Translations under genes and position numbers: made by a program
The notes under the pieces: generated by a model
The model's input: only the letters and a program-made list of their open reading frames with translations
Told to the model about the DNA's origin: nothing
The model's database searches: none
NCBI GenBank assembly: GCA_015698285.1
Contig: CP048685.1
Coordinates: forward strand, 3,224,001 to 3,288,000
DNA length: 64,000 bases
Origin: Candidatus Nitronauta litoralis
GTDB lineage: Bacteria > Nitrospinota > Nitrospinia > Nitrospinales > Nitrospinaceae
Direction: 5' to 3'
Part shown: one piece after another, positions 1 through 64,000 of the stretch
Position numbering within the stretch: the stretch's first letter is position 1
Layout of the letters: every line of letters begins with the position of its first letter

Positions 1-1392
1 ATATTCACCTGTAAAGGATGCGAAGAGCCTTTGATCTCAAAAGAAGTCTTTGATCATGTGGTCAACCTGACAGCTGAAGGTGGCGCAGACTTCTGGTTTG
101 AAAAAGAGGTGGACGAAATATTGCCCAAGGGTACTTCTTGCGCTTCATGCAAAGGCACAGAGTTCAAAAAAGAACAGGACATCCTCGATGTCTGGTTTGA
201 CTCCGGTGTTAGCCATGCCGCCGTGCTTGAGGCGAATGAAAATGAATCGTGGCCTGCAGATTTGTACCTTGAAGGCAGCGACCAGCACCGTGGCTGGTTT
301 CACAGTTCTCTACTGGAATCTGTGGGGACGCGTGATCGTGCACCGTATAGAACGGTGTTGACACATGGCTACGTGGTGGATGGCAAGGGCAAGAAAATGG
401 CAAAGTCCCAGGGTAATGTCATCGCCCCACAAAAAATTATCGACCAATATGGAGCGGAAATTTTACGGCTCTGGGTAGCATCGGAAAATTATCGGGAAGA
501 CATCCGCGTTTCCAATGAAATTTTAAAGCGGTTGACCGAAGCCTACCGCAAAATCCGTAACACGTACCGTTTTCTTCTGGGAAACCTGCATGACTTTAAT
601 CCCGATCAGGACGCTATTCCACTAAAGGAGATGGAAGAGATAGATCGTTATATCCTGCACCGGTTTCAGGTTATAAATAAAAAAATTCGCAAGGCCTTCG
701 AGAATTTCGAATTCCACGTTTTTTTTCACACCTTTTACAATTTCTGTGTAGTGGATATGAGCTCCTTTTATCTCGATATAATCAAGGACAGGCTTTATAC
801 CTATCCGCGTCAATCAAAAGGACGACGTTCCGGACAAACGGCTCTCAATATTCTGTTGAAGGGCATGACACAACTCATGGCGCCGATATTGAGTTTTACG
901 GCGGACGAGGTGTGGTCCTTTATGTCCGAAAAAAACAGGGACAGCGAAAGTGTGCACTTAAGCCGATTTCCTGAAAATCCTGAAACGTCCCTTCCTGAGG
1001 AACTTGTGAAGAAATGGGAAACGATCACTCAGCTCAGGAGTGAGGTGAGCAAGGCTTTGGAACTCAAGCGGCAGGAAAAAATCATCGGGCATTCTCTGGA
1101 TGCAAAAGTGACTCTTAAACTTCCGGAAGAGCTGCGGGCATTGTTTGAAGGAGCTGAAGAAGAGCTTCAGTTCATTTTCATTGTTTCGGCAGTCGAGTTT
1201 GCCAGTTCCCTCGAGGGTGTTGAGGATGTGGTGACCGCTGAAAATATTGAAGGTTTAATGATTGCTGTGTCCCCGGCACCGGGAGTCAAGTGTGACCGCT
1301 GCTGGAACTTTTTTGTTGCATCCGGAAACGACGGTGAAGGTTCAAGTGTTTGCCAGCGTTGTGTTGCTCACCTTGAATCGGCTGAGGCCTGA
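1..1392 (+). CDS. ileS: Isoleucyl-tRNA synthetase, C-terminal part (5' end outside window)
   Basis: The open frame runs in from the left edge, so only about 463 C-terminal residues are visible. It charges tRNA-Ile with isoleucine in the cytoplasm. Visible hallmarks are the class I segment around DVWFDSG, the SDQHRGWFHSSL block, the signature loop at 394-408, the anticodon-binding helical domain, and a C-terminal zinc knuckle with two CxxC pairs (1291-1302 and 1351-1362). The signature loop reads KMAKS instead of the usual KMSKS; the second lysine is kept. The gene ends just before lspA, a common ileS-lspA arrangement. Identity is secure; only the missing N-terminus (HIGH motif, most of the editing domain) cannot be checked. 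Confidence 0.97.
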   Translation: MFTCKGCEEPLISKEVFDHVVNLTAEGGADFWFEKEVDEILPKGTSCASCKGTEFKKEQDILDVWFDSGVSHAAVLEANENESWPADLYLEGSDQHRGWFHSSLLESVGTRDRAPYRTVLTHGYVVDGKGKKMAKSQGNVIAPQKIIDQYGAEILRLWVASENYREDIRVSNEILKRLTEAYRKIRNTYRFLLGNLHDFNPDQDAIPLKEMEEIDRYILHRFQVINKKIRKAFENFEFHVFFHTFYNFCVVDMSSFYLDIIKDRLYTYPRQSKGRRSGQTALNILLKGMTQLMAPILSFTADEVWSFMSEKNRDSESVHLSRFPENPETSLPEELVKKWETITQLRSEVSKALELKRQEKIIGHSLDAKVTLKLPEELRALFEGAEEELQFIFIVSAVEFASSLEGVEDVVTAENIEGLMIAVSPAPGVKCDRCWNFFVASGNDGEGSSVCQRCVAHLESAEA

Positions 1393-1396
1393 AGTT

Positions 1397-1915
1397 TTGT
1401 CAAACAAGTTTCTTAGTTTATTTCTTTTATCCAACGTGCTGATCATCCTCGATCAGTTTTCCAAACGGTGGGTTCAGGGCTATATTCCTGAAAATCATTC
1501 CCTGCCGATAATCGAAGGTTTTTTTTCATTTACCCACATTCGGAATCCAGGTGTGGCCTTTGGGATTTTTGCATCAAATACTTCAAATGCAAAAATTCCA
1601 TTATTCATCATTTTCTCTATCATCGCGATTCTGGCAATTCTGGTTTTCTATTTTCAAACACCCAGAGATCATAAGGTCACGCTCACTGGCCTGATTCTTT
1701 TGTTCAGCGGTGCTATTGGGAACCTGATCGATCGCATTATGTATCACGAAGTGGTGGATTTTCTGGATTTTTATATTGAAGGCATGCATTTCCCAGCTTT
1801 CAATATAGCCGATTCCTGTATTACCATAGGGGTGGGCCTGATGTTTATTGATCTTTTCAAAAAGGATCAGGCTGCCAAAAAACTACAGGCAAAAGCTAAG
1901 TCTCAACCAGAATAG
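1397..1915 (+). CDS. lspA: Lipoprotein signal peptidase (signal peptidase II)
   Basis: Inner-membrane aspartyl protease that cuts the signal peptide from diacylglyceryl-prolipoproteins. The frame stays open upstream into ileS, but a TTG at 1397, four bases after the ileS stop, gives a 172-residue protein of normal family length starting directly before the first membrane helix. Four hydrophobic segments are visible. The two catalytic aspartates sit in the conserved GNLIDR and NIADSC motifs, and the HIRNPGVAFG motif is present. It is followed by lgt, the enzyme acting one step earlier on the same substrates, so the pair forms a lipoprotein-maturation unit. The C-terminal tail is Lys/Ala-rich. 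Confidence 0.93.
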   Translation: MSNKFLSLFLLSNVLIILDQFSKRWVQGYIPENHSLPIIEGFFSFTHIRNPGVAFGIFASNTSNAKIPLFIIFSIIAILAILVFYFQTPRDHKVTLTGLILLFSGAIGNLIDRIMYHEVVDFLDFYIEGMHFPAFNIADSCITIGVGLMFIDLFKKDQAAKKLQAKAKSQPE

Positions 1916-1964
1916 CCAGTATTTAAGTTGCCCTCAACAAATATCTGATAGGTCCTTCAAGCCA

Positions 1965-2741
1965 ATGCATCCCATCCTTGCCGAATTTGGTTTTCTGACT
2001 GTTCACACCTATGGGTTAATGGTGGCATCCGGTTTCTTAATCGGGATTATGCTGGCAGCCCAGCAGGGCAAGCGGGAAGGACTCGATCCTCAGGTCATCC
2101 TGGATCTATGCTTTTTTATTCTGGTGTCTGCCATTCTGGGAGCCCGATTTCTTTATGTAGTGATCGAGTATGAACAGTATCTGGAACATCCTCTTAAAGC
2201 CTTCATGTTCTGGCAGGGAGGATTGGTTTATTACGGAGGCCTCATTGCGGCAGTTGCTACCGGTTGGTATTTTATCCGCAAAAAAAATCTGCCGACCTGG
2301 CAGGTTGCTGATTTAATCGCGCCCAGTCTTGCCATTGGGCAGGGAGTGGGGCGTTGGGGTTGTCTTTTTGCGGGTTGTTGTTATGGGGCTCCCACGGATT
2401 TGCCCTGGGGGATTACCTTCACCAATGAAAATTCACTGGCTCCTCAAAATATAGCCCTGCATCCTACCCAGATATATCTCTCCCTCAATGGTCTTTTAAT
2501 ATTTGGAATTTTGATCTGGATGCGAAAGAAAAAATCATTTCATGGTCAGATATTCTGGATGTATGGAATTCTATATTCTATCGGACGGTTCATAATCGAA
2601 TTTTTCCGGAATGACAATCGCGGGTCCGTATTTGGAGGCGTACTGTCAACGTCACAGTTTATTGGGATCTTTGTTCTGTGTTTATCTATTTATATGATGA
2701 TGAGATTGAAAACCCGCAAGGAGCTCATTCTCCATTCCTGA
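1965..2741 (+). CDS. lgt: Prolipoprotein diacylglyceryl transferase
   Basis: Inner-membrane enzyme that moves a diacylglyceryl group from phosphatidylglycerol to the lipobox cysteine of prolipoproteins. The 258-residue protein has about seven hydrophobic segments. The Lgt signature around residues 129-141 (GRWGCLFAGCCYG) is intact, and a conserved arginine block (GRFIIEFFRND) lies near the C-terminus. The frame is open further upstream and overlaps lspA, but the ATG at 1965 begins the usual N-terminus (HPI..FGFLTVHTYGLM), so I chose it. It lies 49 bases downstream of lspA and is probably cotranscribed. Several substrates are encoded in this window, namely two Slp-like proteins and a 56-residue lipoprotein. 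Confidence 0.95.
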   Translation: MHPILAEFGFLTVHTYGLMVASGFLIGIMLAAQQGKREGLDPQVILDLCFFILVSAILGARFLYVVIEYEQYLEHPLKAFMFWQGGLVYYGGLIAAVATGWYFIRKKNLPTWQVADLIAPSLAIGQGVGRWGCLFAGCCYGAPTDLPWGITFTNENSLAPQNIALHPTQIYLSLNGLLIFGILIWMRKKKSFHGQIFWMYGILYSIGRFIIEFFRNDNRGSVFGGVLSTSQFIGIFVLCLSIYMMMRLKTRKELILHS

Positions 2742-2753
2742 TTTACGCTTAAG

Positions 2754-3731
2754 TTATAAAATTTCCCACTGAAACAATAGAAATAATGTGCAGGCGATGG
2801 TGAGGGCAGGGCCGCCCCAGATTTTCAGGGCGGACAATTGTGCAATCTTTTTTGTCAGATCTTCTTCTTTCATATTGCTGATATGAAAATGGTGTCCTTT
2901 TTTGTGTCTAAAAACCATTTTGGTTTTGGGGAGAAGATCCTCCAGCTTTTTCCGACTGTATTTTTCAAGTATTTTATCAGCCACTACTTTTGCTCCCTGT
3001 TGCAACTCCTCGAAATCAAGCTTTCCATCCTTATTGGTATCAAAACGGGAAATCATTTTGGGATCGCTTTGGATGGCTTTCGTTACTTTGTTGTAATCAT
3101 TTGCACTGAGTTTCTTTTTTTGTTTAGGCAGCAGTTTTAAGCCGGATTCGGCATAGCCTAATACGTAGACTGTTTCTCCAGCGAAAAAACACCATTCAAT
3201 AAATTTGTATTCTTTAGAGAATAGCCAGGAGGTTTCTTTCAGTTTGAAATGCCTGAGCTGTTTTTTATAGAAAGCCAGAGAATCCGTTAACGTAGCCGGC
3301 ATCTGAGGGAAATTGTTCGATTTAATGCGGTATGAATTGTTTCCTCCCTTACGGGTTATTTTTGCTTTGTCTACAAATACCAGTGCGGTGGCTCCACTGT
3401 CGTCGTCTACATAGAAGCCTTCATCAGAATAATACTGATCAACGGTGTGCCAGTAGGTACTGTTTTTTCGCCTGCGGAGTTCTTGAATTTCGATTGAATA
3501 AAAAGCGCAGGGAGATTTGCTGATTGGGGCGGTGACCAGTTTTTCTGCTTCGCAAACAACCTTCCCTTTTATTTCAACATCCGAGCCCACCGCGCCAGTC
3601 ATGATTTTACTGGTTGGTATGTTTTCCATTACGCGGCGGGCTTTGAGGTCACGGAAACCCTGGAAGAACCAGTAAATTCCAGCCCCCCATCCCATAGCTC
3701 CACCGAATGTGCTGTTCAGGTCAATTTGCAT
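2754..3731 (-). CDS. GIDE-domain membrane protein with an EF-hand
   Basis: 325 residues. An N-terminal hydrophobic stretch (about 9-24) is followed by a GIDE-type region (about 40-200), with the phrases TAPISKSPCAFYSIEIQE and GETVYVLGYAE seen in the E3-ligase-MULAN-like family, and a C-terminal membrane segment (about 308-325). Between them, residues 231-242 form a canonical EF-hand loop with Asp/Asn at positions 1, 3, 5 and 9, Gly at 6 and Glu at 12. Bacterial GIDE proteins often sit beside LemA, as here: the lemA gene is 9 bases upstream on the same strand, so the two are surely cotranscribed. No RING finger is present, so ubiquitin-ligase activity is not expected. Calcium binding is inferred from the loop; the cell function is unknown. 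Confidence 0.8.
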   Translation of the reverse strand: MQIDLNSTFGGAMGWGAGIYWFFQGFRDLKARRVMENIPTSKIMTGAVGSDVEIKGKVVCEAEKLVTAPISKSPCAFYSIEIQELRRRKNSTYWHTVDQYYSDEGFYVDDDSGATALVFVDKAKITRKGGNNSYRIKSNNFPQMPATLTDSLAFYKKQLRHFKLKETSWLFSKEYKFIEWCFFAGETVYVLGYAESGLKLLPKQKKKLSANDYNKVTKAIQSDPKMISRFDTNKDGKLDFEELQQGAKVVADKILEKYSRKKLEDLLPKTKMVFRHKKGHHFHISNMKEEDLTKKIAQLSALKIWGGPALTIACTLFLLFQWEIL

Positions 3732-3740
3732 AAAACGGGA

Positions 3741-4325
3741 TCAATCAAATTTAGGAAGCTTGATGTTGATATCCACGTCCTGGCGTTCCTGCTCAGATAC
3801 CTCAAATAACTCCTCATCCTGATAGCGGAGCATATTGGCGATGAATACATCCGGGATCTGCTTGATACGAATATTGTAATTGTTGACGCTGTCATTGTAG
3901 AATTCGCGTCGATCAGCCAGACTTTCTTCTAGGTGGGAAATCCGGTTCTGTAACTGCATGAAATTCTCGTTTGTTTTGAGCTCGGGGTAGTTTTCTGCCA
4001 CTGCAAAAAGACCCATGAGAGCTCCGCTGACTTCTCCGCTGGCCTTCGATTTTTGTCCAACCGTTTTTGCCCGACCATAGTTTTCGCGAGCTTTTGTGAT
4101 GCGATCGATGACCCCTTTTTCAAACTGGGCAAAACTTTCGCAGACTGAGATCAGTTTTGGCAACTCGTCATAACGTTGTTTGAGAATGACGTCGATATTG
4201 GCCCAGGATTTTTTGATGTTTTCCTTGAGCGAGATCAGGCCGTTGTAGATCATGATGAAATAACCGACAACGCCCAAAAGACCAAACAGGAATACTCCCA
4301 GTACAATTATTGTAGCGGTGGACAT
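3741..4325 (-). CDS. lemA: LemA family protein
   Basis: 194 residues. An N-terminal membrane helix (about 5-27) is followed by the conserved LemA helical domain: a stretch beginning NIDVILKQRYDELPKLI, then YPELKTNENF, and later RREFYNDSVNNYN. These blocks are the family signature. LemA proteins are anchored with a short N-terminus outside and a coiled helical domain; their biochemical role is not established. The downstream neighbour on the same strand is the GIDE/EF-hand protein, a recurring association in bacteria, so the two probably act together at the membrane. Family length is normal. Confidence 0.93.
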   Translation of the reverse strand: MSTATIIVLGVFLFGLLGVVGYFIMIYNGLISLKENIKKSWANIDVILKQRYDELPKLISVCESFAQFEKGVIDRITKARENYGRAKTVGQKSKASGEVSGALMGLFAVAENYPELKTNENFMQLQNRISHLEESLADRREFYNDSVNNYNIRIKQIPDVFIANMLRYQDEELFEVSEQERQDVDINIKLPKFD

Positions 4326-4444
4326 GAGGAAATAATCTCCCTTGGAGTTTCTAAATTGGATTTATTATGTCTAATAAGTGTGCGGTAAAAAATAAAAAAA
4401 TGCCAGTGTGCTTTTTGCCGGATGGCTAAAGGAAGTGGGGGGTG

Positions 4445-4666
4445 CTAAGAAAAATCCTGCAGGTCTTCTTCGTCGAGGACGTTCTCCTTTATACCTTTTT
4501 GAATGATCTGATCTGCGAGGTCGCCATAGCCATCTTCGTAATCTTCTACATTGTAATTATCGAAATCGTCAAAGTAGACCTGGTGTTCGGATTCCACCCA
4601 TTGGCGGATAGTATCGCTGAAGCGGAGAGTACGTTGAACTGCTTCCAGTTTGTCGATTAAGTCCAT
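4445..4666 (-). CDS. Small acidic protein, unknown
   Basis: 73 residues, strongly acidic (many Asp/Glu, with a DYEDGYGDLADQ stretch). No signal peptide, membrane segment or cysteine is seen. It starts 9 bases after the outer-membrane barrel gene on the same strand, which suggests one transcript with it; the 119-base gap to lemA downstream makes cotranscription with lemA less certain. I do not recognise the family. It could be a cytosolic adaptor, but nothing in the sequence shows that. The tight spacing and absence of a competing frame make it a probable real gene. Confidence 0.55.
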   Translation of the reverse strand: MDLIDKLEAVQRTLRFSDTIRQWVESEHQVYFDDFDNYNVEDYEDGYGDLADQIIQKGIKENVLDEEDLQDFS

Positions 4667-4675
4667 GGGATTTGA

Positions 4676-5344
4676 TCAGAAGAGGCGAAAGGTGAGTTCA
4701 ATATGGTGAACACCAAATTCTGTGGAAATATTCCCGAAATTAGTGTCATTAACAAAAACAAACCGGTAGCCCAGTCCGGCATCTATGAATTCATTTAGGG
4801 GTTTATAGAAACCCGCGCCAACTTGAAAGGCAAAAGTGAGATCGTCTGCGACCTGCCGGACGGATCGAGAATTGACACTTCTTAAATCCAGTTCATTGTA
4901 TGCAGCACCCAGTCCGCCAAAAATATAGGGGGCTGGACCTTCTTCGTTGTCAAAATCGTAGGCAATGTTTAAAAAGACGGTGGATGTTTCCAGTTGTCCA
5001 TCAACGAGACCACTGCCAGCGGTACTTTTGACCTGATCTATATCCGAGGCCCGGTAACCCACTTCCAATCCGGTTCGAATATTGGTGCGCCATTTGTAAC
5101 CAACTTCTCCATTGATCCCCAATCCAAACTTCATTTTGAACTTGGCATCCTGTCCATTAATGATTGGATCGAGAATAGTTGTAGAATCGATTTCGACTTC
5201 ATCAAGCGTTGTGGGTTCTGCGGCAGGGGAGGTGATGGCAGGAGACAACGAGACATAAATGCCGGTTTTCTGATCAGCGAGAGCCGGGCATGCCAGTATT
5301 AAAATGAACAGAATGGCCGTGATTGGACGGGCAAAATGGGTCAT
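4676..5344 (-). CDS. Outer-membrane beta-barrel protein (OmpA/OmpX-like porin family)
   Basis: 222 residues. The first about 23 residues are a signal peptide ending in ALADQ. The rest alternates polar and hydrophobic residues in short strands with glycine-rich turns (GLGINGEVGYKW, YIFGGLGAAYNEL, GLGYRFVFVND) and ends in ELTFRLF, a terminal phenylalanine typical of barrels inserted by the BAM machinery. The strand count suggests a small eight-stranded barrel of the OMP_b-brl type. A loop between residues about 38 and 70 is rich in Asp, Thr and Pro. Specific function is not recognisable. The 120 bases upstream are very AT-rich and may hold the promoter. Confidence 0.8.
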   Translation of the reverse strand: MTHFARPITAILFILILACPALADQKTGIYVSLSPAITSPAAEPTTLDEVEIDSTTILDPIINGQDAKFKMKFGLGINGEVGYKWRTNIRTGLEVGYRASDIDQVKSTAGSGLVDGQLETSTVFLNIAYDFDNEEGPAPYIFGGLGAAYNELDLRSVNSRSVRQVADDLTFAFQVGAGFYKPLNEFIDAGLGYRFVFVNDTNFGNISTEFGVHHIELTFRLF

Positions 5345-5642
5345 AAAAGAACTTTTCCCAATTTATTCTAATTTTAAGGAATCACATTAAAATTACTATA
5401 AATTGATAAAAATGTAAAGACCATTTTGCCTTGTAAAATCAGTCATTTTGCTGAGAATGTACCCATTTGCACCCGGAATACGGATGCTTCACACAATGGA
5501 GAATTTTTATAGTCTTTAGGTGGAAGCGGAACATTTATTTATTTAGGGTTTTGATAAAGGACTCCTGCTTGCGGTTTGGTCCCGGGTCTGGTAAGACAGG
5601 GAGAATTAAATATATTGTCGAGGAATTGGAGGGTGAAAGGCG
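5345..5642. other. Intergenic region between divergent genes
   Basis: 298 bases between the minus-strand barrel gene and the plus-strand pentapeptide-repeat gene. The left half is very AT-rich, as expected for a promoter region. I see no RNA gene or convincing reading frame. A purine-rich stretch (GGAGGGTGAAAGG) lies directly before the pentapeptide start and contains its ribosome-binding site. Confidence 0.5.
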
Positions 5643-6575
5643 ATGGAGGGAGATGTCCTGCCTGATAGAGAAAAACTGATAGCATCCAAACATGATTTGA
5701 GCGGAACCGAGTTGTTCGGTGTCGACCTTTCCGGTGCTGACCTGAGCGGAGCCAATCTGGTTAAAGCGCGTCTCACGGAAGCCGATCTCAGGGGAGCCAA
5801 TCTCAAAGGGGCCGATCTGGAGGGGGCAGACCTGATCCGTGCCAATTTGTCCAATGCCGACCTCACAGGGGCCAATCTTGAGAAAACAGTATTCAACTCA
5901 GCTTTGCTGGACGGCGCAAAATTGACAGGTGCTTTTGCCAAGGGGGCATTGTTCAGCTGGTCCAGTGCGTGCAAAGTCAGTTTTCGAGAGGCCAATTTGA
6001 CGGAAGCCAGTATGAATGAGGCTCGAATCCGGGATTGCGATTTTGTCGGTGCCACATTAGTGGACGTAAATTTTGATATTTCAGATTTAAGAGGGTGTGA
6101 TTTTGAAGAAGCCAACTTGCGCGCTGCATACCTGAACGGTTCCAATCTGGTGGGGGCAAATCTTAAAAACTCCAACCTGCAGGAAGCTTATCTCGTGCAG
6201 GCTAATCTGGCAGAACAGGATTTGACCAATGTTAACCTGAAGTCTTCCGACTTGAGTAAAGCCAACCTTGGAGGAGCCAACCTCACTGGAGTTGATCTTT
6301 CGGGAGCTAAGTTAACCGAGACTAAGTTAAAACAGGCGAACCTGGAAGGGGTAAATCTCACTCGCGCAAATATGCTGGAAGCCAATTTAACCGGAGCCAA
6401 CCTGAAAAAGGCCGTTCTGAAAAAAGCGATCCTGAGCGACACAAACTTTAAGAAATCAAAACTGGAGGATGCAGACTTGAGGGACACAGACCTGCGTTAT
6501 GTGGATAATCTGGAGTCTGCTCAAATTGAAAAAGCTGTCCGGGATGAAACAACCCAGTTACCTCCCGGATTATAA
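5643..6575 (+). CDS. Pentapeptide-repeat protein
   Basis: 310 residues, nearly all built from A(D/N)LXX five-residue repeats from residue about 18 to about 290 (LSGADLSGANL, LRGANLKGADL and so on). Such repeats fold into a right-handed square beta-helix. There is no signal peptide or membrane segment, so it is probably cytosolic. The family includes DNA-mimic gyrase-binding proteins such as Qnr and MfpA, and many members of unknown role; nothing here decides between them. The repeat register is interrupted around residues 105-125 (FAKGALFSWSSACKVSF), where a loop may protrude. ATG 5643 has a strong upstream GGAGG. The long frame on the opposite strand is a by-product of the repeats. Confidence 0.93.
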   Translation: MEGDVLPDREKLIASKHDLSGTELFGVDLSGADLSGANLVKARLTEADLRGANLKGADLEGADLIRANLSNADLTGANLEKTVFNSALLDGAKLTGAFAKGALFSWSSACKVSFREANLTEASMNEARIRDCDFVGATLVDVNFDISDLRGCDFEEANLRAAYLNGSNLVGANLKNSNLQEAYLVQANLAEQDLTNVNLKSSDLSKANLGGANLTGVDLSGAKLTETKLKQANLEGVNLTRANMLEANLTGANLKKAVLKKAILSDTNFKKSKLEDADLRDTDLRYVDNLESAQIEKAVRDETTQLPPGL

Positions 6576-6921
6576 AGAGAGCTTTTCATATAACCGGTCG
6601 TAAAGGCGAATTACAAAACTTAGCCCTGGACTGTCGAAGGTCTTAGCTTTAAAGGAAATGCAGTCGTTAGAATGTGTCACACTGAGCCTGTCGGAGTGGG
6701 GCATCCTTGCTTGCTCCAATTAAAAAGCACTTATGAAAAGTTCTCTTTTTTAAAGCTGCTATTTGAAGAATAGATTGCCGGTTCTGGTTGGTCCCGCTAT
6801 CGCTTTAAAAAATTATCTTGTTGATTTCAAAGGAAATGAATCCTTTCAAAAAACTAACTCTTTTTTAAAATTATTTTTTGGTTATATTAGAAAAAACGAA
6901 AACTTAACTTTTGAAAACTTT
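6576..6921. other. Intergenic stretch with a dispersed-repeat element
   Basis: About 346 bases without a supported gene. An upstream extension of the HspQ-like frame begins at TTG 6763, but the encoded stretch is AT-rich and unlike the family. The region also holds one copy of a REP-like element listed separately. Confidence 0.5.
6672..6710. repeat. REP-like dispersed element
   Basis: The stretch with core CACTGAGCCTGTCGGAGTG resembles the intergenic element seen in many environmental bacterial genomes (CACTGAGC..GTCGAAGTG type). CACACT and AGTGGG form imperfect inverted ends. Only one copy of this form is seen in the window, so the identification rests on resemblance. Confidence 0.45.
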
Positions 6922-7179
6922 ATGAGCGAATCACAAAAAAAATATTCAAAACCCCGATTTTGTATAGGGCAGCTTATTTGTCACAAGTTGTTCGATTATC
7001 ATGGAGTGATCCTCGGAGTTGACCCCGATTTCCGCAGCACAGAAGAATGGTACCAGAAGGTTGCCACGTCTCGTCCTCCCAAGGACAAGCCCTGGTACCA
7101 TGTGCAGGTCCACGGGGGCGGTGGGACCCGTTATGTTGCGGAGCAGAACCTGGAACTTGATCCGGTCATAGGTAATTAA
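6922..7179 (+). CDS. hspQ: HspQ / YccV-like hemimethylated-DNA-binding domain protein
   Basis: 85 residues from ATG 6922. The signature blocks are near the start (FCIGQLICHKLFDYHGVILGVDP), in the centre (KPWYHVQVHG) and at the end (TRYVAEQNLE), matching the YccV/HspQ fold. In Escherichia coli, HspQ affects DnaA stability and acts as a Lon specificity factor; other family members bind hemimethylated DNA. The frame is open upstream to TTG 6763, but that part is AT-rich and not family-like, so I use the internal ATG although no strong ribosome-binding site is visible. The protein is somewhat shorter than the usual about 105 residues. It stands alone between an intergenic repeat and a convergent small gene. 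Confidence 0.8.
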   Translation: MSESQKKYSKPRFCIGQLICHKLFDYHGVILGVDPDFRSTEEWYQKVATSRPPKDKPWYHVQVHGGGGTRYVAEQNLELDPVIGN

Positions 7180-7224
7180 AGCATCGTTAAACAGCTTTCA
7201 AGCGGCCCTCCACAAAACAAAATT

Positions 7225-7440
7225 TCAAGACGAAAATTTTTCCTGAATATTTTCTATTATAATATTTCCTGGTAATTTGCCGTCTTCCTGGACTGGCGCA
7301 TTCCGTCTCAAGTAGTCTTTGGCAATCATCACAGCATGATTTTTATCGAGACCTTTCACGAATAGTTTAAAGTCTTCATCGTAGCCGGTTTGATTGTTTT
7401 TAATTCGACCGCTGATTTTGAAGTTGGATTCTTTAGGCAT
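7225..7440 (-). CDS. Small basic protein, unknown
   Basis: 71 residues, mixed charge, no signal peptide or membrane segment. A pattern of alternating beta and helix (FKISGRIKNN..DEDFKLFVKGLDKNHAVMIAKDYL) suggests a small alpha/beta fold, but I do not recognise a family. It is divergent from the zinc-ribbon gene, with only 13 bases between the two starts, so their promoters must overlap the coding regions or each other. It is convergent with hspQ. Confidence 0.55.
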   Translation of the reverse strand: MPKESNFKISGRIKNNQTGYDEDFKLFVKGLDKNHAVMIAKDYLRRNAPVQEDGKLPGNIIIENIQEKFSS

Positions 7441-7453
7441 TTGGGGTTCCTCT

Positions 7454-7822
7454 ATGAATGATAAACACGATCAAATCTGCGCCGATTGCGGATCTACCGC
7501 ACTTCCTGTTGAAGCCAGGCGAGGTACCGGTTGGGTTGAGATTATATTGTGGTTGTTTTTTCTGATTCCCGGATTGATTTATTCCATTTGGAGACGGGCA
7601 CGCAGCCATATGGTGTGTGCCTACTGCGGAAATCCTTCCATGGTCTCCATCCATTCAGAGAGGGCCAGAAAAATCACCCGCCTCATGAAAGGAAATGAAG
7701 TTTCACAATCCTACTACAAAAAACCACTGGGGGTTACGGAGTTGAAACCCAAAACCATCCGGAGTATGAAAAAAAAGAAGACCTTGGATAAAAGGAAACC
7801 AGTCAAACGAAAAACAAACTGA
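7454..7822 (+). CDS. Zinc-ribbon membrane protein, unknown
   Basis: 122 residues from ATG 7454. Two CxxC pairs (CADCGS and CAYCGN) flank a single hydrophobic helix (about residues 27-45, IILWLFFLIPGLIYSIW), making a split zinc ribbon around a membrane segment. The helix resembles the YqaE/Pmp3 type (IPGLIYSIW), but the rest does not. The C-terminal 40 residues are very Lys/Arg-rich. Function unknown; membrane-associated metal or nucleic-acid binding is possible. The frame is open upstream but would overlap the divergent gene, so ATG 7454 is preferred. Confidence 0.6.
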   Translation: MNDKHDQICADCGSTALPVEARRGTGWVEIILWLFFLIPGLIYSIWRRARSHMVCAYCGNPSMVSIHSERARKITRLMKGNEVSQSYYKKPLGVTELKPKTIRSMKKKKTLDKRKPVKRKTN

Positions 7823-7830
7823 TAAAATTA

Positions 7831-7859
7831 ATACCCACCGGAGAATTTTTTAGTGGTAT
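7831..7859. terminator. Weak bidirectional hairpin between convergent genes
   Basis: Arms at about 7831-7838 and 7853-7859 (ATACCCAC / GTGGTAT, one bulge) lie between the ends of the zinc-ribbon gene and fliS. A T-rich stretch is in the loop rather than after the stem on the plus strand, so efficiency is doubtful. Confidence 0.3.
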
Positions 7860-7862
7860 CAG

Positions 7863-8375
7863 TCAAGCCCGGAATGTAAAGGATGTTTTTCTGGGGGGTG
7901 GTGGTGTTTCTGCCCCATTGGAATTGGAAGAAGGCATTATTGAGGAGGGGGGGGCAGTTGCATTTGGCGAAGTCTCTGGAGGGCCGGAGGTTTCCTTCTC
8001 GGGGGGCGAAGTGAAAATCTGATTCCAGGCTTCCCGCAGGGGTACCAGAATTTTGAGAACCGTTTGCAGGGCGTCACGATCCGCCTTCACATTGGCCAGG
8101 GTTAACTGATTGATCGTGTATCGATACAAGCTTTCCAGTTTTACCGATATCTCGCCTCCCTTGTCCATATTGAGCGCCAGAGACAATTCGTTGATGATAT
8201 CCTGAGTCTTGCGGATGTTGTTTCCTTTTCCTGCCAAGTCATTTCGATCCATGCTGTCCAGGGCCATGCGGGTGAACTTGATCGCCCCGTCATACATCAT
8301 CAGAATAAGCTTTCCCTGATTGGATGTTGCGACCGCATTTTTCTGATATTCCTTGTGAAAATTTGATGGGCCCAT
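7863..8375 (-). CDS. fliS: Flagellar export chaperone FliS with Pro/Ser-rich tail
   Basis: 170 residues. Residues 1-120 match FliS: YQKNAVATSNQGKLILMMYDGAIKF at the start, then a helical bundle ending KILVPLREAW. FliS binds flagellin C-termini in the cytoplasm and keeps subunits unfolded until export. Normal FliS is about 125-135 residues; here about 45 further residues form a Pro/Ser/Thr/Asn-rich tail that looks disordered. The gene starts 15 bases after fliD on the same strand, so both are read from the sigma-28 promoter upstream of fliD. No flagellin gene is in the window. Confidence 0.92.
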   Translation of the reverse strand: MGPSNFHKEYQKNAVATSNQGKLILMMYDGAIKFTRMALDSMDRNDLAGKGNNIRKTQDIINELSLALNMDKGGEISVKLESLYRYTINQLTLANVKADRDALQTVLKILVPLREAWNQIFTSPPEKETSGPPETSPNATAPPSSIMPSSNSNGAETPPPPRKTSFTFRA

Positions 8376-8390
8376 CAGTTTAAAATCCCT

Positions 8391-10007
8391 TTATTTCTTG
8401 CCAAGGTTTTGAATGCTGGCGATTGAACTTGAAAAAGACTGGCTTTGTGTGTTCAAACGGCCCAGAATGATCTCAAGATTGGCAAATCGTTCCTTAATAT
8501 TTTTTTCGAATTCGGCAATTCTGGCATCCAGTTGGAGCAGGGTGTCGTCCAGGTTGTCGATGGTTTCTGTTATGGTATTGATCTCGCTGGTGACCGGTCC
8601 ATTCTGACTGGAGTCGGTCAGGAATGAGATCTGCCGATTCAGGGATTCCGCTACCCCAATGGTCAGGTTGATGGTCCCGTAATTTCCATCAGTCAGGTTG
8701 GCGAGTCGAAAATTCAAACCTTCTGAAGAATGCCCCTCAGGTCCGGCAAAGAAGTTGCCACTTCCAGTGGCATCGACAAAGGCGGTTTCTCCCTGACGGC
8801 GGATTTGAGGGACTCCTCCCTGAACCCGGATTTCAAATGTCCCGGCCTGAGTGGTTTCGGTAAACCCGATGAAGGTTGTGTTGACATTGTCAACTGTCGC
8901 CCGGCTTGAAAAAAGATCGGCCACGTTTCCCAGGTCGGACTGCAAAGCATCGTTTAATTTGGAATTCTCGAGCACTATTTTCCCATCCGACTGGGTGGTG
9001 ATTCCAACTTGCGAAAGAAAGCTGAAAGGGCCCTGGGTTCCACTGACCTCACCTGATACAGTTCCACGTAATATGTTCTGCAGGTTTTGGATAGCAAAAT
9101 TGCCAAGGAATGCTCCAGACTCCAGTGTTTCTGGATTGAAGCTGAGAAGTTCCTGGATATACTCGGTCAGGTCATTGTATTCAGTGACAAAATCCGTGAC
9201 CTTGTCGCTTATTGCTCCCAAATCCGTAGATAGTTGAATATTTCCGTCGCCAGTTCCCTTGAGCTTGAGAATCGCTCCATTGATGATATCTGTAACGGTG
9301 TTACTGGATTTGGAAATACTGATTCCATCAAGGGTCATGAGGGCATCAAGCGGTGTCTGGGTCTCGGTAAAAGATAACTGGGTTTGCTCTCCGACACCGA
9401 GCCCATTGGTGAAAATGCGGGCACTCACGGTATTTTCCGCACCGGTTTGGTTTCCGGAAATAACGAGACGAATCGGGTTGGCGCTTCCATCATTAACAAA
9501 ATTAGCTGAAACTTCAGCCCCGGAATTATTGATCGCCAGTCGAAGCCCGTCCACCGTGTTGTTCGTGGAATTGATATCGATTAGGGTGGTATTGCCTCCC
9601 ACGATCAGCTCCAGGGTGCCAGACGGTATGGTCGCCTCCAGAGAGGCAAAGCCCTCAGAGGTCAGCTTGGCTTCACGTGCCAGTTGTGAGACGGATAAAG
9701 TGAATGTCCCGGAGGTCGCGGTCGAAGTGGTGGTGATGTCCACTATATCGGTGGTTGTGGTTCCTGTTCCAGAGAAGCTTCCCTGGGTTGAGATGAAGCG
9801 ACTCTCTTTATTGAGGGTATTGAGTACGGTTTTGAAACTTCCAAGCCGTGCTTTCAAATCCTGGAAAGTTTCCAGTTTTTCAACTTCAGCGTCGCGTTTT
9901 GCCAGATTGATGTCAATCGGGCGACTTTGCAGGGCGATGAGGGATTCGACGACTTTTGCAGTGTCAAAGCCTGAATTAATGCCGAAGACGGATGTGAGTT
10001 CTGCCAT
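8391..10007 (-). CDS. fliD: Flagellar hook-associated protein 2 (filament cap)
   Basis: 538 residues. The N-terminal FliD domain (FGINSGFDTAKVVESLIALQSRPID, then coiled LETFQDLKARLGSF) and the C-terminal FliD domain (about 250-530, including VTDFVTEYNDLTEYIQELLSF and a final coiled coil) are both recognisable. FliD pentamers cap the growing filament and guide flagellin folding outside the cell. Gly/Thr/Ser-rich central beta domains are typical. Transcription is expected from the sigma-28 promoter at 10059-10086, about 50 bases upstream of the ATG. fliS follows directly. No other flagellar genes are in the window, so this is a detached late-gene pair. Confidence 0.95.
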   Translation of the reverse strand: MAELTSVFGINSGFDTAKVVESLIALQSRPIDINLAKRDAEVEKLETFQDLKARLGSFKTVLNTLNKESRFISTQGSFSGTGTTTTDIVDITTTSTATSGTFTLSVSQLAREAKLTSEGFASLEATIPSGTLELIVGGNTTLIDINSTNNTVDGLRLAINNSGAEVSANFVNDGSANPIRLVISGNQTGAENTVSARIFTNGLGVGEQTQLSFTETQTPLDALMTLDGISISKSSNTVTDIINGAILKLKGTGDGNIQLSTDLGAISDKVTDFVTEYNDLTEYIQELLSFNPETLESGAFLGNFAIQNLQNILRGTVSGEVSGTQGPFSFLSQVGITTQSDGKIVLENSKLNDALQSDLGNVADLFSSRATVDNVNTTFIGFTETTQAGTFEIRVQGGVPQIRRQGETAFVDATGSGNFFAGPEGHSSEGLNFRLANLTDGNYGTINLTIGVAESLNRQISFLTDSSQNGPVTSEINTITETIDNLDDTLLQLDARIAEFEKNIKERFANLEIILGRLNTQSQSFSSSIASIQNLGKK

Positions 10008-10058
10008 TGGGGGGCTCGAAAACGTTGGTGTGGTTCAGGTCAACTTCTATCACCTGAT

Positions 10059-10086
10059 TTATCGGCTTGATTTTTGTCAAACTTTA
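10059..10086 (-). promoter_or_regulatory. Sigma-28 (FliA) promoter for fliD-fliS
   Basis: Read on the minus strand, TAAAGTTT (10079-10086), a 12-base spacer and GCCGATAA (10059-10066) match both halves of the enterobacterial flagellar sigma-28 consensus base for base; the usual spacer is 11. It lies about 50 bases upstream of the fliD start, a normal leader length. Confidence 0.85.
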
Positions 10087-10239
10087 GGGAGATTTTCAGA
10101 TAACCAGGTCTTAAAAACCCGATAAATAAATAATTTTAAAAGGTATTAATTATCAATAGGTTATGTGACTATATGTGATGTTAATTCTGGCTGTAATGAG
10201 CGCTTGATTAAGCCCCTGCAGGCATGGTATAAGTTGGCC

Positions 10240-10905
10240 ATGTCTGAACAATTTGATCTATTCGGGGAAGCCCCGGAACCAAGCCCGAAAAAAGAGACTC
10301 CCAAGCCCCAAACTTCTGGCCGGATTCTTTACTTCGATCTGGAAACCCAGAAAAGTGCGGATGACGTCGGTGGGTGGGGAAACAGCCATCTGATGAAGAT
10401 GTCAGTGGGTGTGGTCTGGGACAGTGTTGAGAATGATTACGGAGTTTACGAAGAAGACAAGGCGGAAGACCTGGTCCGACATCTGCAGAAAGCCGATCTC
10501 GTGGTCGGATTTAACGTTATTGGCTTCGACTACTCGGTTCTTCAGCCTTATGCCAATAAACTTGGAGTCGACCTGACTGAATTGCCAACCCATGACATGT
10601 TGGCAGATGTCCACAAAAAGCTCAATCACCGGTTGTCGCTCGACAATCTGGCGTCCCGGACTCTCGGCGAGACCAAAAGTGCGGATGGACTCAAGGCCCT
10701 GCAATGGTACAAAGAGGGCAAAATGGACCTCATCATTGAGTATTGCAAGCAGGACGTCAACGTGACGCGGGATCTGTTTCTATTCGGGCAGGAAAACGGT
10801 TTTGTGAAATACGACAGCCGCAGTCGAGGACCGCAAAGCATGAACGTCGACTGGAATTCCAGTGATCTCATCAAACGCCTCGCCAAATCAAACGGGAATT
10901 CTTAA
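10240..10905 (+). CDS. RNase H-like DEDDy 3'-5' exonuclease domain protein (YprB-like)
   Basis: 221 residues from ATG 10240. The exonuclease motifs are visible: Exo I D33/E35 (YFDLET), Exo II D97 (FNVIGFDYSVL) and Exo III Y168/D172 (EYCKQDVNVT), giving a complete DEDDy set. The family resembles the YprB/DnaQ-like RNase H domains often found with helicases in the same protein; here it stands alone. It probably degrades single-stranded or damaged nucleic acid, but the substrate is unknown. A short Pro/Lys-rich linker (residues 11-27) follows an N-terminal SEQFDLFG peptide that resembles a sliding-clamp-binding (QxxLF) motif. It is divergent from fliD and monocistronic. Confidence 0.75.
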   Translation: MSEQFDLFGEAPEPSPKKETPKPQTSGRILYFDLETQKSADDVGGWGNSHLMKMSVGVVWDSVENDYGVYEEDKAEDLVRHLQKADLVVGFNVIGFDYSVLQPYANKLGVDLTELPTHDMLADVHKKLNHRLSLDNLASRTLGETKSADGLKALQWYKEGKMDLIIEYCKQDVNVTRDLFLFGQENGFVKYDSRSRGPQSMNVDWNSSDLIKRLAKSNGNS

Positions 10906-11385
10906 GTTTTGTCGAGAGCCTAGCGGGCCTCATTTTGGGTTTTGATGTTCTTGAGTCAGCCCCGTCCAATATTGCATCCTTTCCGGGAACTCCTCTTTTG
11001 AGATTCCTTGCAAGATAAAAATTCCCTTATAAAACCTCGTACGACCTTCAAAGCATTTTCTTAGTCAGACAGTTTTAAATTGTGAAAAACGGTAGTGTCT
11101 GATAAGCCACTAACCTTCTTTTCGAAAATTTTTACTGTATTTATATCACTATTAAAATGTACCAGTTTGTTACGTAACCCTTTCAATTGAATAAAGTCTT
11201 TGCCGATGCTTTCTTGTAAATTACAGATACTTGCTTCTAGGAAGTCACAACAAGTACATATAATGTTGTTCGGAGTAGATAGGGTTCTGAGGGGTTTTTT
11301 ACTTGTGGGTGGCAATTTTTATTCCGAAAGTTGAAACGCAATAAGACTTCAAAAAACCGCAAATTATTTGGATTGGTTCAAAAAA
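10906..11385. other. AT-rich intergenic region
   Basis: 480 bases between the exonuclease gene and the end of the moxR gene. Apart from a weak minus-strand frame with a HEPN-like motif (listed separately) I see no gene, RNA or clear terminator. Confidence 0.5.
11061..11315 (-). CDS. Possible small or remnant HEPN-like protein
   Basis: 84 residues with a TTG start, in an AT-rich region. The central part (LKGLRNKLVHFNSDIN) resembles the RNxxxH active-site region of HEPN/HepT (DUF86) toxins, including the following hydrophobic helix. It is much shorter than a complete HEPN protein (usually 110-140 residues), has no good ribosome-binding site, and no nucleotidyltransferase partner (MntA-type) lies nearby. 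It may be a decayed toxin gene or a chance frame. No function can be assigned. Confidence 0.2.
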   Translation of the reverse strand: MPPTSKKPLRTLSTPNNIICTCCDFLEASICNLQESIGKDFIQLKGLRNKLVHFNSDINTVKIFEKKVSGLSDTTVFHNLKLSD

Positions 11386-12405
11386 TCAGCTCACTTCCGC
11401 AGTAGCAGGAGTAACGGTTTCGAGCAGGCGGTCGACCACGTCGAGGGTCTTCACGTTTTCGGCTTCGGCCTTGAAGTTTAAAATTATACGATGCTCCAGT
11501 ACCTGCCTTGCAATCATGCGGATATCCTCGATGGTGACGGCAACGCGATTTTCCATCAAGGTGCGGGCCTTGGCGGCCAATAATAAATATTGCGATGCCC
11601 TTGGTCCGGCTCCCCAATCCACCCATTCATTGACAAAGTCAGGGGTCGCGCCATTGCCGGGGCGGGTGGCCTGAACGAGGTCGACTGCGAAATGGGCGAC
11701 ATGATCCGATACAGGAACACGCGGGACCAGATTCTGTAATTCCTGAATCCGTTTTGCGTCCATCACCACTTCCAGGTTTGGTTGCACGCCCGAGGTTGTG
11801 GACTTGGCTATATGGACTTCCTGTTCGCGGGTCGGGTAGGGGACGTTGATCATAAACATGAAACGGTCCAACTGCGCTTCTGGCAATGGATAGGTTCCTT
11901 CATGCTCGATCGGGTTTTGAGTGGCGAAGACTAGAAAAGGTTGTTCCAGAGGATAAGTTTCCGAGCCCACGGTCACTTGCAGCTCCTGCATGGCCTGCAA
12001 CAAAGCGGCTTGTGTTTTTGGCGGGGTGCGGTTGATTTCATCCGCCAGAATGATATTGGCGAAAACCGGACCTTCAATAAATCGGAAATCACGGTTGCCA
12101 CTTGCCTTGTCCTGATAGAGGATTTCCGTGCCCGTAATGTCTGAGGGCATCAGGTCCGGGGTGAACTGGATGCGACTGAAGCGGAGTTGCAGAACCTTTG
12201 CCAGGGTATTGACCAGGAGGGTCTTGGCAAGCCCGGGAACGCCGACAAACAGGCAGTGCCCGCGAGAGAACAGGGCGATGAGTAAATCTTCAATCACCGG
12301 CTCCTGCCCAATGATGACCTTGCGAATTTCGCGTATTACTTTTTCCTTTGTTTCAAAAAACTCTTTGGCGAGTGCCAGATCATCCTGGGTAATTTCTGTT
12401 TCCAT
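11386..12405 (-). CDS. moxR: MoxR-family AAA+ ATPase
   Basis: 339 residues. AAA+ motifs are Walker A GVPGLAKT (55-62), Walker B IILADEINR (Asp122/Glu123) and sensor 1 FATQNP; the blocks GTYPLPEAQLDRFMF and GASPRAS-like GAGPRASQYLLLAAKA are MoxR signatures. MoxR ATPases act as chaperones that help assemble metal enzymes or envelope complexes, usually with VWA and DUF58 partners. Here the upstream genes are DUF4175 and a TPR/zinc-peptidase protein, and no DUF58 or VWA gene is visible. The preceding gene ends about 58 bases away on the same strand. Confidence 0.93.
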   Translation of the reverse strand: METEITQDDLALAKEFFETKEKVIREIRKVIIGQEPVIEDLLIALFSRGHCLFVGVPGLAKTLLVNTLAKVLQLRFSRIQFTPDLMPSDITGTEILYQDKASGNRDFRFIEGPVFANIILADEINRTPPKTQAALLQAMQELQVTVGSETYPLEQPFLVFATQNPIEHEGTYPLPEAQLDRFMFMINVPYPTREQEVHIAKSTTSGVQPNLEVVMDAKRIQELQNLVPRVPVSDHVAHFAVDLVQATRPGNGATPDFVNEWVDWGAGPRASQYLLLAAKARTLMENRVAVTIEDIRMIARQVLEHRIILNFKAEAENVKTLDVVDRLLETVTPATAEVS

Positions 12406-12463
12406 TTGGATTGGGGTCCCCTTGCTATAATGCCGCGTTTCTGGAATCGGGTTTCAGATTACC

Positions 12464-14035
12464 TTATTTTAAATAGCCGTACAACTTCTCCTGATTGGCT
12501 TTTGCCTCTTTTTGACCGGTGGTTTTGTACAAGGAGATCAATCGCTGGTGCAGGAATGGGTTGAAAGGGTTGAGGCGGATAGCCCGTTGAAAATAATCTT
12601 CGGCCTTGGTCATTTCTTCTTTCTGGTAATGCAACTCGCCCAGGTTGACCAGGGTTGTTGGGAAATCTGGGTAATAACCCAGTGTAGTTGTCAGCAGGTC
12701 TCTAGCCTCGTCGTATTGTTTCTCCTGCAGATAGGTGCCACCCAGTTTATTGTAAAGAACAGGGGATAATGACCTTGCTGATTTCAGGGCCTTTTCATAT
12801 TCCACAATGGCTGCAGGCACGTGGTTTCGTTCTTTTAAGATGTCCCCAAGCAAGACCAGGTCTCTTGTCCTTTTTCCACCGATGGCGGCGAAAGCGCTTG
12901 GAATGTCTTCCTCATTTTCAGGTGTCTTTTCTCCTTTTTTCTTGAACTCAAAACGGAGAACGCGCAAGCCAGGAATAGTCCTCAGTTTTTTGGACTTAAT
13001 ATCTTTTTTCCATGCCTCTTGAAATGCCGGTAAACTCATCCCGACTTCTTTTTGAATCACTTCTTCAAACGTGGTGCCCTGCCGGAGGGATTTGACGAGA
13101 CTCGAGATAATCGTGCCGCCCTTCAGCTTGATCAGGTAATCGACCATGGTCGATACCTCGGCATAAGCCAACTGAACATCCTCTGCGCTTTTCAGTTTGG
13201 CGAACGAAGGCATCATGTCTTTTAATTTCACCAGATAATCATTTTGAATTCCGGAAGCGAGTACTGTTTCCATGATGGGTGTCATTTGCTCGCCATCACG
13301 CCAGCGGGCCTCCAGGTTCTTGGCAATGCCTTCGTGCAGCCAGAGCGGTACGTTGTTATGGCTTGCAGAGCTGAGAAGGTAGTGAACAAACTCGTGACTG
13401 AGTGTGTCCATCCAGTTGTATCCGCGGAGAGCTGAGGCGGGCGTGATGATCATGATTCGGCGGTACTTGCAGAGAGCGACCGTTCCCGATGTCATGATGT
13501 CTTTTAGAGTGAGCGGAGATATTTTAGAGAAATCCTCTCGTCCTGGATAAATTTCTACCAGCACCTTTTCCTGTGGATGATAATCAATTATCCCACCTAG
13601 AACTTTGTAGGATTGTTCCAGGACCTGTTCAGCAAAATGAATAAGAATTTCATCAGGTCCATCAATGTAGCGAATCCTGAAATGCTCCGTTTCTTTTGTG
13701 ACAAACTTGGCAGAGGCCTTTTGGGTTCTGGAAACCAGACCTTTGAAATCTTTAACAACCTGCTCGGTTTCTTCAACCTCTTTTAAAATGGTGTTTGCGG
13801 TATCGTAGTCGCCCTTAAAAAATTCGACACGGGCCTTCAGAAAAAGTACATCGCCTGAATTGGGATAGGTGTTGTCGAGTTCCCTGACAAAATCATCAGC
13901 TTCCTCGATTCTCCATTGGTCAACCAGTTCGTATCCTTTATTCAAATCCCCACGGAGATCTGCCCGGGTGAGGGAAGGTATGCTCAGCAGAAGCACTGAT
14001 AAAAGAAGAATATTGGGTAAAGGAGAACGGATCAT
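12464..14035 (-). CDS. Secreted TPR protein with a gluzincin (peptidase MA-like) domain
   Basis: 523 residues. An N-terminal signal peptide (about 1-25) is followed by TPR-like helices, a metallopeptidase domain with HEFVH at 214-218 and the glutate ligand candidate E235 (WLHEGIA), then TPR repeats to the end (about 390-520). Together these fit the peptidase MA family of gluzincins, acting in the periplasm. The start overlaps the DUF4175 stop by ATGA, so translation is coupled. The context with MoxR suggests a role in assembling or clearing envelope proteins; this is inference. The zinc ligands look intact, so activity is plausible. Confidence 0.78.
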   Translation of the reverse strand: MIRSPLPNILLLSVLLLSIPSLTRADLRGDLNKGYELVDQWRIEEADDFVRELDNTYPNSGDVLFLKARVEFFKGDYDTANTILKEVEETEQVVKDFKGLVSRTQKASAKFVTKETEHFRIRYIDGPDEILIHFAEQVLEQSYKVLGGIIDYHPQEKVLVEIYPGREDFSKISPLTLKDIMTSGTVALCKYRRIMIITPASALRGYNWMDTLSHEFVHYLLSSASHNNVPLWLHEGIAKNLEARWRDGEQMTPIMETVLASGIQNDYLVKLKDMMPSFAKLKSAEDVQLAYAEVSTMVDYLIKLKGGTIISSLVKSLRQGTTFEEVIQKEVGMSLPAFQEAWKKDIKSKKLRTIPGLRVLRFEFKKKGEKTPENEEDIPSAFAAIGGKRTRDLVLLGDILKERNHVPAAIVEYEKALKSARSLSPVLYNKLGGTYLQEKQYDEARDLLTTTLGYYPDFPTTLVNLGELHYQKEEMTKAEDYFQRAIRLNPFNPFLHQRLISLYKTTGQKEAKANQEKLYGYLK

Positions 14036-17000
14036 TTCACAAGCTCCTTGTAATACTGACTGACCATCTTTTCATATTGGCGAGGATGCTGATGCTTCAT
14101 CGCCTCCAGAATTTCCTCGCGAAATTGCTGAGGGACATGATACTGGTCTTCAGAGGGGAGGGTGACTTTTTCACGTTGCATACGAATTGAGCCACCACCC
14201 GGGCTTGTATCGCGGGCTCGTCCAGTACCTAATCGAGCCATACGACGGGTTTGCTGTGGTGTTGTATTGCCCTGACCATCCCGCATTTGTTGAAGCATGT
14301 CCTTCAGTTCACTTAAATCTTTGAGGGCCTTGTTTTCTGCCCGGATACTTTCCGGAACATTTTGCTCCTTTAAATTGCTTTGGGAAAAACCCATATTGCG
14401 GGAAGCACCTTTCATTTTCTGGTCAAGAATTGAGGGAACCATCGGGTTGTCCTGCTGCATCTTTCTGAAATCATTTGCGAGCTCGTTGGATTGATCTTTT
14501 AACTCTCCCTGTTTATTTGCCATGGATTGCAGGTTTTCCTTGTCTGGTTCTGTGATTAAGGCCCGATAGTCTGCGCGGAGATCGCGGCGCATGGTACCGA
14601 GCTTTTTCGAGATTTCTGTGTTGAGCCTGGAAACTTCCTGTAAGTCTGCAGTCAGACGATCCTTGAGATCAGGACGAGCATCACGGGCGGTCCGAAAATG
14701 GTTATCCCACCTGAAAATTTCCGGATAGGTATTTTTAAACAAGGCGTCGAATTCATGGAGGTCTTGCAATTCTGTGAATTCCTCCAGCCGGTCATATTGA
14801 TCTTTGAGTTGGGGGAGAAAAGTTTTGAATCCGTGGAACATTTTTAGCCTGAGGTCCTGTATTTTCTGGTTTATTCCTGAAAGTTCCTCGCGGGCAATAT
14901 TGAGCTCTCCAAATTTCTCCTGTTGCAATTGATCTTGCAGGGCATCGATGGTTTTCTGATTCAGGTCCTGAATTTTCTGTTTCAGTTTGTTTTCCTCGTC
15001 CATTAAAGCTTCGAGCTGTTTCATCTGTTGGTGTTCTTCGAGGAAAGTGCCAGAATCCCTGAGAAGAGTTTGAATCTGGTTAACATCCTTTCTCAAACTT
15101 GCAAAAAATTCTTTGAGCCTGTCTTCGAAGCGCTGAGATTGCTTGGATCTGAGTTTTTTGTTCAGTTTGGCAGTTTTCTCAAGCAGGCCTTTTTGTTCTT
15201 TTTCAAGTTGTTCAACCTTTGCGAGAGATTCCTCCAGTTTTTTTACCGTCTGGATATCCATCAGGTTTTCCTGGTCGTTCATCATCTGGTCGAGCTGCTG
15301 GGACAATTGTTGCAGGTCCTTCATCATGTTTTCCATTTCCTGCATGGCTTTTTGCATTTGCCCATTTTCAACAAGACTCATCAGTTTTTCGAGTGAAGCC
15401 TTGAAATCCTGCATTTCAAGATTTTCCATGGCGTTTGGATTAAGGAACTCATCTGACATTCCCTGAGTTTGGCGAGCCAATTGTTCCATAATCTTCTGCA
15501 TCGTTTCCCTGATTTTTTCCAAGGCTTTTTTGAACTGAGGTTTGTTCAGGGCATTTTCCTGGTCCCGAGCTTTTTCAAATTCTTCTTTCAATTGATCGGC
15601 CAGGCTTTGCAGATCATCGTTCAGGTCAAGAACTTGATCCATACGCTCCCGATTGATGATTTTCACAAGGAGTAGAATATCCCTTTCAAGGTGGGTGACG
15701 AGGTCCTGGTTGACAGATTCGATAGGAGGGAAATTGAGCCCGACTGGAGTGGCGTTACCAATTGCGTCGGTTAAACGACTTATGGCCTGTATATGGTCCT
15801 CTCTGATACCATTAAAATTACGGGCCATATTTTTTAACAGGGTGAGATAGGTTTGTGGAAATGATCCTATTGTTTTCGCCTGTTCATGAATAGTTTGAGT
15901 GAGTCGTATGACTTCTATTAATTGATCTGTGTGATTTCCCATTTGCCTTTTAACTGTGTTCAGGCCCTTTACGGTATGCGTTAAGCCCTGGGGCGAAAAC
16001 AAAAGTGTATTGGCCAGCAAGGCGATCATTTTCTCCAATAGCTCTTCCTGCAACACGAGCAAGTCTTCGCGTTTTTTGAACTCGTCGAAAATTTCAAAGG
16101 AAAACATTTCGGACTGGCCCGTGTTTGGGCCAAGAATATTGTCGTTGTCGCGCACCTCAAGGAAATAACGGACTTCAGCTCCCGGCTCAAACCTCATAGT
16201 ACCGAGTTCCCAGGTAAAGCCATCTTTTAGCTCGGTTTCAATCGATTTGACCGTTTTGATGGCTTTTCGAGTAATTTGTCCTCCGGATTCGGAGACAAGC
16301 TCTATTCGCGAGATTCCATAATCATCATGGGCCTCGAAAAACATTTTTATTTTGTCGTTGGGAAGATATACCGGTTTAGGGTTTGCGAGCATCAGGGTGA
16401 TGGTTGGCGACTGATCATTGACTACCTTGATCGGGTATTGGGAGGCGAGAAGGACCTTGCCACCGTTTTCGGTGTTTAACCGGAACTGGTAATAACCGTT
16501 GTCCTTGGCAAAAAATCTGCCTTCGAAAGCCCCGTTTTTTTTGGCAGTCATGGATAAAAAATCCCGGGAGTTCAATACAAGTTCGGCGTCTTTTACGACA
16601 CGATCAAATTTTGCTGTCACCACAACTTCTGTTCCTGGGAGAACCTGGATTTTTCCATCAGAAGGTTCAAGGGTGACTTGTTTCAATCGAGTGTAAGCCG
16701 GATAGTTGAACGTCAATTTCAGGCTTTCAAGATGAAAGGAGGTGTTGGCGTTTGCTTGATCGGGGTGGTTTGACCCGGAATCATCTGTCGGGTTAATCCT
16801 GGCTTCAGCAGGAGGCGCCATCAGGTTGCGAAAGCCTTCGGAAAACAAATTTGGCCAGAATAAAAATAAAGTCGAAAGAACGGTAAGTGCGGCAACAAAA
16901 ATATTGCGGTTACGAAAAAGTTCCTGGCTCGGTAAAAGGGTATCGGGCTTGAGGGTTTCAACACGCTTACTGGTGCGATCCAGAAGTTCCTTTACAAATG

Positions 17001-17373
17001 ATGGGGAGATATTATTTGAACCGGGTTGTTTTTCCTTGAGGAAAGGTTGGAGCTGGACTGAGTTGATCAAACCATTTTCGAGTCCTTCGGTTTTTTCTTC
17101 AACTAGCAGGGCCGCCGATTCCCGGGAAAATCGACCGAACATTCCCCGGATGAAATAACGGAATATCACGTACCCAATGGGGATTGCCCACAGAGCTAAA
17201 AAGTAGGGGAAATATGCACCAAAACCCGGAATAAAATAAGCGAGTATGCTGACGAGGAGAAACCCGATTGTTAATACAGTAGCGGCCAGAAATGCTCCAT
17301 TGAGACCAAAATTGTGGGCGCGTTGACGCCGCACTTCGTCCAGAAACAGCTGAATTCGGTTGTTGGATTCCAT
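14032..17373 (-). CDS. DUF4175-type membrane protein with long coiled coils
   Basis: 1113 residues. Two N-terminal membrane helices (about 25-70) and a third (about 155-175) are followed by an Ig-like beta region (about 210-430, with phrases such as LKLTFNYPAYT and YFLEVRDNDN) and then a very long Gln/Glu/Lys/Leu-rich coiled coil (about 430-1050). Layout and N-terminus match DUF4175. Proteins of this kind are encoded next to MoxR ATPases, as here, and probably form a scaffold across the periplasm. Biochemical role is unknown. The stop overlaps the next gene by ATGA. The coiled coil contains Met/Gln-rich runs that are unusually biased. Confidence 0.75.
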   Translation of the reverse strand: MESNNRIQLFLDEVRRQRAHNFGLNGAFLAATVLTIGFLLVSILAYFIPGFGAYFPYFLALWAIPIGYVIFRYFIRGMFGRFSRESAALLVEEKTEGLENGLINSVQLQPFLKEKQPGSNNISPSFVKELLDRTSKRVETLKPDTLLPSQELFRNRNIFVAALTVLSTLFLFWPNLFSEGFRNLMAPPAEARINPTDDSGSNHPDQANANTSFHLESLKLTFNYPAYTRLKQVTLEPSDGKIQVLPGTEVVVTAKFDRVVKDAELVLNSRDFLSMTAKKNGAFEGRFFAKDNGYYQFRLNTENGGKVLLASQYPIKVVNDQSPTITLMLANPKPVYLPNDKIKMFFEAHDDYGISRIELVSESGGQITRKAIKTVKSIETELKDGFTWELGTMRFEPGAEVRYFLEVRDNDNILGPNTGQSEMFSFEIFDEFKKREDLLVLQEELLEKMIALLANTLLFSPQGLTHTVKGLNTVKRQMGNHTDQLIEVIRLTQTIHEQAKTIGSFPQTYLTLLKNMARNFNGIREDHIQAISRLTDAIGNATPVGLNFPPIESVNQDLVTHLERDILLLVKIINRERMDQVLDLNDDLQSLADQLKEEFEKARDQENALNKPQFKKALEKIRETMQKIMEQLARQTQGMSDEFLNPNAMENLEMQDFKASLEKLMSLVENGQMQKAMQEMENMMKDLQQLSQQLDQMMNDQENLMDIQTVKKLEESLAKVEQLEKEQKGLLEKTAKLNKKLRSKQSQRFEDRLKEFFASLRKDVNQIQTLLRDSGTFLEEHQQMKQLEALMDEENKLKQKIQDLNQKTIDALQDQLQQEKFGELNIAREELSGINQKIQDLRLKMFHGFKTFLPQLKDQYDRLEEFTELQDLHEFDALFKNTYPEIFRWDNHFRTARDARPDLKDRLTADLQEVSRLNTEISKKLGTMRRDLRADYRALITEPDKENLQSMANKQGELKDQSNELANDFRKMQQDNPMVPSILDQKMKGASRNMGFSQSNLKEQNVPESIRAENKALKDLSELKDMLQQMRDGQGNTTPQQTRRMARLGTGRARDTSPGGGSIRMQREKVTLPSEDQYHVPQQFREEILEAMKHQHPRQYEKMVSQYYKELVK

Positions 17374-17540
17374 TAAAAGATAGGGCCTGATCTATTGCTA
17401 ACCCCTTTATTATCTCATCCCATCAGGGAATCCTCAAGAGAGTATGGACATTCCTTCAACTACCCGATTTGTCCGGTTTTAAGGAATACGTGGAATTGAA
17501 AAGGGTAGATTCAAATACGGTAAAAAATTTAATGGGGAAT

Positions 17541-18542
17541 TTAGTTTAAGAAAAAGGGCTTTTTATCTGGCAGGCCCCAATATTTGTTCAGGAAGCGGTT
17601 GAGGTTCTGCTCTGCACGCGCGACCTGTCTCCATTCCTGTTTTTCTGAAAATAACTCTCTGGCAGTGCGGGTAAACGCAATGGCCCGTGACCCTCTCCCC
17701 AGTTCGTCGTAGGCGGCTCCCAGGTTTAAATTGATGGCGCCATTGGCTGGGCCAATGTCGAGTGCCCGTTTGTAGGCATCGATTGCCTCAATAAAACTAT
17801 CCTGCCCGCTGTAAGCCAGTCCTAAATTAAACCATCCAGATTGTAAGCCTGGCTGAAGGCGCACCACTTCCTTAAAAGCAGTAACTGCATCCTCGGAGCG
17901 TTCCAGTGAAAGGTAGATCATGCCCAGCATGTGATTCGCCTCCAGGTATCCGGGTTTCTCAACAACGGCTTGCTCGCAGGAAGCAATGGCATTGTTAAAT
18001 TCCCTTTGAGCCCGGTATGCGGCACAAAGCAGGTAATGTCCCTGAGCATCTTTGGGATGTTTATCCAAATGTTGAATAAGGGAGGTTTTGGCAGTGTCGT
18101 ATCGCTCCAATTGACCCTCAATGACTCCCTTCATATAAACCGCTTTTGGATGGTCCGGGTTTAGACGGGAGGCTTCTTTTAAGGAACGGAGGGCTTTTTC
18201 AAGTTGTGTGGCTGGGCCGTGTGAAAGATTACTTTTTGCTGACAGGCATTGGAGGATGTCATCTTTCTCCAGGCAGTTTTCCTGATCGGATAATATTTCC
18301 TTGTCTCGCAAGGCCACTCCCAAATTGTAATGGGCTTCTGTCAATTTTGGGTCAAGTTCGATCGCCTTTTCCCACGCTAAGACGGCATTGTTCCTGTGGC
18401 CAGAGTGCCAAAGATCAACACCTTCCTTAAACCTGGCAGCAGCTTTCAGTTCATTTGTGACCACTCCAAATTGCTCCGCCATCAGACAATGAGGACTAAA
18501 AAACAGCGAAGCAATAATAAGAATATGGATGCGTAGTCGCAT
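17541..18542 (-). CDS. Secreted or periplasmic TPR protein
   Basis: 333 residues. A signal peptide (1-22, ending CLMAEQ) is followed by about seven TPR repeats with the usual W/LG/Y/A/F/A/P spacing (AVLAWEKAIELDPKLTEAHYNLG, and repeats to about 310). TPR proteins are protein-binding scaffolds; the partner is unknown. It is the last gene on this strand before the divergent region at 18543, and 167 bases separate it from DUF4175, so it may have its own transcript or lead the moxR operon. The promoter region is shared with the divergent gene. Confidence 0.85.
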   Translation of the reverse strand: MRLRIHILIIASLFFSPHCLMAEQFGVVTNELKAAARFKEGVDLWHSGHRNNAVLAWEKAIELDPKLTEAHYNLGVALRDKEILSDQENCLEKDDILQCLSAKSNLSHGPATQLEKALRSLKEASRLNPDHPKAVYMKGVIEGQLERYDTAKTSLIQHLDKHPKDAQGHYLLCAAYRAQREFNNAIASCEQAVVEKPGYLEANHMLGMIYLSLERSEDAVTAFKEVVRLQPGLQSGWFNLGLAYSGQDSFIEAIDAYKRALDIGPANGAINLNLGAAYDELGRGSRAIAFTRTARELFSEKQEWRQVARAEQNLNRFLNKYWGLPDKKPFFLN

Positions 18543-18677
18543 ATAAATAAAGGGGTTCGTGTTTTTGTTTGTTTATAAATGTATCAGCAACCTGTGAGTT
18601 TTGCCAGCTTTAAACGGTTGAAATTAAACTGACCCGATGTGCTATTGAATAGAATGACCTATGCTAAAATTGAATCC

Positions 18678-19514
18678 ATGAAATTTTTCCGGAAATTAAG
18701 CAAATATGGTTTTGCTAAGGCTGCAGGCCTGCTTTTCATTCTCATTCCTGTTGTAGCCAGCGCACAAGTGTCTGACCCATTGAATATATCGATTGAGGCC
18801 AAAGTGAATCAGGAAGGGAAGGTTGGTATTTCCCTGACTTTAAAAAACGAGGGCTCGACTCCGCTTTTTCATATCCACCCCATGCTCCATTTTCACCACA
18901 CCATGACCATGCTGGATGGCATCCATCGGTTGGATGCTGGGGATTCGGTGACTATAGAAAATAACGAACATCCGCCGGTCAGGCTGCCGGGCAGTTATCC
19001 CCTGGTCGCGATGGTTGGCTACAAGCCAGATGAAACGGCCGATCCTGTTTCCACGGTGCACACAGGCAGTTTCTTTTTCAAGGAAGCCCTGCCTTCTGAA
19101 ATTAAAGGAAGTATTCTGACCTCGAAAAGGGCTGATGACTCCCTGTTAAGGGTGGTGTTGAAAAACGAATCCACCTCTTTTAAAAATGTCCGAATGATGC
19201 TGGTTTTACCACCTGGTATTAAAGCCGAGCAGTTTCAAAGTATGAAAGGTTTCACCCTGCGTTCGGGTGAGGAGAAAAGTTTTGATATACAGGTGAAGAA
19301 AAACGCGGGACTTCCCAGTGGGCAGTTCCCAGTTCATATGCTGCTTGAATATGGCCAGATGTTAAAACATTATTCCGGGGATATACCGGGAACGGTTAAT
19401 TTCGGACCATTCTGGGGAGCAGGACCCCTCCTGCCTCAAATGCTTGTTTTCCTCTTTTTATCTTATGGGATTTTTAAAGTGTTACGTCGTCGCAACCTGG
19501 AAAATCTGTCATAA
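18678..19514 (+). CDS. Membrane-anchored exported protein, unknown
   Basis: 278 residues from ATG 18678; an in-frame ATG at 18654 is also possible. Signal peptide at about 10-28 (AAGLLFILIPVVASAQ), then two beta-rich Ig-like segments (about 30-130 and 135-235: NEGSTPLFHIHPML and LKNESTSFKNVRMMLVLPPG), and one C-terminal membrane helix (about 255-270) ending in arginines. It resembles CARDB/NEW3-like export proteins, but I cannot name a family. The next gene, 57 bases downstream, encodes another membrane protein, so the two may be an operon with the methyltransferase gene. Confidence 0.7.
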   Translation: MKFFRKLSKYGFAKAAGLLFILIPVVASAQVSDPLNISIEAKVNQEGKVGISLTLKNEGSTPLFHIHPMLHFHHTMTMLDGIHRLDAGDSVTIENNEHPPVRLPGSYPLVAMVGYKPDETADPVSTVHTGSFFFKEALPSEIKGSILTSKRADDSLLRVVLKNESTSFKNVRMMLVLPPGIKAEQFQSMKGFTLRSGEEKSFDIQVKKNAGLPSGQFPVHMLLEYGQMLKHYSGDIPGTVNFGPFWGAGPLLPQMLVFLFLSYGIFKVLRRRNLENLS

Positions 19515-19571
19515 CCATCGAGTGTCTCCGATTGACCGGAAATAACGTTTATTTTGTTAAAGAGGATTGCC

Positions 19572-20498
19572 TTGGCCGGAACATTTTCAAGAAGTGAAAT
19601 AAAAGGGGCCCGGCCTGAGAGTAGAACAACGATACATGGATGGCCTTCCGTTATTTTTGGAATCCCCTTTCTGAGTGTTGGTGTTTTCATATTTCTGATT
19701 TCAATCGGTGTAATTCCCGTCGACCCCTCGACCGTACATGCACCCCTGTGGGTACTGAGCGCTGCAGGACTAATGTTTGGGCTGCCAGGAGCTTTCCTGA
19801 TGATTCATGGTGCAAAGGGATTGTCTCTAAAAGTTCGACTTGAGGCGGGGAGGGAGCATCAGCCAGATAAACCCTGGTTATGGGATTATGACTGGGAGCC
19901 GCTGGGTATCAGTGAGACCAAGCACAAAGAGGTCATTAACCATTTTATGGTGGCTGTATTTTTAATAATTTTTTTGTCTCCGTTTAATTGGTGGGCCTTT
20001 ATGTCCGAAGATAGCTCCGCCATGGTCGTTGGCATCGTCGGTTTTTTCGACCTGATTCTGCTTATTGTTTCCGGGCATGCGTTTTATAAACTGTTCCAGT
20101 TAATCAAATATGGTAATAGTCGTTTGCGTTTTGGGAATTTTCCTTTTTTTCTTGGATCGAGAGCTGATTTGATTCTGGAAGGTCTTCCAAATCACATGGA
20201 CCATCTGGGTATCAAGCTTCGGGCTGTTGAGGAAGCCTACGAGATGCGCGGGTCGGGGAAAAACAGGCGGCAACAGGTTGTGTGTTACAAGCGCTATGAG
20301 GAAGAGCGTTCACAGTCAAATATTTCAATAGGTCCCGATGGAAGGTTCAAGATAACCTGGGATTTGCCTACTGATAATGATCTGGGTACACGTCTTGCTG
20401 AACGTCCCGCTTTTTTCTGGGAGATGGTGATTGAAGCACAAACTCCTGGTATTGATTACAGCGCCCGTTTCCTGGTTCCGGTCTACTCGCAACCATAA
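19572..20498 (+). CDS. Multi-pass membrane protein with arrestin-like C-terminus (DUF3592-like)
   Basis: 308 residues from TTG 19572, which sits 6-7 bases after an AAGAGG ribosome-binding site; the frame is also open to TTG 19554. Four hydrophobic segments are seen (about 20-45, 50-75, 125-145 and 150-175). The C-terminal half is beta-rich and ends FFWEMVIEAQTPGIDYSARFLVPVY, a phrase resembling the C-terminus of DUF3592-like proteins. Function unknown. Its stop overlaps the following ATG (TAATG), so the methyltransferase is translationally coupled. Confidence 0.65.
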   Translation: MAGTFSRSEIKGARPESRTTIHGWPSVIFGIPFLSVGVFIFLISIGVIPVDPSTVHAPLWVLSAAGLMFGLPGAFLMIHGAKGLSLKVRLEAGREHQPDKPWLWDYDWEPLGISETKHKEVINHFMVAVFLIIFLSPFNWWAFMSEDSSAMVVGIVGFFDLILLIVSGHAFYKLFQLIKYGNSRLRFGNFPFFLGSRADLILEGLPNHMDHLGIKLRAVEEAYEMRGSGKNRRQQVVCYKRYEEERSQSNISIGPDGRFKITWDLPTDNDLGTRLAERPAFFWEMVIEAQTPGIDYSARFLVPVYSQP

Positions 20499-21409
20499 TG
20501 TTACCTGAAATCAAATCGGCGTACCTTTTGGCTGAAGGGTACGAGTCCCAACTGGAGCAGGAACTGGCAGGTATTGTTGGCCGGCATGGCCGATTGTTCT
20601 TTTCGGACCAGCCCCCTCAAAATGTTTTCTGGGCGCAAAATATCTGGCACAATCCGCAAACTCATGAAATCGAATCAATCAATCATGCCGTACGGACGTT
20701 AAAACAGATTCAGCGAAACTGGTGTTGTTATGCCAAAGATCTGCATCGAAGGTCGGCGCTCATTCAGGAAAAGCTTCCCCATATTTCGGCAAAACCAGTA
20801 GTATTTCCTTCCCCGCTTCCCAAAGCCACTCTGGGTTCCTGGACCCTGTTGGATAAAAACACCTTGCTTGCATCCCCTCAATGTTCCAGTGCATTTTTAA
20901 ACGGTGAAATATATTTTGAAGAGGACAAGACGGGTCCACCAAACCGGGCTTACCTGAAACTGTGGGAAGCATTTACCTTGATGGAGTCCTGTCCGAAACA
21001 AGGTGAATTTTGTATAGATGCTGGCGGGTCGCCGGGTGGGTGGGCGTGGACGGTTGCGAAACTGGGAGCCCGGGTGTTAAGTGTGGACCGTGCGCCACTT
21101 GATGAAAAGGTTATGAATCTGAAAGAGGTTGAATTTGAACAGGGCAATGCGTTCAACAAAAAACCCGAAGATTTTGAAAAGGTCGACTGGTTGATTTGCG
21201 ATGTGGTGTGTTATCCAGAGAAACTATTGGATTGGGTCATCCGCTGGGTCGAGAGTGGAAAGGCACAGCACATGATTGCCACTATCAAATTCCAGGGTGA
21301 AGCCGATTACTCAATAGCCAAGCGGTTTGCTGCAATACCCGGAAGCAAGGTCCAGCATCTATTTCACAACAAACACGAACTCACCTGGATGTGGAAGAGG
21401 GAAGGTTGA
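20498..21409 (+). CDS. RlmM/FtsJ-like rRNA 2'-O-methyltransferase
   Basis: 303 residues. The SAM-binding motif is DAGGSPGGW (174-182), and the K-D-K-E tetrad of 2'-O-methyltransferases is complete: K154, D235, K264 and E294. RlmM methylates C2498 of 23S rRNA in Escherichia coli. The fold and tetrad match FtsJ/RlmM enzymes, but this protein is shorter than E. coli RlmM (366 residues) and its N-terminal part (1-140) diverges, so the RNA target is not certain. Acts in the cytoplasm. Start overlaps the previous stop. Confidence 0.8.
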   Translation: MLPEIKSAYLLAEGYESQLEQELAGIVGRHGRLFFSDQPPQNVFWAQNIWHNPQTHEIESINHAVRTLKQIQRNWCCYAKDLHRRSALIQEKLPHISAKPVVFPSPLPKATLGSWTLLDKNTLLASPQCSSAFLNGEIYFEEDKTGPPNRAYLKLWEAFTLMESCPKQGEFCIDAGGSPGGWAWTVAKLGARVLSVDRAPLDEKVMNLKEVEFEQGNAFNKKPEDFEKVDWLICDVVCYPEKLLDWVIRWVESGKAQHMIATIKFQGEADYSIAKRFAAIPGSKVQHLFHNKHELTWMWKREG

Positions 21410-21419
21410 TCGTAAAAGT

Positions 21420-21794
21420 TTATTTCTTCGGAGTCGAAAAGGCGAGGATGAGCCAGCCGATCATGAAGCACAGTCCGCCAAGGGGTGTTATAGGCCCCAG
21501 GAATTTGGGCCCCCCCAGTGTGAGAGCGTAAATACTGCCGCTGAACATGATGATGCCCGCTACAAAAAACTTGCCTGCTCGATTAATCTTTGCATGACTC
21601 GCCGGATCGGCCTGTCCATGAATGACCCCAATCAGGATAAGAGCGAAACTGTGAAGGAAGTGATATTGGACGGCGGTTTTAAAGCCGGCAAGTTGCTTCG
21701 CGGTAAGAACCGCCTTCAGGGAATGGGCACCGAAGGCTCCCAGGACGACACCGATACACCCGAGGATTCCTCCGATCATGATCCAGATTCGCAT
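21420..21794 (-). CDS. DUF423 membrane protein (YgdD-like)
   Basis: 124 residues, four membrane helices. The N-terminal block (GCIGVVLGAFGAHSL) and the middle block (YHFLHSFALILIG) are the DUF423 signature. Function of the family is unknown. It starts 2 bases after the TatD/radical-SAM gene and is the last gene of the holB-ricT-metG operon. Convergent with the methyltransferase gene. Confidence 0.92.
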   Translation of the reverse strand: MRIWIMIGGILGCIGVVLGAFGAHSLKAVLTAKQLAGFKTAVQYHFLHSFALILIGVIHGQADPASHAKINRAGKFFVAGIIMFSGSIYALTLGGPKFLGPITPLGGLCFMIGWLILAFSTPKK

Positions 21795-21796
21795 GG

Positions 21797-23188
21797 TCAG
21801 CCTACCAGGTTATAGCGACGTGCCCGGAACTTTACATCCAGCTTGTCGTGGGAAATTGATTCGCACTTTTCTTCGTCCACCCCAGGTTGATGGGTCACTA
21901 TGCTCGCCTGGACATCCGGAATATGCTCGCGTGCAGATTCGATAAACTTCACTACTTCTTGGTATATGTTCCCCCGAAAATTTGGCAGGGGCTGGACGAT
22001 TTCGTCATAGGCTTCTGAATTGTCCGCATTGAGACTGACGGACACTTCATCAATCAAGCCTGATAATTCCGGAACGATATTGCGTTTGTGGATCACGTTG
22101 CCATGACCGTTGGTGTTAAGCCTTGTGCGTCCACCCATGGATTTTACTTTTTGCGCAATTTCCTTAAGGGCATCGAGCCTTAATGTCGGTTCGCCAAATC
22201 CACAAAACACAACTTCATCATAAGCCGTTGGGTCCCCAATCTCGCCTAAAATTTCACTGGCAGAGGGTTCGCGGTCAAGTGCCAGGTTATAACCCTGCAC
22301 CACGGGTTTAGTGAGGCGTGTGCAGAAAACGCAATTGGCCGTGCAGCGTTGCGTCAGGTTGAGATATAAAGAATTTCGAATTTTATAAGTGATGGTCCCA
22401 GGGTTCGCGGCTTCGCCAATACCAAACAGGTCAAAAAAATTGAGCTCCATGGTCCGTTCAACATCCTGCACCTTCAGGCCTCTGATTTCCGCCAGTAGAT
22501 TTATGGTGTGCTCAACATAGGACGGTTCGTTACGTTTACCACGCTTGGGAACCGGCGCGAGATAGGGACAATCGGTTTCGGCAAACAATCGATCCGCGGG
22601 CACATTTTTGGCCACTTCACGCAATCCTTCCAGCTTTTTGAAGGTGACCGAACCGGAAAAGGAAAGATAGAAGCCCATAGCCAGCGCTGCATCGGCAAGT
22701 TCCTGGTCGCCTGAAAAACAATGAAAAATCCCGGACCGGTTGTCCATATTTTGGGGATAGTATTCCTGCAGGATGCTGATCATGTCTTCCTTTGCATCGC
22801 GGCAATGAATTATGATCGGTTTTTTACATTCCAGGGCAAGTTCGATCTGTTTTCGGAAGTGTTCCCGCTGTTGATCCTGTGGCGAATAGTTTTTGAAATA
22901 ATCCAGGCCTGTTTCCCCCAGTGCGATTACCCTGGGGTGGGATAGCAGATCGCGAAGATGAAGGTAGGTGTCGTTGTCTATAGTCTTGACATCATGCGGA
23001 TGAACACCAGCCGTGGCGAAAATAAAATCGTACATTTCACTAAGTTCCACTGAGCGATAGCTGCTTTCAATATCGCAGCCGACATTCACCATATACTTGA
23101 TGCCAGCTTCGCGGGCACGATCTACAACCGCATCGCGGTCCTCATCAAAAGCGTCCTGGTCGATATGTGCGTGGGTATCAATAATCAT
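21797..23188 (-). CDS. tatD: TatD-family hydrolase fused to a radical-SAM domain
   Basis: 463 residues in two domains. Residues 1-258 are TatD: the metal site THAH (6 and 8), GETGLDYF, IIHCRDA, FHCFSG and AETDCPYLAP are all present, so the metal-dependent DNase/hydrolase should be active. Residues about 265-463 are a radical-SAM domain with CxxxCxxC (CTANCVFC) and a GFGEPTLR glycine motif; it matches the TatD-associated radical-SAM family, usually a separate gene. The fusion joins a nuclease-like enzyme with a SAM-radical enzyme. It follows metG by 6 bases. The substrate of the radical-SAM half is unknown. Confidence 0.88.
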   Translation of the reverse strand: MIIDTHAHIDQDAFDEDRDAVVDRAREAGIKYMVNVGCDIESSYRSVELSEMYDFIFATAGVHPHDVKTIDNDTYLHLRDLLSHPRVIALGETGLDYFKNYSPQDQQREHFRKQIELALECKKPIIIHCRDAKEDMISILQEYYPQNMDNRSGIFHCFSGDQELADAALAMGFYLSFSGSVTFKKLEGLREVAKNVPADRLFAETDCPYLAPVPKRGKRNEPSYVEHTINLLAEIRGLKVQDVERTMELNFFDLFGIGEAANPGTITYKIRNSLYLNLTQRCTANCVFCTRLTKPVVQGYNLALDREPSASEILGEIGDPTAYDEVVFCGFGEPTLRLDALKEIAQKVKSMGGRTRLNTNGHGNVIHKRNIVPELSGLIDEVSVSLNADNSEAYDEIVQPLPNFRGNIYQEVVKFIESAREHIPDVQASIVTHQPGVDEEKCESISHDKLDVKFRARRYNLVG

Positions 23189-23194
23189 AGTGTT

Positions 23195-25132
23195 TTATTT
23201 TACTCTCGAACCTTTTGGTAATTCCTGATCGAAACCCGCGAGGACAATTTTATCTGGATCGCTTCCCGCTAAAACCATGCCTTGAGATTCGATGCCCATC
23301 AGTTTGGCGGGCTTTAGATTTGCGACCAGAACGATGGTGCGGCCAATCAACTGTTCGGGTTCGTAGGCTTCGGCGATTCCTGCAACAACCTGGCGTTGCT
23401 CGATACCGATATCCACTTTGAGTTTGATTAGTTTCCTGGATTTTTTAATTTTCTCAGCTTCCAGAATAACACCGGTTCGGAAATCGAGTTTCATGAAATC
23501 GTCGATGGTCACCTGGTCGGCTATTGGGTCAACATTAGTGGTGCTGTCGTCGCCTTTTTCTTCTGCCTCTGCTTCTGCCATTATTTTCTCCGCTTCCTTT
23601 TCTTCAATTCTTGGGAACAATTGGTCACCGGGATTGATTTTAGTACCTGCCTGGATTCCACCCCAATCTTCCAGAGAGGACAAACTATCCTGAATGACAG
23701 GATCGGATATCCCGAGCTGTTGGCGCATTTTGTCACAGGAAGAGGGCATGAATGGGTGTAACAAAACGGAAGCAATACGGATAGCTTCTGCGGCGTTATA
23801 AAGAACTGTCGACAACCTGCCTTTATCTTCATCTGATTTGGCCAGGTTCCAGGGAGCGGTATCGTTTATGTAAACATTGGCTGCATCGAGGAACTCCCAT
23901 ATCTGCATCAAAATTTTGTTGAACGCCAGTTCGTCGAAAAGTCTATTAACCTCATTGGTCACTTCACGAGCTTTATAAATGAGGGCTCCATCTTCCTCTC
24001 CGGTTTCTCCAGGCTTCGGGATAATTCCATTGCAATACTTTTTAATCATATTGAGAGAACGATTAAGAAGGTTGCCCAGGTTGTTGGCAAGGTCACTATT
24101 GATTCTGCCGATCAAAGCTTTGTGAGAAAAATCTCCATCGAGTCCGAAGGGAACCTCGCGCAACAAAAAGTAGCGGATAACGTCGACTCCAAACTGGTCG
24201 ATCAGCTTATTGGGTTCAACTACGTTGAAAAGTGATTTCGACATTTTTTGACCGTTCACCGTCCACCATCCGTGTGCAAAGATATTTTTTGGCAGGTCGA
24301 GTCCGACCGCTTTTAACATCGTGGACCAGTACACCGAGTGCGTGGTCAGAATGTCTTTGCCAATGAGATGATGATTGGCAGGCCAAAAACCGCTCGCTTT
24401 AATTTCCGGGACCTGACCATGAATTGAAATATAATTGATCAACGCATCGAACCATACATAAGTTACGTATTGGTCATCGAAGGGCAGGGGGATGCCCCAT
24501 GGCAAACGTTCCTTAGGGCGGGAGATACACAAATCACCAAGCGGTTTTTTCAGGAAACCGAGAATTTCATTTTTTCTGGATTCAGGTCGAATAAATGTTG
24601 AATTTGATTTTAGGTGATCAATGAGCCAGTCCTGATATTGACCCATCTTGAAAAAATAATTAGCTTCTTTTATCTGGTCCACTTTTCGTCCGCAGTCAGG
24701 GCAGTTGCCTTCTATTAAATCTTTTTCGGTAAAGAACCTCTCGCAGGGGATGCAGTACCAGCCCTCATAAGTATCCTTATAAATTTCACCGCGGTCGAAT
24801 AGATCCTGCAGAATGGATTGAACTACCTTTTTATGGCGGTCCTCTGTGGTCCTTATAAAGTCGCTGTGGGAAATATCAAAGCGCTGCCAGAGTTCCTTGA
24901 ACCGGACGTGTAGCTCATCAACATGTTGCTGAGATGAAATGCCTCGTTTTGCCGCAGCCTCCTGAACCTTTTGCCCGTGTTCATCGGTGCCTGTCAGAAA
25001 ATAAACCTCCTCACCCTTTAAGCGGTGAAAGCGCGCAGCAACGTCTGCAGCTATCGTGGTGTAGGCGTGCCCAATGTGAGGCACATCATTGACGTAATAA
25101 ATAGGTGTGGTGATATAAAAACGCTCGCTCAT
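23195..25132 (-). CDS. metG: Methionyl-tRNA synthetase
   Basis: 645 residues. The HIGH motif (VNDVPHIGHAYT), the KMSKS loop (GQKMSKSLFN), and a four-cysteine zinc knuckle (CIPC and CPDC, about 127-150) place it in the MetG class with one zinc centre. The C-terminal about 105 residues form a tRNA-binding (OB-fold, Trbp111-like) domain (DFMKLDFRTGVILEAEKIKKS). It charges tRNA-Met in the cytoplasm. The linker before that domain is Glu/Ala/Lys-rich. Located between ricT (22 bases upstream) and tatD (6 bases downstream), a conserved neighbourhood. Confidence 0.97.
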   Translation of the reverse strand: MSERFYITTPIYYVNDVPHIGHAYTTIAADVAARFHRLKGEEVYFLTGTDEHGQKVQEAAAKRGISSQQHVDELHVRFKELWQRFDISHSDFIRTTEDRHKKVVQSILQDLFDRGEIYKDTYEGWYCIPCERFFTEKDLIEGNCPDCGRKVDQIKEANYFFKMGQYQDWLIDHLKSNSTFIRPESRKNEILGFLKKPLGDLCISRPKERLPWGIPLPFDDQYVTYVWFDALINYISIHGQVPEIKASGFWPANHHLIGKDILTTHSVYWSTMLKAVGLDLPKNIFAHGWWTVNGQKMSKSLFNVVEPNKLIDQFGVDVIRYFLLREVPFGLDGDFSHKALIGRINSDLANNLGNLLNRSLNMIKKYCNGIIPKPGETGEEDGALIYKAREVTNEVNRLFDELAFNKILMQIWEFLDAANVYINDTAPWNLAKSDEDKGRLSTVLYNAAEAIRIASVLLHPFMPSSCDKMRQQLGISDPVIQDSLSSLEDWGGIQAGTKINPGDQLFPRIEEKEAEKIMAEAEAEEKGDDSTTNVDPIADQVTIDDFMKLDFRTGVILEAEKIKKSRKLIKLKVDIGIEQRQVVAGIAEAYEPEQLIGRTIVLVANLKPAKLMGIESQGMVLAGSDPDKIVLAGFDQELPKGSRVK

Positions 25133-25154
25133 TTCAATTCACTTTCAGGGAGAA

Positions 25155-26048
25155 TCAGGATGGGGTGTTTTGAGAACTGGCAGCGGGTTTGGATGCCGTT
25201 ATGATTTCGTCCAGATGATAGTACAGGATCGATTCATCCTCAAGGCGGACAGTCAGTGTCTTTTTCAGAATATCCTGTTTAATGACCTTACCAGGGCCGT
25301 CCGGTGTCTGGACGCGACTGTTCATTTTCGGCATTTCCTTGATGAGTTCTTTGTAGTTGGCGTGTTCATATTGCAGGCAGCACATAAGGCGGCCACACAC
25401 ACCTGAAATTTTACTGGGATTCAGAGCGAGGCCCTGGTCTTTTGCCATGCGTATGGTGACGGGGGAAAACTGGTCGAGAAATGTGGAGCAGCAAAGAGCC
25501 TCTCCGCAGGTTCCATACCCTGTGATGGACCTGGCTTCATCCCTCACTCCCACCTGTCTCATTTCAATACGGTGTTTGAGCCTGCCTGCCAGTTGCTTGA
25601 CCAGTTCACGAAAATCGACCCTGCCTTCCGCGGTGAAGAAAAAAACGGATTTATTCTCATCGTTTAAATACATGACCCGACTCAGGTTCATAGGAAGTTT
25701 GAGGTTCCCTATGAGGTCCAGACAATGTTCTCGAGCTGTTTTCTCCCGCTGTTCCTGTTCTTTCTCCTTCGCGATATCCTGCTCTGTTGCTAACCTGATG
25801 ATATTTAAAATGGGGGCTGTTGATTCTTTTTTGAAATTGGGTAGTTTATTTGAGGCCACCACGGCAAGTTTATCCCCCTGGGCCGTGGCAATCATCACGG
25901 AAGCACCGACTCTGAGGTTGCGGTCGCCTGGGTTGCAGAGGACCGATTTGTCTACTCCCTTCACCCGGACACCCAGTACAAATTTGGGTGGGGGGCCATT
26001 AGGGGCATCATTGGGAGGCTCTAGTTTGCAGATTGGGTTCATGGCCAT
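25155..26048 (-). CDS. ricT: PSP1-domain protein RicT (YaaT)
   Basis: 297 residues. The PSP1 core (about 95-215) contains the cysteine pattern CGEALCC and CGRLMCC that in Bacillus RicT participates in Fe-S cluster binding with RicA and RicF. In Bacillus the Ric complex affects RNase Y and phosphorelay output. The ricA/ricF partners are not in the window, so the pathway here is unknown. It lies 6 bases after holB, as in Bacillus (holB-yaaT), so the gene order is conserved. A Pro-rich N-terminus precedes the domain. Confidence 0.9.
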   Translation of the reverse strand: MAMNPICKLEPPNDAPNGPPPKFVLGVRVKGVDKSVLCNPGDRNLRVGASVMIATAQGDKLAVVASNKLPNFKKESTAPILNIIRLATEQDIAKEKEQEQREKTAREHCLDLIGNLKLPMNLSRVMYLNDENKSVFFFTAEGRVDFRELVKQLAGRLKHRIEMRQVGVRDEARSITGYGTCGEALCCSTFLDQFSPVTIRMAKDQGLALNPSKISGVCGRLMCCLQYEHANYKELIKEMPKMNSRVQTPDGPGKVIKQDILKKTLTVRLEDESILYYHLDEIITASKPAASSQNTPS

Positions 26049-26054
26049 AGGGTT

Positions 26055-27071
26055 CTATCGTACCTCACAAAAATCGAGCAGCATTGTTTCAAGGGTCAAC
26101 TGCACATTTGCATTCCCTTTTAAAGCCAGCCTCGTATTATGGATCGTTTCCTGCATCTTTGCGAGTGCCTGCTGACTTTGCCTGCCAACCATTGGTTTTA
26201 TTTCACTCGAAAGGTCCCGGTTGAAAAGTAATTCCGGGGAGCATTGAATCTGTAGAAGTGTAACATCCCGCAGCATACCGCTCATTTCTTTTAGCATCCG
26301 GGTGATCTGGGTCGGTTCAGATTTTGCCCATGTGCGCGCGAATGAAAATAGAATATCGACCCTGTCCAACGAAAGGTTTAAAAGCAGCTGGATGAGAGAT
26401 TGTCTTACTTGACCCCATTCTTCGAGATCGAAATCCAGAGCATTTTGTACGCTGCCACCGGAACGACTGACTCTTCTGGGAATTTCATCTTTATTAAATT
26501 CTTCGTTTCCGTTGGTAATTTCTTTCAGAATTATTTCCAGAGTGGGTTCTGATAGTGGCTGGAAACGGATTCCCTGACAACGTGAAGCGACAGTGGGCAA
26601 AAGCTGCTGCGGGTTGGAGGTGATGAGAATCAAAACTGTTTCTGCCGGCGGTTCTTCCAGCGTTTTTAAAAAAGCGTTTGCAGCCTGAGGATTGATCCTG
26701 TCGGCCGCATCGATAACCACAACTTTTGTTTTACCTTCGTAGGGCATGAACGCCAGTTTTTTTTGCAGATCACGGATCGCTTCTATTTTTATCCATGGTT
26801 CCCGGACGGATCCGCTCGCATCGGGTTCGAGAAAGAAAACGTCCGGATGAAGTCCCTGGTCAATCCTTCTGCATGAAGAGCATTGGTCACAGGAATTTTT
26901 TGGCCCCAGGGTTTCGCAATTGAGGGCTTTGGCAAGTTCATAACCCGCCTTCTTTTTGCCAACACTTTCGGGGCCGTAAAACAGATAGGCATTGGCTATT
27001 CTCCCGCTTTCCAAAGCCCGCGTGAGAATTCCCGATGCTTGCGGTTGACCTAGTATTGCTTGTAGAGACAT
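26055..27071 (-). CDS. holB: DNA polymerase III delta-prime subunit
   Basis: 338 residues. Clamp-loader AAA+ features: GPESVGKKKAGYELAKAL (Walker A-like, without the usual T/S after the lysine), a zinc module (C-x8-C-x2-C-x2-C, about 52-66), the acidic block VVVIDAADRI, and SRC (ASRCQGIRF). Delta-prime does not need ATP hydrolysis, so the altered Walker A fits. It helps load the beta clamp. It heads the minus-strand operon; the promoter should lie in 27072-27150. Confidence 0.93.
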   Translation of the reverse strand: MSLQAILGQPQASGILTRALESGRIANAYLFYGPESVGKKKAGYELAKALNCETLGPKNSCDQCSSCRRIDQGLHPDVFFLEPDASGSVREPWIKIEAIRDLQKKLAFMPYEGKTKVVVIDAADRINPQAANAFLKTLEEPPAETVLILITSNPQQLLPTVASRCQGIRFQPLSEPTLEIILKEITNGNEEFNKDEIPRRVSRSGGSVQNALDFDLEEWGQVRQSLIQLLLNLSLDRVDILFSFARTWAKSEPTQITRMLKEMSGMLRDVTLLQIQCSPELLFNRDLSSEIKPMVGRQSQQALAKMQETIHNTRLALKGNANVQLTLETMLLDFCEVR

Positions 27072-27409
27072 GGTTTAATTACTTTTAAATTCAACTTTAA
27101 ACAAGAAAGCCTAAGGTAAAACATCAGGTGTTTTTTTGAGGGGTAGGTCGTTTGGCCCAATGTTGAAAAGGCAACAACATTATAGACTGTTCCTTGACCG
27201 ATTCAATAACAGTGCCTGAAATATGTAAGGAAATGAGCCTCCCTTTCTTGCATATTTAATGCAATAACTTAAAAATTTGATTGAAAATTGGCAGAAAATT
27301 TAGGGATTTATTTTGCGTTAATCCTTGTATTTTGTTATAAATCTGGCAGGAAACTGTTAGCCTAATTAAAGAAACAGCCTGAATTGCAGGCTTAATTTAG
27401 AGGACTGAC
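27072..27409. other. Divergent promoter region
   Basis: 338 bases between holB (minus) and the ferredoxin gene (plus). It holds a good sigma-70-type promoter for the ferredoxin (listed separately). The half next to holB is AT-rich and presumably holds the holB promoter. No gene seen. Confidence 0.5.
27313..27341 (+). promoter_or_regulatory. Sigma-70-type promoter of the ferredoxin gene
   Basis: TTGCGT (27313-27318), a 17-base spacer and TATAAA (27336-27341). The -10 matches 5 of 6 and the -35 4 of 6 consensus bases, with ideal spacing. The leader to ATG 27410 is about 60 bases and ends in an AGAGGA ribosome-binding site. Confidence 0.7.
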
Positions 27410-27736
27410 ATGGCAGTTGCAGAAAGAGCCAAGCGGACTCAGAAACGCAAGCGCAAACCAAAAATTCTCGCGGTGATCAACGATGCCTGTACGGGTTGTG
27501 GCGGATCGCCCATTTGCATAACTGAATGCCCCGTTGACAATTGTATGTACGAGGTGACAAACCCGGATGCTCCTTTTTTCAACCGGGTAGAAGTGGATCC
27601 TTTGACCTGTATTGGTTGTAAAAAATGCACGTCGAAAGGGCCCATGGACACATTCCTGGAAGGTTGTCCCTGGGATGCCATCGATATGTGGCCACTCGCC
27701 AAGTATGAAACTGAGATGGGAGAGCTCCCTTATTGA
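27410..27736 (+). CDS. Two-cluster ferredoxin with basic N-terminus
   Basis: 108 residues. Cysteine pattern: CTGCGGSPICITECPVDNC for the first half, then CIGCKKC and CP in the second half; this suggests two [4Fe-4S] clusters, with CGGSPICITECP slightly expanded compared with classical CxxCxxCxxxCP. The N-terminal 22 residues are strongly basic (AERAKRTQKRKRKPK). It is monocistronic, with its own promoter and a strong terminator, so it is probably an abundant electron carrier. The partner is unknown. The extended cluster loop is typical of ferredoxins in nitrite-oxidising and other autotrophic bacteria; this is inference from family resemblance. Confidence 0.88.
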   Translation: MAVAERAKRTQKRKRKPKILAVINDACTGCGGSPICITECPVDNCMYEVTNPDAPFFNRVEVDPLTCIGCKKCTSKGPMDTFLEGCPWDAIDMWPLAKYETEMGELPY

Positions 27737-27756
27737 ACGGGAGACACGAAAAATTT

Positions 27757-27789
27757 AAACCGCTCCTTGGAAAAGGGGCGGTTTTTTTT
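27757..27789 (+). terminator. Intrinsic terminator of the ferredoxin gene
   Basis: Ten-base arms 27757-27766 and 27775-27784 (AAACCGCTCC / GGGGCGGTTT, one G-U pair) with an 8-base loop, followed by a T-tract to 27789. It begins about 20 bases after the stop codon. Confidence 0.92.
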
Positions 27790-27851
27790 GGGCTTTTTTG
27801 ACCGGTTTCACTTGCTCCCAGTGTTCTTGCAAGAAAATATCCACTTTTCCA

Positions 27852-27880
27852 TTGACTTATAGCGAATTGAACGATATTTT
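27852..27880 (+). promoter_or_regulatory. Candidate promoter of the ATP synthase operon
   Basis: TTGACT (27852-27857), 17-base spacer, TATTTT (27875-27880). Five of six and four of six consensus bases. The leader to the first gene would be about 200 bases (28087 start) and includes AAGGAG at 28027. Confidence 0.55.
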
Positions 27881-28086
27881 CGGTCCAATTTACTTGCGAA
27901 GAAACCATCTTGTAACTGTTCCTTTTTATGTTTGAGCAGTTTTAAGGTGGGGGCCGTGGACAAGGTGTTCGTCTGAATACTTTTCTAGAGTAAATAAAAC
28001 AGAAGGTTATGTGATATACACCCCCTAAGGAGACGAACCAGCTTAATGCTTTGATCCCCGGCCCGGACAAACCCACCCAAGCCACC

Positions 28087-28362
28087 ATGAAAACCAATAA
28101 TAGTTTCCGACAGGGCATGGGGTTTGCCGCCCGACTCGGGATAGAGTTTACGGTAGCGACCGGGGTTGGAACATTGATGGGGTACTTTCTGGATGATTGG
28201 TTAGAGAGCAGTCCCTGGTTTTTAGCTCTCGGAGTGATTTTTGGTGGGGCAGCCGGTTGTTTGAATGTTTACCGGGCGGCCAAAGAGTTGACCCCTCCGG
28301 AAGAAGAAAACGATTCTGATAAACCAGAGTCAAAGGAAAAATCGGACGATTTAAAATTTTAG
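28087..28362 (+). CDS. atpZ: AtpZ/AtpI-type ATP synthase accessory protein
   Basis: 91 residues from ATG 28087; an upstream in-frame TTG at 28051 adds 12 residues and cannot be excluded. Two membrane helices (about 10-35 and 42-62, FTVATGVGTLMGYFLDDWL and WFLALGVIFGGAAGCLNVYR) and an acidic C-terminal tail match the AtpZ/AtpI family, which helps assemble the c-ring or carries Mg2+/Ca2+. It is the first gene of the atp operon, 8 bases before atpB. The start is the only uncertain part. Confidence 0.8.
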   Translation: MKTNNSFRQGMGFAARLGIEFTVATGVGTLMGYFLDDWLESSPWFLALGVIFGGAAGCLNVYRAAKELTPPEEENDSDKPESKEKSDDLKF

Positions 28363-28370
28363 GAGCGTGA

Positions 28371-29105
28371 ATGTCCGGAGAAAATCCATTACACCATTTT
28401 GAATTGCATCCCCTGGTGGAACTGCACCTGGGGGGTCTAGATATATCGATCAACAAAGCAATCATTGCGATGTGGATCGGGCTGGCTCTTGTGTATTTGT
28501 TTTTTATGCTTGTGGTCAGCAAGGGAGTGAAACTGGTTCCCGGTAAGTTGCAAAGCGTTGGGGAGGTGGCGCTGGAGTTTATTCGTGGAATGACGGACGA
28601 ATTCATCGGCGAAGAAGGCAAAAAATATTTTCATTTTATTGCTGCATTATTCTTCTTTATATTCGCGTGCAACTTCATTGGACTGGTTCCCGGTTCCTAT
28701 ACCATTACAAGTCAACTGGTCGTCACTGGTGCATTTTCTGTTCTGATTTTCATCATGACCCTGCTCATTGGTTTCGCCAAGCATGGTCTTCATTTTCTGG
28801 GAATTCTGGTTCCACCGGGAGTCCCCAAGATCATGATTCCGTTTATGGTGATTGTTGAAACGATCAGCCTGTTGGCACGGCCGATTTCACTTTCCGTCCG
28901 TTTGTTTGCCAACATGACGGCAGGGCATACTGTCTTGGGCGTTTTGTTTGCGTTAACCATGTCTGCACCAATCTGGATTGGCTGGTTGCCATTCGGGTTT
29001 ACTGTCATCATCAATGTCCTGGAAATGGCGATTGCGCTGATCCAGGCTTACATATTTGCAACACTGACTTGCGTGTACATCGGAGATGTCATCAAGTTAC
29101 ACTGA
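28371..29105 (+). CDS. atpB: F-type ATP synthase subunit a
   Basis: 244 residues, about five to six membrane helices. The essential arginine of subunit a lies in SVRLFANM (about residue 180), the half-channel facing the c-ring; the following residue set (AGHTVLG) has His where E. coli has Glu. It forms the stator channel for proton translocation in the inner membrane. It follows atpZ and precedes atpE by 30 bases. Normal length. Confidence 0.97.
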   Translation: MSGENPLHHFELHPLVELHLGGLDISINKAIIAMWIGLALVYLFFMLVVSKGVKLVPGKLQSVGEVALEFIRGMTDEFIGEEGKKYFHFIAALFFFIFACNFIGLVPGSYTITSQLVVTGAFSVLIFIMTLLIGFAKHGLHFLGILVPPGVPKIMIPFMVIVETISLLARPISLSVRLFANMTAGHTVLGVLFALTMSAPIWIGWLPFGFTVIINVLEMAIALIQAYIFATLTCVYIGDVIKLH

Positions 29106-29135
29106 TTGAATCCTTAAAGAATAGGAGAGGATAGG

Positions 29136-29363
29136 ATGGAAGCATCAGCAGCTGCGTATTTGGGAATGGGATTGTGTGCTGCCGGGTTTTTTGGCGCCGC
29201 TCTCGGGATCGCTTACATATTTGCGAAGACGATCGAAACCGTAGGCCGTCAGCCCAACGCCGAAGCCCGTGTGGCCAAGTACTGCTGGATCGGGTTTGCA
29301 CTCGTGGAAGCCGTCGCGCTCTATGCGCTGGTCCTGGCGTTTATTTTGATGGGGAAAGCATAA
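29136..29363 (+). CDS. atpE: F-type ATP synthase subunit c
   Basis: 75 residues, two helices joined by the polar loop GRQPNAE (RQP 38-40). The ion-binding residue is E58 (ALVEAV), and the residues needed for sodium binding are not evident, so proton coupling is likely. Helix 1 (11-35) has fewer small residues than usual: around 20-30 it reads G-A-A-L-G-I-A-Y-I-F-A, so the GxGxGxG packing motif is only partly kept. That could affect ring packing or stoichiometry; inference. The gene lies between atpB and atpF. Confidence 0.97.
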   Translation: MEASAAAYLGMGLCAAGFFGAALGIAYIFAKTIETVGRQPNAEARVAKYCWIGFALVEAVALYALVLAFILMGKA

Positions 29364-29430
29364 GCTAATCCGGTGGGCTCCATTTCAGGAGACGACCGAA
29401 TGTTAACCTCCAACTTAAACGTAAATAAAT

Positions 29431-29946
29431 ATGCCACAGTTTGAACAAACAGCAGTCTTTACCCCCCTGCTTTTTTGGTCTCTTATTTCCTTTGCAATAT
29501 TTCTCTTTCTGCTTTGGAAGTTTGCTTTTCCGCCTATTTTAAAGGCTCTGGAAGAGCGAACCTCCAAAATCCGGACGGATATCCAGTCTGCAGAGAATCT
29601 GAAGGTTGAAGCAGAGAAACTGAAACTGGATTTTGAAGCCCAGTTGAAAACCGCCCAGGAAAAGGCGGCGACCATTGTTTCTCTTGCACAGGAAGAGGCC
29701 AGGAAAATTTCGGAAAAAACTATCAGCGATACTCAGGCCAAATGCCGTCAAATTCAAAAAGATGCAGAACATGAAATTCTCACCTCACGCAACCAACTGA
29801 TGAGTGAAATCAGGGACTACATTTCAGTCCTGACGGTTGCGTCTACTGAGAAAGTATTGCGCCGGACTTTGAGCGACGATGACAAGAAGCGTTTGATCGA
29901 TGAATCGATTGAGGAAGTTCTGAGTAATCTGGAGCAAAACGCCTGA
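29431..29946 (+). CDS. atpF: F-type ATP synthase subunit b
   Basis: 171 residues. An N-terminal membrane helix (about 10-30, LLFWSLISFAIFLFLLWKFAF) is followed by PPILKALEERTSKI and a long Glu/Lys/Ala-rich helix reaching to the end (coiled coil). This is the peripheral stalk of the stator. Only one b gene is present, with no separate b-prime, so a homodimer is expected. The ribosome-binding site is weak. It precedes atpH by about 40 bases. Confidence 0.95.
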   Translation: MPQFEQTAVFTPLLFWSLISFAIFLFLLWKFAFPPILKALEERTSKIRTDIQSAENLKVEAEKLKLDFEAQLKTAQEKAATIVSLAQEEARKISEKTISDTQAKCRQIQKDAEHEILTSRNQLMSEIRDYISVLTVASTEKVLRRTLSDDDKKRLIDESIEEVLSNLEQNA

Positions 29947-29985
29947 TTAAAGTTGTTTCAGGATTTAAGGTGTGGGTAATAAGAC

Positions 29986-30552
29986 ATGATTGAAAATCAG
30001 ATTGGTAAAAGATTTGCCGAAGCGTTGTCCGATTCTATTTCAGAATCGAGTCAGTTGAATGCGGCTCTGGAATCGCTGACAAATATAGGCGAAGCATTTA
30101 GCCTGGATCCCAACCTCTATCGATTTTTTATTCATCCTTCTTTTCCGGATGAAAAAAAAGAGGCGATGGTCGGGGAAATGTGCGACCGCACCAAAGCTCC
30201 GGATCAGGTCCGTAAACTGATGGCGCTGTTGGTTCAACGTCAAAAAATGCCATTCGTGAAACATATTGCAACCTACTTCCAGGGGTTTGTCGATCAACGC
30301 CTGGGCCAGGTTCGTGTCAAAGTTATATCAGCCAGCCCCCTTGGGCAGGCTGAACTGGATAAATTAAAAACTTCGCTGGATCGCCAACTGGGTAAAACCG
30401 CTATCCTTGAAACCTCTGTAGATGAGGGATTGATTGGCGGGATTCGCCTGCTGGTGGGAAGCCGTGTGGTGGATGCCACCATTAAAAACAGGCTGGAGCA
30501 ATTAAAACGCGTGATCCGTAATGAGGAGGCCTTAAGTGAGCTTGCGAGCTGA
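29986..30552 (+). CDS. atpH: F-type ATP synthase subunit delta
   Basis: 188 residues, with the N-terminal helical OSCP/delta domain ([13 protein letters not shown].. FIHPSF) and a C-terminal domain ([22 protein letters not shown].. [17 protein letters not shown]). It joins the peripheral stalk to the F1 head. The end overlaps the atpA GTG start by 17 bases, so translation is coupled. Confidence 0.95.
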
Positions 30553-32038
30553 TGAGATCAGTTCTCTGATCCAAAAACAAATTGAAGGATTTGACGAGGG
30601 AATTGAGCTCAAGGAAACCGGTCGGGTAATTTCGGTTGGTGATGGTATTGCCCGTATTTATGGCCTTGAAGATGCCATGGCGGGTGAACTGGTTCTTTTC
30701 CCCAATGACCTGTATGGAATGGTCCTGAACCTTGAGGAGGACAACATCGGTGCGGTCCTTATGGGATTCGATTCCCATGTCAAGGAAGGCGACGAGGTAA
30801 AACGAACCGGCCGTATCATGGAAGTTCCGGTGGGTATGGAACTCGTTGGGCGTGTTGTGAATGGCATCGGACAGCCCATTGATGGAAAAGGGCCTCTGAA
30901 CACAACTCAAACAGGCCCGATTGAGAGAATCGCTCCCGGCGTTATTGATCGTAAATCGGTGCATGAGCCAATGCAGACCGGTATTAAAGCGATCGACGGT
31001 ATGATCCCGATTGGACGCGGGCAGCGTGAACTCATCATCGGCGACAGGCAGACCGGAAAAACTGCTGTAGCCCTCGATACGATCATTAACCAAAAAGGGC
31101 AGAACGTTTACTGCATTTACGTTGCGATCGGTCAAAAAAGATCCACCGTTGCGCGTGTTGTGAAAACACTCGAAGAACACGATGCCATGAAGTACACCGT
31201 AGTGGTTGCTGCAACCGCCAGTGACCCTGCACCGATGCAGTTTGTTGCTCCCTATTGTGGTTGTGCTATCGGTGAATACTTCCGTGACAACGGCATGCAC
31301 GCCCTCATCGTTTACGATGATCTGTCAAAACAGGCAGCGGCATATCGTCAGTTGTCCCTTTTGCTGAGACGACCTCCTGGACGTGAAGCGTACCCGGGTG
31401 ATGTTTTCTATGTTCATTCACGGTTGCTTGAACGCTCGGCGAAACTGAGCGATGATCTGGGTGCGGGTTCAATGACGGCACTGCCCATTATTGAAACCCA
31501 GGCTGGGGATGTCTCCGCTTACATTCCGACAAACGTGATTTCAATTACGGATGGACAAATTTATCTCGAATCAGATCTGTTTTTCTCCGGTGTCCGACCG
31601 GCGATTAATGTGGGACTCTCAGTTTCTCGTGTTGGTGGTTCCGCTCAGATCAAAGGCATGAAGCAGGTTGCGGGTCAGTTGAGACTGGATCTTGCCCAGT
31701 ACCGCGAAATGGCAGCTTTCGCCCAGTTTGGCAGTGACCTTGATCCTGCAACACAAGCACAGCTTAGCCGGGGTGAACGTCTGGTAGAACTTCTCAAACA
31801 GGATCAGTACAGGCCCTTGAGTGTTGTTCAGCAGATCGTTTCGATTTTCACCGGCGTTAAAGGTCTGCTGGATGATATTAAACCGGGTGATGTCCAGAAG
31901 TTCGAGTCCGGTTTTCTTAATTACATGGAAGAGAAACACAATGATGTCATGGAAGGCATTGCCGCTGCGAAAAAGCTGGACGATGATTCTGAGGCGAAAA
32001 TCATTGCTGCTCTTAAAGAATATAAGGAATTGTTCTAA
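30536..32038 (+). CDS. atpA: F-type ATP synthase subunit alpha
   Basis: 500 residues from GTG 30536 ([16 protein letters not shown]). It has the Walker A GDRQTGKT at about 169-176, and the signature [14 protein letters not shown] near the C-terminal third. Alpha subunits carry non-catalytic nucleotide sites in F1. The GTG is chosen because it gives the full canonical N-terminus and lies within a GAGG-containing context; it overlaps atpH by 17 bases. It precedes atpG by 3 bases. Confidence 0.97.
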
Positions 32039-32041
32039 CCC

Positions 32042-34344
<2,303 letters not shown>

Positions 34345-34349
34345 GAATC

Positions 34350-34757
34350 ATGGCAGATAAACTACAACTCAGCATCGTTACACCTGAACGGCATATGGTG
34401 ACTGATGAAGTCGACCAGGTGAATGTGCCAGGCACCGAAGGCGACATGGGGATTCTGTTCGATCATTCGCCCCTGTTTTCCACCCTCCGACCCGGACAAC
34501 TGTCGTATGAGAAAGACGGTGAAGAGGTCGCGCTTGTTGTCAGTGATGGCTATGTTGAAGTCACCTCCAACCGGGTGACGATTCTTGCAGAAACGGCTGA
34601 GTATGTCAGTGGTATTGACCGTGAACGGGCTGAAGAAGCTCGCAAGAAAGCGGAAGCGTTGATCGCCAAAGGTGGTCTTGAGGAAGATGAACTCCGCGAA
34701 GCGCAAAAGAAACTGTTCCGCGCCCTGGCCCGACTGGAACACTCCCAAAGCAACTGA
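34350..34757 (+). CDS. atpC: F-type ATP synthase subunit epsilon
   Basis: 135 residues. The N-terminal beta-sandwich (LQLSIVTPERHMVTDEVDQVNVPGTEGDMGIL) and the C-terminal two-helix part (RAEEARKKAEALIAKGG) match epsilon subunits, which couple the central stalk and can inhibit hydrolysis. Last gene of the operon. No strong terminator follows, only a short AAACCA/TGGTTT hairpin near 34800-34817. Confidence 0.95.
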   Translation: MADKLQLSIVTPERHMVTDEVDQVNVPGTEGDMGILFDHSPLFSTLRPGQLSYEKDGEEVALVVSDGYVEVTSNRVTILAETAEYVSGIDRERAEEARKKAEALIAKGGLEEDELREAQKKLFRALARLEHSQSN

Positions 34758-34891
34758 CTTTTCCCCACCACCCACCTTTTAAAGTACTTCCCTGAAAGAG
34801 AAACCAGTTTTTGGTTTTGCCTGAAATTGGGTTGGAAATCGCGTAAACCTTCCTGGTAATCTTGTAGTTATTTACAATTTAGGGGGAAAGG

Positions 34892-35503
34892 ATGCAGATT
34901 CCCAATGTGTTTTTATATCTGGCTTTAATCGGTAGTTCCCTCCATTTTTCCAGCGCACCCGCATTCGCCGATTTAAAACTCCCTAAACGATTGGTCGCGG
35001 CAGCATTGGAAAGAACCCGGCACACCGTTGCCTATGATGGGCGGTATGTTTCAATTAAGTACCCGGGAGGGGATGTCCCAAAAGATATTGGCGTCTGCAG
35101 TGATGTGGTCATCCGTAGTTTCAGGAAACTTGGAATAGACCTGCAGCAAAAGATTCACGAAGATATGGTCAAGCATTTTGAGTTGTATCCCAGTTTCTGG
35201 GGATTGAAGGCGCCGGATTCGAATATTGACCACCGCCGTGTCCCCAATCTGCGGATATTCTTTAAAAGGCATGGGGTTGAACTTCCTGAAACGCGAAGAG
35301 GAGGCGACTACAAGCCGGGGGACCTGGTGACCTGGAATCTCAAAAAGTCAGGCCATTTACCTCATATTGGAATTGTGACTGACCAAAAATCAAGGGACGG
35401 AATGCGCCCCTTGATTGTACATAATATCGGGGAGGGCCCGAAGCTAGAAGATGTGTTGTTTGACTTTAAAATAACCGGTCATTATCGATATCCTGCAGAG
35501 TAA
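34892..35503 (+). CDS. DUF1287 secreted protein (NlpC/P60-like amidase fold)
   Basis: 203 residues with a signal peptide (about 1-26, ending AFADL). DUF1287 blocks are present: YPGGDVPKDIGVCSDVVIRSFR near the start, and the later PHIGIVTD and VHNIGEG. The likely catalytic set is C69, H158 and H177, as in cysteine amidases of the NlpC/P60 fold; that assignment is inference. It probably acts in the periplasm on cell-wall peptides. GGGGGAAAGG directly before the ATG is the ribosome-binding site. Convergent with uvrA (15 bases apart). Confidence 0.88.
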   Translation: MQIPNVFLYLALIGSSLHFSSAPAFADLKLPKRLVAAALERTRHTVAYDGRYVSIKYPGGDVPKDIGVCSDVVIRSFRKLGIDLQQKIHEDMVKHFELYPSFWGLKAPDSNIDHRRVPNLRIFFKRHGVELPETRRGGDYKPGDLVTWNLKKSGHLPHIGIVTDQKSRDGMRPLIVHNIGEGPKLEDVLFDFKITGHYRYPAE

Positions 35504-35518
35504 AAAGTGTCTTTCCTG

Positions 35519-38356
35519 CTAGACGCTTTGGAGCGTTTCTTTTAAATATCGCCCGGTGTAGGATTTTTTGATTTTTATGACTTCCTCCGGTGTGCCCACT
35601 GCGAGAATTTCCCCGCCTTTGTGACCGCCCTCGGGACCCAGGTCGATAATATGATCTGCTGTTTTGATTACATCCAGATTGTGCTCAATTACAATGACGG
35701 TGTTGCCGGCATCCACCAATCTTTGCAGCACACCGAGTAGATGCTCGATATCTTCGAAATGCAGGCCGGTTGTTGGTTCGTCCAATATGTAAAGGGTTTG
35801 CCCGGTGCTGCGTTTGCTCAATTCTTTTGAAAGTTTGACGCGCTGAGCTTCGCCACCGGAGAGGGTAGTCGCAGGTTGTCCCAAGTGGATATAGTTCAAG
35901 CCAACATCCGTTAAGGTTTTCAGTTTGTTTTTCAAAGCAGGAATATTTTTAAAAAACTCCAGTGCCTGTTCCGCTGTGAGTTCAAGAACTTCGGCAATAT
36001 TTTTCCCCTTGTAAAGGATTTCGAGGGTCTCCCGATTGAAGCGCTTTCCATTACAGACCTCGCAGGTGACAAAGATGTCGGGAAGAAAATGCATTTCCAC
36101 TTTTAAAATGCCGTCACCCTGGCAAGCCTCACAACGTCCACCCTTAACATTAAAGCTGAACCGGCCTGGCTTATAGCCACGAGCACGCGATTCGGGAACC
36201 TCACTGAACAACTCACGGATCAGTGTGAACAATCCTGTATAAGTTGCGGGATTGGAGCGAGGGGTTCGGCCAATCGGAGACTGATCAATGTCGATCACCT
36301 TGTCGAGAAAATTGACTCCCTTGATTTTATCGAATTTACCTGGACGGGTATTGGAATTCCAGAAATGACAGGCAAGTGATTTATAAAGAATATCCAGAGT
36401 CAGTGTACTCTTGCCGGACCCGGAAACACCTGTGATGCAGGTCAGACAACCCAGAGGAAACTTGACGTTAACGTCTTTTAAATTGTTCTGCCTGGCTCCA
36501 GTGATTTCCAGAAAGTTTCCGTTTCCCTTCCTCCTCTTTTTGGGTAGTGGGATGGACCGCCGACCCGACAGGTATTGACCCGTGAGGGACTTTTTATCTT
36601 TCAACATGGCCTTGGGCGTACCTGAAAATACGATGGTTCCGCCATGGCGACCAGCACCTGGTCCGAGGTCGACCACGTGATCCGCTTCCAGAATGGTGTT
36701 GGCATCGTGTTCGACCACGATCACGGTGTTGCCAAGGTCACGAAGCTTGACCAGTGTTTCTAACAGGCGGTCATTGTCACGCTGATGCAGGCCGATGCTG
36801 GGTTCATCCAGAACGTAAAGTACACCCATGAGTTGGGAACCGATCTGTGTTGCGAGACGGATACGTTGGCTTTCTCCTCCTGAAAGCGTCGCAGAGGTCC
36901 GGTTCAATGTGAGGTAGTCGAGTCCGACATTATTCAGGAAGGTCAATCGTTCTTTGATTTCTTTTATGATGCGTCTGGCAATGTGGGATTCCTGCCGGTT
37001 AAGTTTGAGCTTTTCAAAAAATGTTTTGAGATCCCCAATGGATCGACTTGTCATCTGGATAATGTTTTCATCATTAACCCGTACTGAAACCGCTTCGGGC
37101 TTTAACCGATTGCCTTTGCAGGAAGGGCAGGGGAGGGAGCGCATGAAACGGGAAATGTCATCACGGACGTGTGAGGAGTCGGTTTCCCGGTAGCGTCGCT
37201 CCAGATCAGGAATCACTCCATCGTAGGTTCCTTCATACGTGTGACGACGCTCCTGTTTTTCGTAAAAATAGGGGACCTTGGTGTCACCTGAGCCATAAAG
37301 AATGAGGTCTCTTGTTTTCCTGGGAAGGTCTTTGAAGGGAGTGTTGAGTTTAAATCCAAAATGCTCTGAAACTGCTTCCAGCATCTGGTGAAAATAGACT
37401 GAGGTTTTTTTCTCCCAGGGTTTGATGGCACCATTTCTTATGGACAATGAGTCATCGGGTACCACCAGGTCAGGATCAATGACCATCTTGTTGCCGAGTC
37501 CGTCACAAGCCGGGCAGGCACCCGTTGGGTTGTTGAATGAAAACAGGCGGGGCTCCAGTTCCGGGTAGCTGATGTTGCAATAGCTGCAGGCAAACTTCTC
37601 GCTGAACAACAGGTCTTCGCCTTCCTCTTTCCCTTTTGGTAAAATTGAAACAATCAGTGAATGATCGCCCTCCAGCAGGCCGGTTTCTACAGAATCTGCC
37701 AGGCGTTTATTCAGGTTTGGTTTAATGACAAGGCGATCGACCACCGTTTCAATGGTGTGTTTGTACTTTTTATCCAGAACGATATTTTCTTCAAGGGATT
37801 TGACCTCACCATTTATCCTGACTCGTACAAATCCCTTTTTTCGAAGGGCGGCGAGTTCTTTTTTGAATTCTCCTTTCCTCCCCTGGACAACTGGTGCGAG
37901 GATCATGACCTTTTGTCCTTCTGGCAAGCCTTGTACCTGATCGACAATCTGTTGTACGGTTTGGGATGCGATTTCGCGGTCACACTTGTAACAGAATACT
38001 CTTCCGATCCTTGCGTAGAGCAGTCTCAGGTAATCGTAGATTTCGGTAACTGTTCCGACCGTTGAACGAGGATTCTTGCTGGACGTCTTCTGTTCTATAG
38101 AAATCGCTGGAGATAGCCCCTCTATATAATCAATGTCCGGCTTCTCCATTAACTCCAGAAACTGACGTGCATAAGCGGATAGGGATTCCACATAACGTCG
38201 TTGGCCCTCTGCGTAAATAGTATCGAATGCCAGAGAAGATTTTCCAGAACCGCTAAGGCCTGTGATCACCACCAATTTGTTGCGTGGTAGAGAGAGGTCA
38301 ATGTTCTTTAAATTGTGCTCGCGTGCGCCTTTAATGGTGATCGTGTCTAAAGCCAT
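35519..38356 (-). CDS. uvrA: Excinuclease ABC subunit A
   Basis: 945 residues. It has two ABC ATPase modules (Walker [14 protein letters not shown] at about 32, and [13 protein letters not shown] in the second half), two LSGGE(S/A)QR signatures, and cysteine zinc modules (CSYC/CPAC and CEAC/CEVC). UvrA recognises bulky DNA lesions and loads UvrB in nucleotide excision repair. Full length and canonical. Single gene on this strand; ubiD-like gene upstream begins about 32 bases away. Confidence 0.98.
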
Positions 38357-38387
38357 GGTGGTTTCGTTTTCTTTATCGGAGGGAAAA

Positions 38388-40208
38388 TTATTGAGGGTAA
38401 ATCCTGTTCCAGTTTTCGTCTACTTTCTTTTTAATGTCTTCCGACATAATGATTTCCTCTGGCCAATCCTGTTCATATCCTTCTTCAGCTAATTTTTGCG
38501 ACAGGTCGATACCAATCCTCTTCCCATCACGATAGTAATCGCGCTTCGGGTCGAGATTGTTAAAAAGTTTCCACAGCATGGTGGAATTGTTTCTCAAATC
38601 GACATGCTTTTCAAACACGCAAAGGACTGTGATGTCAGCGAACTCCTCGTTTGCCAGGAAAGCTTTTATAAAGTCAGATGTCTGGTGCGGTTGGGTCTTG
38701 TTCATTGATGCGAGCAGGACAGATCGCCTGGTGTCCGCATGAACCAGTCGGCAACCTTCAAGTTTCGGGAAGGATTTCAGAATATGGCGTTCCAGGTTAC
38801 CTGAATCATTTATCGTGGCTTGCTCAAGTTCGTTTCTCTCACTTTCACCATCCACCGGATCAGTCAGGTCAATTCCCAGCTTTGAACCGTAGAGAGCCTT
38901 GTCGGAAGCGTGGTTCAATACGTCGAGGATGCCTTCAGAGAAAAACAGGTCACGGTCCAGATCTGTTCTATTGAGTATCAGTTTTAGAATTTCGCCTTCA
39001 TCATGGACAGAACACTGGCTGGAATCCACAACAATAATAATTTTCACGAAGCTCATTTGTCCCGCACCCCATAAGGCACTCATCAGTCGGCGAGCCTGCA
39101 TGGGATAGCGCTTGTCGATGGAGACGATAACGCAGTTGTGAAAAACCCCTTCCAGGGGCATGTTCATATCCACCACTTCCGGCCATTGCATCTTCAGTAG
39201 AGGAAGAAAAATTCGTTCAGTCGCCTTTCCCAGGTAATAATCTTCCTGAGGAGGAATGCCGACGATGGTGGTCATATAAATCGGGTTTTTTCGATAGGTG
39301 ACCGCTGTGACGTGAAAAACCGGGTAATCGCCATCCTGGGAATAATAACCCGTATGGTCTCCAAAAGGCCCTTCCAAGCGTAACTCCTGGGGATCGATAT
39401 AACCTTCAAGAACTATTTCAGCGTTGGCAGGAACCTCGAGGTTTACGGTTTTGCATTTCACCAAAGGAACCGCCTTTTTCCGCAGGAATCCGGCCAGCAA
39501 AAATTCGTCGACCCCATAGGGGAGGGGAGCAGAGGCGGAATAGCAGGTAGCTGGGTCTGCTCCTATAGCGACGGCAACTTCCATGCGTTTGTTTTTTCTT
39601 TTAAATTCGTGAAAAAAATGCGCTCCATCTTTATGAATGTGCCAGTGCATCGCGGTGGTGTTGCGATCATAAACCTGCATTCGATAAAGTCCGACATTTC
39701 TTATCTTCCGGTCTGTGCTGCGATTGATGACAATGGGATAAGTGATGAACCGGCCTGCGTCATTGGGCCAGCACTGGAGCACCGGAATTCGAGACAGGTC
39801 AACTGCGTCGCCGGTGTGTACAATTTCCTGACAGGGAGCGGTGGATACCATGCGTGGCGGAAAATTGGATGCCTGGAGTAAAAGTGGAATCAACCGGGCT
39901 TTATCAAAAAGGCTTTGCGGAGGAGCGATTTTTAAAAACCGTTCCATGTCCGTGGCAATGTCATCCAGTTTTTCAACATCCAGCGCTGCGCACATACGTT
40001 TCCAACTGCCAAACGTGTTGATCAATACCGGCATGGCACTGCCTTCTACATTTTCGAACAGAAGTGCCTTGCCTCCGCCTTCCAGTTTTGAAACGCGATC
40101 GGTAATTTCGGAAATTTCAAGAATGGGTGAGACGCGTTGGGAGATACGGACAAGTTCTCCCATGGAATCAATTTTTGCGATGAACTCTCTTAATGATGGA
40201 AAAGCCAT
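38388..40208 (-). CDS. UbiD-family decarboxylase (long form)
   Basis: 606 residues from ATG 40208, which gives the usual start ([21 protein letters not shown]). The UbiD core is recognisable: [13 protein letters not shown], the conserved [12 protein letters not shown]-like block [12 protein letters not shown], and the later [16 protein letters not shown]. Classical UbiD is about 490 residues; this about 600-residue form resembles the menaquinone (futalosine pathway) decarboxylases of Campylobacterota and Actinobacteria, but ubiquinone or aromatic decarboxylation cannot be excluded. The enzyme needs prenylated FMN; no UbiX-like gene is in the window. It lies upstream of uvrA. Confidence 0.85.
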
Positions 40209-40330
40209 TGATGCCCCGTGGAAAAAGGTCAAGAGGCTATTATATCGCAGCACGGGGAACTGAGGGGAATTTGTTAGATTTTCCTCTGTAGAAGTCTGTG
40301 TTAAGTTTGTCGGGAAAGTGGAGGCAATAA

Positions 40331-41275
40331 ATGCTTGGATATTTTTTTAAACGGGTTCTTCACGGCTTGCCTGTCATTCTGGTAGTAGCAACTTTGACAT
40401 TCCTTATTTTGAGGCTTGTTCCGGGTGGACCTTTCGACCGTGACAAGAAACTACCGCCCGAAATTTTAGCCAATATTGAAGCCAAATATCATCTCGATAA
40501 AACTCTGGCTCAACAATACCTCCTGTATCTAAAGCAGGTGGTGAAGGGGGATCTTGGGCCGTCCTATAAATACGTCGGACGTAATGTGTCCGACATCCTT
40601 AAAGAAACATTTCCTGTATCGCTCACTCTGGGTTTGTGTGCCGTACTGGTTACATTAGCGCTTGGAATTCCTGCTGGTGTCTTGTCTGTAGTGGGCAGGG
40701 ATACCTGGATCGACCGGGCTTGTATTTTTCTGGCCACACTCGGGATATCCCTGCCGAGCTTTGTCATTGGCACTCTTCTGATTCTCGTTTTTTCCCATCA
40801 ATTGCAGTGGTTGCCGCCGGCTTTATGGGAAGGGCCCCGGCATATTGTGATGCCAGCTTTTGCTCTTGGTGCCGGATTTGCAGGTTATATTGCCCGCTTG
40901 ACCCGCTCCACCTTGCTCGAAGTAATGGAACAGGATTTTATCCGTACCGCACGGGCTAAAGGGCTGCGTGAATCGACAGTCATTTTAAAACACGCTTTGA
41001 TCAATGCAGCATCTCCAATCGTTTCGGTTATGGGACCGCTAACAGCAGGCCTGGTGGTTGGCTCGTTTGTAATCGAGTACATTTTTTCAATTCCAGGAAT
41101 GGGGAATTATTTCATCACCGCTGTGACCAATCGGGATTACCCTCTCATCATGGGAGTGACACTGGTCTACGCGGTGCTGGTTGTTCTGGCCAATATTCTG
41201 GTAGATCTTGTCTATATCAAACTGGATCCAAGAGTGAAGTTGATTGAATCCGCCGGAGGTGGAAAGAAGGCATGA
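40331..41275 (+). CDS. dppB: Oligopeptide/dipeptide ABC transporter permease (DppB/OppB type)
   Basis: 314 residues, six membrane helices. The DppB/OppB N-terminus (RLVPGGPFD, then a helical lid PPEILANIEAKYHLDKTLAQQYLLYLKQV) and the C-terminal EAA-type loop (FIRTARAKGLRESTVILKHALINA) are diagnostic. Forms the membrane channel with the next gene. The stop overlaps the next ATG (ATGA). No ATP-binding or substrate-binding gene is in the neighbourhood. Confidence 0.93.
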   Translation: MLGYFFKRVLHGLPVILVVATLTFLILRLVPGGPFDRDKKLPPEILANIEAKYHLDKTLAQQYLLYLKQVVKGDLGPSYKYVGRNVSDILKETFPVSLTLGLCAVLVTLALGIPAGVLSVVGRDTWIDRACIFLATLGISLPSFVIGTLLILVFSHQLQWLPPALWEGPRHIVMPAFALGAGFAGYIARLTRSTLLEVMEQDFIRTARAKGLRESTVILKHALINAASPIVSVMGPLTAGLVVGSFVIEYIFSIPGMGNYFITAVTNRDYPLIMGVTLVYAVLVVLANILVDLVYIKLDPRVKLIESAGGGKKA

Positions 41276-42090
41276 GGCATTTTTCCAGAATGGGGAAGGT
41301 GAGTGCCGGATTGATTGTCTCGATGTGTGTGCTTGCCGTTTTCGCTCCCTGGATTTCTCCCTATTCATTTGACTTGCAGGACACCTCACAGGCTTTACAG
41401 ACACCATCTTTTCAACATTGGATGGGAACGGACACATTGGGACGCGACCTTTTTTCACGGCTGCTTTACGGAGCACGCGTTTCTCTGTTTGTAGGCATCC
41501 TCACCACTCTGATCGCGCTGGTGATTGGAACTGCATACGGTGCGGCTTCCGCTTATGCAGGTGGACGCGTCGACAGTTTTATGATGCGGGTGGTGGATGT
41601 GGTGTTTGCCTTACCCGACCTGTTGCTCATCATCCTGATTATGGTAATGCTCGGGAAAGGGGTGCTCAGTATCTTTATTGCGTTGACCATGGTGAGCTGG
41701 GTCACCGTAGCCCGACTTGTCCGCGGAGAGGTTCTCAAGATTAAAGAGTACTCCTATGTTACGGCATCACGTGCCCTGGGAGCAGGTCCCATCCGGATTC
41801 TCTGGAAAGAAATTTTGCCCAATCTTTATGGCGTGTTACTGGTGACACTATCTTTTCGAATACCGGCAGCCATATTATCGGAATCGACCCTCAGTTTTAT
41901 TGGGCTTGGAATAGCGCCCCCGGCAAGCAGCTGGGGAACGCTCGCAAATGAAGGCTGGAAAGCGATCAAATTTTACCCACATCTTATTTTGTTTCCCTCT
42001 CTGGCGATTTTTATAACCATTCTGGCCTTCAATTTCCTTGGCGATGGGCTCCGTGATTACCTGGATCCTAAACGGAGGAAAGCTATCTAG
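41272..42090 (+). CDS. dppC: Oligopeptide/dipeptide ABC transporter permease (DppC/OppC type)
   Basis: 272 residues. It has an N-terminal helix, the HWMGTDTLGRDLFSRLLYGARVSL block characteristic of OppC/DppC, the EAA loop (YVTASRALGAGPIRILWKEILPN), and a C-terminal ISSFGLGIAPPASSWG-like block (FIGLGIAPPASSWGTL). Coupled to dppB by ATGA overlap. The gene is followed by a 238-base intergenic stretch; the ATPases are missing here, so they must be elsewhere. Confidence 0.93.
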   Translation: MRHFSRMGKVSAGLIVSMCVLAVFAPWISPYSFDLQDTSQALQTPSFQHWMGTDTLGRDLFSRLLYGARVSLFVGILTTLIALVIGTAYGAASAYAGGRVDSFMMRVVDVVFALPDLLLIILIMVMLGKGVLSIFIALTMVSWVTVARLVRGEVLKIKEYSYVTASRALGAGPIRILWKEILPNLYGVLLVTLSFRIPAAILSESTLSFIGLGIAPPASSWGTLANEGWKAIKFYPHLILFPSLAIFITILAFNFLGDGLRDYLDPKRRKAI

Positions 42091-42328
42091 AATGTTTACA
42101 GTGCTTTAAATGTAAGAAATTCTGGTCACGGGGGTTTTCATTGAATTTGGATAGGAGTAAAATATTAATTGAATAGTTGGTAGCTGTTTAACCTTTGTTT
42201 TAAAAAGGCCTGCAGCTGATTCCATCAGCCTGTGAGGTTTGGTGGTTGACAACCTGATAAAGTCGATTTAAATTACCGTTTCTTTTGGGGTTTTGCCCCG
42301 GGAAGCGGTACCTGAATCTGGAAAATAA
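42091..42328. other. Intergenic region with a promoter and hairpin
   Basis: 238 bases between dppC and the next gene. It contains a hairpin near 42211-42231 (GCTGAT/ATCAGC, loop TCC) and the promoter listed at 42246-42274. No gene seen. Confidence 0.5.
42246..42274 (+). promoter_or_regulatory. Sigma-70-type promoter for the two following genes
   Basis: TTGACA (42246-42251), 17-base spacer, TAAATT (42269-42274). The -35 is perfect and the -10 matches 4 of 6. About 55 bases upstream of the ATG at 42329. Confidence 0.65.
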
Positions 42329-42631
42329 ATGTCTCCGCTTAAGACAGACCTGATCTGCGAAATTATTCGGAAGTCACAGTGTAACCTTCTCGAGCAAAAA
42401 GGTTACAGCAAGAACAATTGTTCCGACCAATGCGATGAGTTGGTGATGAATTGGGTGAGATACAATGCCCGGGGTTATCGGGAGCATTTTCGTGACTGTC
42501 TTGAAATTCATTCTACTTCTGAACTGGGTGACATTTTGAAAAAGGTAGCGACAACCGGCCAACACCTGAACGAGATACTGGACAACTCTCCCGCGTTTGT
42601 AGAACGCAATGGAAAGGGAAGTCCCGTTTAA
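42329..42631 (+). CDS. Small cysteine-containing protein, unknown
   Basis: 100 residues with four cysteines in the first 55 residues (CEIIRKSQC, CSDQC). No signal peptide or membrane helix. The predicted secondary structure is helical; the cysteine spacing (7 and 3 residues apart) could hold a metal or disulfides, but no family is recognised. It lies about 30 bases upstream of the DUF1566 gene and shares its promoter, so the two may work together. Confidence 0.6.
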   Translation: MSPLKTDLICEIIRKSQCNLLEQKGYSKNNCSDQCDELVMNWVRYNARGYREHFRDCLEIHSTSELGDILKKVATTGQHLNEILDNSPAFVERNGKGSPV

Positions 42632-42660
42632 AAAATTTCCTGTAGATAAAATAATAAAAA

Positions 42661-43368
42661 ATGTCTGAAACACCACCAGAGAAACCAAAAGAAGAGAGCA
42701 CAACAAAACCTGCAGCAGAAGCTGCAAAACCAGCTGCACCTGCCGCTGGGGCTGCTGCCAAAGCCGCTCCAAAAGCCGCCCCTAAGGCTGCTCCAAAAGC
42801 CAAAGCAAAGGCAAAAGCCGCAGCCAAGCCCAAAGATCCTCTCATCGACAATGGCGATGGAACGATTACGGACCCAAACTCTGGTTACATGTGGAAACAG
42901 TCAGATGCCTGGCTCGACTGCCACAAGTTTTTCACCTTTGAAGCAGCAGGTGAATATATAGACAATTTGAATAAAGAAAAGTTTGCAGGTTATGATGATT
43001 GGCGAATGCCAAACAAGGCAGAGGCCACAACACTGGTAGACAAGACCAAGTCTAAAATGTGTCTGGATAAAAATGGGACCCAGTTCCCGCTTGATCCCAT
43101 TTTTTCAGAAGGTCGTGTATGTAATACCTGGATCACCGAGTGCACGCCGGAAAAAGTCATCCGCTTCGATTTTAAAATTGGCGGCGAGATGATCTATCCC
43201 CCTTCAGAAGTGTGGGCGTCTATCTACGCTGTACGTGGTGAAGCCAAACCAGCAGAGGCTGCCAAACCCGCTGCCGCTGCAGCCAAACCTGCTCCTGCAG
43301 CAGGGGCAACCCCCGCAGCGAAACCCGCCTCAGGCGCCACTGCCGCTGCTTCAACCAAATCTGACTGA
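42661..43368 (+). CDS. DUF1566 protein with Ala/Lys/Pro-rich tails
   Basis: 235 residues. Residues about 15-60 are an Ala/Lys/Pro-rich low-complexity region with AAPKA repeats, similar in composition to histone H1-like or PHA-binding proteins. Residues about 60-195 are a DUF1566 (Lcl C-terminal) domain: NGDGTITDPNSGYMWKQ, AGYDDWRMPNKAEATTLV, and WASIYAVRG; Asp/Gly-rich loops suggest calcium or lectin-like binding. A second Ala/Pro-rich tail follows. No signal peptide is visible, unlike most DUF1566 proteins, so location is unclear. The upstream gene is cotranscribed. Confidence 0.8.
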   Translation: MSETPPEKPKEESTTKPAAEAAKPAAPAAGAAAKAAPKAAPKAAPKAKAKAKAAAKPKDPLIDNGDGTITDPNSGYMWKQSDAWLDCHKFFTFEAAGEYIDNLNKEKFAGYDDWRMPNKAEATTLVDKTKSKMCLDKNGTQFPLDPIFSEGRVCNTWITECTPEKVIRFDFKIGGEMIYPPSEVWASIYAVRGEAKPAEAAKPAAAAAKPAPAAGATPAAKPASGATAAASTKSD

Positions 43369-43481
43369 GTTAAAATCTCTTCAGTCGGTCTTATCGTGTT
43401 TTTGGGCTCTCGATTTTAAAGTAACTCAGATCTGGCAGTTTTCCCTTTAGTAGTAAAAATTAGAAAAGGGATAACCTGTAA

Positions 43482-43808
43482 TTAGTTTGATGCGGTTTCG
43501 CATTCAGGCAGAACTAATATTTTTCCATCTTCTACTTTCACTTCATAGACTTCGGTATTCCAGCGTTCCCCGACGTCGCACGCGCCTGTCTTGAGGCAGA
43601 AGCGATAACCATGGTTCGGGCATTTGATTCCGTCACCGTCCAGAGTACCTCTTACTAAGGGCGCGGTTTTTTTGTGTGGACAGGTGTCGAGAATGGCAAA
43701 CAGTTCTCCGTCGATATTAAAAACAGTGATGCGTTTTCCTTCGATATCGAAGCGTTTGCGCTCACCTGTGGGAATGTCTTCTACTTTAGCGACTGGAATG
43801 AAGGGCAT
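43482..43808 (-). CDS. Rieske [2Fe-2S] ferredoxin-type protein (NirD-like)
   Basis: 108 residues. Cluster ligands C-x-H (CPHKKTAPL) and C-x2-H (CPNHGYRF) are complete. Length and layout resemble Rieske ferredoxins and the NirD small subunit of nitrite reductase; the catalytic NirB is not nearby, so the redox partner is unknown. No signal peptide, so it is cytosolic. It stands alone between convergent and divergent genes. Confidence 0.88.
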   Translation of the reverse strand: MPFIPVAKVEDIPTGERKRFDIEGKRITVFNIDGELFAILDTCPHKKTAPLVRGTLDGDGIKCPNHGYRFCLKTGACDVGERWNTEVYEVKVEDGKILVLPECETASN

Positions 43809-43884
43809 TTGTGATTCACCGTTTGAAATTTTTTTTTGATTAAAATTTATGAGGGATTTGTTTATATCACATCAAAATCTAATG

Positions 43885-43915
43885 CGAGATTTTTCGCTTC
43901 GCTCAGAATGACATT
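43885..43915. repeat. REP-like dispersed element
   Basis: A stretch with core CTTCGCTCAGAATGACATTC (preceded by GAGATTTTTCG) is a well-known intergenic repeat found in many environmental bacterial genomes (consensus GAGATTCTTCGCTTCGCTCAGAATGACA). It lies between the Rieske and rhodanese genes. A frame read through it encodes HSERSEKSR, a known false-ORF signature. Confidence 0.7.
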
Positions 43916-43981
43916 CCTGAGGTTTAATTTGCCTCATGAAGGCGGATTGTGAACTTTTCCGCAAATTCCCGAATATTTCAT

Positions 43982-44884
43982 TCAAGAAATTTCTGCGGGG
44001 AGGGCAGGGTTGTGACTCCAGTCCCACCAGGAACCATCGTAATTGCGCACGGAATACCCCAGGGTTCTGAAAACAAAGTAGGCCATGGCGGATCGCACCC
44101 CGCCGGTACAATAAACAACAATTTCATTCCCTGGTTTGATCTTGTACTGGCTCAGCATTCCTTCCAGTTCAGCACCGGGTTTCAACTGGCCTTTGGTAGT
44201 GAAAAAATCCCGCCAGTCAATGTGAATGGCTCCGGGAATATGTCCTCCTCTTGACGAGCCGTATGGGGTTGATCCTTCATATTCATGTTTCTCCCGATTG
44301 TCGATGAGCACAAAATTGGGTTGGCCAAGTTTTCCCCTGATTAAATTAGAGTCGGCGATGGTATCGGGGTTGAATTCGATATCCTGTTCGTTGAGAGTTG
44401 ATCCTGGAGGAGGGTTGCCCGAACCCCGTTCCACTGGAAAACCGGCCTTCTTCCAACTATCGAACCCGCCTTGCAGAAGATAAACCTGTTTAAAGCCCAG
44501 GAACTCGAACATCCAGAAAAACCGGCCGTCCTGACGCCATTTATTCTCTGGGTCGCCGTAGATGAAAATTGCCTTGCCCGGGCTTACGCCCAGTTTTTTT
44601 AGTTTTTCGACGAGAAATTTTTTATCGCGATTGAGTTGACCCTGCACACCATCTTTAGTGGTAGCAAAATCCTTCCAACTGCCTGTGGACTGGGCTCCCG
44701 GAATATGACCCCATAGGTAGCCCCATTTGGATCGGGTATCGAGAATGACGCGCTGGTTTTCGGGCAGAGAATGGAGCTCTTCTGGTGTCATTTGGAGGTT
44801 GTTTGCTGCCGGGCTGGCCTGGATGGAGGATGCCGTTGAAATCAAACACAAGAGAGCCCCCAGAACCCTGTAAAAAGGCTTCAT
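43982..44884 (-). CDS. Exported thiosulfate/3-mercaptopyruvate sulfurtransferase (two rhodanese domains)
   Basis: 300 residues from ATG 44884, which places a signal peptide (MKPFYRVLGALLCLISTASSIQA type, about 1-23) at the start; the frame is open 15 codons further. Two rhodanese domains are seen (about 35-155 and 175-300). The C-terminal domain has the active cysteine C259 (VVYCTGGVRSA). The N-terminal domain has Gly where the cysteine would be (FIYGDPENK), as usual for two-domain sulfurtransferases. Acts in the periplasm. Divergent from the next gene. Confidence 0.88.
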   Translation of the reverse strand: MKPFYRVLGALLCLISTASSIQASPAANNLQMTPEELHSLPENQRVILDTRSKWGYLWGHIPGAQSTGSWKDFATTKDGVQGQLNRDKKFLVEKLKKLGVSPGKAIFIYGDPENKWRQDGRFFWMFEFLGFKQVYLLQGGFDSWKKAGFPVERGSGNPPPGSTLNEQDIEFNPDTIADSNLIRGKLGQPNFVLIDNREKHEYEGSTPYGSSRGGHIPGAIHIDWRDFFTTKGQLKPGAELEGMLSQYKIKPGNEIVVYCTGGVRSAMAYFVFRTLGYSVRNYDGSWWDWSHNPALPAEIS

Positions 44885-45025
44885 TTTCCTTGACAAAATG
44901 CGGCTCTCGCTTGTAATATCAGTCTTCATTTTTTGGCCAAATACCCTTTAAGGGGGCCTTTAGAGGTACCCTTTAGTACAATCTCCCTGGCCGGTTAATT
45001 CTTTTTATTATATAGCATTTGGGTC

Positions 45026-45042
45026 ACCTGACCAAGTCAGGT
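45026..45042. promoter_or_regulatory. Short inverted repeat, possible operator
   Basis: ACCTGA (45026-45031), 5-base spacer, TCAGGT (45037-45042). It lies in the divergent region between the rhodanese gene and the acidic-tailed protein. A regulator is not identified; may be chance. Confidence 0.3.
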
Positions 45043-45159
45043 CAGAGGCAGTCGAACGAAGTCCGGGGTGGCTTCTTCCTGATCTTAATTAAAGGTCGGA
45101 AGGGCTAGATTGTGTTGACTGCGGGGCCTTGAATTTCGATGGAGTGAGTTGGAGGAACC

Positions 45160-46029
45160 ATGACGACTAGCGATCAAAATCCTGAAGAAGAAAAGCCTGC
45201 TTCCAACGAGGATAAGCTGGAAGCTATCAAGCAGGAAGAAAAAGAAGATGCCAGCACCTATTACGCTCAGGGTAGCAGTGGTGAAAAAGGATTGACTGAA
45301 GCTGATTTCAAAGAGCCGGTTCCTCCTGTTGATCCTGAAGAGGAGGAGATGAGCCTTCTTAAAGCCGTAGCATTCCTGGGTTTTGGGATGGCTGCTTTGG
45401 CCATCATTTTTATCCTGTTTTTTATTCGGGATCTCAATAGCAAGGTCGGGGATGTGGATGCCGCCATCCAGACCATTGAAACCAAATTTGGACCGATCAA
45501 ACAAACGATGGAATCCGGTTTTGCCCGCATTGATCAGGATGTCAGTGATCTGAAAGGCAAAGTAGGAAATTACGAGAAAATGGTAGCGGTTATGGAACTG
45601 AAGCGTGCCAAGGTGGCCATTCAGGAAGTAACCGCAAACTCTGATCCTGAACTCCAGAGTAAAAGTGGACAACTCATCGCCAATATTGATAGTCTGCTGA
45701 ATGACTTGGGTGCGGGAGACGGTAGTGCGCCTTTGACTATGGCCGTACCGCCAGCAGCAGCACCAGAGGATGCGGCTCCTGCTCCAGAACCAGAACCAGC
45801 CCATGAACCGGAGCCTGCTCCTGAACCTGCTGAAGAAGCAGCAGTGGAAGAGGAACCGGCAGCAGAAGAAGATGCCACTGGAGTTATTGAACTGGCCTCT
45901 GAAGGTGAATCCGAGGAATCTGAAGAGTCTGAGGACTCAGGTGAGTCTGAAGAATCTGATGAATCGGAAGGCGAAGAGGAAGGTGGCGAAGAAGAGGGTG
46001 AAGATGACGAAGAAGAGGAAGATGAATAG
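45160..46029 (+). CDS. Single-pass membrane protein with a very acidic tail
   Basis: 289 residues. An acidic N-terminus (about 1-65), one membrane helix (about 67-88, LKAVAFLGFGMAALAIIFILFF), a helical region with coiled-coil features (about 95-185), a Pro/Ala/Glu-rich linker (PEPEPAHEPEPAPEP), and a final about 60 residues of Glu/Ser/Asp/Gly (ESEESEESEDSGESEESDESEGEEEG). No family is recognised. The tail is polyanionic and could bind cations or basic proteins. Followed by a hairpin terminator and, across it, lapA. Confidence 0.75.
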   Translation: MTTSDQNPEEEKPASNEDKLEAIKQEEKEDASTYYAQGSSGEKGLTEADFKEPVPPVDPEEEEMSLLKAVAFLGFGMAALAIIFILFFIRDLNSKVGDVDAAIQTIETKFGPIKQTMESGFARIDQDVSDLKGKVGNYEKMVAVMELKRAKVAIQEVTANSDPELQSKSGQLIANIDSLLNDLGAGDGSAPLTMAVPPAAAPEDAAPAPEPEPAHEPEPAPEPAEEAAVEEEPAAEEDATGVIELASEGESEESEESEDSGESEESDESEGEEEGGEEEGEDDEEEEDE

Positions 46030-46061
46030 AACCTTTTCCCCTGTTCTGTAACTGATATCAA

Positions 46062-46104
46062 CAACGCGGCCTGGACCCTTAACAGGGTTCCGGGCCGTTG
46101 TTTT
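46062..46104 (+). terminator. Intrinsic terminator between the acidic protein and lapA
   Basis: Imperfect hairpin: left arm 46062-46079, right arm 46084-46100, about 16 pairs with a two-base bulge on the left and one on the right, loop TAAC, then TTTTA. The T-run is short. It lies only about 10 bases before the lapA start, so read-through must be allowed or lapA must have another promoter. Confidence 0.6.
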
Positions 46105-46115
46105 ATGGAAAGAGC

Positions 46116-46445
46116 ATGTCCCCATTTAAATTAATTCTGGTAATTATCATCGCTCTATTGGTTGTGGTCCTGGGATTAAAAAACAGGGAGCTTGTGGAGG
46201 TGAGTTTTTACGATTTCTCTCTGGATTCCCATAATATCCAGGTTCCTCTGATATTGGTCATGATTGGTTCAATGGCCTTCGGGTTTTCCATTGCCTGGTT
46301 CAGCGGGTGGGTCTCCCGACTCAAATTCAAGGCCCTGTTGCATCGAAAAGATAAAACGATCGAAGAATTACAATCTCAATTAATAGAGTACAAACCCAAG
46401 CCCACCGCTTCAAATCCATCCGGCACGACACCTCCTGTCGAATAG
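46116..46445 (+). CDS. LapA-domain protein (DUF1049 family)
   Basis: 109 residues from ATG 46116 (SPFKLILVI), preceded by GGAAAGAG. Two membrane helices (about 3-22 and 45-68), the NRELVEVSFYDF block typical of the LapA/YciS domain, and a C-terminal Lys/Pro-rich tail. LapA/LapB proteins control LPS assembly in E. coli; here lapB is not adjacent, so the role is inferred from the family. Confidence 0.85.
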   Translation: MSPFKLILVIIIALLVVVLGLKNRELVEVSFYDFSLDSHNIQVPLILVMIGSMAFGFSIAWFSGWVSRLKFKALLHRKDKTIEELQSQLIEYKPKPTASNPSGTTPPVE

Positions 46446-46468
46446 TCGAGGCAAACTGGAAATAAAAT

Positions 46469-46768
46469 TCAGGGACGTTTTTTCATCCAGTCTTGCATGA
46501 CGTCTGCCGTTACACCGGGAAACTTGTTGACGTATTTACGAACGGCAAACCGGATCTCAGTCATAGTGGGTTCGCGTGGGAGCGAGTTCTTGTCCGAGGG
46601 TGTTGGTTGAGTCAGGAATTTCTTTTCTTCTTTGGCAGGGGGGAGTGGTGTTGCGGGTGACTTTCCTTTCAGCGACGGTCGTGGTTTTTTTTTCTTCTCG
46701 GGTTTTAACACCAAAACGAGTCCAATAAGAGCCAGGACCATGACTAAAAGAGACAGGGCCAGTTTCAT
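46469..46768 (-). CDS. Membrane-anchored small protein, unknown
   Basis: 99 residues. A single N-terminal membrane helix (about 2-21) is followed by a Lys/Pro-rich linker and a C-terminal helical part (about 68-97). Start overlaps the J-protein stop (ATGA, 46765-46768), so the two are coupled and probably act together at the membrane. No family is recognised. Convergent with lapA. Confidence 0.6.
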   Translation of the reverse strand: MKLALSLLVMVLALIGLVLVLKPEKKKKPRPSLKGKSPATPLPPAKEEKKFLTQPTPSDKNSLPREPTMTEIRFAVRKYVNKFPGVTADVMQDWMKKRP

Positions 46769-47730
46769 ACGGTTTCCTCAACCGGTTCAACACGGAATTT
46801 GATTATCAGGTCGCCTCGTTTTTTCCCCCAGGGCTCATAGGCCCCGGCGCCTCGTATGCGAAGTTCCTCTCCTGTCAGCGTATTTTCCTCAATTTCAATT
46901 GTCTGGGTTTTATCGAGGGTTTTAATTTCCAGAGGGCCGCCGGTTTCAGCCAAAGGTTCTGGGATAGCCAGTTCCATCCAGACATCGTTTATGACGCGTT
47001 TAAAACGCTTGTCCGGGATGATGCAGACCTTGATGAGCAAATCGCCGGGAGGGCCTCCATTGCGGCCTGCTCCTCCCAGATTTCGTGTCCTGAGCGTGTA
47101 TTGATCCCGTACACCACGCGGAATTTCAACATCGACGGTTACATTTTCCACTACCCGCGTATTGCCATCACAAACCGGACAGGTTTCGTAGTCCTCTGTC
47201 TTGCCGGTCTGTTTGCAATTTGTACAGGGCACATGCTTGTCATAATTGTAAGAAATCTGGCCTCCCAGGCAGGCCGTCTGGAACGGAATGTTGACCATAA
47301 ACTGGAGATCAAAACCCCGCGTGGGAAGGTCAGGGTCAATAACGGGTTCCTGATCAAAGCCTGTACCAGCTCCGGGGCCCGGTCCATCATTTGGTTGTTC
47401 TTGACGCTGGTACTTTCTACCAAAGTCAAAAGGATCGTCTCCAGGTGCTCCTGATCCCCTTTGGCGGGAATAGCGTCGCGAGGATGGTCCACTCCCACTG
47501 CCGGACCGCATCCGGTCATATTCCTTGCGCTTTTTATTGTCACTGAGAATCTCATAAGCTTCTGAGATTAGCTTGAATTTTTCTTCAGAAGTTTCGCTGC
47601 CTGAATTGGCATCCGGATGGTGCTCGCGTGCCAGGGCTCGGAACTTTTTCTTAATCGTCTGGGCATTGTCCTTTTTTTGAACGCCAAGGATTTTGTAATA
47701 GTCTCGATTTGCGGAAGCCCGTGTGCCCAT
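46765..47730 (-). CDS. J-domain co-chaperone with a reduced zinc domain
   Basis: 321 residues. The J domain (about 10-75) contains HPD at 38-40, so it should stimulate DnaK. A Gly/Ser/Arg-rich linker (75-130) follows. The cysteine region has only two CxxC units (C169/C172 and C184/C187), where standard DnaJ has four, so only one zinc centre is expected. The C-terminal substrate domain (about 195-321, VDVEIPRGVRDQYTLRTRN) is kept. It is neither DnaJ nor CbpA (which has no cysteines). The following membrane protein overlaps by ATGA, suggesting a membrane-linked function. Confidence 0.88.
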   Translation of the reverse strand: MGTRASANRDYYKILGVQKKDNAQTIKKKFRALAREHHPDANSGSETSEEKFKLISEAYEILSDNKKRKEYDRMRSGSGSGPSSRRYSRQRGSGAPGDDPFDFGRKYQRQEQPNDGPGPGAGTGFDQEPVIDPDLPTRGFDLQFMVNIPFQTACLGGQISYNYDKHVPCTNCKQTGKTEDYETCPVCDGNTRVVENVTVDVEIPRGVRDQYTLRTRNLGGAGRNGGPPGDLLIKVCIIPDKRFKRVINDVWMELAIPEPLAETGGPLEIKTLDKTQTIEIEENTLTGEELRIRGAGAYEPWGKKRGDLIIKFRVEPVEETV

Positions 47731-47817
47731 ATATTTTTTTGGGAGATTGAGCCCTGAAAAGGGCTTGAGGTTTTTAATTAAAGCGGTGTCTATTGTATCC
47801 CTTTTATCCTTTAACGT

Positions 47818-48585
47818 TCAACCGGTTGTAGGATTATTGAGAGGGAGGGGGGAGGACGGTGTATTGGCTGGAGGCTTTTCAGTGGGGAATATTCTGGAAA
47901 TAATCAGGTCACGGGTTTCTCGACAACGGAAGGGGTAAAACTGGTCGCGGATCACCAGTTTGTAGCGTCCTGCCCTCTGATAATCATTTTCCCGTCGTGG
48001 AATGAGTGTGATTTGTTCTGAGCTGACCGAAATCGCATTTTCAAGACTTTGCGAATTAAGAGTCAAATCAAGAAACAATCCTTTGAATCTCAGTATTTCC
48101 CGGGTCAGGTCGATATCACCTGCGTCCACAAAAACCGGAGTCCAGCCCGCACCCCAACCGATACTTTTGCGTAACCCGTAAACCATGACAAAAGCAGTAT
48201 TCCCCGTTGTTTTTAATGACGGGGTGTGTTTTTCTGAAAGACGGTGGACGAGGAAACGGAACAACCGGTTTGAAAAATCAAACCAGCGTATGGATACCGC
48301 AAAACAAAAAAGAAAATTGAATAGGAACAGCCAGAAAAGGTCAGTTAAAAAATAATGAACAGCGTAGGACATGCCGAAGGCCAGAAACAAACTCAAAATA
48401 AAATTTATTCCGTTACAAAGCAGGGTATACCAGATGAGTTTTTTCTGGGAAGCTGGTTGAAAACGGAATAAAAGAAACTGTTTGTAAAAAAGATGCCCGA
48501 TTCCCAAGCCGGTAGCCAGTGCCAGGGTTGGAACCGGCATGATAAACAGAAAAATAATAAGAAGGATGAATAAGGATTCGATCAT
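47818..48585 (-). CDS. Membrane protein, unknown
   Basis: 255 residues. Three to four hydrophobic segments in the first about 100 residues (FILLIIFLFIMPVPTLALATG, ILSLFLAFGMSYAVHYFL, and FWLFLFNFLFCFAV) are followed by a soluble part of about 150 residues with mixed charge and a Pro/Ser-rich end. Not recognised. Stands alone between the J-protein gene and the Slp genes; its start codon faces the Slp promoter. Confidence 0.65.
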   Translation of the reverse strand: MIESLFILLIIFLFIMPVPTLALATGLGIGHLFYKQFLLFRFQPASQKKLIWYTLLCNGINFILSLFLAFGMSYAVHYFLTDLFWLFLFNFLFCFAVSIRWFDFSNRLFRFLVHRLSEKHTPSLKTTGNTAFVMVYGLRKSIGWGAGWTPVFVDAGDIDLTREILRFKGLFLDLTLNSQSLENAISVSSEQITLIPRRENDYQRAGRYKLVIRDQFYPFRCRETRDLIISRIFPTEKPPANTPSSPLPLNNPTTG

Positions 48586-48837
48586 TGATTTCCCGAAGGA
48601 ATTTTTGACTAAGGATTATAATTCTAGGATAAAACAGGCCACCTTGGAAATAACGGAAAATCATCAAGTTTTTAGTCAGGTTTTTTCGGGTTTTTCGACA
48701 TTTGGGAAAAGGCAATTTCTGGCGACATCGAGTGAAGGAGCTTATATTGGTGGCATGGAATATTTTTGTTCTTATTTAGAAAATGGCTGCTTCGCTTAAA
48801 GTTCAAGATTGAGAAATGGAAATTAAGGGAGCGATTT
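48586..48837. other. Divergent region upstream of the Slp genes
   Basis: About 250 bases between the unknown membrane protein (minus) and the first Slp gene (plus). AT-rich with a TTGACT and a TATAAT but no well-spaced pair. A frame open from 48766 is part of the Slp ORF upstream of its real start. Confidence 0.4.
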
Positions 48838-49398
48838 ATGAAACGTTTCTATTTTGTCCTCATGGTTTTTGGCCTGGCATTTTCAGGTTGTGCTCATCCC
48901 ATATCTTCCGGGCTGAGGTCGCAGGTGGATCCTTCGGTTACATTTGTTCATGTGCTTCAGGCTCCGGAGGCTTATATAGGTAAAACGGTAGTTCTTGGCG
49001 GGGTGATTTCTGAAACCCGCAATCTGGATGGTGTCACCGAAATTGAAGTGGTTGAAAAGGATCTCGACTATTCCGGGTACCCGAGTAGCGCTGATAAATC
49101 ATTAGGCCGGTTTATATTTAGAAAGCCAGGGTATCTGGAAGCAGAGATATTTTCAAAGGGCCGGGTTGTGACAGGTGCTGGCAAGCTGGTTGGAACTCAA
49201 AGAGGAAAAATAGGGGAGGCAGACTATCAATTTCCCGTGGTCGAAGTTGAGGAGCTTAAGCTGTGGAGGGAAAATTTATATCCGGATTATGGTTATCCAC
49301 CGTACTATTATGGTCCCGGATGGAGACCTTTCTGGAGGCCCTATCCCTTTTATGCCTATCGATACTACGGCCGATTTTACCCATACTACTACTGGTAG
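48838..49398 (+). CDS. slp: Slp-family outer-membrane lipoprotein, Tyr-rich end
   Basis: 186 residues from ATG 48838 (AAGGGAG ribosome-binding site upstream). Lipobox LAFSGC with Cys18, then the Slp core (SFATV-like VTFVHVLQAPEAYIGKTVVLGGVI.. GYLEAEIFSKGRVVTGAGKLVG). Slp lipoproteins are induced by starvation or acid in enterobacteria. The C-terminal 40 residues are very Tyr/Pro-rich (YGYPPYYYGPGW, YYGRFYPYYYW), unlike normal Slp proteins. A second Slp gene follows by 6 bases: a tandem duplication. Processed by the lgt/lspA pathway. Confidence 0.85.
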   Translation: MKRFYFVLMVFGLAFSGCAHPISSGLRSQVDPSVTFVHVLQAPEAYIGKTVVLGGVISETRNLDGVTEIEVVEKDLDYSGYPSSADKSLGRFIFRKPGYLEAEIFSKGRVVTGAGKLVGTQRGKIGEADYQFPVVEVEELKLWRENLYPDYGYPPYYYGPGWRPFWRPYPFYAYRYYGRFYPYYYW

Positions 49399-49404
49399 AG
49401 GCTA

Positions 49405-49896
49405 ATGGTTAAATATCTGATAGTGATTGTTACGTTATTGGCTTTGGCAGGCTGCTCATCAGTCCTTTCGGACCGGGTTCTGGAGGCACAGCCTTCTGTT
49501 TCGTTTGCCACAGTGCGGGAAAACCCGGACCAGTCCACGGGAAAACTGGTGGTTGTAGGAGGGAGATTGCTGGGAATTCATCAGGTGGATGGAATTTCTT
49601 ACCTTGAGGTGTTGGAACATCCCCTCGATTCCCGTTTACGTCCTGCAGATGCTGATGTTTCAGCCGGAAGATTCCTCATTCAAATGGCAGGACAGCCGGA
49701 CCCGCAGGTTTGGTCGAGGGACAGACTGGTGACTTTGGCGGGCAAGGTAGTAGGAGTTCAATCAAGAGCTTTGGGGCAAACCTCTTACACTTATCCAATA
49801 TTGAATCTGGAAGAAGTTCATTTATGGCCAATAGAGGATTATTATTATTCGAGGCCGCTATCGACTTTCAGTATAGGCGGAGGTTTGTCGTTTTAA
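49405..49896 (+). CDS. slp: Slp-family outer-membrane lipoprotein, second copy
   Basis: 163 residues. Lipobox LALAGC (Cys17), then the same core as the upstream paralogue (PSVSFATVRENPDQSTGKLVVVGGRLLG.. WSRDRLVTLAGKVVGVQ.. YTYPILNLEEVHLW). It lacks the Tyr-rich tail. Start 6 bases after the first copy, so one transcript. The pair looks like a gene duplication with divergence of the C-terminus. Confidence 0.88.
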   Translation: MVKYLIVIVTLLALAGCSSVLSDRVLEAQPSVSFATVRENPDQSTGKLVVVGGRLLGIHQVDGISYLEVLEHPLDSRLRPADADVSAGRFLIQMAGQPDPQVWSRDRLVTLAGKVVGVQSRALGQTSYTYPILNLEEVHLWPIEDYYYSRPLSTFSIGGGLSF

Positions 49897-49917
49897 CTAT
49901 TTAATAAATAAGGGAAA

Positions 49918-50706
49918 TTATTTTAGAATTGTTGCTTCCCCAGATCCAAAAGATTCTTCGCCACTTTCGGTTTCCAGTACAAGATGGCCTTTTGAATCCA
50001 ACCGTTTGACGATACCTCTTGTTGTTTTTTTTCCTTTTTTTAGGGCGACTACTTCCCCAAACATGCAACTGCGGTCAGACCATTTTTGAATCAGAAGTTG
50101 AGGGCCATTCGCTAAAAACTCCTGATATTCTTTATCAAGTTCTTCTACCAGCTTTTTAATGATCCTTGTGCGCGAAAGGTGCTTTTGAGTTTCCATGAAT
50201 AGGGAAGTTGCTGTTTGTCGAATTTCCTTGGGGAAGTGGGAAGCTTTCTGGTGAACATTGATTCCGATACCGATCACCATCGCAGGCCGGGGGCGTATTT
50301 CATGGAAAAATTCACATAAAATGCCGCATATTTTCTTGTTATTTGTAAGTAAATCATTAGGCCACTTTAAAGTGACTTCACACCAGGTATTTAGTGCATT
50401 GACTACTGCAACACCAGCGAGCAGGGTCAGGAAGGGGCCAGATTTCTCCGGGTCTGGTGGATACAAAAGGGCAGATAAGTAGATTCCACTTTCAGGAGGT
50501 GAGTCCCATTGTCTTCCCAATCTTCCTTTCCCCATGGTTTGAGTGTCTGACACGATCAGACTGCCGTCAGGGGCTCCTTCGGAAGCCATTTGTTTTGCAA
50601 GATCATTGGTAGAAGAAATGCTTTTTTCGAAAATCCAGCGGGAACCCAGTAGGTGGGTTTTTGTGTTTTCGATAAGAAAAACGGGATCCAGGGTATCTTC
50701 ATACAT
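49918..50706 (-). CDS. birA: Biotin--[acetyl-CoA carboxylase] ligase
   Basis: 262 residues. The active-site blocks are GKGRLGRQW (ATP/biotin loop), LKWPND and VIGIGINV. It attaches biotin to the carboxyl-carrier protein of acetyl-CoA carboxylase. The N-terminal helix-turn-helix of E. coli BirA is absent, so it is a monofunctional (class I) ligase without repressor function. Convergent with the Slp pair. Confidence 0.95.
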   Translation of the reverse strand: MYEDTLDPVFLIENTKTHLLGSRWIFEKSISSTNDLAKQMASEGAPDGSLIVSDTQTMGKGRLGRQWDSPPESGIYLSALLYPPDPEKSGPFLTLLAGVAVVNALNTWCEVTLKWPNDLLTNNKKICGILCEFFHEIRPRPAMVIGIGINVHQKASHFPKEIRQTATSLFMETQKHLSRTRIIKKLVEELDKEYQEFLANGPQLLIQKWSDRSCMFGEVVALKKGKKTTRGIVKRLDSKGHLVLETESGEESFGSGEATILK

Positions 50707-50921
50707 GGCTAAAAGTCCCGGGTTGGGTATAATGGGCGTAAATTGACTTCAAATGACTTTTCCTGCGCCCTGGTATTCCGCCAGAAGGCTTCCTTATACA
50801 CGAAAAGCTTTAATGAGAATTCTTATCAATAGATGTTTTCCAGATTGGAAAATTTCTGCTCGACATGGTGGTTCCACAGAAAAGTGGACCTTGTGTTGAC
50901 TCACTTTATCTCAAATCCATA
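50707..50921. other. Divergent intergenic region
   Basis: 215 bases between birA (minus) and the DUF2062 gene (plus). No RNA gene or strong promoter is identified. Confidence 0.4.
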
Positions 50922-51431
50922 ATGGAAACCATACGTCGAGTTTTCAGGTATTTTTATTACCGATTTATCCGTCTTCAGGTGAGTCAAGAGAGTATGGCCA
51001 GGGGAATGGCGTTAGGGCTTTTTATCAGTACCACACCAACCTTCGGTTTCCAGACTGGAATAGCATTGGTTCTGGCTGCCATATTCAGGTGCAGTAAAGT
51101 TGTGGCGGTTGTGGCAGCCCAATTAACCAATGCGTTGACTGCCCCTCCCATTTATTTTGCTACGTATTATTTAGGGGCTGAAATACTGGGAACCCAATTT
51201 GACAGCAGCCTGGTAAATGATCTATCGATGGATAGTCTTAAACAACTCAGCGGGGAGGTTTTTCAGGCCCTTTGGGTTGGTGGATGCATTGTTGGCACCA
51301 TTCTAGCTGTGGTTGGCTATTTCTTTGTAATTGGTATAGATACCAAGGCTCATAGGCAGCTTGTACGGGCTAAACTGGCCATGGAACGTGGGAAAAGAAA
51401 AAATGGGCCTATGGAGGAAAAAATAGATTGA
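50922..51431 (+). CDS. DUF2062 membrane protein
   Basis: 169 residues from ATG 50922. The DUF2062 signature RYFYYRFIRLQVSQESMARGMALGLFISTTPTFGFQT at the N-terminus is followed by two to three membrane segments and a basic tail. Function unknown in the family. A small lipoprotein gene follows by 80 bases. Confidence 0.85.
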   Translation: METIRRVFRYFYYRFIRLQVSQESMARGMALGLFISTTPTFGFQTGIALVLAAIFRCSKVVAVVAAQLTNALTAPPIYFATYYLGAEILGTQFDSSLVNDLSMDSLKQLSGEVFQALWVGGCIVGTILAVVGYFFVIGIDTKAHRQLVRAKLAMERGKRKNGPMEEKID

Positions 51432-51510
51432 AATGTTTGTGAAATATGATAAAAAGGCGTGTCTTGTAATATGCAGAATTCTATGTCGTCCAAATAAAGA
51501 GGAGAAATTG

Positions 51511-51681
51511 ATGAAAAAGCTGGTCATCGCGATAATGTTTATCGCCTTTTCCGTAATGACCGCCGGGTGCGAGGACGCGACGGGTGTTTGTCCTCATGGT
51601 GTTTGTAAGCAAAAATACGACAACCCTACAGCGATCGAGAAAGAAATTCCAAACCCGGATAAAGCCGGCGGAGGCGAATAG
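51511..51681 (+). CDS. Small lipoprotein (56 residues)
   Basis: Strong ribosome-binding site (AAAGAGGAG) 7-8 bases before ATG 51511. A lipoprotein signal peptide ends in the lipobox MTAGC (Cys20). The mature about 37 residues contain two more cysteines (GVCPHGVC), enough for one disulfide or a metal site. No family is recognised. Too short to judge function; likely exported and acylated by the Lgt/Lsp pathway. Confidence 0.65.
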   Translation: MKKLVIAIMFIAFSVMTAGCEDATGVCPHGVCKQKYDNPTAIEKEIPNPDKAGGGE

Positions 51682-51885
51682 TACCGTCAGGTTATGGACT
51701 TTCCTCAAGGATAGTCTTTATTTGACGGACACTTGGTAATACCTCAATGGGACATCAATTAAGTAAAGAACTGTGAAGGTTCTTTAGCGGGCTTGTGTTT
51801 TTACTAATCCCGGGTTGTGAGTCCCTAATATACCGTGCCCCTGATTTTTCTCTTCAAACAGGTCAAGGAACTGGTAAATGAAAAT
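51682..51885. other. Leader or small-RNA candidate region before a strong terminator
   Basis: About 200 bases between the small lipoprotein and a strong terminator. It contains a hairpin with arms AAGAAC and GTTCTT (51766-51784, loop TGTGAAG). It may be the 3' UTR of the lipoprotein mRNA or a small RNA; no promoter is well supported. Confidence 0.35.
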
Positions 51886-51916
51886 GCCCGCCAAAGTTGG
51901 CGGGCTTTTCTTTTTT
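51886..51916 (+). terminator. Strong intrinsic terminator
   Basis: Perfect 7-base stem (GCCCGCC 51886-51892 / GGCGGGC 51899-51905), 6-base loop, and a T-tract to 51916. One of the strongest in the window. Confidence 0.95.
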
Positions 51917-52030
51917 GCAGTTTCTCAACTGTGGCATTGCCAACCTGCAAGAAAAGAAGTAACGGGTAATCATGGTATAATGACGAATTAACGCTCTTAG
52001 TTTTAATTTTCAGGGAACAGGATAATCATC

Positions 52031-52363
52031 ATGCCGCGAGAACAAACCGTTTCGGTTGAACAGGTCCGCGAAGCCCAGGAGCTTTTTAAAAACGGGATGG
52101 ACCTGCATCAGGAAAAAAAATTTAAAGAAGCAATTGAGTTGTTTAAGTCCTGTGCATCAGTCAATCCTGAGGATGCCAGTCATCTCGGAGAATTGACTAA
52201 AAAACTGAAATCGGGATCTTATAAGCTTGATCAGGAAAGCATCGCCTATATGGGTTGCTCTGCGGTTCACCTGAACAGTTTAGTAGCGGAGCTTACGGAA
52301 GAGGAAAAGGAAGAGGTCCCAATTGAACAATCCCTTCTGGAAGCTTTTAACAGTTGGCATTGA
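52031..52363 (+). CDS. Small TPR-like helical protein
   Basis: 110 residues. The central region (AQELFKNGMDLHQEKKFKEAIELFKSCASVNPED) is a clear TPR unit, with acidic/basic helices before and after. No signal peptide, so cytosolic. An AGGGAACAGGA stretch before the ATG contains the ribosome-binding site. Unknown partner; a protein-interaction module is expected. Confidence 0.75.
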   Translation: MPREQTVSVEQVREAQELFKNGMDLHQEKKFKEAIELFKSCASVNPEDASHLGELTKKLKSGSYKLDQESIAYMGCSAVHLNSLVAELTEEEKEEVPIEQSLLEAFNSWH

Positions 52364-52790
52364 TTCCCAGGCTAATGTTGCCGGGGGCGCTTGGGGTTTA
52401 AAAGCATAATAATATTTGAAAATTTTACATATAAAATAGGTGGAAACCTATGATTTGGGTACCGAATTCTTTTCGGTTTTATATTTAAATAACAAATGTT
52501 TTGTAAGTGAGAAAATACAATACCAGTTATTTCTATTAACTTCCGACCTCATTGATTCAAGGTAGATTTCTAGTTAAAGAAACTGTCCACCAACCTTGGT
52601 GTGATTTTTGTCTTTTTTCGGCTCCCTGTCTTTGGTTCCTGTAAGAAAGTTACCTTAAAAAACATGATATAGTGTCGTATAATTGATGGGAAAATAATTC
52701 CTCTTTTTAAGGGTAAATTTATTTTCATTTCAGTTAAGATCATCCCGATACTTGAAGTTTGTTTACAGTAAGTAATGCAGGGGAAACGAA
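52364..52790. other. 427-base leader region with tandem hairpins and a promoter
   Basis: AT-rich. Hairpin 1 at 52436-52451 (ATAGGT / ACCTAT with a GGAA loop) and hairpin 2 at 52461-52477 (ACCGAA / TTCGGT, loop TTCTT, followed by TTTATATTT) lie in a row; the second resembles a weak terminator for the TPR gene. A promoter candidate follows at 52655-52683. No ORF is supported. Confidence 0.45.
52655..52683 (+). promoter_or_regulatory. Candidate promoter of the radical-SAM gene
   Basis: TTAAAA (52655-52660), 17-base spacer, TATAAT (52678-52683, perfect -10). About 100 bases upstream of the TTG start. Confidence 0.5.
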
Positions 52791-53993
52791 TTGGATTCTG
52801 AAGTTTTATACAATGTTTTGCGTCAGGAAATAAGAGAAAGAAAAATCCCCATAAGTTTGGGGAAAACCTGCCCTGTCAAGTGTACCTTTTGTTACGAAAA
52901 AGACCACAGCTATCGTCCTACAATTGAAGCTCCAATGACAACCCAGGAGCACTGGGAATTTATCCTCCGCGAAATTCAGAGTTATCCTACCAAAGGAAAC
53001 GAAGCCTGGCTGCTTGGTGGCAACGAATATATGGAATGGACCGATTTGTTTTTGCATCCTAAAGCCATGAACTGGCTGGAAGAGTTTCTGGATACCACAG
53101 ACAAGAAAGTTATTTTTTTTACGGTGGGCTATGCAAAACCCGAAAAAATAGATTATCTGGCAAAAAAATACCCAGGGAGAATAGATTTCGAATTATCGGT
53201 CATCACTTTGGGGGAAGCTCGAAAGAAATTAATGCCACATGCACCATCCGTCCAGCAGGTTCTGCAGCTCATTGATGGCCCTTCGGTGACATCGGCGAAT
53301 TTTTATTCTTTTGGGCCCAATACCATGTCCGCTGATGCGAAGGTCATATCCAGGGTGAACCCGGATTGCGCTCTGTGGATGGGATGCCTCACTCCTTTAA
53401 AATATATTGATGCGGAAACTACCGAAGTGATGCGTGTGGGACGAAGGCATCTTGCGCAAGAAGCAGAAAAAATTTTGGATGCAGATTATCCCAACATGAC
53501 CCAGTTACACACGGAGTCCTACATCACTGCCTGGCTCAATCGAAAAAAAATATTAAAGATGTTTGATGCCTGCGGTCTTGAGAAAAATGACTGGGTAGTG
53601 GTTTCCGGAAATATTTTTCGGCTTCTGACCTTGTTCAGAAAAAACAGGGCGCGCTATCTTTATGTTCCTAATGCAATGCTCGGGGGGGATTCAGATTGTT
53701 CTACTTTACTGACTTTTGAAGATGTAGCCAAACGATTGAACGGGCAAGGGATGGTCTATCTGCCAAAAGTCATTATGGAGCATCCGTCAGGTGGGGATCG
53801 GGATATTGCCGGGACCACATTTGATGAGTTTAAATCCTGGTTTCCGAGAAAACGGTTTCGAATTCTCCACAATGTAAATACTGCAAAATCCAATAAAAAA
53901 CTATATGAAAAAGGTTTCATCAAGAACTATATCGAAGACTATGTAAGAAACCCGCTTTCAAAAAAATTCGAGCAGGTTCCTTTGCCGGCGTAG
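52791..53993 (+). CDS. Radical-SAM protein with DUF512-like C-terminus
   Basis: 400 residues from TTG 52791, with an AGGGGAAA ribosome-binding site 7 bases before. The Fe-S motif CPVKCTFC (C27, C31, C34) lies in the first 40 residues. The C-terminal part (about 285-345: ARYLYVPNAMLGGDSDCSTLLTFEDVAKRL, then VYLPKVIMEHP) resembles the C-terminal region of DUF512 radical-SAM proteins, but the N-terminal PDZ of DUF512 proteins is absent. Three further cysteines (about residues 195-201 and 257) might bind a second cluster. Function unknown; not a B12 or SPASM-type protein by eye. A 63-residue gene follows 48 bases downstream. Confidence 0.8.
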   Translation: MDSEVLYNVLRQEIRERKIPISLGKTCPVKCTFCYEKDHSYRPTIEAPMTTQEHWEFILREIQSYPTKGNEAWLLGGNEYMEWTDLFLHPKAMNWLEEFLDTTDKKVIFFTVGYAKPEKIDYLAKKYPGRIDFELSVITLGEARKKLMPHAPSVQQVLQLIDGPSVTSANFYSFGPNTMSADAKVISRVNPDCALWMGCLTPLKYIDAETTEVMRVGRRHLAQEAEKILDADYPNMTQLHTESYITAWLNRKKILKMFDACGLEKNDWVVVSGNIFRLLTLFRKNRARYLYVPNAMLGGDSDCSTLLTFEDVAKRLNGQGMVYLPKVIMEHPSGGDRDIAGTTFDEFKSWFPRKRFRILHNVNTAKSNKKLYEKGFIKNYIEDYVRNPLSKKFEQVPLPA

Positions 53994-54041
53994 GTCCAGA
54001 AAGCGGGATCTGTAATAAAGAGAAAACTAAAAAGGTGACGT

Positions 54042-54233
54042 ATGGCTTACTGGTTAAAAGTGGTTTTTGTTGACAATAAAGAATTGTTACTTGAAGACAC
54101 GGAGAAGCATTACATTAGCGATGATTTAGAGATGCTGGAGGTTACCACTAACAAAGAGGTGATCATCGTACCAGTCAGGCAGATCAAATACGTTTCATGT
54201 GATGGTAGCGTTTTTCGCCAAATGGAAACCTGA
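54042..54233 (+). CDS. Small protein next to the radical-SAM gene, unknown
   Basis: 63 residues, preceded by AAAGGTGA at proper distance. A beta-rich sequence without signal peptide (LKVVFVDNKELLLEDTEKHYIS.. EMLEVTTNKEVIIVPVRQIKYVS), with one cysteine near the C-terminus. The layout fits a small all-beta fold. Cotranscription with the radical-SAM gene is likely. A RiPP precursor is not supported by the sequence (no leader/core division). Function unknown. Confidence 0.6.
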   Translation: MAYWLKVVFVDNKELLLEDTEKHYISDDLEMLEVTTNKEVIIVPVRQIKYVSCDGSVFRQMET

Positions 54234-54243
54234 GCCAGGTTGA

Positions 54244-54669
54244 CTAAAATTTTAATCGAGCTTTTCTTAACCACTCTTTTTCGTCAAACATTTTGCGGTA
54301 ATACTCTTCAAAGCGCATTTCGTTTTCAGAAAATCCACTTTTTTCAATGTTCTCCCCTAAAATTTCTTCATCATCTGATTCCTTGGACGGTTCCAATTTG
54401 TAGAGGTTTTCAGGATAAGACGGGATTTCCAGAAGGGTCGACAATTCTTCCAGGCTCAAAATAAAGTTGAAATAAGATTCGGGAGTGATCAATCCCTTTT
54501 CCTTCAATTCGGTTAGCAACTTACTGATTTCAGGGGAATTAGATATGGCTTTCATAATGGCATCACTCAGCCGGGAATAGTGTTCTTCCATTGGGTCACC
54601 TTGTTCCATGGTCGGGGTCTCCAGGTTTGGGTTGTTATTGGGTTCCCACAATAAAAAAGCAAAACTCAT
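54244..54669 (-). CDS. Acidic helical protein, unknown
   Basis: 141 residues, mostly helical, with many Glu/Ser/Leu and an acidic C-terminal third (SDDEEILGENIEKS). The TTG- or ATG-initiated N-terminus (MSFAFLLWEPNNNPNLETP) may be 20 residues too long; an internal Met (TMEQGDPMEEHY) is another possible start. No family seen. Convergent with the 63-residue gene. Confidence 0.55.
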   Translation of the reverse strand: MSFAFLLWEPNNNPNLETPTMEQGDPMEEHYSRLSDAIMKAISNSPEISKLLTELKEKGLITPESYFNFILSLEELSTLLEIPSYPENLYKLEPSKESDDEEILGENIEKSGFSENEMRFEEYYRKMFDEKEWLRKARLKF

Positions 54670-55167
54670 ACCAAAATGCGAATACGTCTATGTCGGCTAA
54701 CTTATTGGAAGTAAAGGATTATTATTTCAAGCAATTGACGGGTGGTCGATTGAATCGTCAAAAAACGGTCAGAGTGTCAAGAAAATGTTTTCCAGGAAAT
54801 GGTTATTTCCTCTTCCCGGGTTTCTGGCAGGAGCATCCGTAACTGCTTTATTTTCTGTTGCCTTGACAATAAAAGCGAGGTCAAGATATTATCGAAGATA
54901 AGGAGTTTCTGCCGCTTTTTCCAATTGGACCTGCCTTAGCAAACTTCCAGTTGGCAACTACGAAACCTCGTAAAAACAGTTTTATGCTGCCCTAAATACC
55001 CTCATCCTAATTCGGACCAGAGGTGTCTATTTTTACCCATAATTGCCAGCCAAAAAGTTATTAAAAATAACCTGGTCGACAAAAAGGTCTTAGGTAATTT
55101 GGGGCTCGATCAAAATGAAACCCAGAGAAATTACTCAGTTACGATTTTTAAAATCAGGAGGGGGTTA
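54670..55167. other. Long leader of the XRE-PBP operon
   Basis: About 500 bases. Holds the promoter at 54863-54892 and about 270 bases of leader. Two short hairpins lie in the leader (AGTTG/CAACT near 54946 and TACGA/TCGTA near 54960). No gene. Confidence 0.45.
54863..54892 (+). promoter_or_regulatory. Sigma-70-type promoter of the XRE-PBP operon
   Basis: Perfect -35 TTGACA (54863-54868), 18-base spacer, -10 TATTAT (54887-54892, 5 of 6). Leader to ATG 55168 about 270 bases. Confidence 0.7.
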
Positions 55168-55818
55168 ATGTCCATTTTGTCTAAAAATATCCGGACCATT
55201 CGTAAGGAATTAAAGTGCACCCAGGGGGCAATGGCGGAAATTTTGAAAGTCGGCTTTCGAACATATGTGCGGTACGAAGCAGGAGAAAGAGATGCTTCGG
55301 TGGGCACTCTGGTCAAGTTATCCCGCTTGGGCAATATCTCTCTTGAACGCCTGCTGACACAGGAAATGACTCCTTACCAACTCTCCCCCATGCTGGCAGA
55401 TAGGTTGGACTACCCAAAGCCTGAGATTAAATCTTTTGATATGAAGCGGGGTATTGTCAGATTCAAGAATCCTGCAACAGAATCAATAATTGCGATGGAC
55501 AGTGAAGAAATGAAATTACTGGCTTTATTTAGAAAATTGCCGGAGCCGCAACAGGAAGCTTTTTTAAATAATATTGGAAAAAAATACAGGGTGTCCGGGA
55601 GTGGAAAACGAACTGGATCGTGGTCTACAACTACCCGGGATAAAAAAAACATGAAAGAGCAGGCAAAGGTTCTGGAACAGGCTGGTGCCATAAAACCTGA
55701 TACAAAGCCAAGCCCGGGTAAACCAGGTCGAAAAAAATTAAACCGTAAATCTCTTAAAGAAAAAATCAGCAAATTAAAGTCCGTAACTCGATCAGTTCGA
55801 AAAACAACGGTAGGTTGA
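55168..55818 (+). CDS. XRE-family transcriptional regulator
   Basis: 216 residues from ATG 55168, with AGGAGGGGG before it. An N-terminal XRE helix-turn-helix (about 4-55, ELKCTQGAMAEILKVGFRTYVRYEAGERDASV) is followed by a helical/linker part and a very basic C-terminal tail (about 165-216, Lys/Arg-rich). The frame is open upstream but with a weaker context. It heads an operon with a membrane protein and PBP1A, so it may control cell-wall genes or its own promoter. No ligand domain is recognised. Confidence 0.82.
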   Translation: MSILSKNIRTIRKELKCTQGAMAEILKVGFRTYVRYEAGERDASVGTLVKLSRLGNISLERLLTQEMTPYQLSPMLADRLDYPKPEIKSFDMKRGIVRFKNPATESIIAMDSEEMKLLALFRKLPEPQQEAFLNNIGKKYRVSGSGKRTGSWSTTTRDKKNMKEQAKVLEQAGAIKPDTKPSPGKPGRKKLNRKSLKEKISKLKSVTRSVRKTTVG

Positions 55819-55822
55819 GGCT

Positions 55823-56716
55823 TTGAAAGAAAAAGCAATAAAGGGCTATTTGAATAGTCTTGTATTTTTCTCGTTTATTGTCTTCCTGGGGGTCGCCGAG
55901 TTTTATGGCAAGGCCGTCGAAAAGGCTGTCGGGAATTATTTAAAATGGAATAACCATGAACGTGCACAATTGGGCCGTATGTGGGAGAGGGATCAGGAGC
56001 AGCTCGCAGCAAAAAAGAAAATTCAATCCATTCTTTCTAACCAGAATTTACGCAGAATTTCCTCCGATTCCATCAAGTCTTTCCGTGAATTATTTCAATC
56101 TCTGAACCCTTCATTCCCTTTGTTGGTTTCCCGCGACAAGTTCCTGCAATTGTATTTTGATTTCCCCGGAAAGTGGGCGAGGCGAATCATATCTCCGTTT
56201 GAGCTGATTGAAATTGATTCCAACAAATCCTGGAGTCGAGTCTTGATGAGCCGTTTTGGCTCATGGATCACAGTCAGTTTCATTAATGCTCAAAACTTTC
56301 CTATTCGCGAAGTGTTTCTTACTGTTGATCAGATTGAGGAAATGGAGTCGACCCGGACTGTGGAGGAGGGGACATTAGAGGCACAGGAGTTTTTATCTGA
56401 GTCCATATACCCGATAAAGGAATTTCTCGAGGTAATGCGAACGCTCGATCCGATTACACAGGAAACCCTTTTTCCCGATCCCCAGTGGTTTTTATCAAAG
56501 GAATTTCATATTACGCGCGTCGGTGTGAAAAATGATAGCCCACGGTTTCCAGGGGCTGTTGTTTTCGGAATTGAATACGAATCCGAATTTTTTACACAGG
56601 TCCTGCTCATTCCTGTTCCCCAGGAAGTGGCCAATAACATGCTGTCTTTAATTGAGCGTTCTCCGCAAGATGCGGGAGCTCTGTCTTCCTTCTCAAATGA
56701 AGGAGGGCTTCGATGA
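55823..56716 (+). CDS. Membrane-anchored protein of the PBP operon, unknown
   Basis: 297 residues from TTG 55823, four bases after the XRE stop. A membrane helix at about 9-29 (LNSLVFFSFIVFLGVAEFYG) is followed by a soluble region without recognised domain; phrases such as NPSFPLLVSRDKFLQLYFDFPG and SWITVSFINAQNFPIREVFLTVDQ look beta/alpha mixed. The ATGA at 56713 couples it to PBP1A. Probably a periplasmic or cytosolic partner of the synthase; inference from position. Confidence 0.65.
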   Translation: MKEKAIKGYLNSLVFFSFIVFLGVAEFYGKAVEKAVGNYLKWNNHERAQLGRMWERDQEQLAAKKKIQSILSNQNLRRISSDSIKSFRELFQSLNPSFPLLVSRDKFLQLYFDFPGKWARRIISPFELIEIDSNKSWSRVLMSRFGSWITVSFINAQNFPIREVFLTVDQIEEMESTRTVEEGTLEAQEFLSESIYPIKEFLEVMRTLDPITQETLFPDPQWFLSKEFHITRVGVKNDSPRFPGAVVFGIEYESEFFTQVLLIPVPQEVANNMLSLIERSPQDAGALSSFSNEGGLR

Positions 56717-58773
56717 AGTCGTTCCTTCAAAATCTTGTTTTTGGCATTTATGTTTTTATCCTGATCGGTTTTTTTGGGGTCGTGGGAATCTATCACATGG
56801 TCAAGGATCAGCTTCCACAATTACCCGACAGTCTCGAGAAGATTGCATTGAGTTTACCGACTGAGGTTTATTCGGCCGATGGTGAGGTAATGAAGGTTCT
56901 GGGTGAGAGGCATCCAATATCACTCAAAGAAGTCAGCCCTCATTTCACAAAAGCCATTGTTGCTACAGAAGACTCAAGATTCTGGGATCACCATGGCCTG
57001 GATCATATAGGGATGATACGGGCCACCATCGCGAACCTTAAAGCGGGTCGTATAGTTCAGGGCGGGAGTACAATCACCCAACAATTATCCAAAAATCTAT
57101 TTTTTGCATTTGATCGTGTCTGGATCAGGAAATACAAGGAGCTGTTAATAGCGTTTCAAATGGAAAGTGCATTTTCCAAAGAGGAAATTCTGGAGGCCTA
57201 CTGCAACCAGGTATATTTTGGCAGTGGGGCTTATGGGGTTGAAGAAGCATCCCTCCAGTATTTTGGGAAACGGGCTCGTGATCTCACTCTTCTCCAGGCA
57301 GCGCTTTTGGCCGGTCTACCCAATTCCCCAAATTATCGAAATCCATATAACAATCTTGATCGCGCAATGGAACGGGCAAATTATGTGCTCAAGCGTCTCG
57401 TGGAGCTTAGGTTTATAACCCAAAGTGAAATGAATGCCACATTGAACGAGCCGCTGGAGCTGGTACCTCCTAAACAGGAAACCAACCCGAACCTTTATTT
57501 TGTCAATTTTGTTATTGAAAAACTTGAAAAAAAATACGGAAAGGATTTTGTGCATTTTGGGGGGCTGAAAATATTTACTACGCTGGACTCCAGGTTTCAA
57601 AGTTTGGCCCAATTGTCTGTTGAAACCCACCTCACTGCTCTGGAAAAAAGGTTAAAACCGGAACTTGATGGATTGCATCCATTGCAGGCCGCGTTGGTTT
57701 CGATAGAAAATAAAACAGGTGCTGTACGGGCCATGCTTGGGGGTCGGAAATACTCGCAAAGCCAGTTTAATCGTGCTGTTTCCAATATACGAATGCCTGG
57801 TTCCTCTTTTAAGCCATTTGTATATTTTACTGCAATGGAACACCTTGGGCTAAACCCCGCAAGTGTTGTTGTGGACGAAGCGGTAACCATTCCGGTGCCG
57901 GGCTCAAAACCCTGGCAGCCAAAAAATTTCAACGATTCTTATGAAGGTCCCATCGTTCTAAAAAAAGCGTTAATGCGATCACTCAATGTAGTTTCTGCCA
58001 AATTGATTCACCAGGTTACTCCCCAAAGAGTGATCAAGACTGCAAAGCAGTTTGGAATAACCAGTCCGCTGGGACCACATCTTTCATTGGCTCTCGGTAC
58101 CTCAGGGGTTTCTCCAATCGAGATGGCATCAGCCTATAGTGTCATAGCCAATTTGGGTGTAGTGAATGAGCCGTACTTAATTCAAAGAGTGGAAGATTAC
58201 CGAGGAAACCCACTCTATGAGCATTTTTATCATGGTGTTCAAAAGTTTTCGCAAAAAGCTATTTATCCTTTGTTGGATATGATGACAGGTGTGGTGGAGC
58301 AGGGAACCGGTAGAGTAGTGCGTCGAATGGGCTTCAAGCATCCTGCTGGTGGAAAAACCGGAACCACAAATGATTTTAAAGATGCCTGGTTCAACGGATT
58401 TACCAAAGACCTGTCTACCAGCGTATGGGTGGGAAAAGATAATAACCTCCCCATGCTGGACAAAAATGACAAAGGAATGACAGGAGCTTCTGCCGCTGCT
58501 CCTATCTGGACATATTTCATGCAAAAGGCGTTAAAAGATAAATCACGGGTGAAGTTTCCAGTTCCGGATGGAATCCGGTTTGCGAGGGTTGACGCTACCA
58601 CCGGTTACCTTGCGACAGCTAATATGCCAAATACTCTGGAGGTGGCCGTCAAGTTGGAGACTCCACTTCAGATGGCTCCAATTTTTAATGAAACCAGGGG
58701 AGAAGTGGATGAGTTGGTTCCCGCGCCTCCTTTAACAGGGCAGTCTGAGACAAATGGTATACCAGGGTTTTAA
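56713..58773 (+). CDS. Penicillin-binding protein 1A-type bifunctional peptidoglycan synthase
   Basis: 686 residues. Membrane helix (about 7-28); GT51 transglycosylase with catalytic Glu86 (ATEDSRFWDHHGLD) and the GGSTITQQLSKN motif (about 117-128); transpeptidase with SxxK S364-K367 (PGSSFKPF), SxN S423-N425 and KTG 548-550 (GGKTGTTNDF). Both activities should be present. It makes and cross-links peptidoglycan in the inner membrane. It overlaps the upstream gene by ATGA and the downstream gene by 20 bases. Confidence 0.96.
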   Translation: MKSFLQNLVFGIYVFILIGFFGVVGIYHMVKDQLPQLPDSLEKIALSLPTEVYSADGEVMKVLGERHPISLKEVSPHFTKAIVATEDSRFWDHHGLDHIGMIRATIANLKAGRIVQGGSTITQQLSKNLFFAFDRVWIRKYKELLIAFQMESAFSKEEILEAYCNQVYFGSGAYGVEEASLQYFGKRARDLTLLQAALLAGLPNSPNYRNPYNNLDRAMERANYVLKRLVELRFITQSEMNATLNEPLELVPPKQETNPNLYFVNFVIEKLEKKYGKDFVHFGGLKIFTTLDSRFQSLAQLSVETHLTALEKRLKPELDGLHPLQAALVSIENKTGAVRAMLGGRKYSQSQFNRAVSNIRMPGSSFKPFVYFTAMEHLGLNPASVVVDEAVTIPVPGSKPWQPKNFNDSYEGPIVLKKALMRSLNVVSAKLIHQVTPQRVIKTAKQFGITSPLGPHLSLALGTSGVSPIEMASAYSVIANLGVVNEPYLIQRVEDYRGNPLYEHFYHGVQKFSQKAIYPLLDMMTGVVEQGTGRVVRRMGFKHPAGGKTGTTNDFKDAWFNGFTKDLSTSVWVGKDNNLPMLDKNDKGMTGASAAAPIWTYFMQKALKDKSRVKFPVPDGIRFARVDATTGYLATANMPNTLEVAVKLETPLQMAPIFNETRGEVDELVPAPPLTGQSETNGIPGF

Positions 58774-60310
58774 ATTTATTTTTGTTCGCATGGGCGTTGT
58801 GGTGATGCTTGTGATTACCTGCGGTTATGGTGTTCTGTTTGCCCTTCACGAAGTTTTTTTCCAGGGCATGCAGGTAGACGACTCCGTTCTGAAATGGTCC
58901 CTGTTGGGAACTTCTATGGTGGTGGGTTTCATTGCATTTGGGTTTATTGGAGATTGGCGTTTTGCCAATGCGCTCGCGGGTCTACGTGAAATTGATATTA
59001 AAGCTGGGCGAGAAGGGGTCACCCACCGCTTTGAAAACCTGATCGACTTTACACGTTCTTCCTATTTCTGGCCTGGAACAGGTAAGCGTTTGCGGCAGAG
59101 GGCTCTGAGAGAATATGCAGAGTATCTACTGGCAACCGGGGTTGAGGACTCTGAAGCCCAGCGCATTTTTTTGCAAGCCTTCCTGCGTGATCCTGAAGAC
59201 AAGCGTTTTCGGGATGTAATGGTGTCTTCGCTGACTCGTAAAGTCGACCCAAGCTCGAAGGAAATTGATATTTTGCTATTAATTTTGCAGGCGCAGCATT
59301 ACGAGGACAAACCGCTCGTAGAGTTTCTTGCCAACTACTTTCTGGAACAGGATCTTTTCACGCATAAATCGGAACCTGTTTTCCGAAAGGCATTGGAACT
59401 GAAAACCGGCGCACATAAGAAAATAGCGCGTTTCATGTTGCCGATTCTACTGGCAAAGAAAAAAAACGACACGCATACCATTGAGTTTTATCTTTACGCT
59501 CTTCCAGAGGCTAACCCGGAACAAAAAGAAAAGTTGATGGAAATGATCGGGTATTGCTATGCCGAGAAGAGGTTTGAAACCGGAGACCCGGTTTTGCACC
59601 AAAAATGTGGAGAAGTGTTTTCGGAATTAAACCCCAGAGTTCGTGGTGCCCTTATTGACAGGGCGGAAGAATCCCGATTGGGAGGAAAGTGGAAACGCGT
59701 CAGGTTATTTACCTCGGAAGACCAGAAAGTATTAAAAGAGCTTTTGGTCAAAACAGGTATTGTCAAACCTTGGGGGCGTTATATCAGGGAGTTTTTCAGC
59801 TGGGTTTTTAATTCCATTTTGTTAGGTTTAAAAGCTTTGGTTCTCAAGGCTATGGATGGGGTACATCAGCTTGGCGGGCAGCCAACCCGGGTGAAATTCG
59901 GGGTTTTTGGTTTTGCTGTGTTTCTTTTTCTTGTGGGTGCCGCTATGGTTGACTGGCAACTTAAAACCCCAGAACCGTTACCCGATGAAAGTGAAGGGGT
60001 CGAATGGGAACAGAAGGCGACTCCCAAGCCGGTCCCATCTGCTGACAATAGAACCTACACCATCCAGGTGGCGGCTGTGACCACACAGGCCAAAGCAGAT
60101 AAATTGATCAAAGCCATCCAGAGAAACAGCATAGACGGGGCCTATATTCTTAAAGTTGAGCGGAAAAAAGGCGGATACTGGTATAAGATACGGGTCGGCA
60201 CTTTCGACACAAAAGATCAGGCTCGTTCAATAGCGGATCGAATGGTGCAGCTCAGATTAATTCGCAACTATTTTCTTATCGCCATAAAGCAACCTGCCAA
60301 GTCTTCCTGA
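58754..60310 (+). CDS. Membrane protein with C-terminal SPOR domain
   Basis: 518 residues. Two N-terminal membrane helices (about 10-33 and 48-68), a helical soluble region (about 100-350), another membrane helix (about 380-398, FGFAVFLFLVGAAMV), and a SPOR domain at about 430-515 (YTIQVAAVTTQAKADKLIKAIQR.. WYKIRVGTF). SPOR domains bind denuded peptidoglycan at division sites. It overlaps PBP1A by 20 bases, so translation is coupled. The combination suggests a partner of PBP1A in septal wall synthesis; inference. Confidence 0.8.
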   Translation: MVYQGFKFIFVRMGVVVMLVITCGYGVLFALHEVFFQGMQVDDSVLKWSLLGTSMVVGFIAFGFIGDWRFANALAGLREIDIKAGREGVTHRFENLIDFTRSSYFWPGTGKRLRQRALREYAEYLLATGVEDSEAQRIFLQAFLRDPEDKRFRDVMVSSLTRKVDPSSKEIDILLLILQAQHYEDKPLVEFLANYFLEQDLFTHKSEPVFRKALELKTGAHKKIARFMLPILLAKKKNDTHTIEFYLYALPEANPEQKEKLMEMIGYCYAEKRFETGDPVLHQKCGEVFSELNPRVRGALIDRAEESRLGGKWKRVRLFTSEDQKVLKELLVKTGIVKPWGRYIREFFSWVFNSILLGLKALVLKAMDGVHQLGGQPTRVKFGVFGFAVFLFLVGAAMVDWQLKTPEPLPDESEGVEWEQKATPKPVPSADNRTYTIQVAAVTTQAKADKLIKAIQRNSIDGAYILKVERKKGGYWYKIRVGTFDTKDQARSIADRMVQLRLIRNYFLIAIKQPAKSS

Positions 60311-60365
60311 GGCCAGATTTTTTCAAACCAGGAAACTCAGGTTCGCTTTAGAGGGCCTTTCCCAA

Positions 60366-61691
60366 ATGACTCCTATTTCCATTGATCTCCAAAATTTAAG
60401 TCAGTTGATTTGTGGGGATACCCTTGCTGAATGTCAGAAAAAAATAGCTGAAATCCACCATCAAATGGAAAAAGGGGAGGGGCTCGGTAGTGAATTTCTA
60501 GGCTGGCTTCACCTTCCTTCAAAAACTTCAGAAAGCTTGCTGGAAGAAATTTCAAAAGAAGCCGATCGACTTCGTAATCTCGTTGATGTAGTTGTCTGTA
60601 TTGGTATCGGAGGGTCCTACCTGGGGGCCAAGGCTGCTTTGACATTTTGTTCCCACACTTTCGGGAATCAGATTTCGAGGTACAAAAGGGGTGGCCCAGA
60701 GATTTATTTTGCAGGGCATGCCATCAGTTCGGATTACCTCTCCGACCTTATTGATGCAATAGGTGACCGTCCTTTTGCTCTCAATGTCATTTCGAAATCC
60801 GGGACCACAACAGAACCTGCTCTTGCCTTCAGGGTTTTGAAGCAGCACCTGGAGAGGCGCTTTGGTATTGATGGGGCGAAACAGCGGATTGTAGTCACAA
60901 CAGACAGTCAACGCGGTGCCTTAAAGGAATTGGCTGATAGTGAAGGTTACCCTGCTTTTGTGATTCCAGATGATGTGGGAGGGCGCTTTTCTGTATTGAC
61001 TCCAGTCGGTTTGCTTCCTATTGCAATTGCAGGAATTTCCATAAAGGAATTAATGGCAGGGGCTCGTGAAATGGAGCAGTTGAGCACTGAGACTGCAGAT
61101 TTACTTGGGAATCCTGCCTACCGCTATGCCGCCGTTCGCCATGCGCTTTATAAGCAGGGTAAAACTCTGGAGGTGATGTCGGGTTTTCATCCTTCTTTAG
61201 AGTTTATTCTGGAGTGGTGGAAACAATTAGCGGGTGAAAGTGAAGGTAAAGAAGGAAAGGGGATATTTCCTGCTTCTGTGCTGTTCACAACGGACTTGCA
61301 TTCACTTGGCCAATGGATACAAGAGGGCCAACGCAACCTGTTTGAAACGTTTATGACGATTGAAAAATCCAATAAAGACCTCAAGGTCCCAGCCTTTGCC
61401 GGGGATGGGGACGGGTTGTCTTATCTTGAAGGAAAATCGCTGGATTTTATCAACGAAAAAGCTTACAAAGGTACCGTAGAAGCCCATCTGGAGGGTGGTG
61501 TTCCTAACTTGACGCTCCAATTAAGAGACCGGTCCCCCAGGACTCTAGGGGCCTTGTTTTATTTTTTCCAGAGGGCTATCGCCATGTCCGGATATCTTTT
61601 GGAAGTGAATCCGTTTGATCAACCGGGCGTGGAGTTTTACAAACGCAATATGTTTCGTCTTCTTGGTAAACCAGGCTATGGAAAGGAATAA
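60366..61691 (+). CDS. pgi: Glucose-6-phosphate isomerase
   Basis: 441 residues. PGI motifs: CIGIGGSYLGAKA (about 78-90), ISKSGTTTEPALAFR, and the conserved GGRFSVLTPVGLLP; the C-terminal region holds QPGVE. Converts glucose-6-phosphate and fructose-6-phosphate in the cytoplasm. Bacillus-type short PGI. Followed by transaldolase 4 bases later and glucokinase, forming a hexose/pentose-phosphate operon. Confidence 0.96.
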   Translation: MTPISIDLQNLSQLICGDTLAECQKKIAEIHHQMEKGEGLGSEFLGWLHLPSKTSESLLEEISKEADRLRNLVDVVVCIGIGGSYLGAKAALTFCSHTFGNQISRYKRGGPEIYFAGHAISSDYLSDLIDAIGDRPFALNVISKSGTTTEPALAFRVLKQHLERRFGIDGAKQRIVVTTDSQRGALKELADSEGYPAFVIPDDVGGRFSVLTPVGLLPIAIAGISIKELMAGAREMEQLSTETADLLGNPAYRYAAVRHALYKQGKTLEVMSGFHPSLEFILEWWKQLAGESEGKEGKGIFPASVLFTTDLHSLGQWIQEGQRNLFETFMTIEKSNKDLKVPAFAGDGDGLSYLEGKSLDFINEKAYKGTVEAHLEGGVPNLTLQLRDRSPRTLGALFYFFQRAIAMSGYLLEVNPFDQPGVEFYKRNMFRLLGKPGYGKE

Positions 61692-61695
61692 CGTC

Positions 61696-62943
61696 ATGGG
61701 GCTTGTGAGCGAACAATTGGATGGGATAGTTCATCAACTGGCTTGTCAGGAAATAGGGGAAAAAGCTGTTTCAGCAAATTATAAAAGCGAACCTTTGCTT
61801 GCTGCCCTTAAAAAAAACGGGTCGGAATTATGGATCGATACTGGTGACCTGGAATTAGCCCAGTCCGTTTGGCGACAGGAATTGACTGCCCTGACAACGA
61901 ATAATACGTTAGCCAATCAGGTTGTTCAAAGTGGGGTGATGGATGACGTGATTTCTGAAACAGTGACCAGATTGAAAGGGGATGCGGGGAATTTAAGCCG
62001 GGAAGACCTGCTCTTGGAAATCGGCTTTGTAATTAACTGCAGGATCGCTCTACGTCTGGTTGAAGCCTTCCGGGTTAAGGTCAGTGTTGAATTGCATCCC
62101 ACTATGGCACGTGATATTGAAAGCACTTTGCATTATGCCCGCAGATATCTTCGTGTTTGCCCGGAGTTTTTCATTATTAAAATTCCTCTGACACCCGAAG
62201 GATTACTTTCGGTAAGGAAACTTGCAAAAGAGGGCATGCCCATAAACTTCACGCTGGGGTTCTCTGCACGACAAAACTATCTTGCCGCACGTTTGTCAAA
62301 TCCTGAGTTTGTTAATGTTTTTCTGGGACGTCTCAATCAGGTAGTCGTGGATAATAAACTGGGCTCAGGACAAATGGTTGGAGAAAAGGTTACCCGGGCT
62401 ACTCAGCGGGCCCTTTTGGAGCTGCGTCGGGAGAATCCCGCTATACAATCAAAATTGATTGCAGCCAGTATTCGAAATGGCGATCAGGTAGCGGCCCTTT
62501 GTGGAGTCGATGTGCAGACCATTCCGCCTAAAGCCATGCAGGACTTTATCGACTCATCCCGAACACCCGGAGATATTGCGAATCAGGTGGGTAACGACCC
62601 TGAGCCCGGTATTGATTTTGATCAGATGTGGGGAGTCAAATGTAACGCTTTGTGGGAGGTCAACGAATCGTTTAAAAATGGAGTGGATCAGCTTTTGGAG
62701 GCACCAGGTCTGGATAAAATGACAGGGGAGGAACTTGTGGGATTTTTTGAGGGGAAAAATATTTCCCTGTTTCATCGTTTTTCCCAGCAGGACCTTGATT
62801 CGATCCAGGCCCATGGAAAAATTCCGAATGTGGGGAAATGGCCCGAAACAGTGAGCCTGGATGACCTCATGACCCAATCCGCTTTAATGTCATTCACTAA
62901 AGATCAGGCGGCACTGGATGATCGCATTGCATCCTTCCTGTAA
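61696..62943 (+). CDS. tal: Transaldolase
   Basis: 415 residues from ATG 61696, which avoids overlap with pgi. The Schiff-base lysine is K162 (FFIIKIPLTPEGL), and NFTLGFSARQN follows. It moves a dihydroxyacetone unit in the pentose-phosphate pathway. Longer than the about 320-residue classical enzyme; the extra C-terminal part (about 280-415) is helical and not obviously catalytic. Adjacent pgi is typical; in some bacteria they are fused. Confidence 0.88.
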   Translation: MGLVSEQLDGIVHQLACQEIGEKAVSANYKSEPLLAALKKNGSELWIDTGDLELAQSVWRQELTALTTNNTLANQVVQSGVMDDVISETVTRLKGDAGNLSREDLLLEIGFVINCRIALRLVEAFRVKVSVELHPTMARDIESTLHYARRYLRVCPEFFIIKIPLTPEGLLSVRKLAKEGMPINFTLGFSARQNYLAARLSNPEFVNVFLGRLNQVVVDNKLGSGQMVGEKVTRATQRALLELRRENPAIQSKLIAASIRNGDQVAALCGVDVQTIPPKAMQDFIDSSRTPGDIANQVGNDPEPGIDFDQMWGVKCNALWEVNESFKNGVDQLLEAPGLDKMTGEELVGFFEGKNISLFHRFSQQDLDSIQAHGKIPNVGKWPETVSLDDLMTQSALMSFTKDQAALDDRIASFL

Positions 62944-62956
62944 ACGCTGACTCCAA

Positions 62957-63955
62957 ATGATTTTGGCAGGTGACATTGGAGGAACCAAAGTAAACTTTGG
63001 CCTGTTTGATTTTGTTGCCGGTGAATTAAGACTGGAACAATTTGCAGGGTATCTTGTTAAAGAACTGGGTTCCCTTGATGAAGCACTGGAGAAATTTTTA
63101 AAAGATGCCCGAGCACAGCCGGATAGAGCCTGTATTGGGGTCGCTGGGCCTGTTTTAAATGGTCGATGTCAGCTGACAAACGTTGACTTGGAAATAGATT
63201 CGGCTTCTTTGAAGTCACGGTTTGGTTTTTCAAAAGCTTTGCTTGTAAATGATCTTGCCGCAACGGCTGCCAGTCTGCCTCTTTTAAAAGAGGCAGACCT
63301 TTTGGTTTTACAGGCTGGAAAACCTGTGGATTCAGGCCGGAAAGCAGTGGTTTCAGCAGGAACCGGTTTAGGACAGGCTTATTTGATTTCACAGGGTGAT
63401 GGCAAATTTCAGATTCTGGATACTGAGGGTGGGCAATGCGGTTTTGCACCCTCCACTCATGAACAATTGAAACTGTGCTCCAGCTTTATAGACGCAGGGC
63501 TTTCATTAACTATTGAGGATTTATTGTCTGGGCCAGGTTTGGAAAGAATTTACAAATATTTTAATAAGCCCGAAGAGTCTTCAAAAGAGAATGAAGGAAC
63601 TGCAGGCCATAAAATTAAGCTGACAGCCGCTGAAATTCTGGAAGAGAGTTGTCAGGATGATTCAAGCCTGGGGCGTCGGGTTATAAACTTGTTCGCTTCA
63701 ATGCTGGGAGCCGTTTCTGGCGACATGGCTCTTCGATTGCTGGCAACTGGGGGAGTGTACATCGGGGGAGGCATTCCGCCAAAAATCCTGAAGGAACCAC
63801 AGCAAAAGTTGTTTCTTGAAAGTTTTAGAAATAAAAAAAAGTTCAATACTTTTATGGAATCAGTTCCAGTTTATATGATCATTAATGAACGGGCTCCTTT
63901 ATGGGGGGCTGCCGGCCTTTTGGTAAATCCCCATATAATAATTCCGGAAAGTTGA
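62957..63955 (+). CDS. glk: Glucokinase
   Basis: 332 residues. ATP-binding DIGGTKVNFGL at the N-terminus, AGPVLNGRCQLTN, SAGTGLGQAYL and GGVYIGGGIPPKIL are glucokinase (Glk family) motifs. Phosphorylates glucose to G6P in the cytoplasm, feeding the two previous genes. It begins 13 bases after transaldolase. Confidence 0.95.
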   Translation: MILAGDIGGTKVNFGLFDFVAGELRLEQFAGYLVKELGSLDEALEKFLKDARAQPDRACIGVAGPVLNGRCQLTNVDLEIDSASLKSRFGFSKALLVNDLAATAASLPLLKEADLLVLQAGKPVDSGRKAVVSAGTGLGQAYLISQGDGKFQILDTEGGQCGFAPSTHEQLKLCSSFIDAGLSLTIEDLLSGPGLERIYKYFNKPEESSKENEGTAGHKIKLTAAEILEESCQDDSSLGRRVINLFASMLGAVSGDMALRLLATGGVYIGGGIPPKILKEPQQKLFLESFRNKKKFNTFMESVPVYMIINERAPLWGAAGLLVNPHIIIPES

Positions 63956-64000
63956 TTCCTTAATTAATAATCAAAAAAGATCAGGTAGTGGATTTATGAA

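Follow-up and report, generated by a model that had tools for sequence, protein, structure and literature searches.

A gene pair in the window, by which we mean the whole 64,000-nt stretch of DNA analysed here, encodes a 400-aa radical-SAM protein (rSAM; 52791..53993, plus strand, TTG start) and, downstream of it, a 63-aa protein (54042..54233, plus strand). With moderate confidence, we take the pair to constitute a cobalamin-dependent radical enzyme, probably a protein or peptide C-methylase, with a dedicated partner of predicted Sm fold serving as adaptor or substrate. The support is computational and comes from homology, predicted fold and the near-obligate pairing of the two genes. The most plausible reading of the rSAM is a class-2 cobalamin-dependent enzyme of the Mmp10/DUF512-like kind that has diverged from the known members and, by analogy with such enzymes, is probably a radical C-methylase.

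The radical-SAM protein and its predicted cobalamin domain

The N-terminal part of the rSAM carries the motif CX3CX2C-Y (C27, C31, C34 and Y35; 52869..52895, plus strand), that is, the [4Fe-4S] site and the aromatic residue next to it, and both the cysteines, which place the protein in the radical SAM superfamily, and the tyrosine are invariant in 45/45 relatives. The counterpart of the SAM-binding GGE/GGD motif (PMC11659888), positioned by motif only, is a GGNE at residues 76-79 (53016..53027, plus strand) that is likewise invariant (45/45). Profile searches, which the earlier note had proposed, matched Radical_SAM (PF04055) in 39 of the 45 members (best E 3.6e-8), with the window protein on its own giving a weak match below the cut-off, and matched DUF512 (PF04459) over residues about 265-352 in 32 of them at E up to 1 (best E 3e-5), the individually inspected members scoring 12.6-17.1 bits, below the curated cut-off of 25 bits. 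A DUF512 HMM search of the source genome returned nothing at E up to 10, which shows the extent to which the rSAM has diverged. No PDZ profile matched the protein, NCBIfam gave it no assignment, and a PDB sequence search found no match to solved structures. By the Pfam cut-off the rSAM is not a DUF512 member, and it is not Mmp10 either, since the four-Cys iron loop that follows the cluster motif and serves as the criterion for Mmp10 (PMC8828468) is absent from the family; beyond the cluster motif, C303 is the only invariant cysteine in the 45 members and C199 is nearly so. The earlier note's description of a 400-residue radical-SAM protein with a TTG start, an N-terminal CxxxCxxC and a DUF512-like C-terminus without a PDZ domain held up, the DUF512 likeness through weak profile matches and a predicted fold that matches DUF512 enzymes, and so did its placing of the protein in a family without known function, no characterised radical-SAM enzyme having been assigned.

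Relatives were sought by a scan for exact 8-mers of one protein, and among the best 80 matches listed, the rSAM shared 91% and 84% identity with proteins of its own genus, 63-74% with those of other Nitrospinota and 55-59% with those of Nitrospirota. The protein spans these two phyla among the matches listed and is concentrated in their nitrite-oxidiser lineages; a search of plasmid and viral contigs found no relatives. When 83 distinct sequences were aligned, 104 positions were conserved in at least 98% of them, and a single branch of the rSAM tree, with support of 100/100, separates the Nitrospinota from the Nitrospirota sequences. Two entries are placed in that tree against their titles, L018 (titled Nitrospirae) grouping with Nitrospinota and L057 (titled Nitrospinota) grouping with Nitrospirota, and their labels look swapped. 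Among the loci compared, the TTG occurs at the same aligned position in 18, with ATG or GTG in others.

The AlphaFold model built on the family alignment (pLDDT 86.3, pTM 0.82) contains the RS barrel, with Foldseek matches to radical-SAM enzymes, and a C-terminal part (residues about 262-385; 53574..53945, plus strand) predicted to be a four-stranded alpha/beta cobalamin domain, to which the DUF512 match and Foldseek also point. The top five solved structures in Foldseek were four Mmp10 chains and pfDUF512, all of them matching the rSAM from end to end (E 2e-8 to 6e-8); the sixth, SkfB, was matched in the RS part only (E 1e-4). The TM-scores are modest (0.49-0.56) and the rmsd is high (about 9 Å), so the placement of the domains may differ from that in Mmp10 and pfDUF512. 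The modelled C-terminal strands (268-271, 288-291, 321-325 and 355-359), the second of which is followed by a short helix, give the predicted protein the four-stranded domain by which class-2 cobalamin radical-SAM enzymes are recognised (PMC13331322), and Y35 supplies the aromatic residue expected in this class between cluster and corrin. The segment LGGDSDCSTLLT (residues 297-308; 53679..53714, plus strand) holds L306, a candidate for the lower-axial Leu under the corrin in view of the role described in PMC11659888; L306, L307, T308, C303 and D300 are each invariant (45/45), and, counted along the sequence, L306 lies 34 residues beyond residue 272, just as L286 does beyond T252 in pfDUF512. 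Residue 272, which the motif alone assigns as counterpart of the DMB-tail Thr, is Ala in 40 of the 45 members, Ser in 4 and Gly in 1, and position 274 is Ser or Asn. DUF512 is a cobalamin-binding domain: all four DUF512 proteins tested took up cobalamin and converted it to methylcobalamin, with slight release of 5'-dA (PMC11659888). We infer cobalamin binding for the rSAM as well, and it most likely works like, and is related to, the class-2 cobalamin radical-SAM enzymes.

The best structural match, over the full length (E 2.6e-8), is Mmp10, the arginine C-methyltransferase of methyl-coenzyme M reductase (PDB 7QBS), which has CX3CX2C-Y and the domain order in common with the rSAM but shares 11% identity with it and belongs to different organisms. 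The candidate counterpart of Mmp10 Y115, the strictly conserved Tyr that acts as fourth cluster ligand, is position 114, an approximate placement, and is Phe in 24 members and Tyr in 21. The Pyrococcus furiosus protein pfDUF512 (PDB 9CG2; Foldseek E 4.7e-8, TM 0.49/0.54) likewise consists of an RS barrel followed by a C-terminal four-stranded cobalamin domain, without PDZ, and has an aromatic residue after the third Cys; it differs from the rSAM, however, in sequence (13% identity; DUF512 scores of the inspected rSAM members below the cut-off), in its DMB-pocket Thr, which is replaced in the window protein at the motif-assigned position, and in that the window protein has a dedicated partner. 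The same general chemistry is expected of the B12-binding radical-SAM methylases that resemble PhpK or the MCR glutamine methylase MgmA, but these carry their cobalamin domain at the other, N-terminal end, in another fold that is non-homologous there. A review describes Mmp10 as the only characterised cobalamin radical-SAM enzyme with a C-terminal cobalamin domain and treats the question of which reactions DUF512 enzymes catalyse as open (PMC13331322). In the open literature, most subscription papers lying outside the search, no described counterpart of the rSAM/partner system was found.

The 63-aa partner and its co-occurrence with the radical-SAM gene

The downstream ORF, which the earlier note had described as a 63-residue beta-rich partner gene, is conserved (50-89% identity in 24 sequences), with strong conservation at Y3, D11, H23, S26-D27-D28, E30, E33, P44, Q47, K49 and C53, and its product is predicted to form an Sm/YgdR-like five-stranded barrel (pLDDT 91). 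Foldseek relates the model to Sm-type barrels with a probability of 1.0 but with E of 0.01-0.2, and its likeness to the YgdR/DUF903 lipoproteins, to Hfq and to other Sm-fold proteins lies in the small predicted barrel of five strands (TM of 0.54-0.65 when normalised to the partner). Weak Rof matches in 5 of the 24 members add to the Sm-fold likeness, whereas the partner differs from YgdR/DUF903 in having no lipoprotein signal. Sequence searches against Pfam (Hfq, DUF903, Rof) and the PDB returned no significant match for it.

The rSAM is present in 59 of 77 Nitrospinota genomes, where it occurs in nearly all Nitrospinales and in one further family (G461) and is absent from the class's other 12 genomes. 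The earlier note had asked for a survey of gene neighbourhoods and had reckoned with the chance that the partner ORF was not conserved; in that survey, the partner lay directly downstream of the rSAM in 68 of 69 Nitrospinota loci (taken from two overlapping collections, with some genomes counted twice), and the 69th lies at a contig edge. Of 396 sampled Nitrospirota genomes, the rSAM was found in 88 and the partner in 91, with 87 containing the two together; related genomes are not independent in these counts, and for this reason the Fisher P-value for co-occurrence was set aside. The partner stands without the rSAM in G333, G339, G387 and G428 and the rSAM without the partner in G365, and incomplete assembly may explain some of these cases. 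Four Nitrospirota loci (L066, L068, L071 and L076) have the partner directly downstream of the rSAM, and in other Nitrospirota it lies beside proC (so named from sequence), with the rSAM in a separate neighbourhood. As proC is found just upstream of the rSAM-partner pair in L066 and in genome G444, this suggests an old order of proC, rSAM and partner that was broken by relocation of the rSAM. The two genes of G444 read as one 484-aa ORF (L171:818-2272, minus strand) through a recent deletion and frameshift. We rejected this fusion as evidence of interaction, since the deletion, near the 3' end of the rSAM, shifts the frame and the partner has retained a ribosome site and a GTG start of its own.

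The two genes have also been lost together. Full-strength NxrA without the rSAM was found in 45 Nitrospirota genomes, 42 of which have no partner either, and in the 16 rSAM-lacking genomes examined, the neighbours are kept and the rSAM is cleanly missing, the distance between the J-like and PhzF genes being 92-190 nt (15 measurable genomes) as against 1480-1764 nt otherwise. Joint loss of two unlinked genes supports a shared function; however, the rSAM-lacking genomes form one clade in the PhzF tree (100/99), and the loss being a single event, the genome counts overstate the evidence. Co-occurrence of the partner even when unlinked goes beyond the earlier reading, which was made from the sequence, and the 63-aa protein of predicted Sm fold is presumably the dedicated partner of the rSAM, in physical contact with it as adaptor or substrate.

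Proposed chemistry and alternative explanations

By analogy with the class-2 enzymes, the reaction could proceed as follows: (i) a first SAM would be used to form methylcobalamin; (ii) a second SAM would give rise to the 5'-deoxyadenosyl radical; and (iii) the methyl group would be transferred to an unactivated carbon of the target, for which a protein or peptide is the most likely candidate. The partner would then be either a subunit that binds or presents this target or the target itself. The latter possibility, an Sm-fold substrate modified by the rSAM, is a narrower form of the explanation we favour, and the confidence placed in the two overlaps. It is conceivable but doubtful: the strict pairing and the strong conservation of single residues speak for it, as does the precedent of Mmp10, which likewise modifies a protein residue, but conservation of this degree is just as typical of small folded subunits and adaptors, and a precursor-like tail or leader peptide was not seen. 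We consider it unlikely that the C-terminal domain has lost the ability to bind cobalamin, the rSAM being a different kind of radical-SAM enzyme. The DMB-tail Thr is not kept, as judged at a motif-assigned position, and the DUF512 scores are weak, yet an invariant LGGDS-C--LLT segment occupies the place of the corrin-capping helix and the structural match extends over the full length.

The target could also lie outside the realm of proteins, as a small molecule or lipid made or tailored in Nitrospirota together with PhzF and two flanking B12-binding radical-SAM proteins, b12A and b12B, which we regard as quite unlikely. Most Nitrospirota loci that contain the rSAM indeed keep the order b12A, b12B, J-like, rSAM, PhzF, the products of b12A and b12B show a low-scoring resemblance to methylating B12 radical-SAM enzymes, and their homologues occur in Nitrospinota genomes, unlinked to the rSAM. 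On the other hand, these neighbours persist where the rSAM is deleted, the Nitrospinota rSAM is found instead with a TPR-like gene and the partner, and an Sm-fold partner would be odd for small-molecule chemistry. An obligate module of the rSAM with the two B12-binding proteins was unsupported, as b12A and b12B persist in rSAM-less genomes. Very unlikely, finally, is the modification of nitrite oxidoreductase (NXR), in the way that Mmp10 modifies methyl-coenzyme M reductase. An NxrA-like match accompanies the rSAM in 76 of the 88 rSAM-bearing Nitrospirota, and nearly all Nitrospinales have the rSAM; a role as NXR maturase is nevertheless disfavoured because of the 45 NXR-bearing Nitrospirota genomes without the rSAM, the deletion being clean where examined, and linkage of the rSAM to nxr was not seen. 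Some rSAM genomes show no NxrA, which should not be over-read, since MAG assemblies often fail to retain NxrA, fragments of it being seen at the ends of contigs. Strict coupling to NXR was rejected as an obligate link.

Beyond the cobalamin-dependent C-methylase with its predicted Sm-fold partner that we favour, we tentatively raise a further possibility, in which the pair would be a previously undescribed bacterial counterpart of Mmp10, carrying out two-protein cobalamin-dependent protein C-methylation in the Nitrospinales and a large part of the nitrite-oxidiser clade of Nitrospirota and forming one reason for their B12 dependence. Genes for cobalamin synthesis are missing from Nitrospinae, which encode uptake of B12 instead (PMC8026999), and Nitrospira marina must be supplied with the vitamin (PMC8115632). 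If true, the pair would plausibly represent a further B12-using step in nitrite oxidisers, which matters for the vitamin demand of the group. Retention of the rSAM in one set of nitrite oxidisers and its loss in another make its role testable by comparison, and, being bacterial, compact and equipped with a dedicated partner, such an enzyme would offer a handle on the substrate and mechanism of DUF512-type enzymes.

The upstream spacer and the wider neighbourhood

A TPR-like gene (110 aa; 52031..52363, plus strand) is conserved directly upstream of the rSAM in 65 Nitrospinota loci, where it is probably a member of the operon; it was not found at Nitrospirota rSAM loci. In the source genome the two genes are separated by a spacer of 427 nt (52364..52790), in which the earlier note had seen a long structured leader with two tandem hairpins and a promoter. 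The length is exact and the hairpins exist, as two small tandem structures with 6-bp stems (52437..52477, plus strand), the first at 52437-52452 and the second, which is terminator-like and has a T-rich tail after it, at 52461-52477. The promoter fared less well: a sigma-70-like match, TTAAAA-17-TATAAT (10 of 12; 52655..52683, plus strand), is present, but promoter-like sites in the spacer region number 4 vs 3.8 in shuffles, not above chance. The leader found no support, and its conservation, which the earlier note had wished to see checked for the hairpins, was found neither in length nor in sequence. Each of the 64 further Nitrospinota loci that have the TPR-like gene upstream has a spacer of between 6 and 180 nt. 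The spacer of the source genome gave no alignment with close relatives, it folds like its shuffles (z -0.58), an Rfam search found no match, and it occurs once in the source genome, with no repeated element. The 427 nt are peculiar to the source genome and not a conserved leader. A regulatory structured RNA, such as a riboswitch, is hardly credible here: its length, the two small hairpins and the one good promoter match would suit such an element, but length and sequence are unconserved, the folding shows no excess and Rfam is silent. The second hairpin looks like the terminator of the upstream TPR-like gene and, as the promoter-like match lies 3' of it, the rSAM-partner pair may be transcribed on its own in the source genome.

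On the other side of the pair, a convergent gene for a 141-aa protein without a Pfam match (54244-54669, minus strand) is conserved 3' of it in most Nitrospinota loci. The source genome (a single contig of 3.92 Mb) contains two genes that we take to be NxrA, on the basis of sequence and general knowledge of the family, which marks it as a nitrite-oxidiser genome of Nitrospinota. The B12-binding radical-SAM family is present as a tandem pair in Nitrospirota (L059:3642-7527 and equivalents) and as several paralogues in Nitrospinota, those of the source genome lying at G000:C1 8883-10658, 507692-509506 and 699069-700850; it was found in nearly all nitrite-oxidiser genomes tested, and at E 1e-60 no member turned up in 10 further Nitrospirota genomes and 2 further genomes of Nitrospinota. 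Elsewhere in the window, a 463-aa ORF (21797-23188, minus strand) is an apparent fusion of a TatD-type nuclease domain with a following radical-SAM domain (CTANCVFC), and two tandem paralogous lipoprotein genes (48766-49896, plus strand), read by eye, are Slp family-like.
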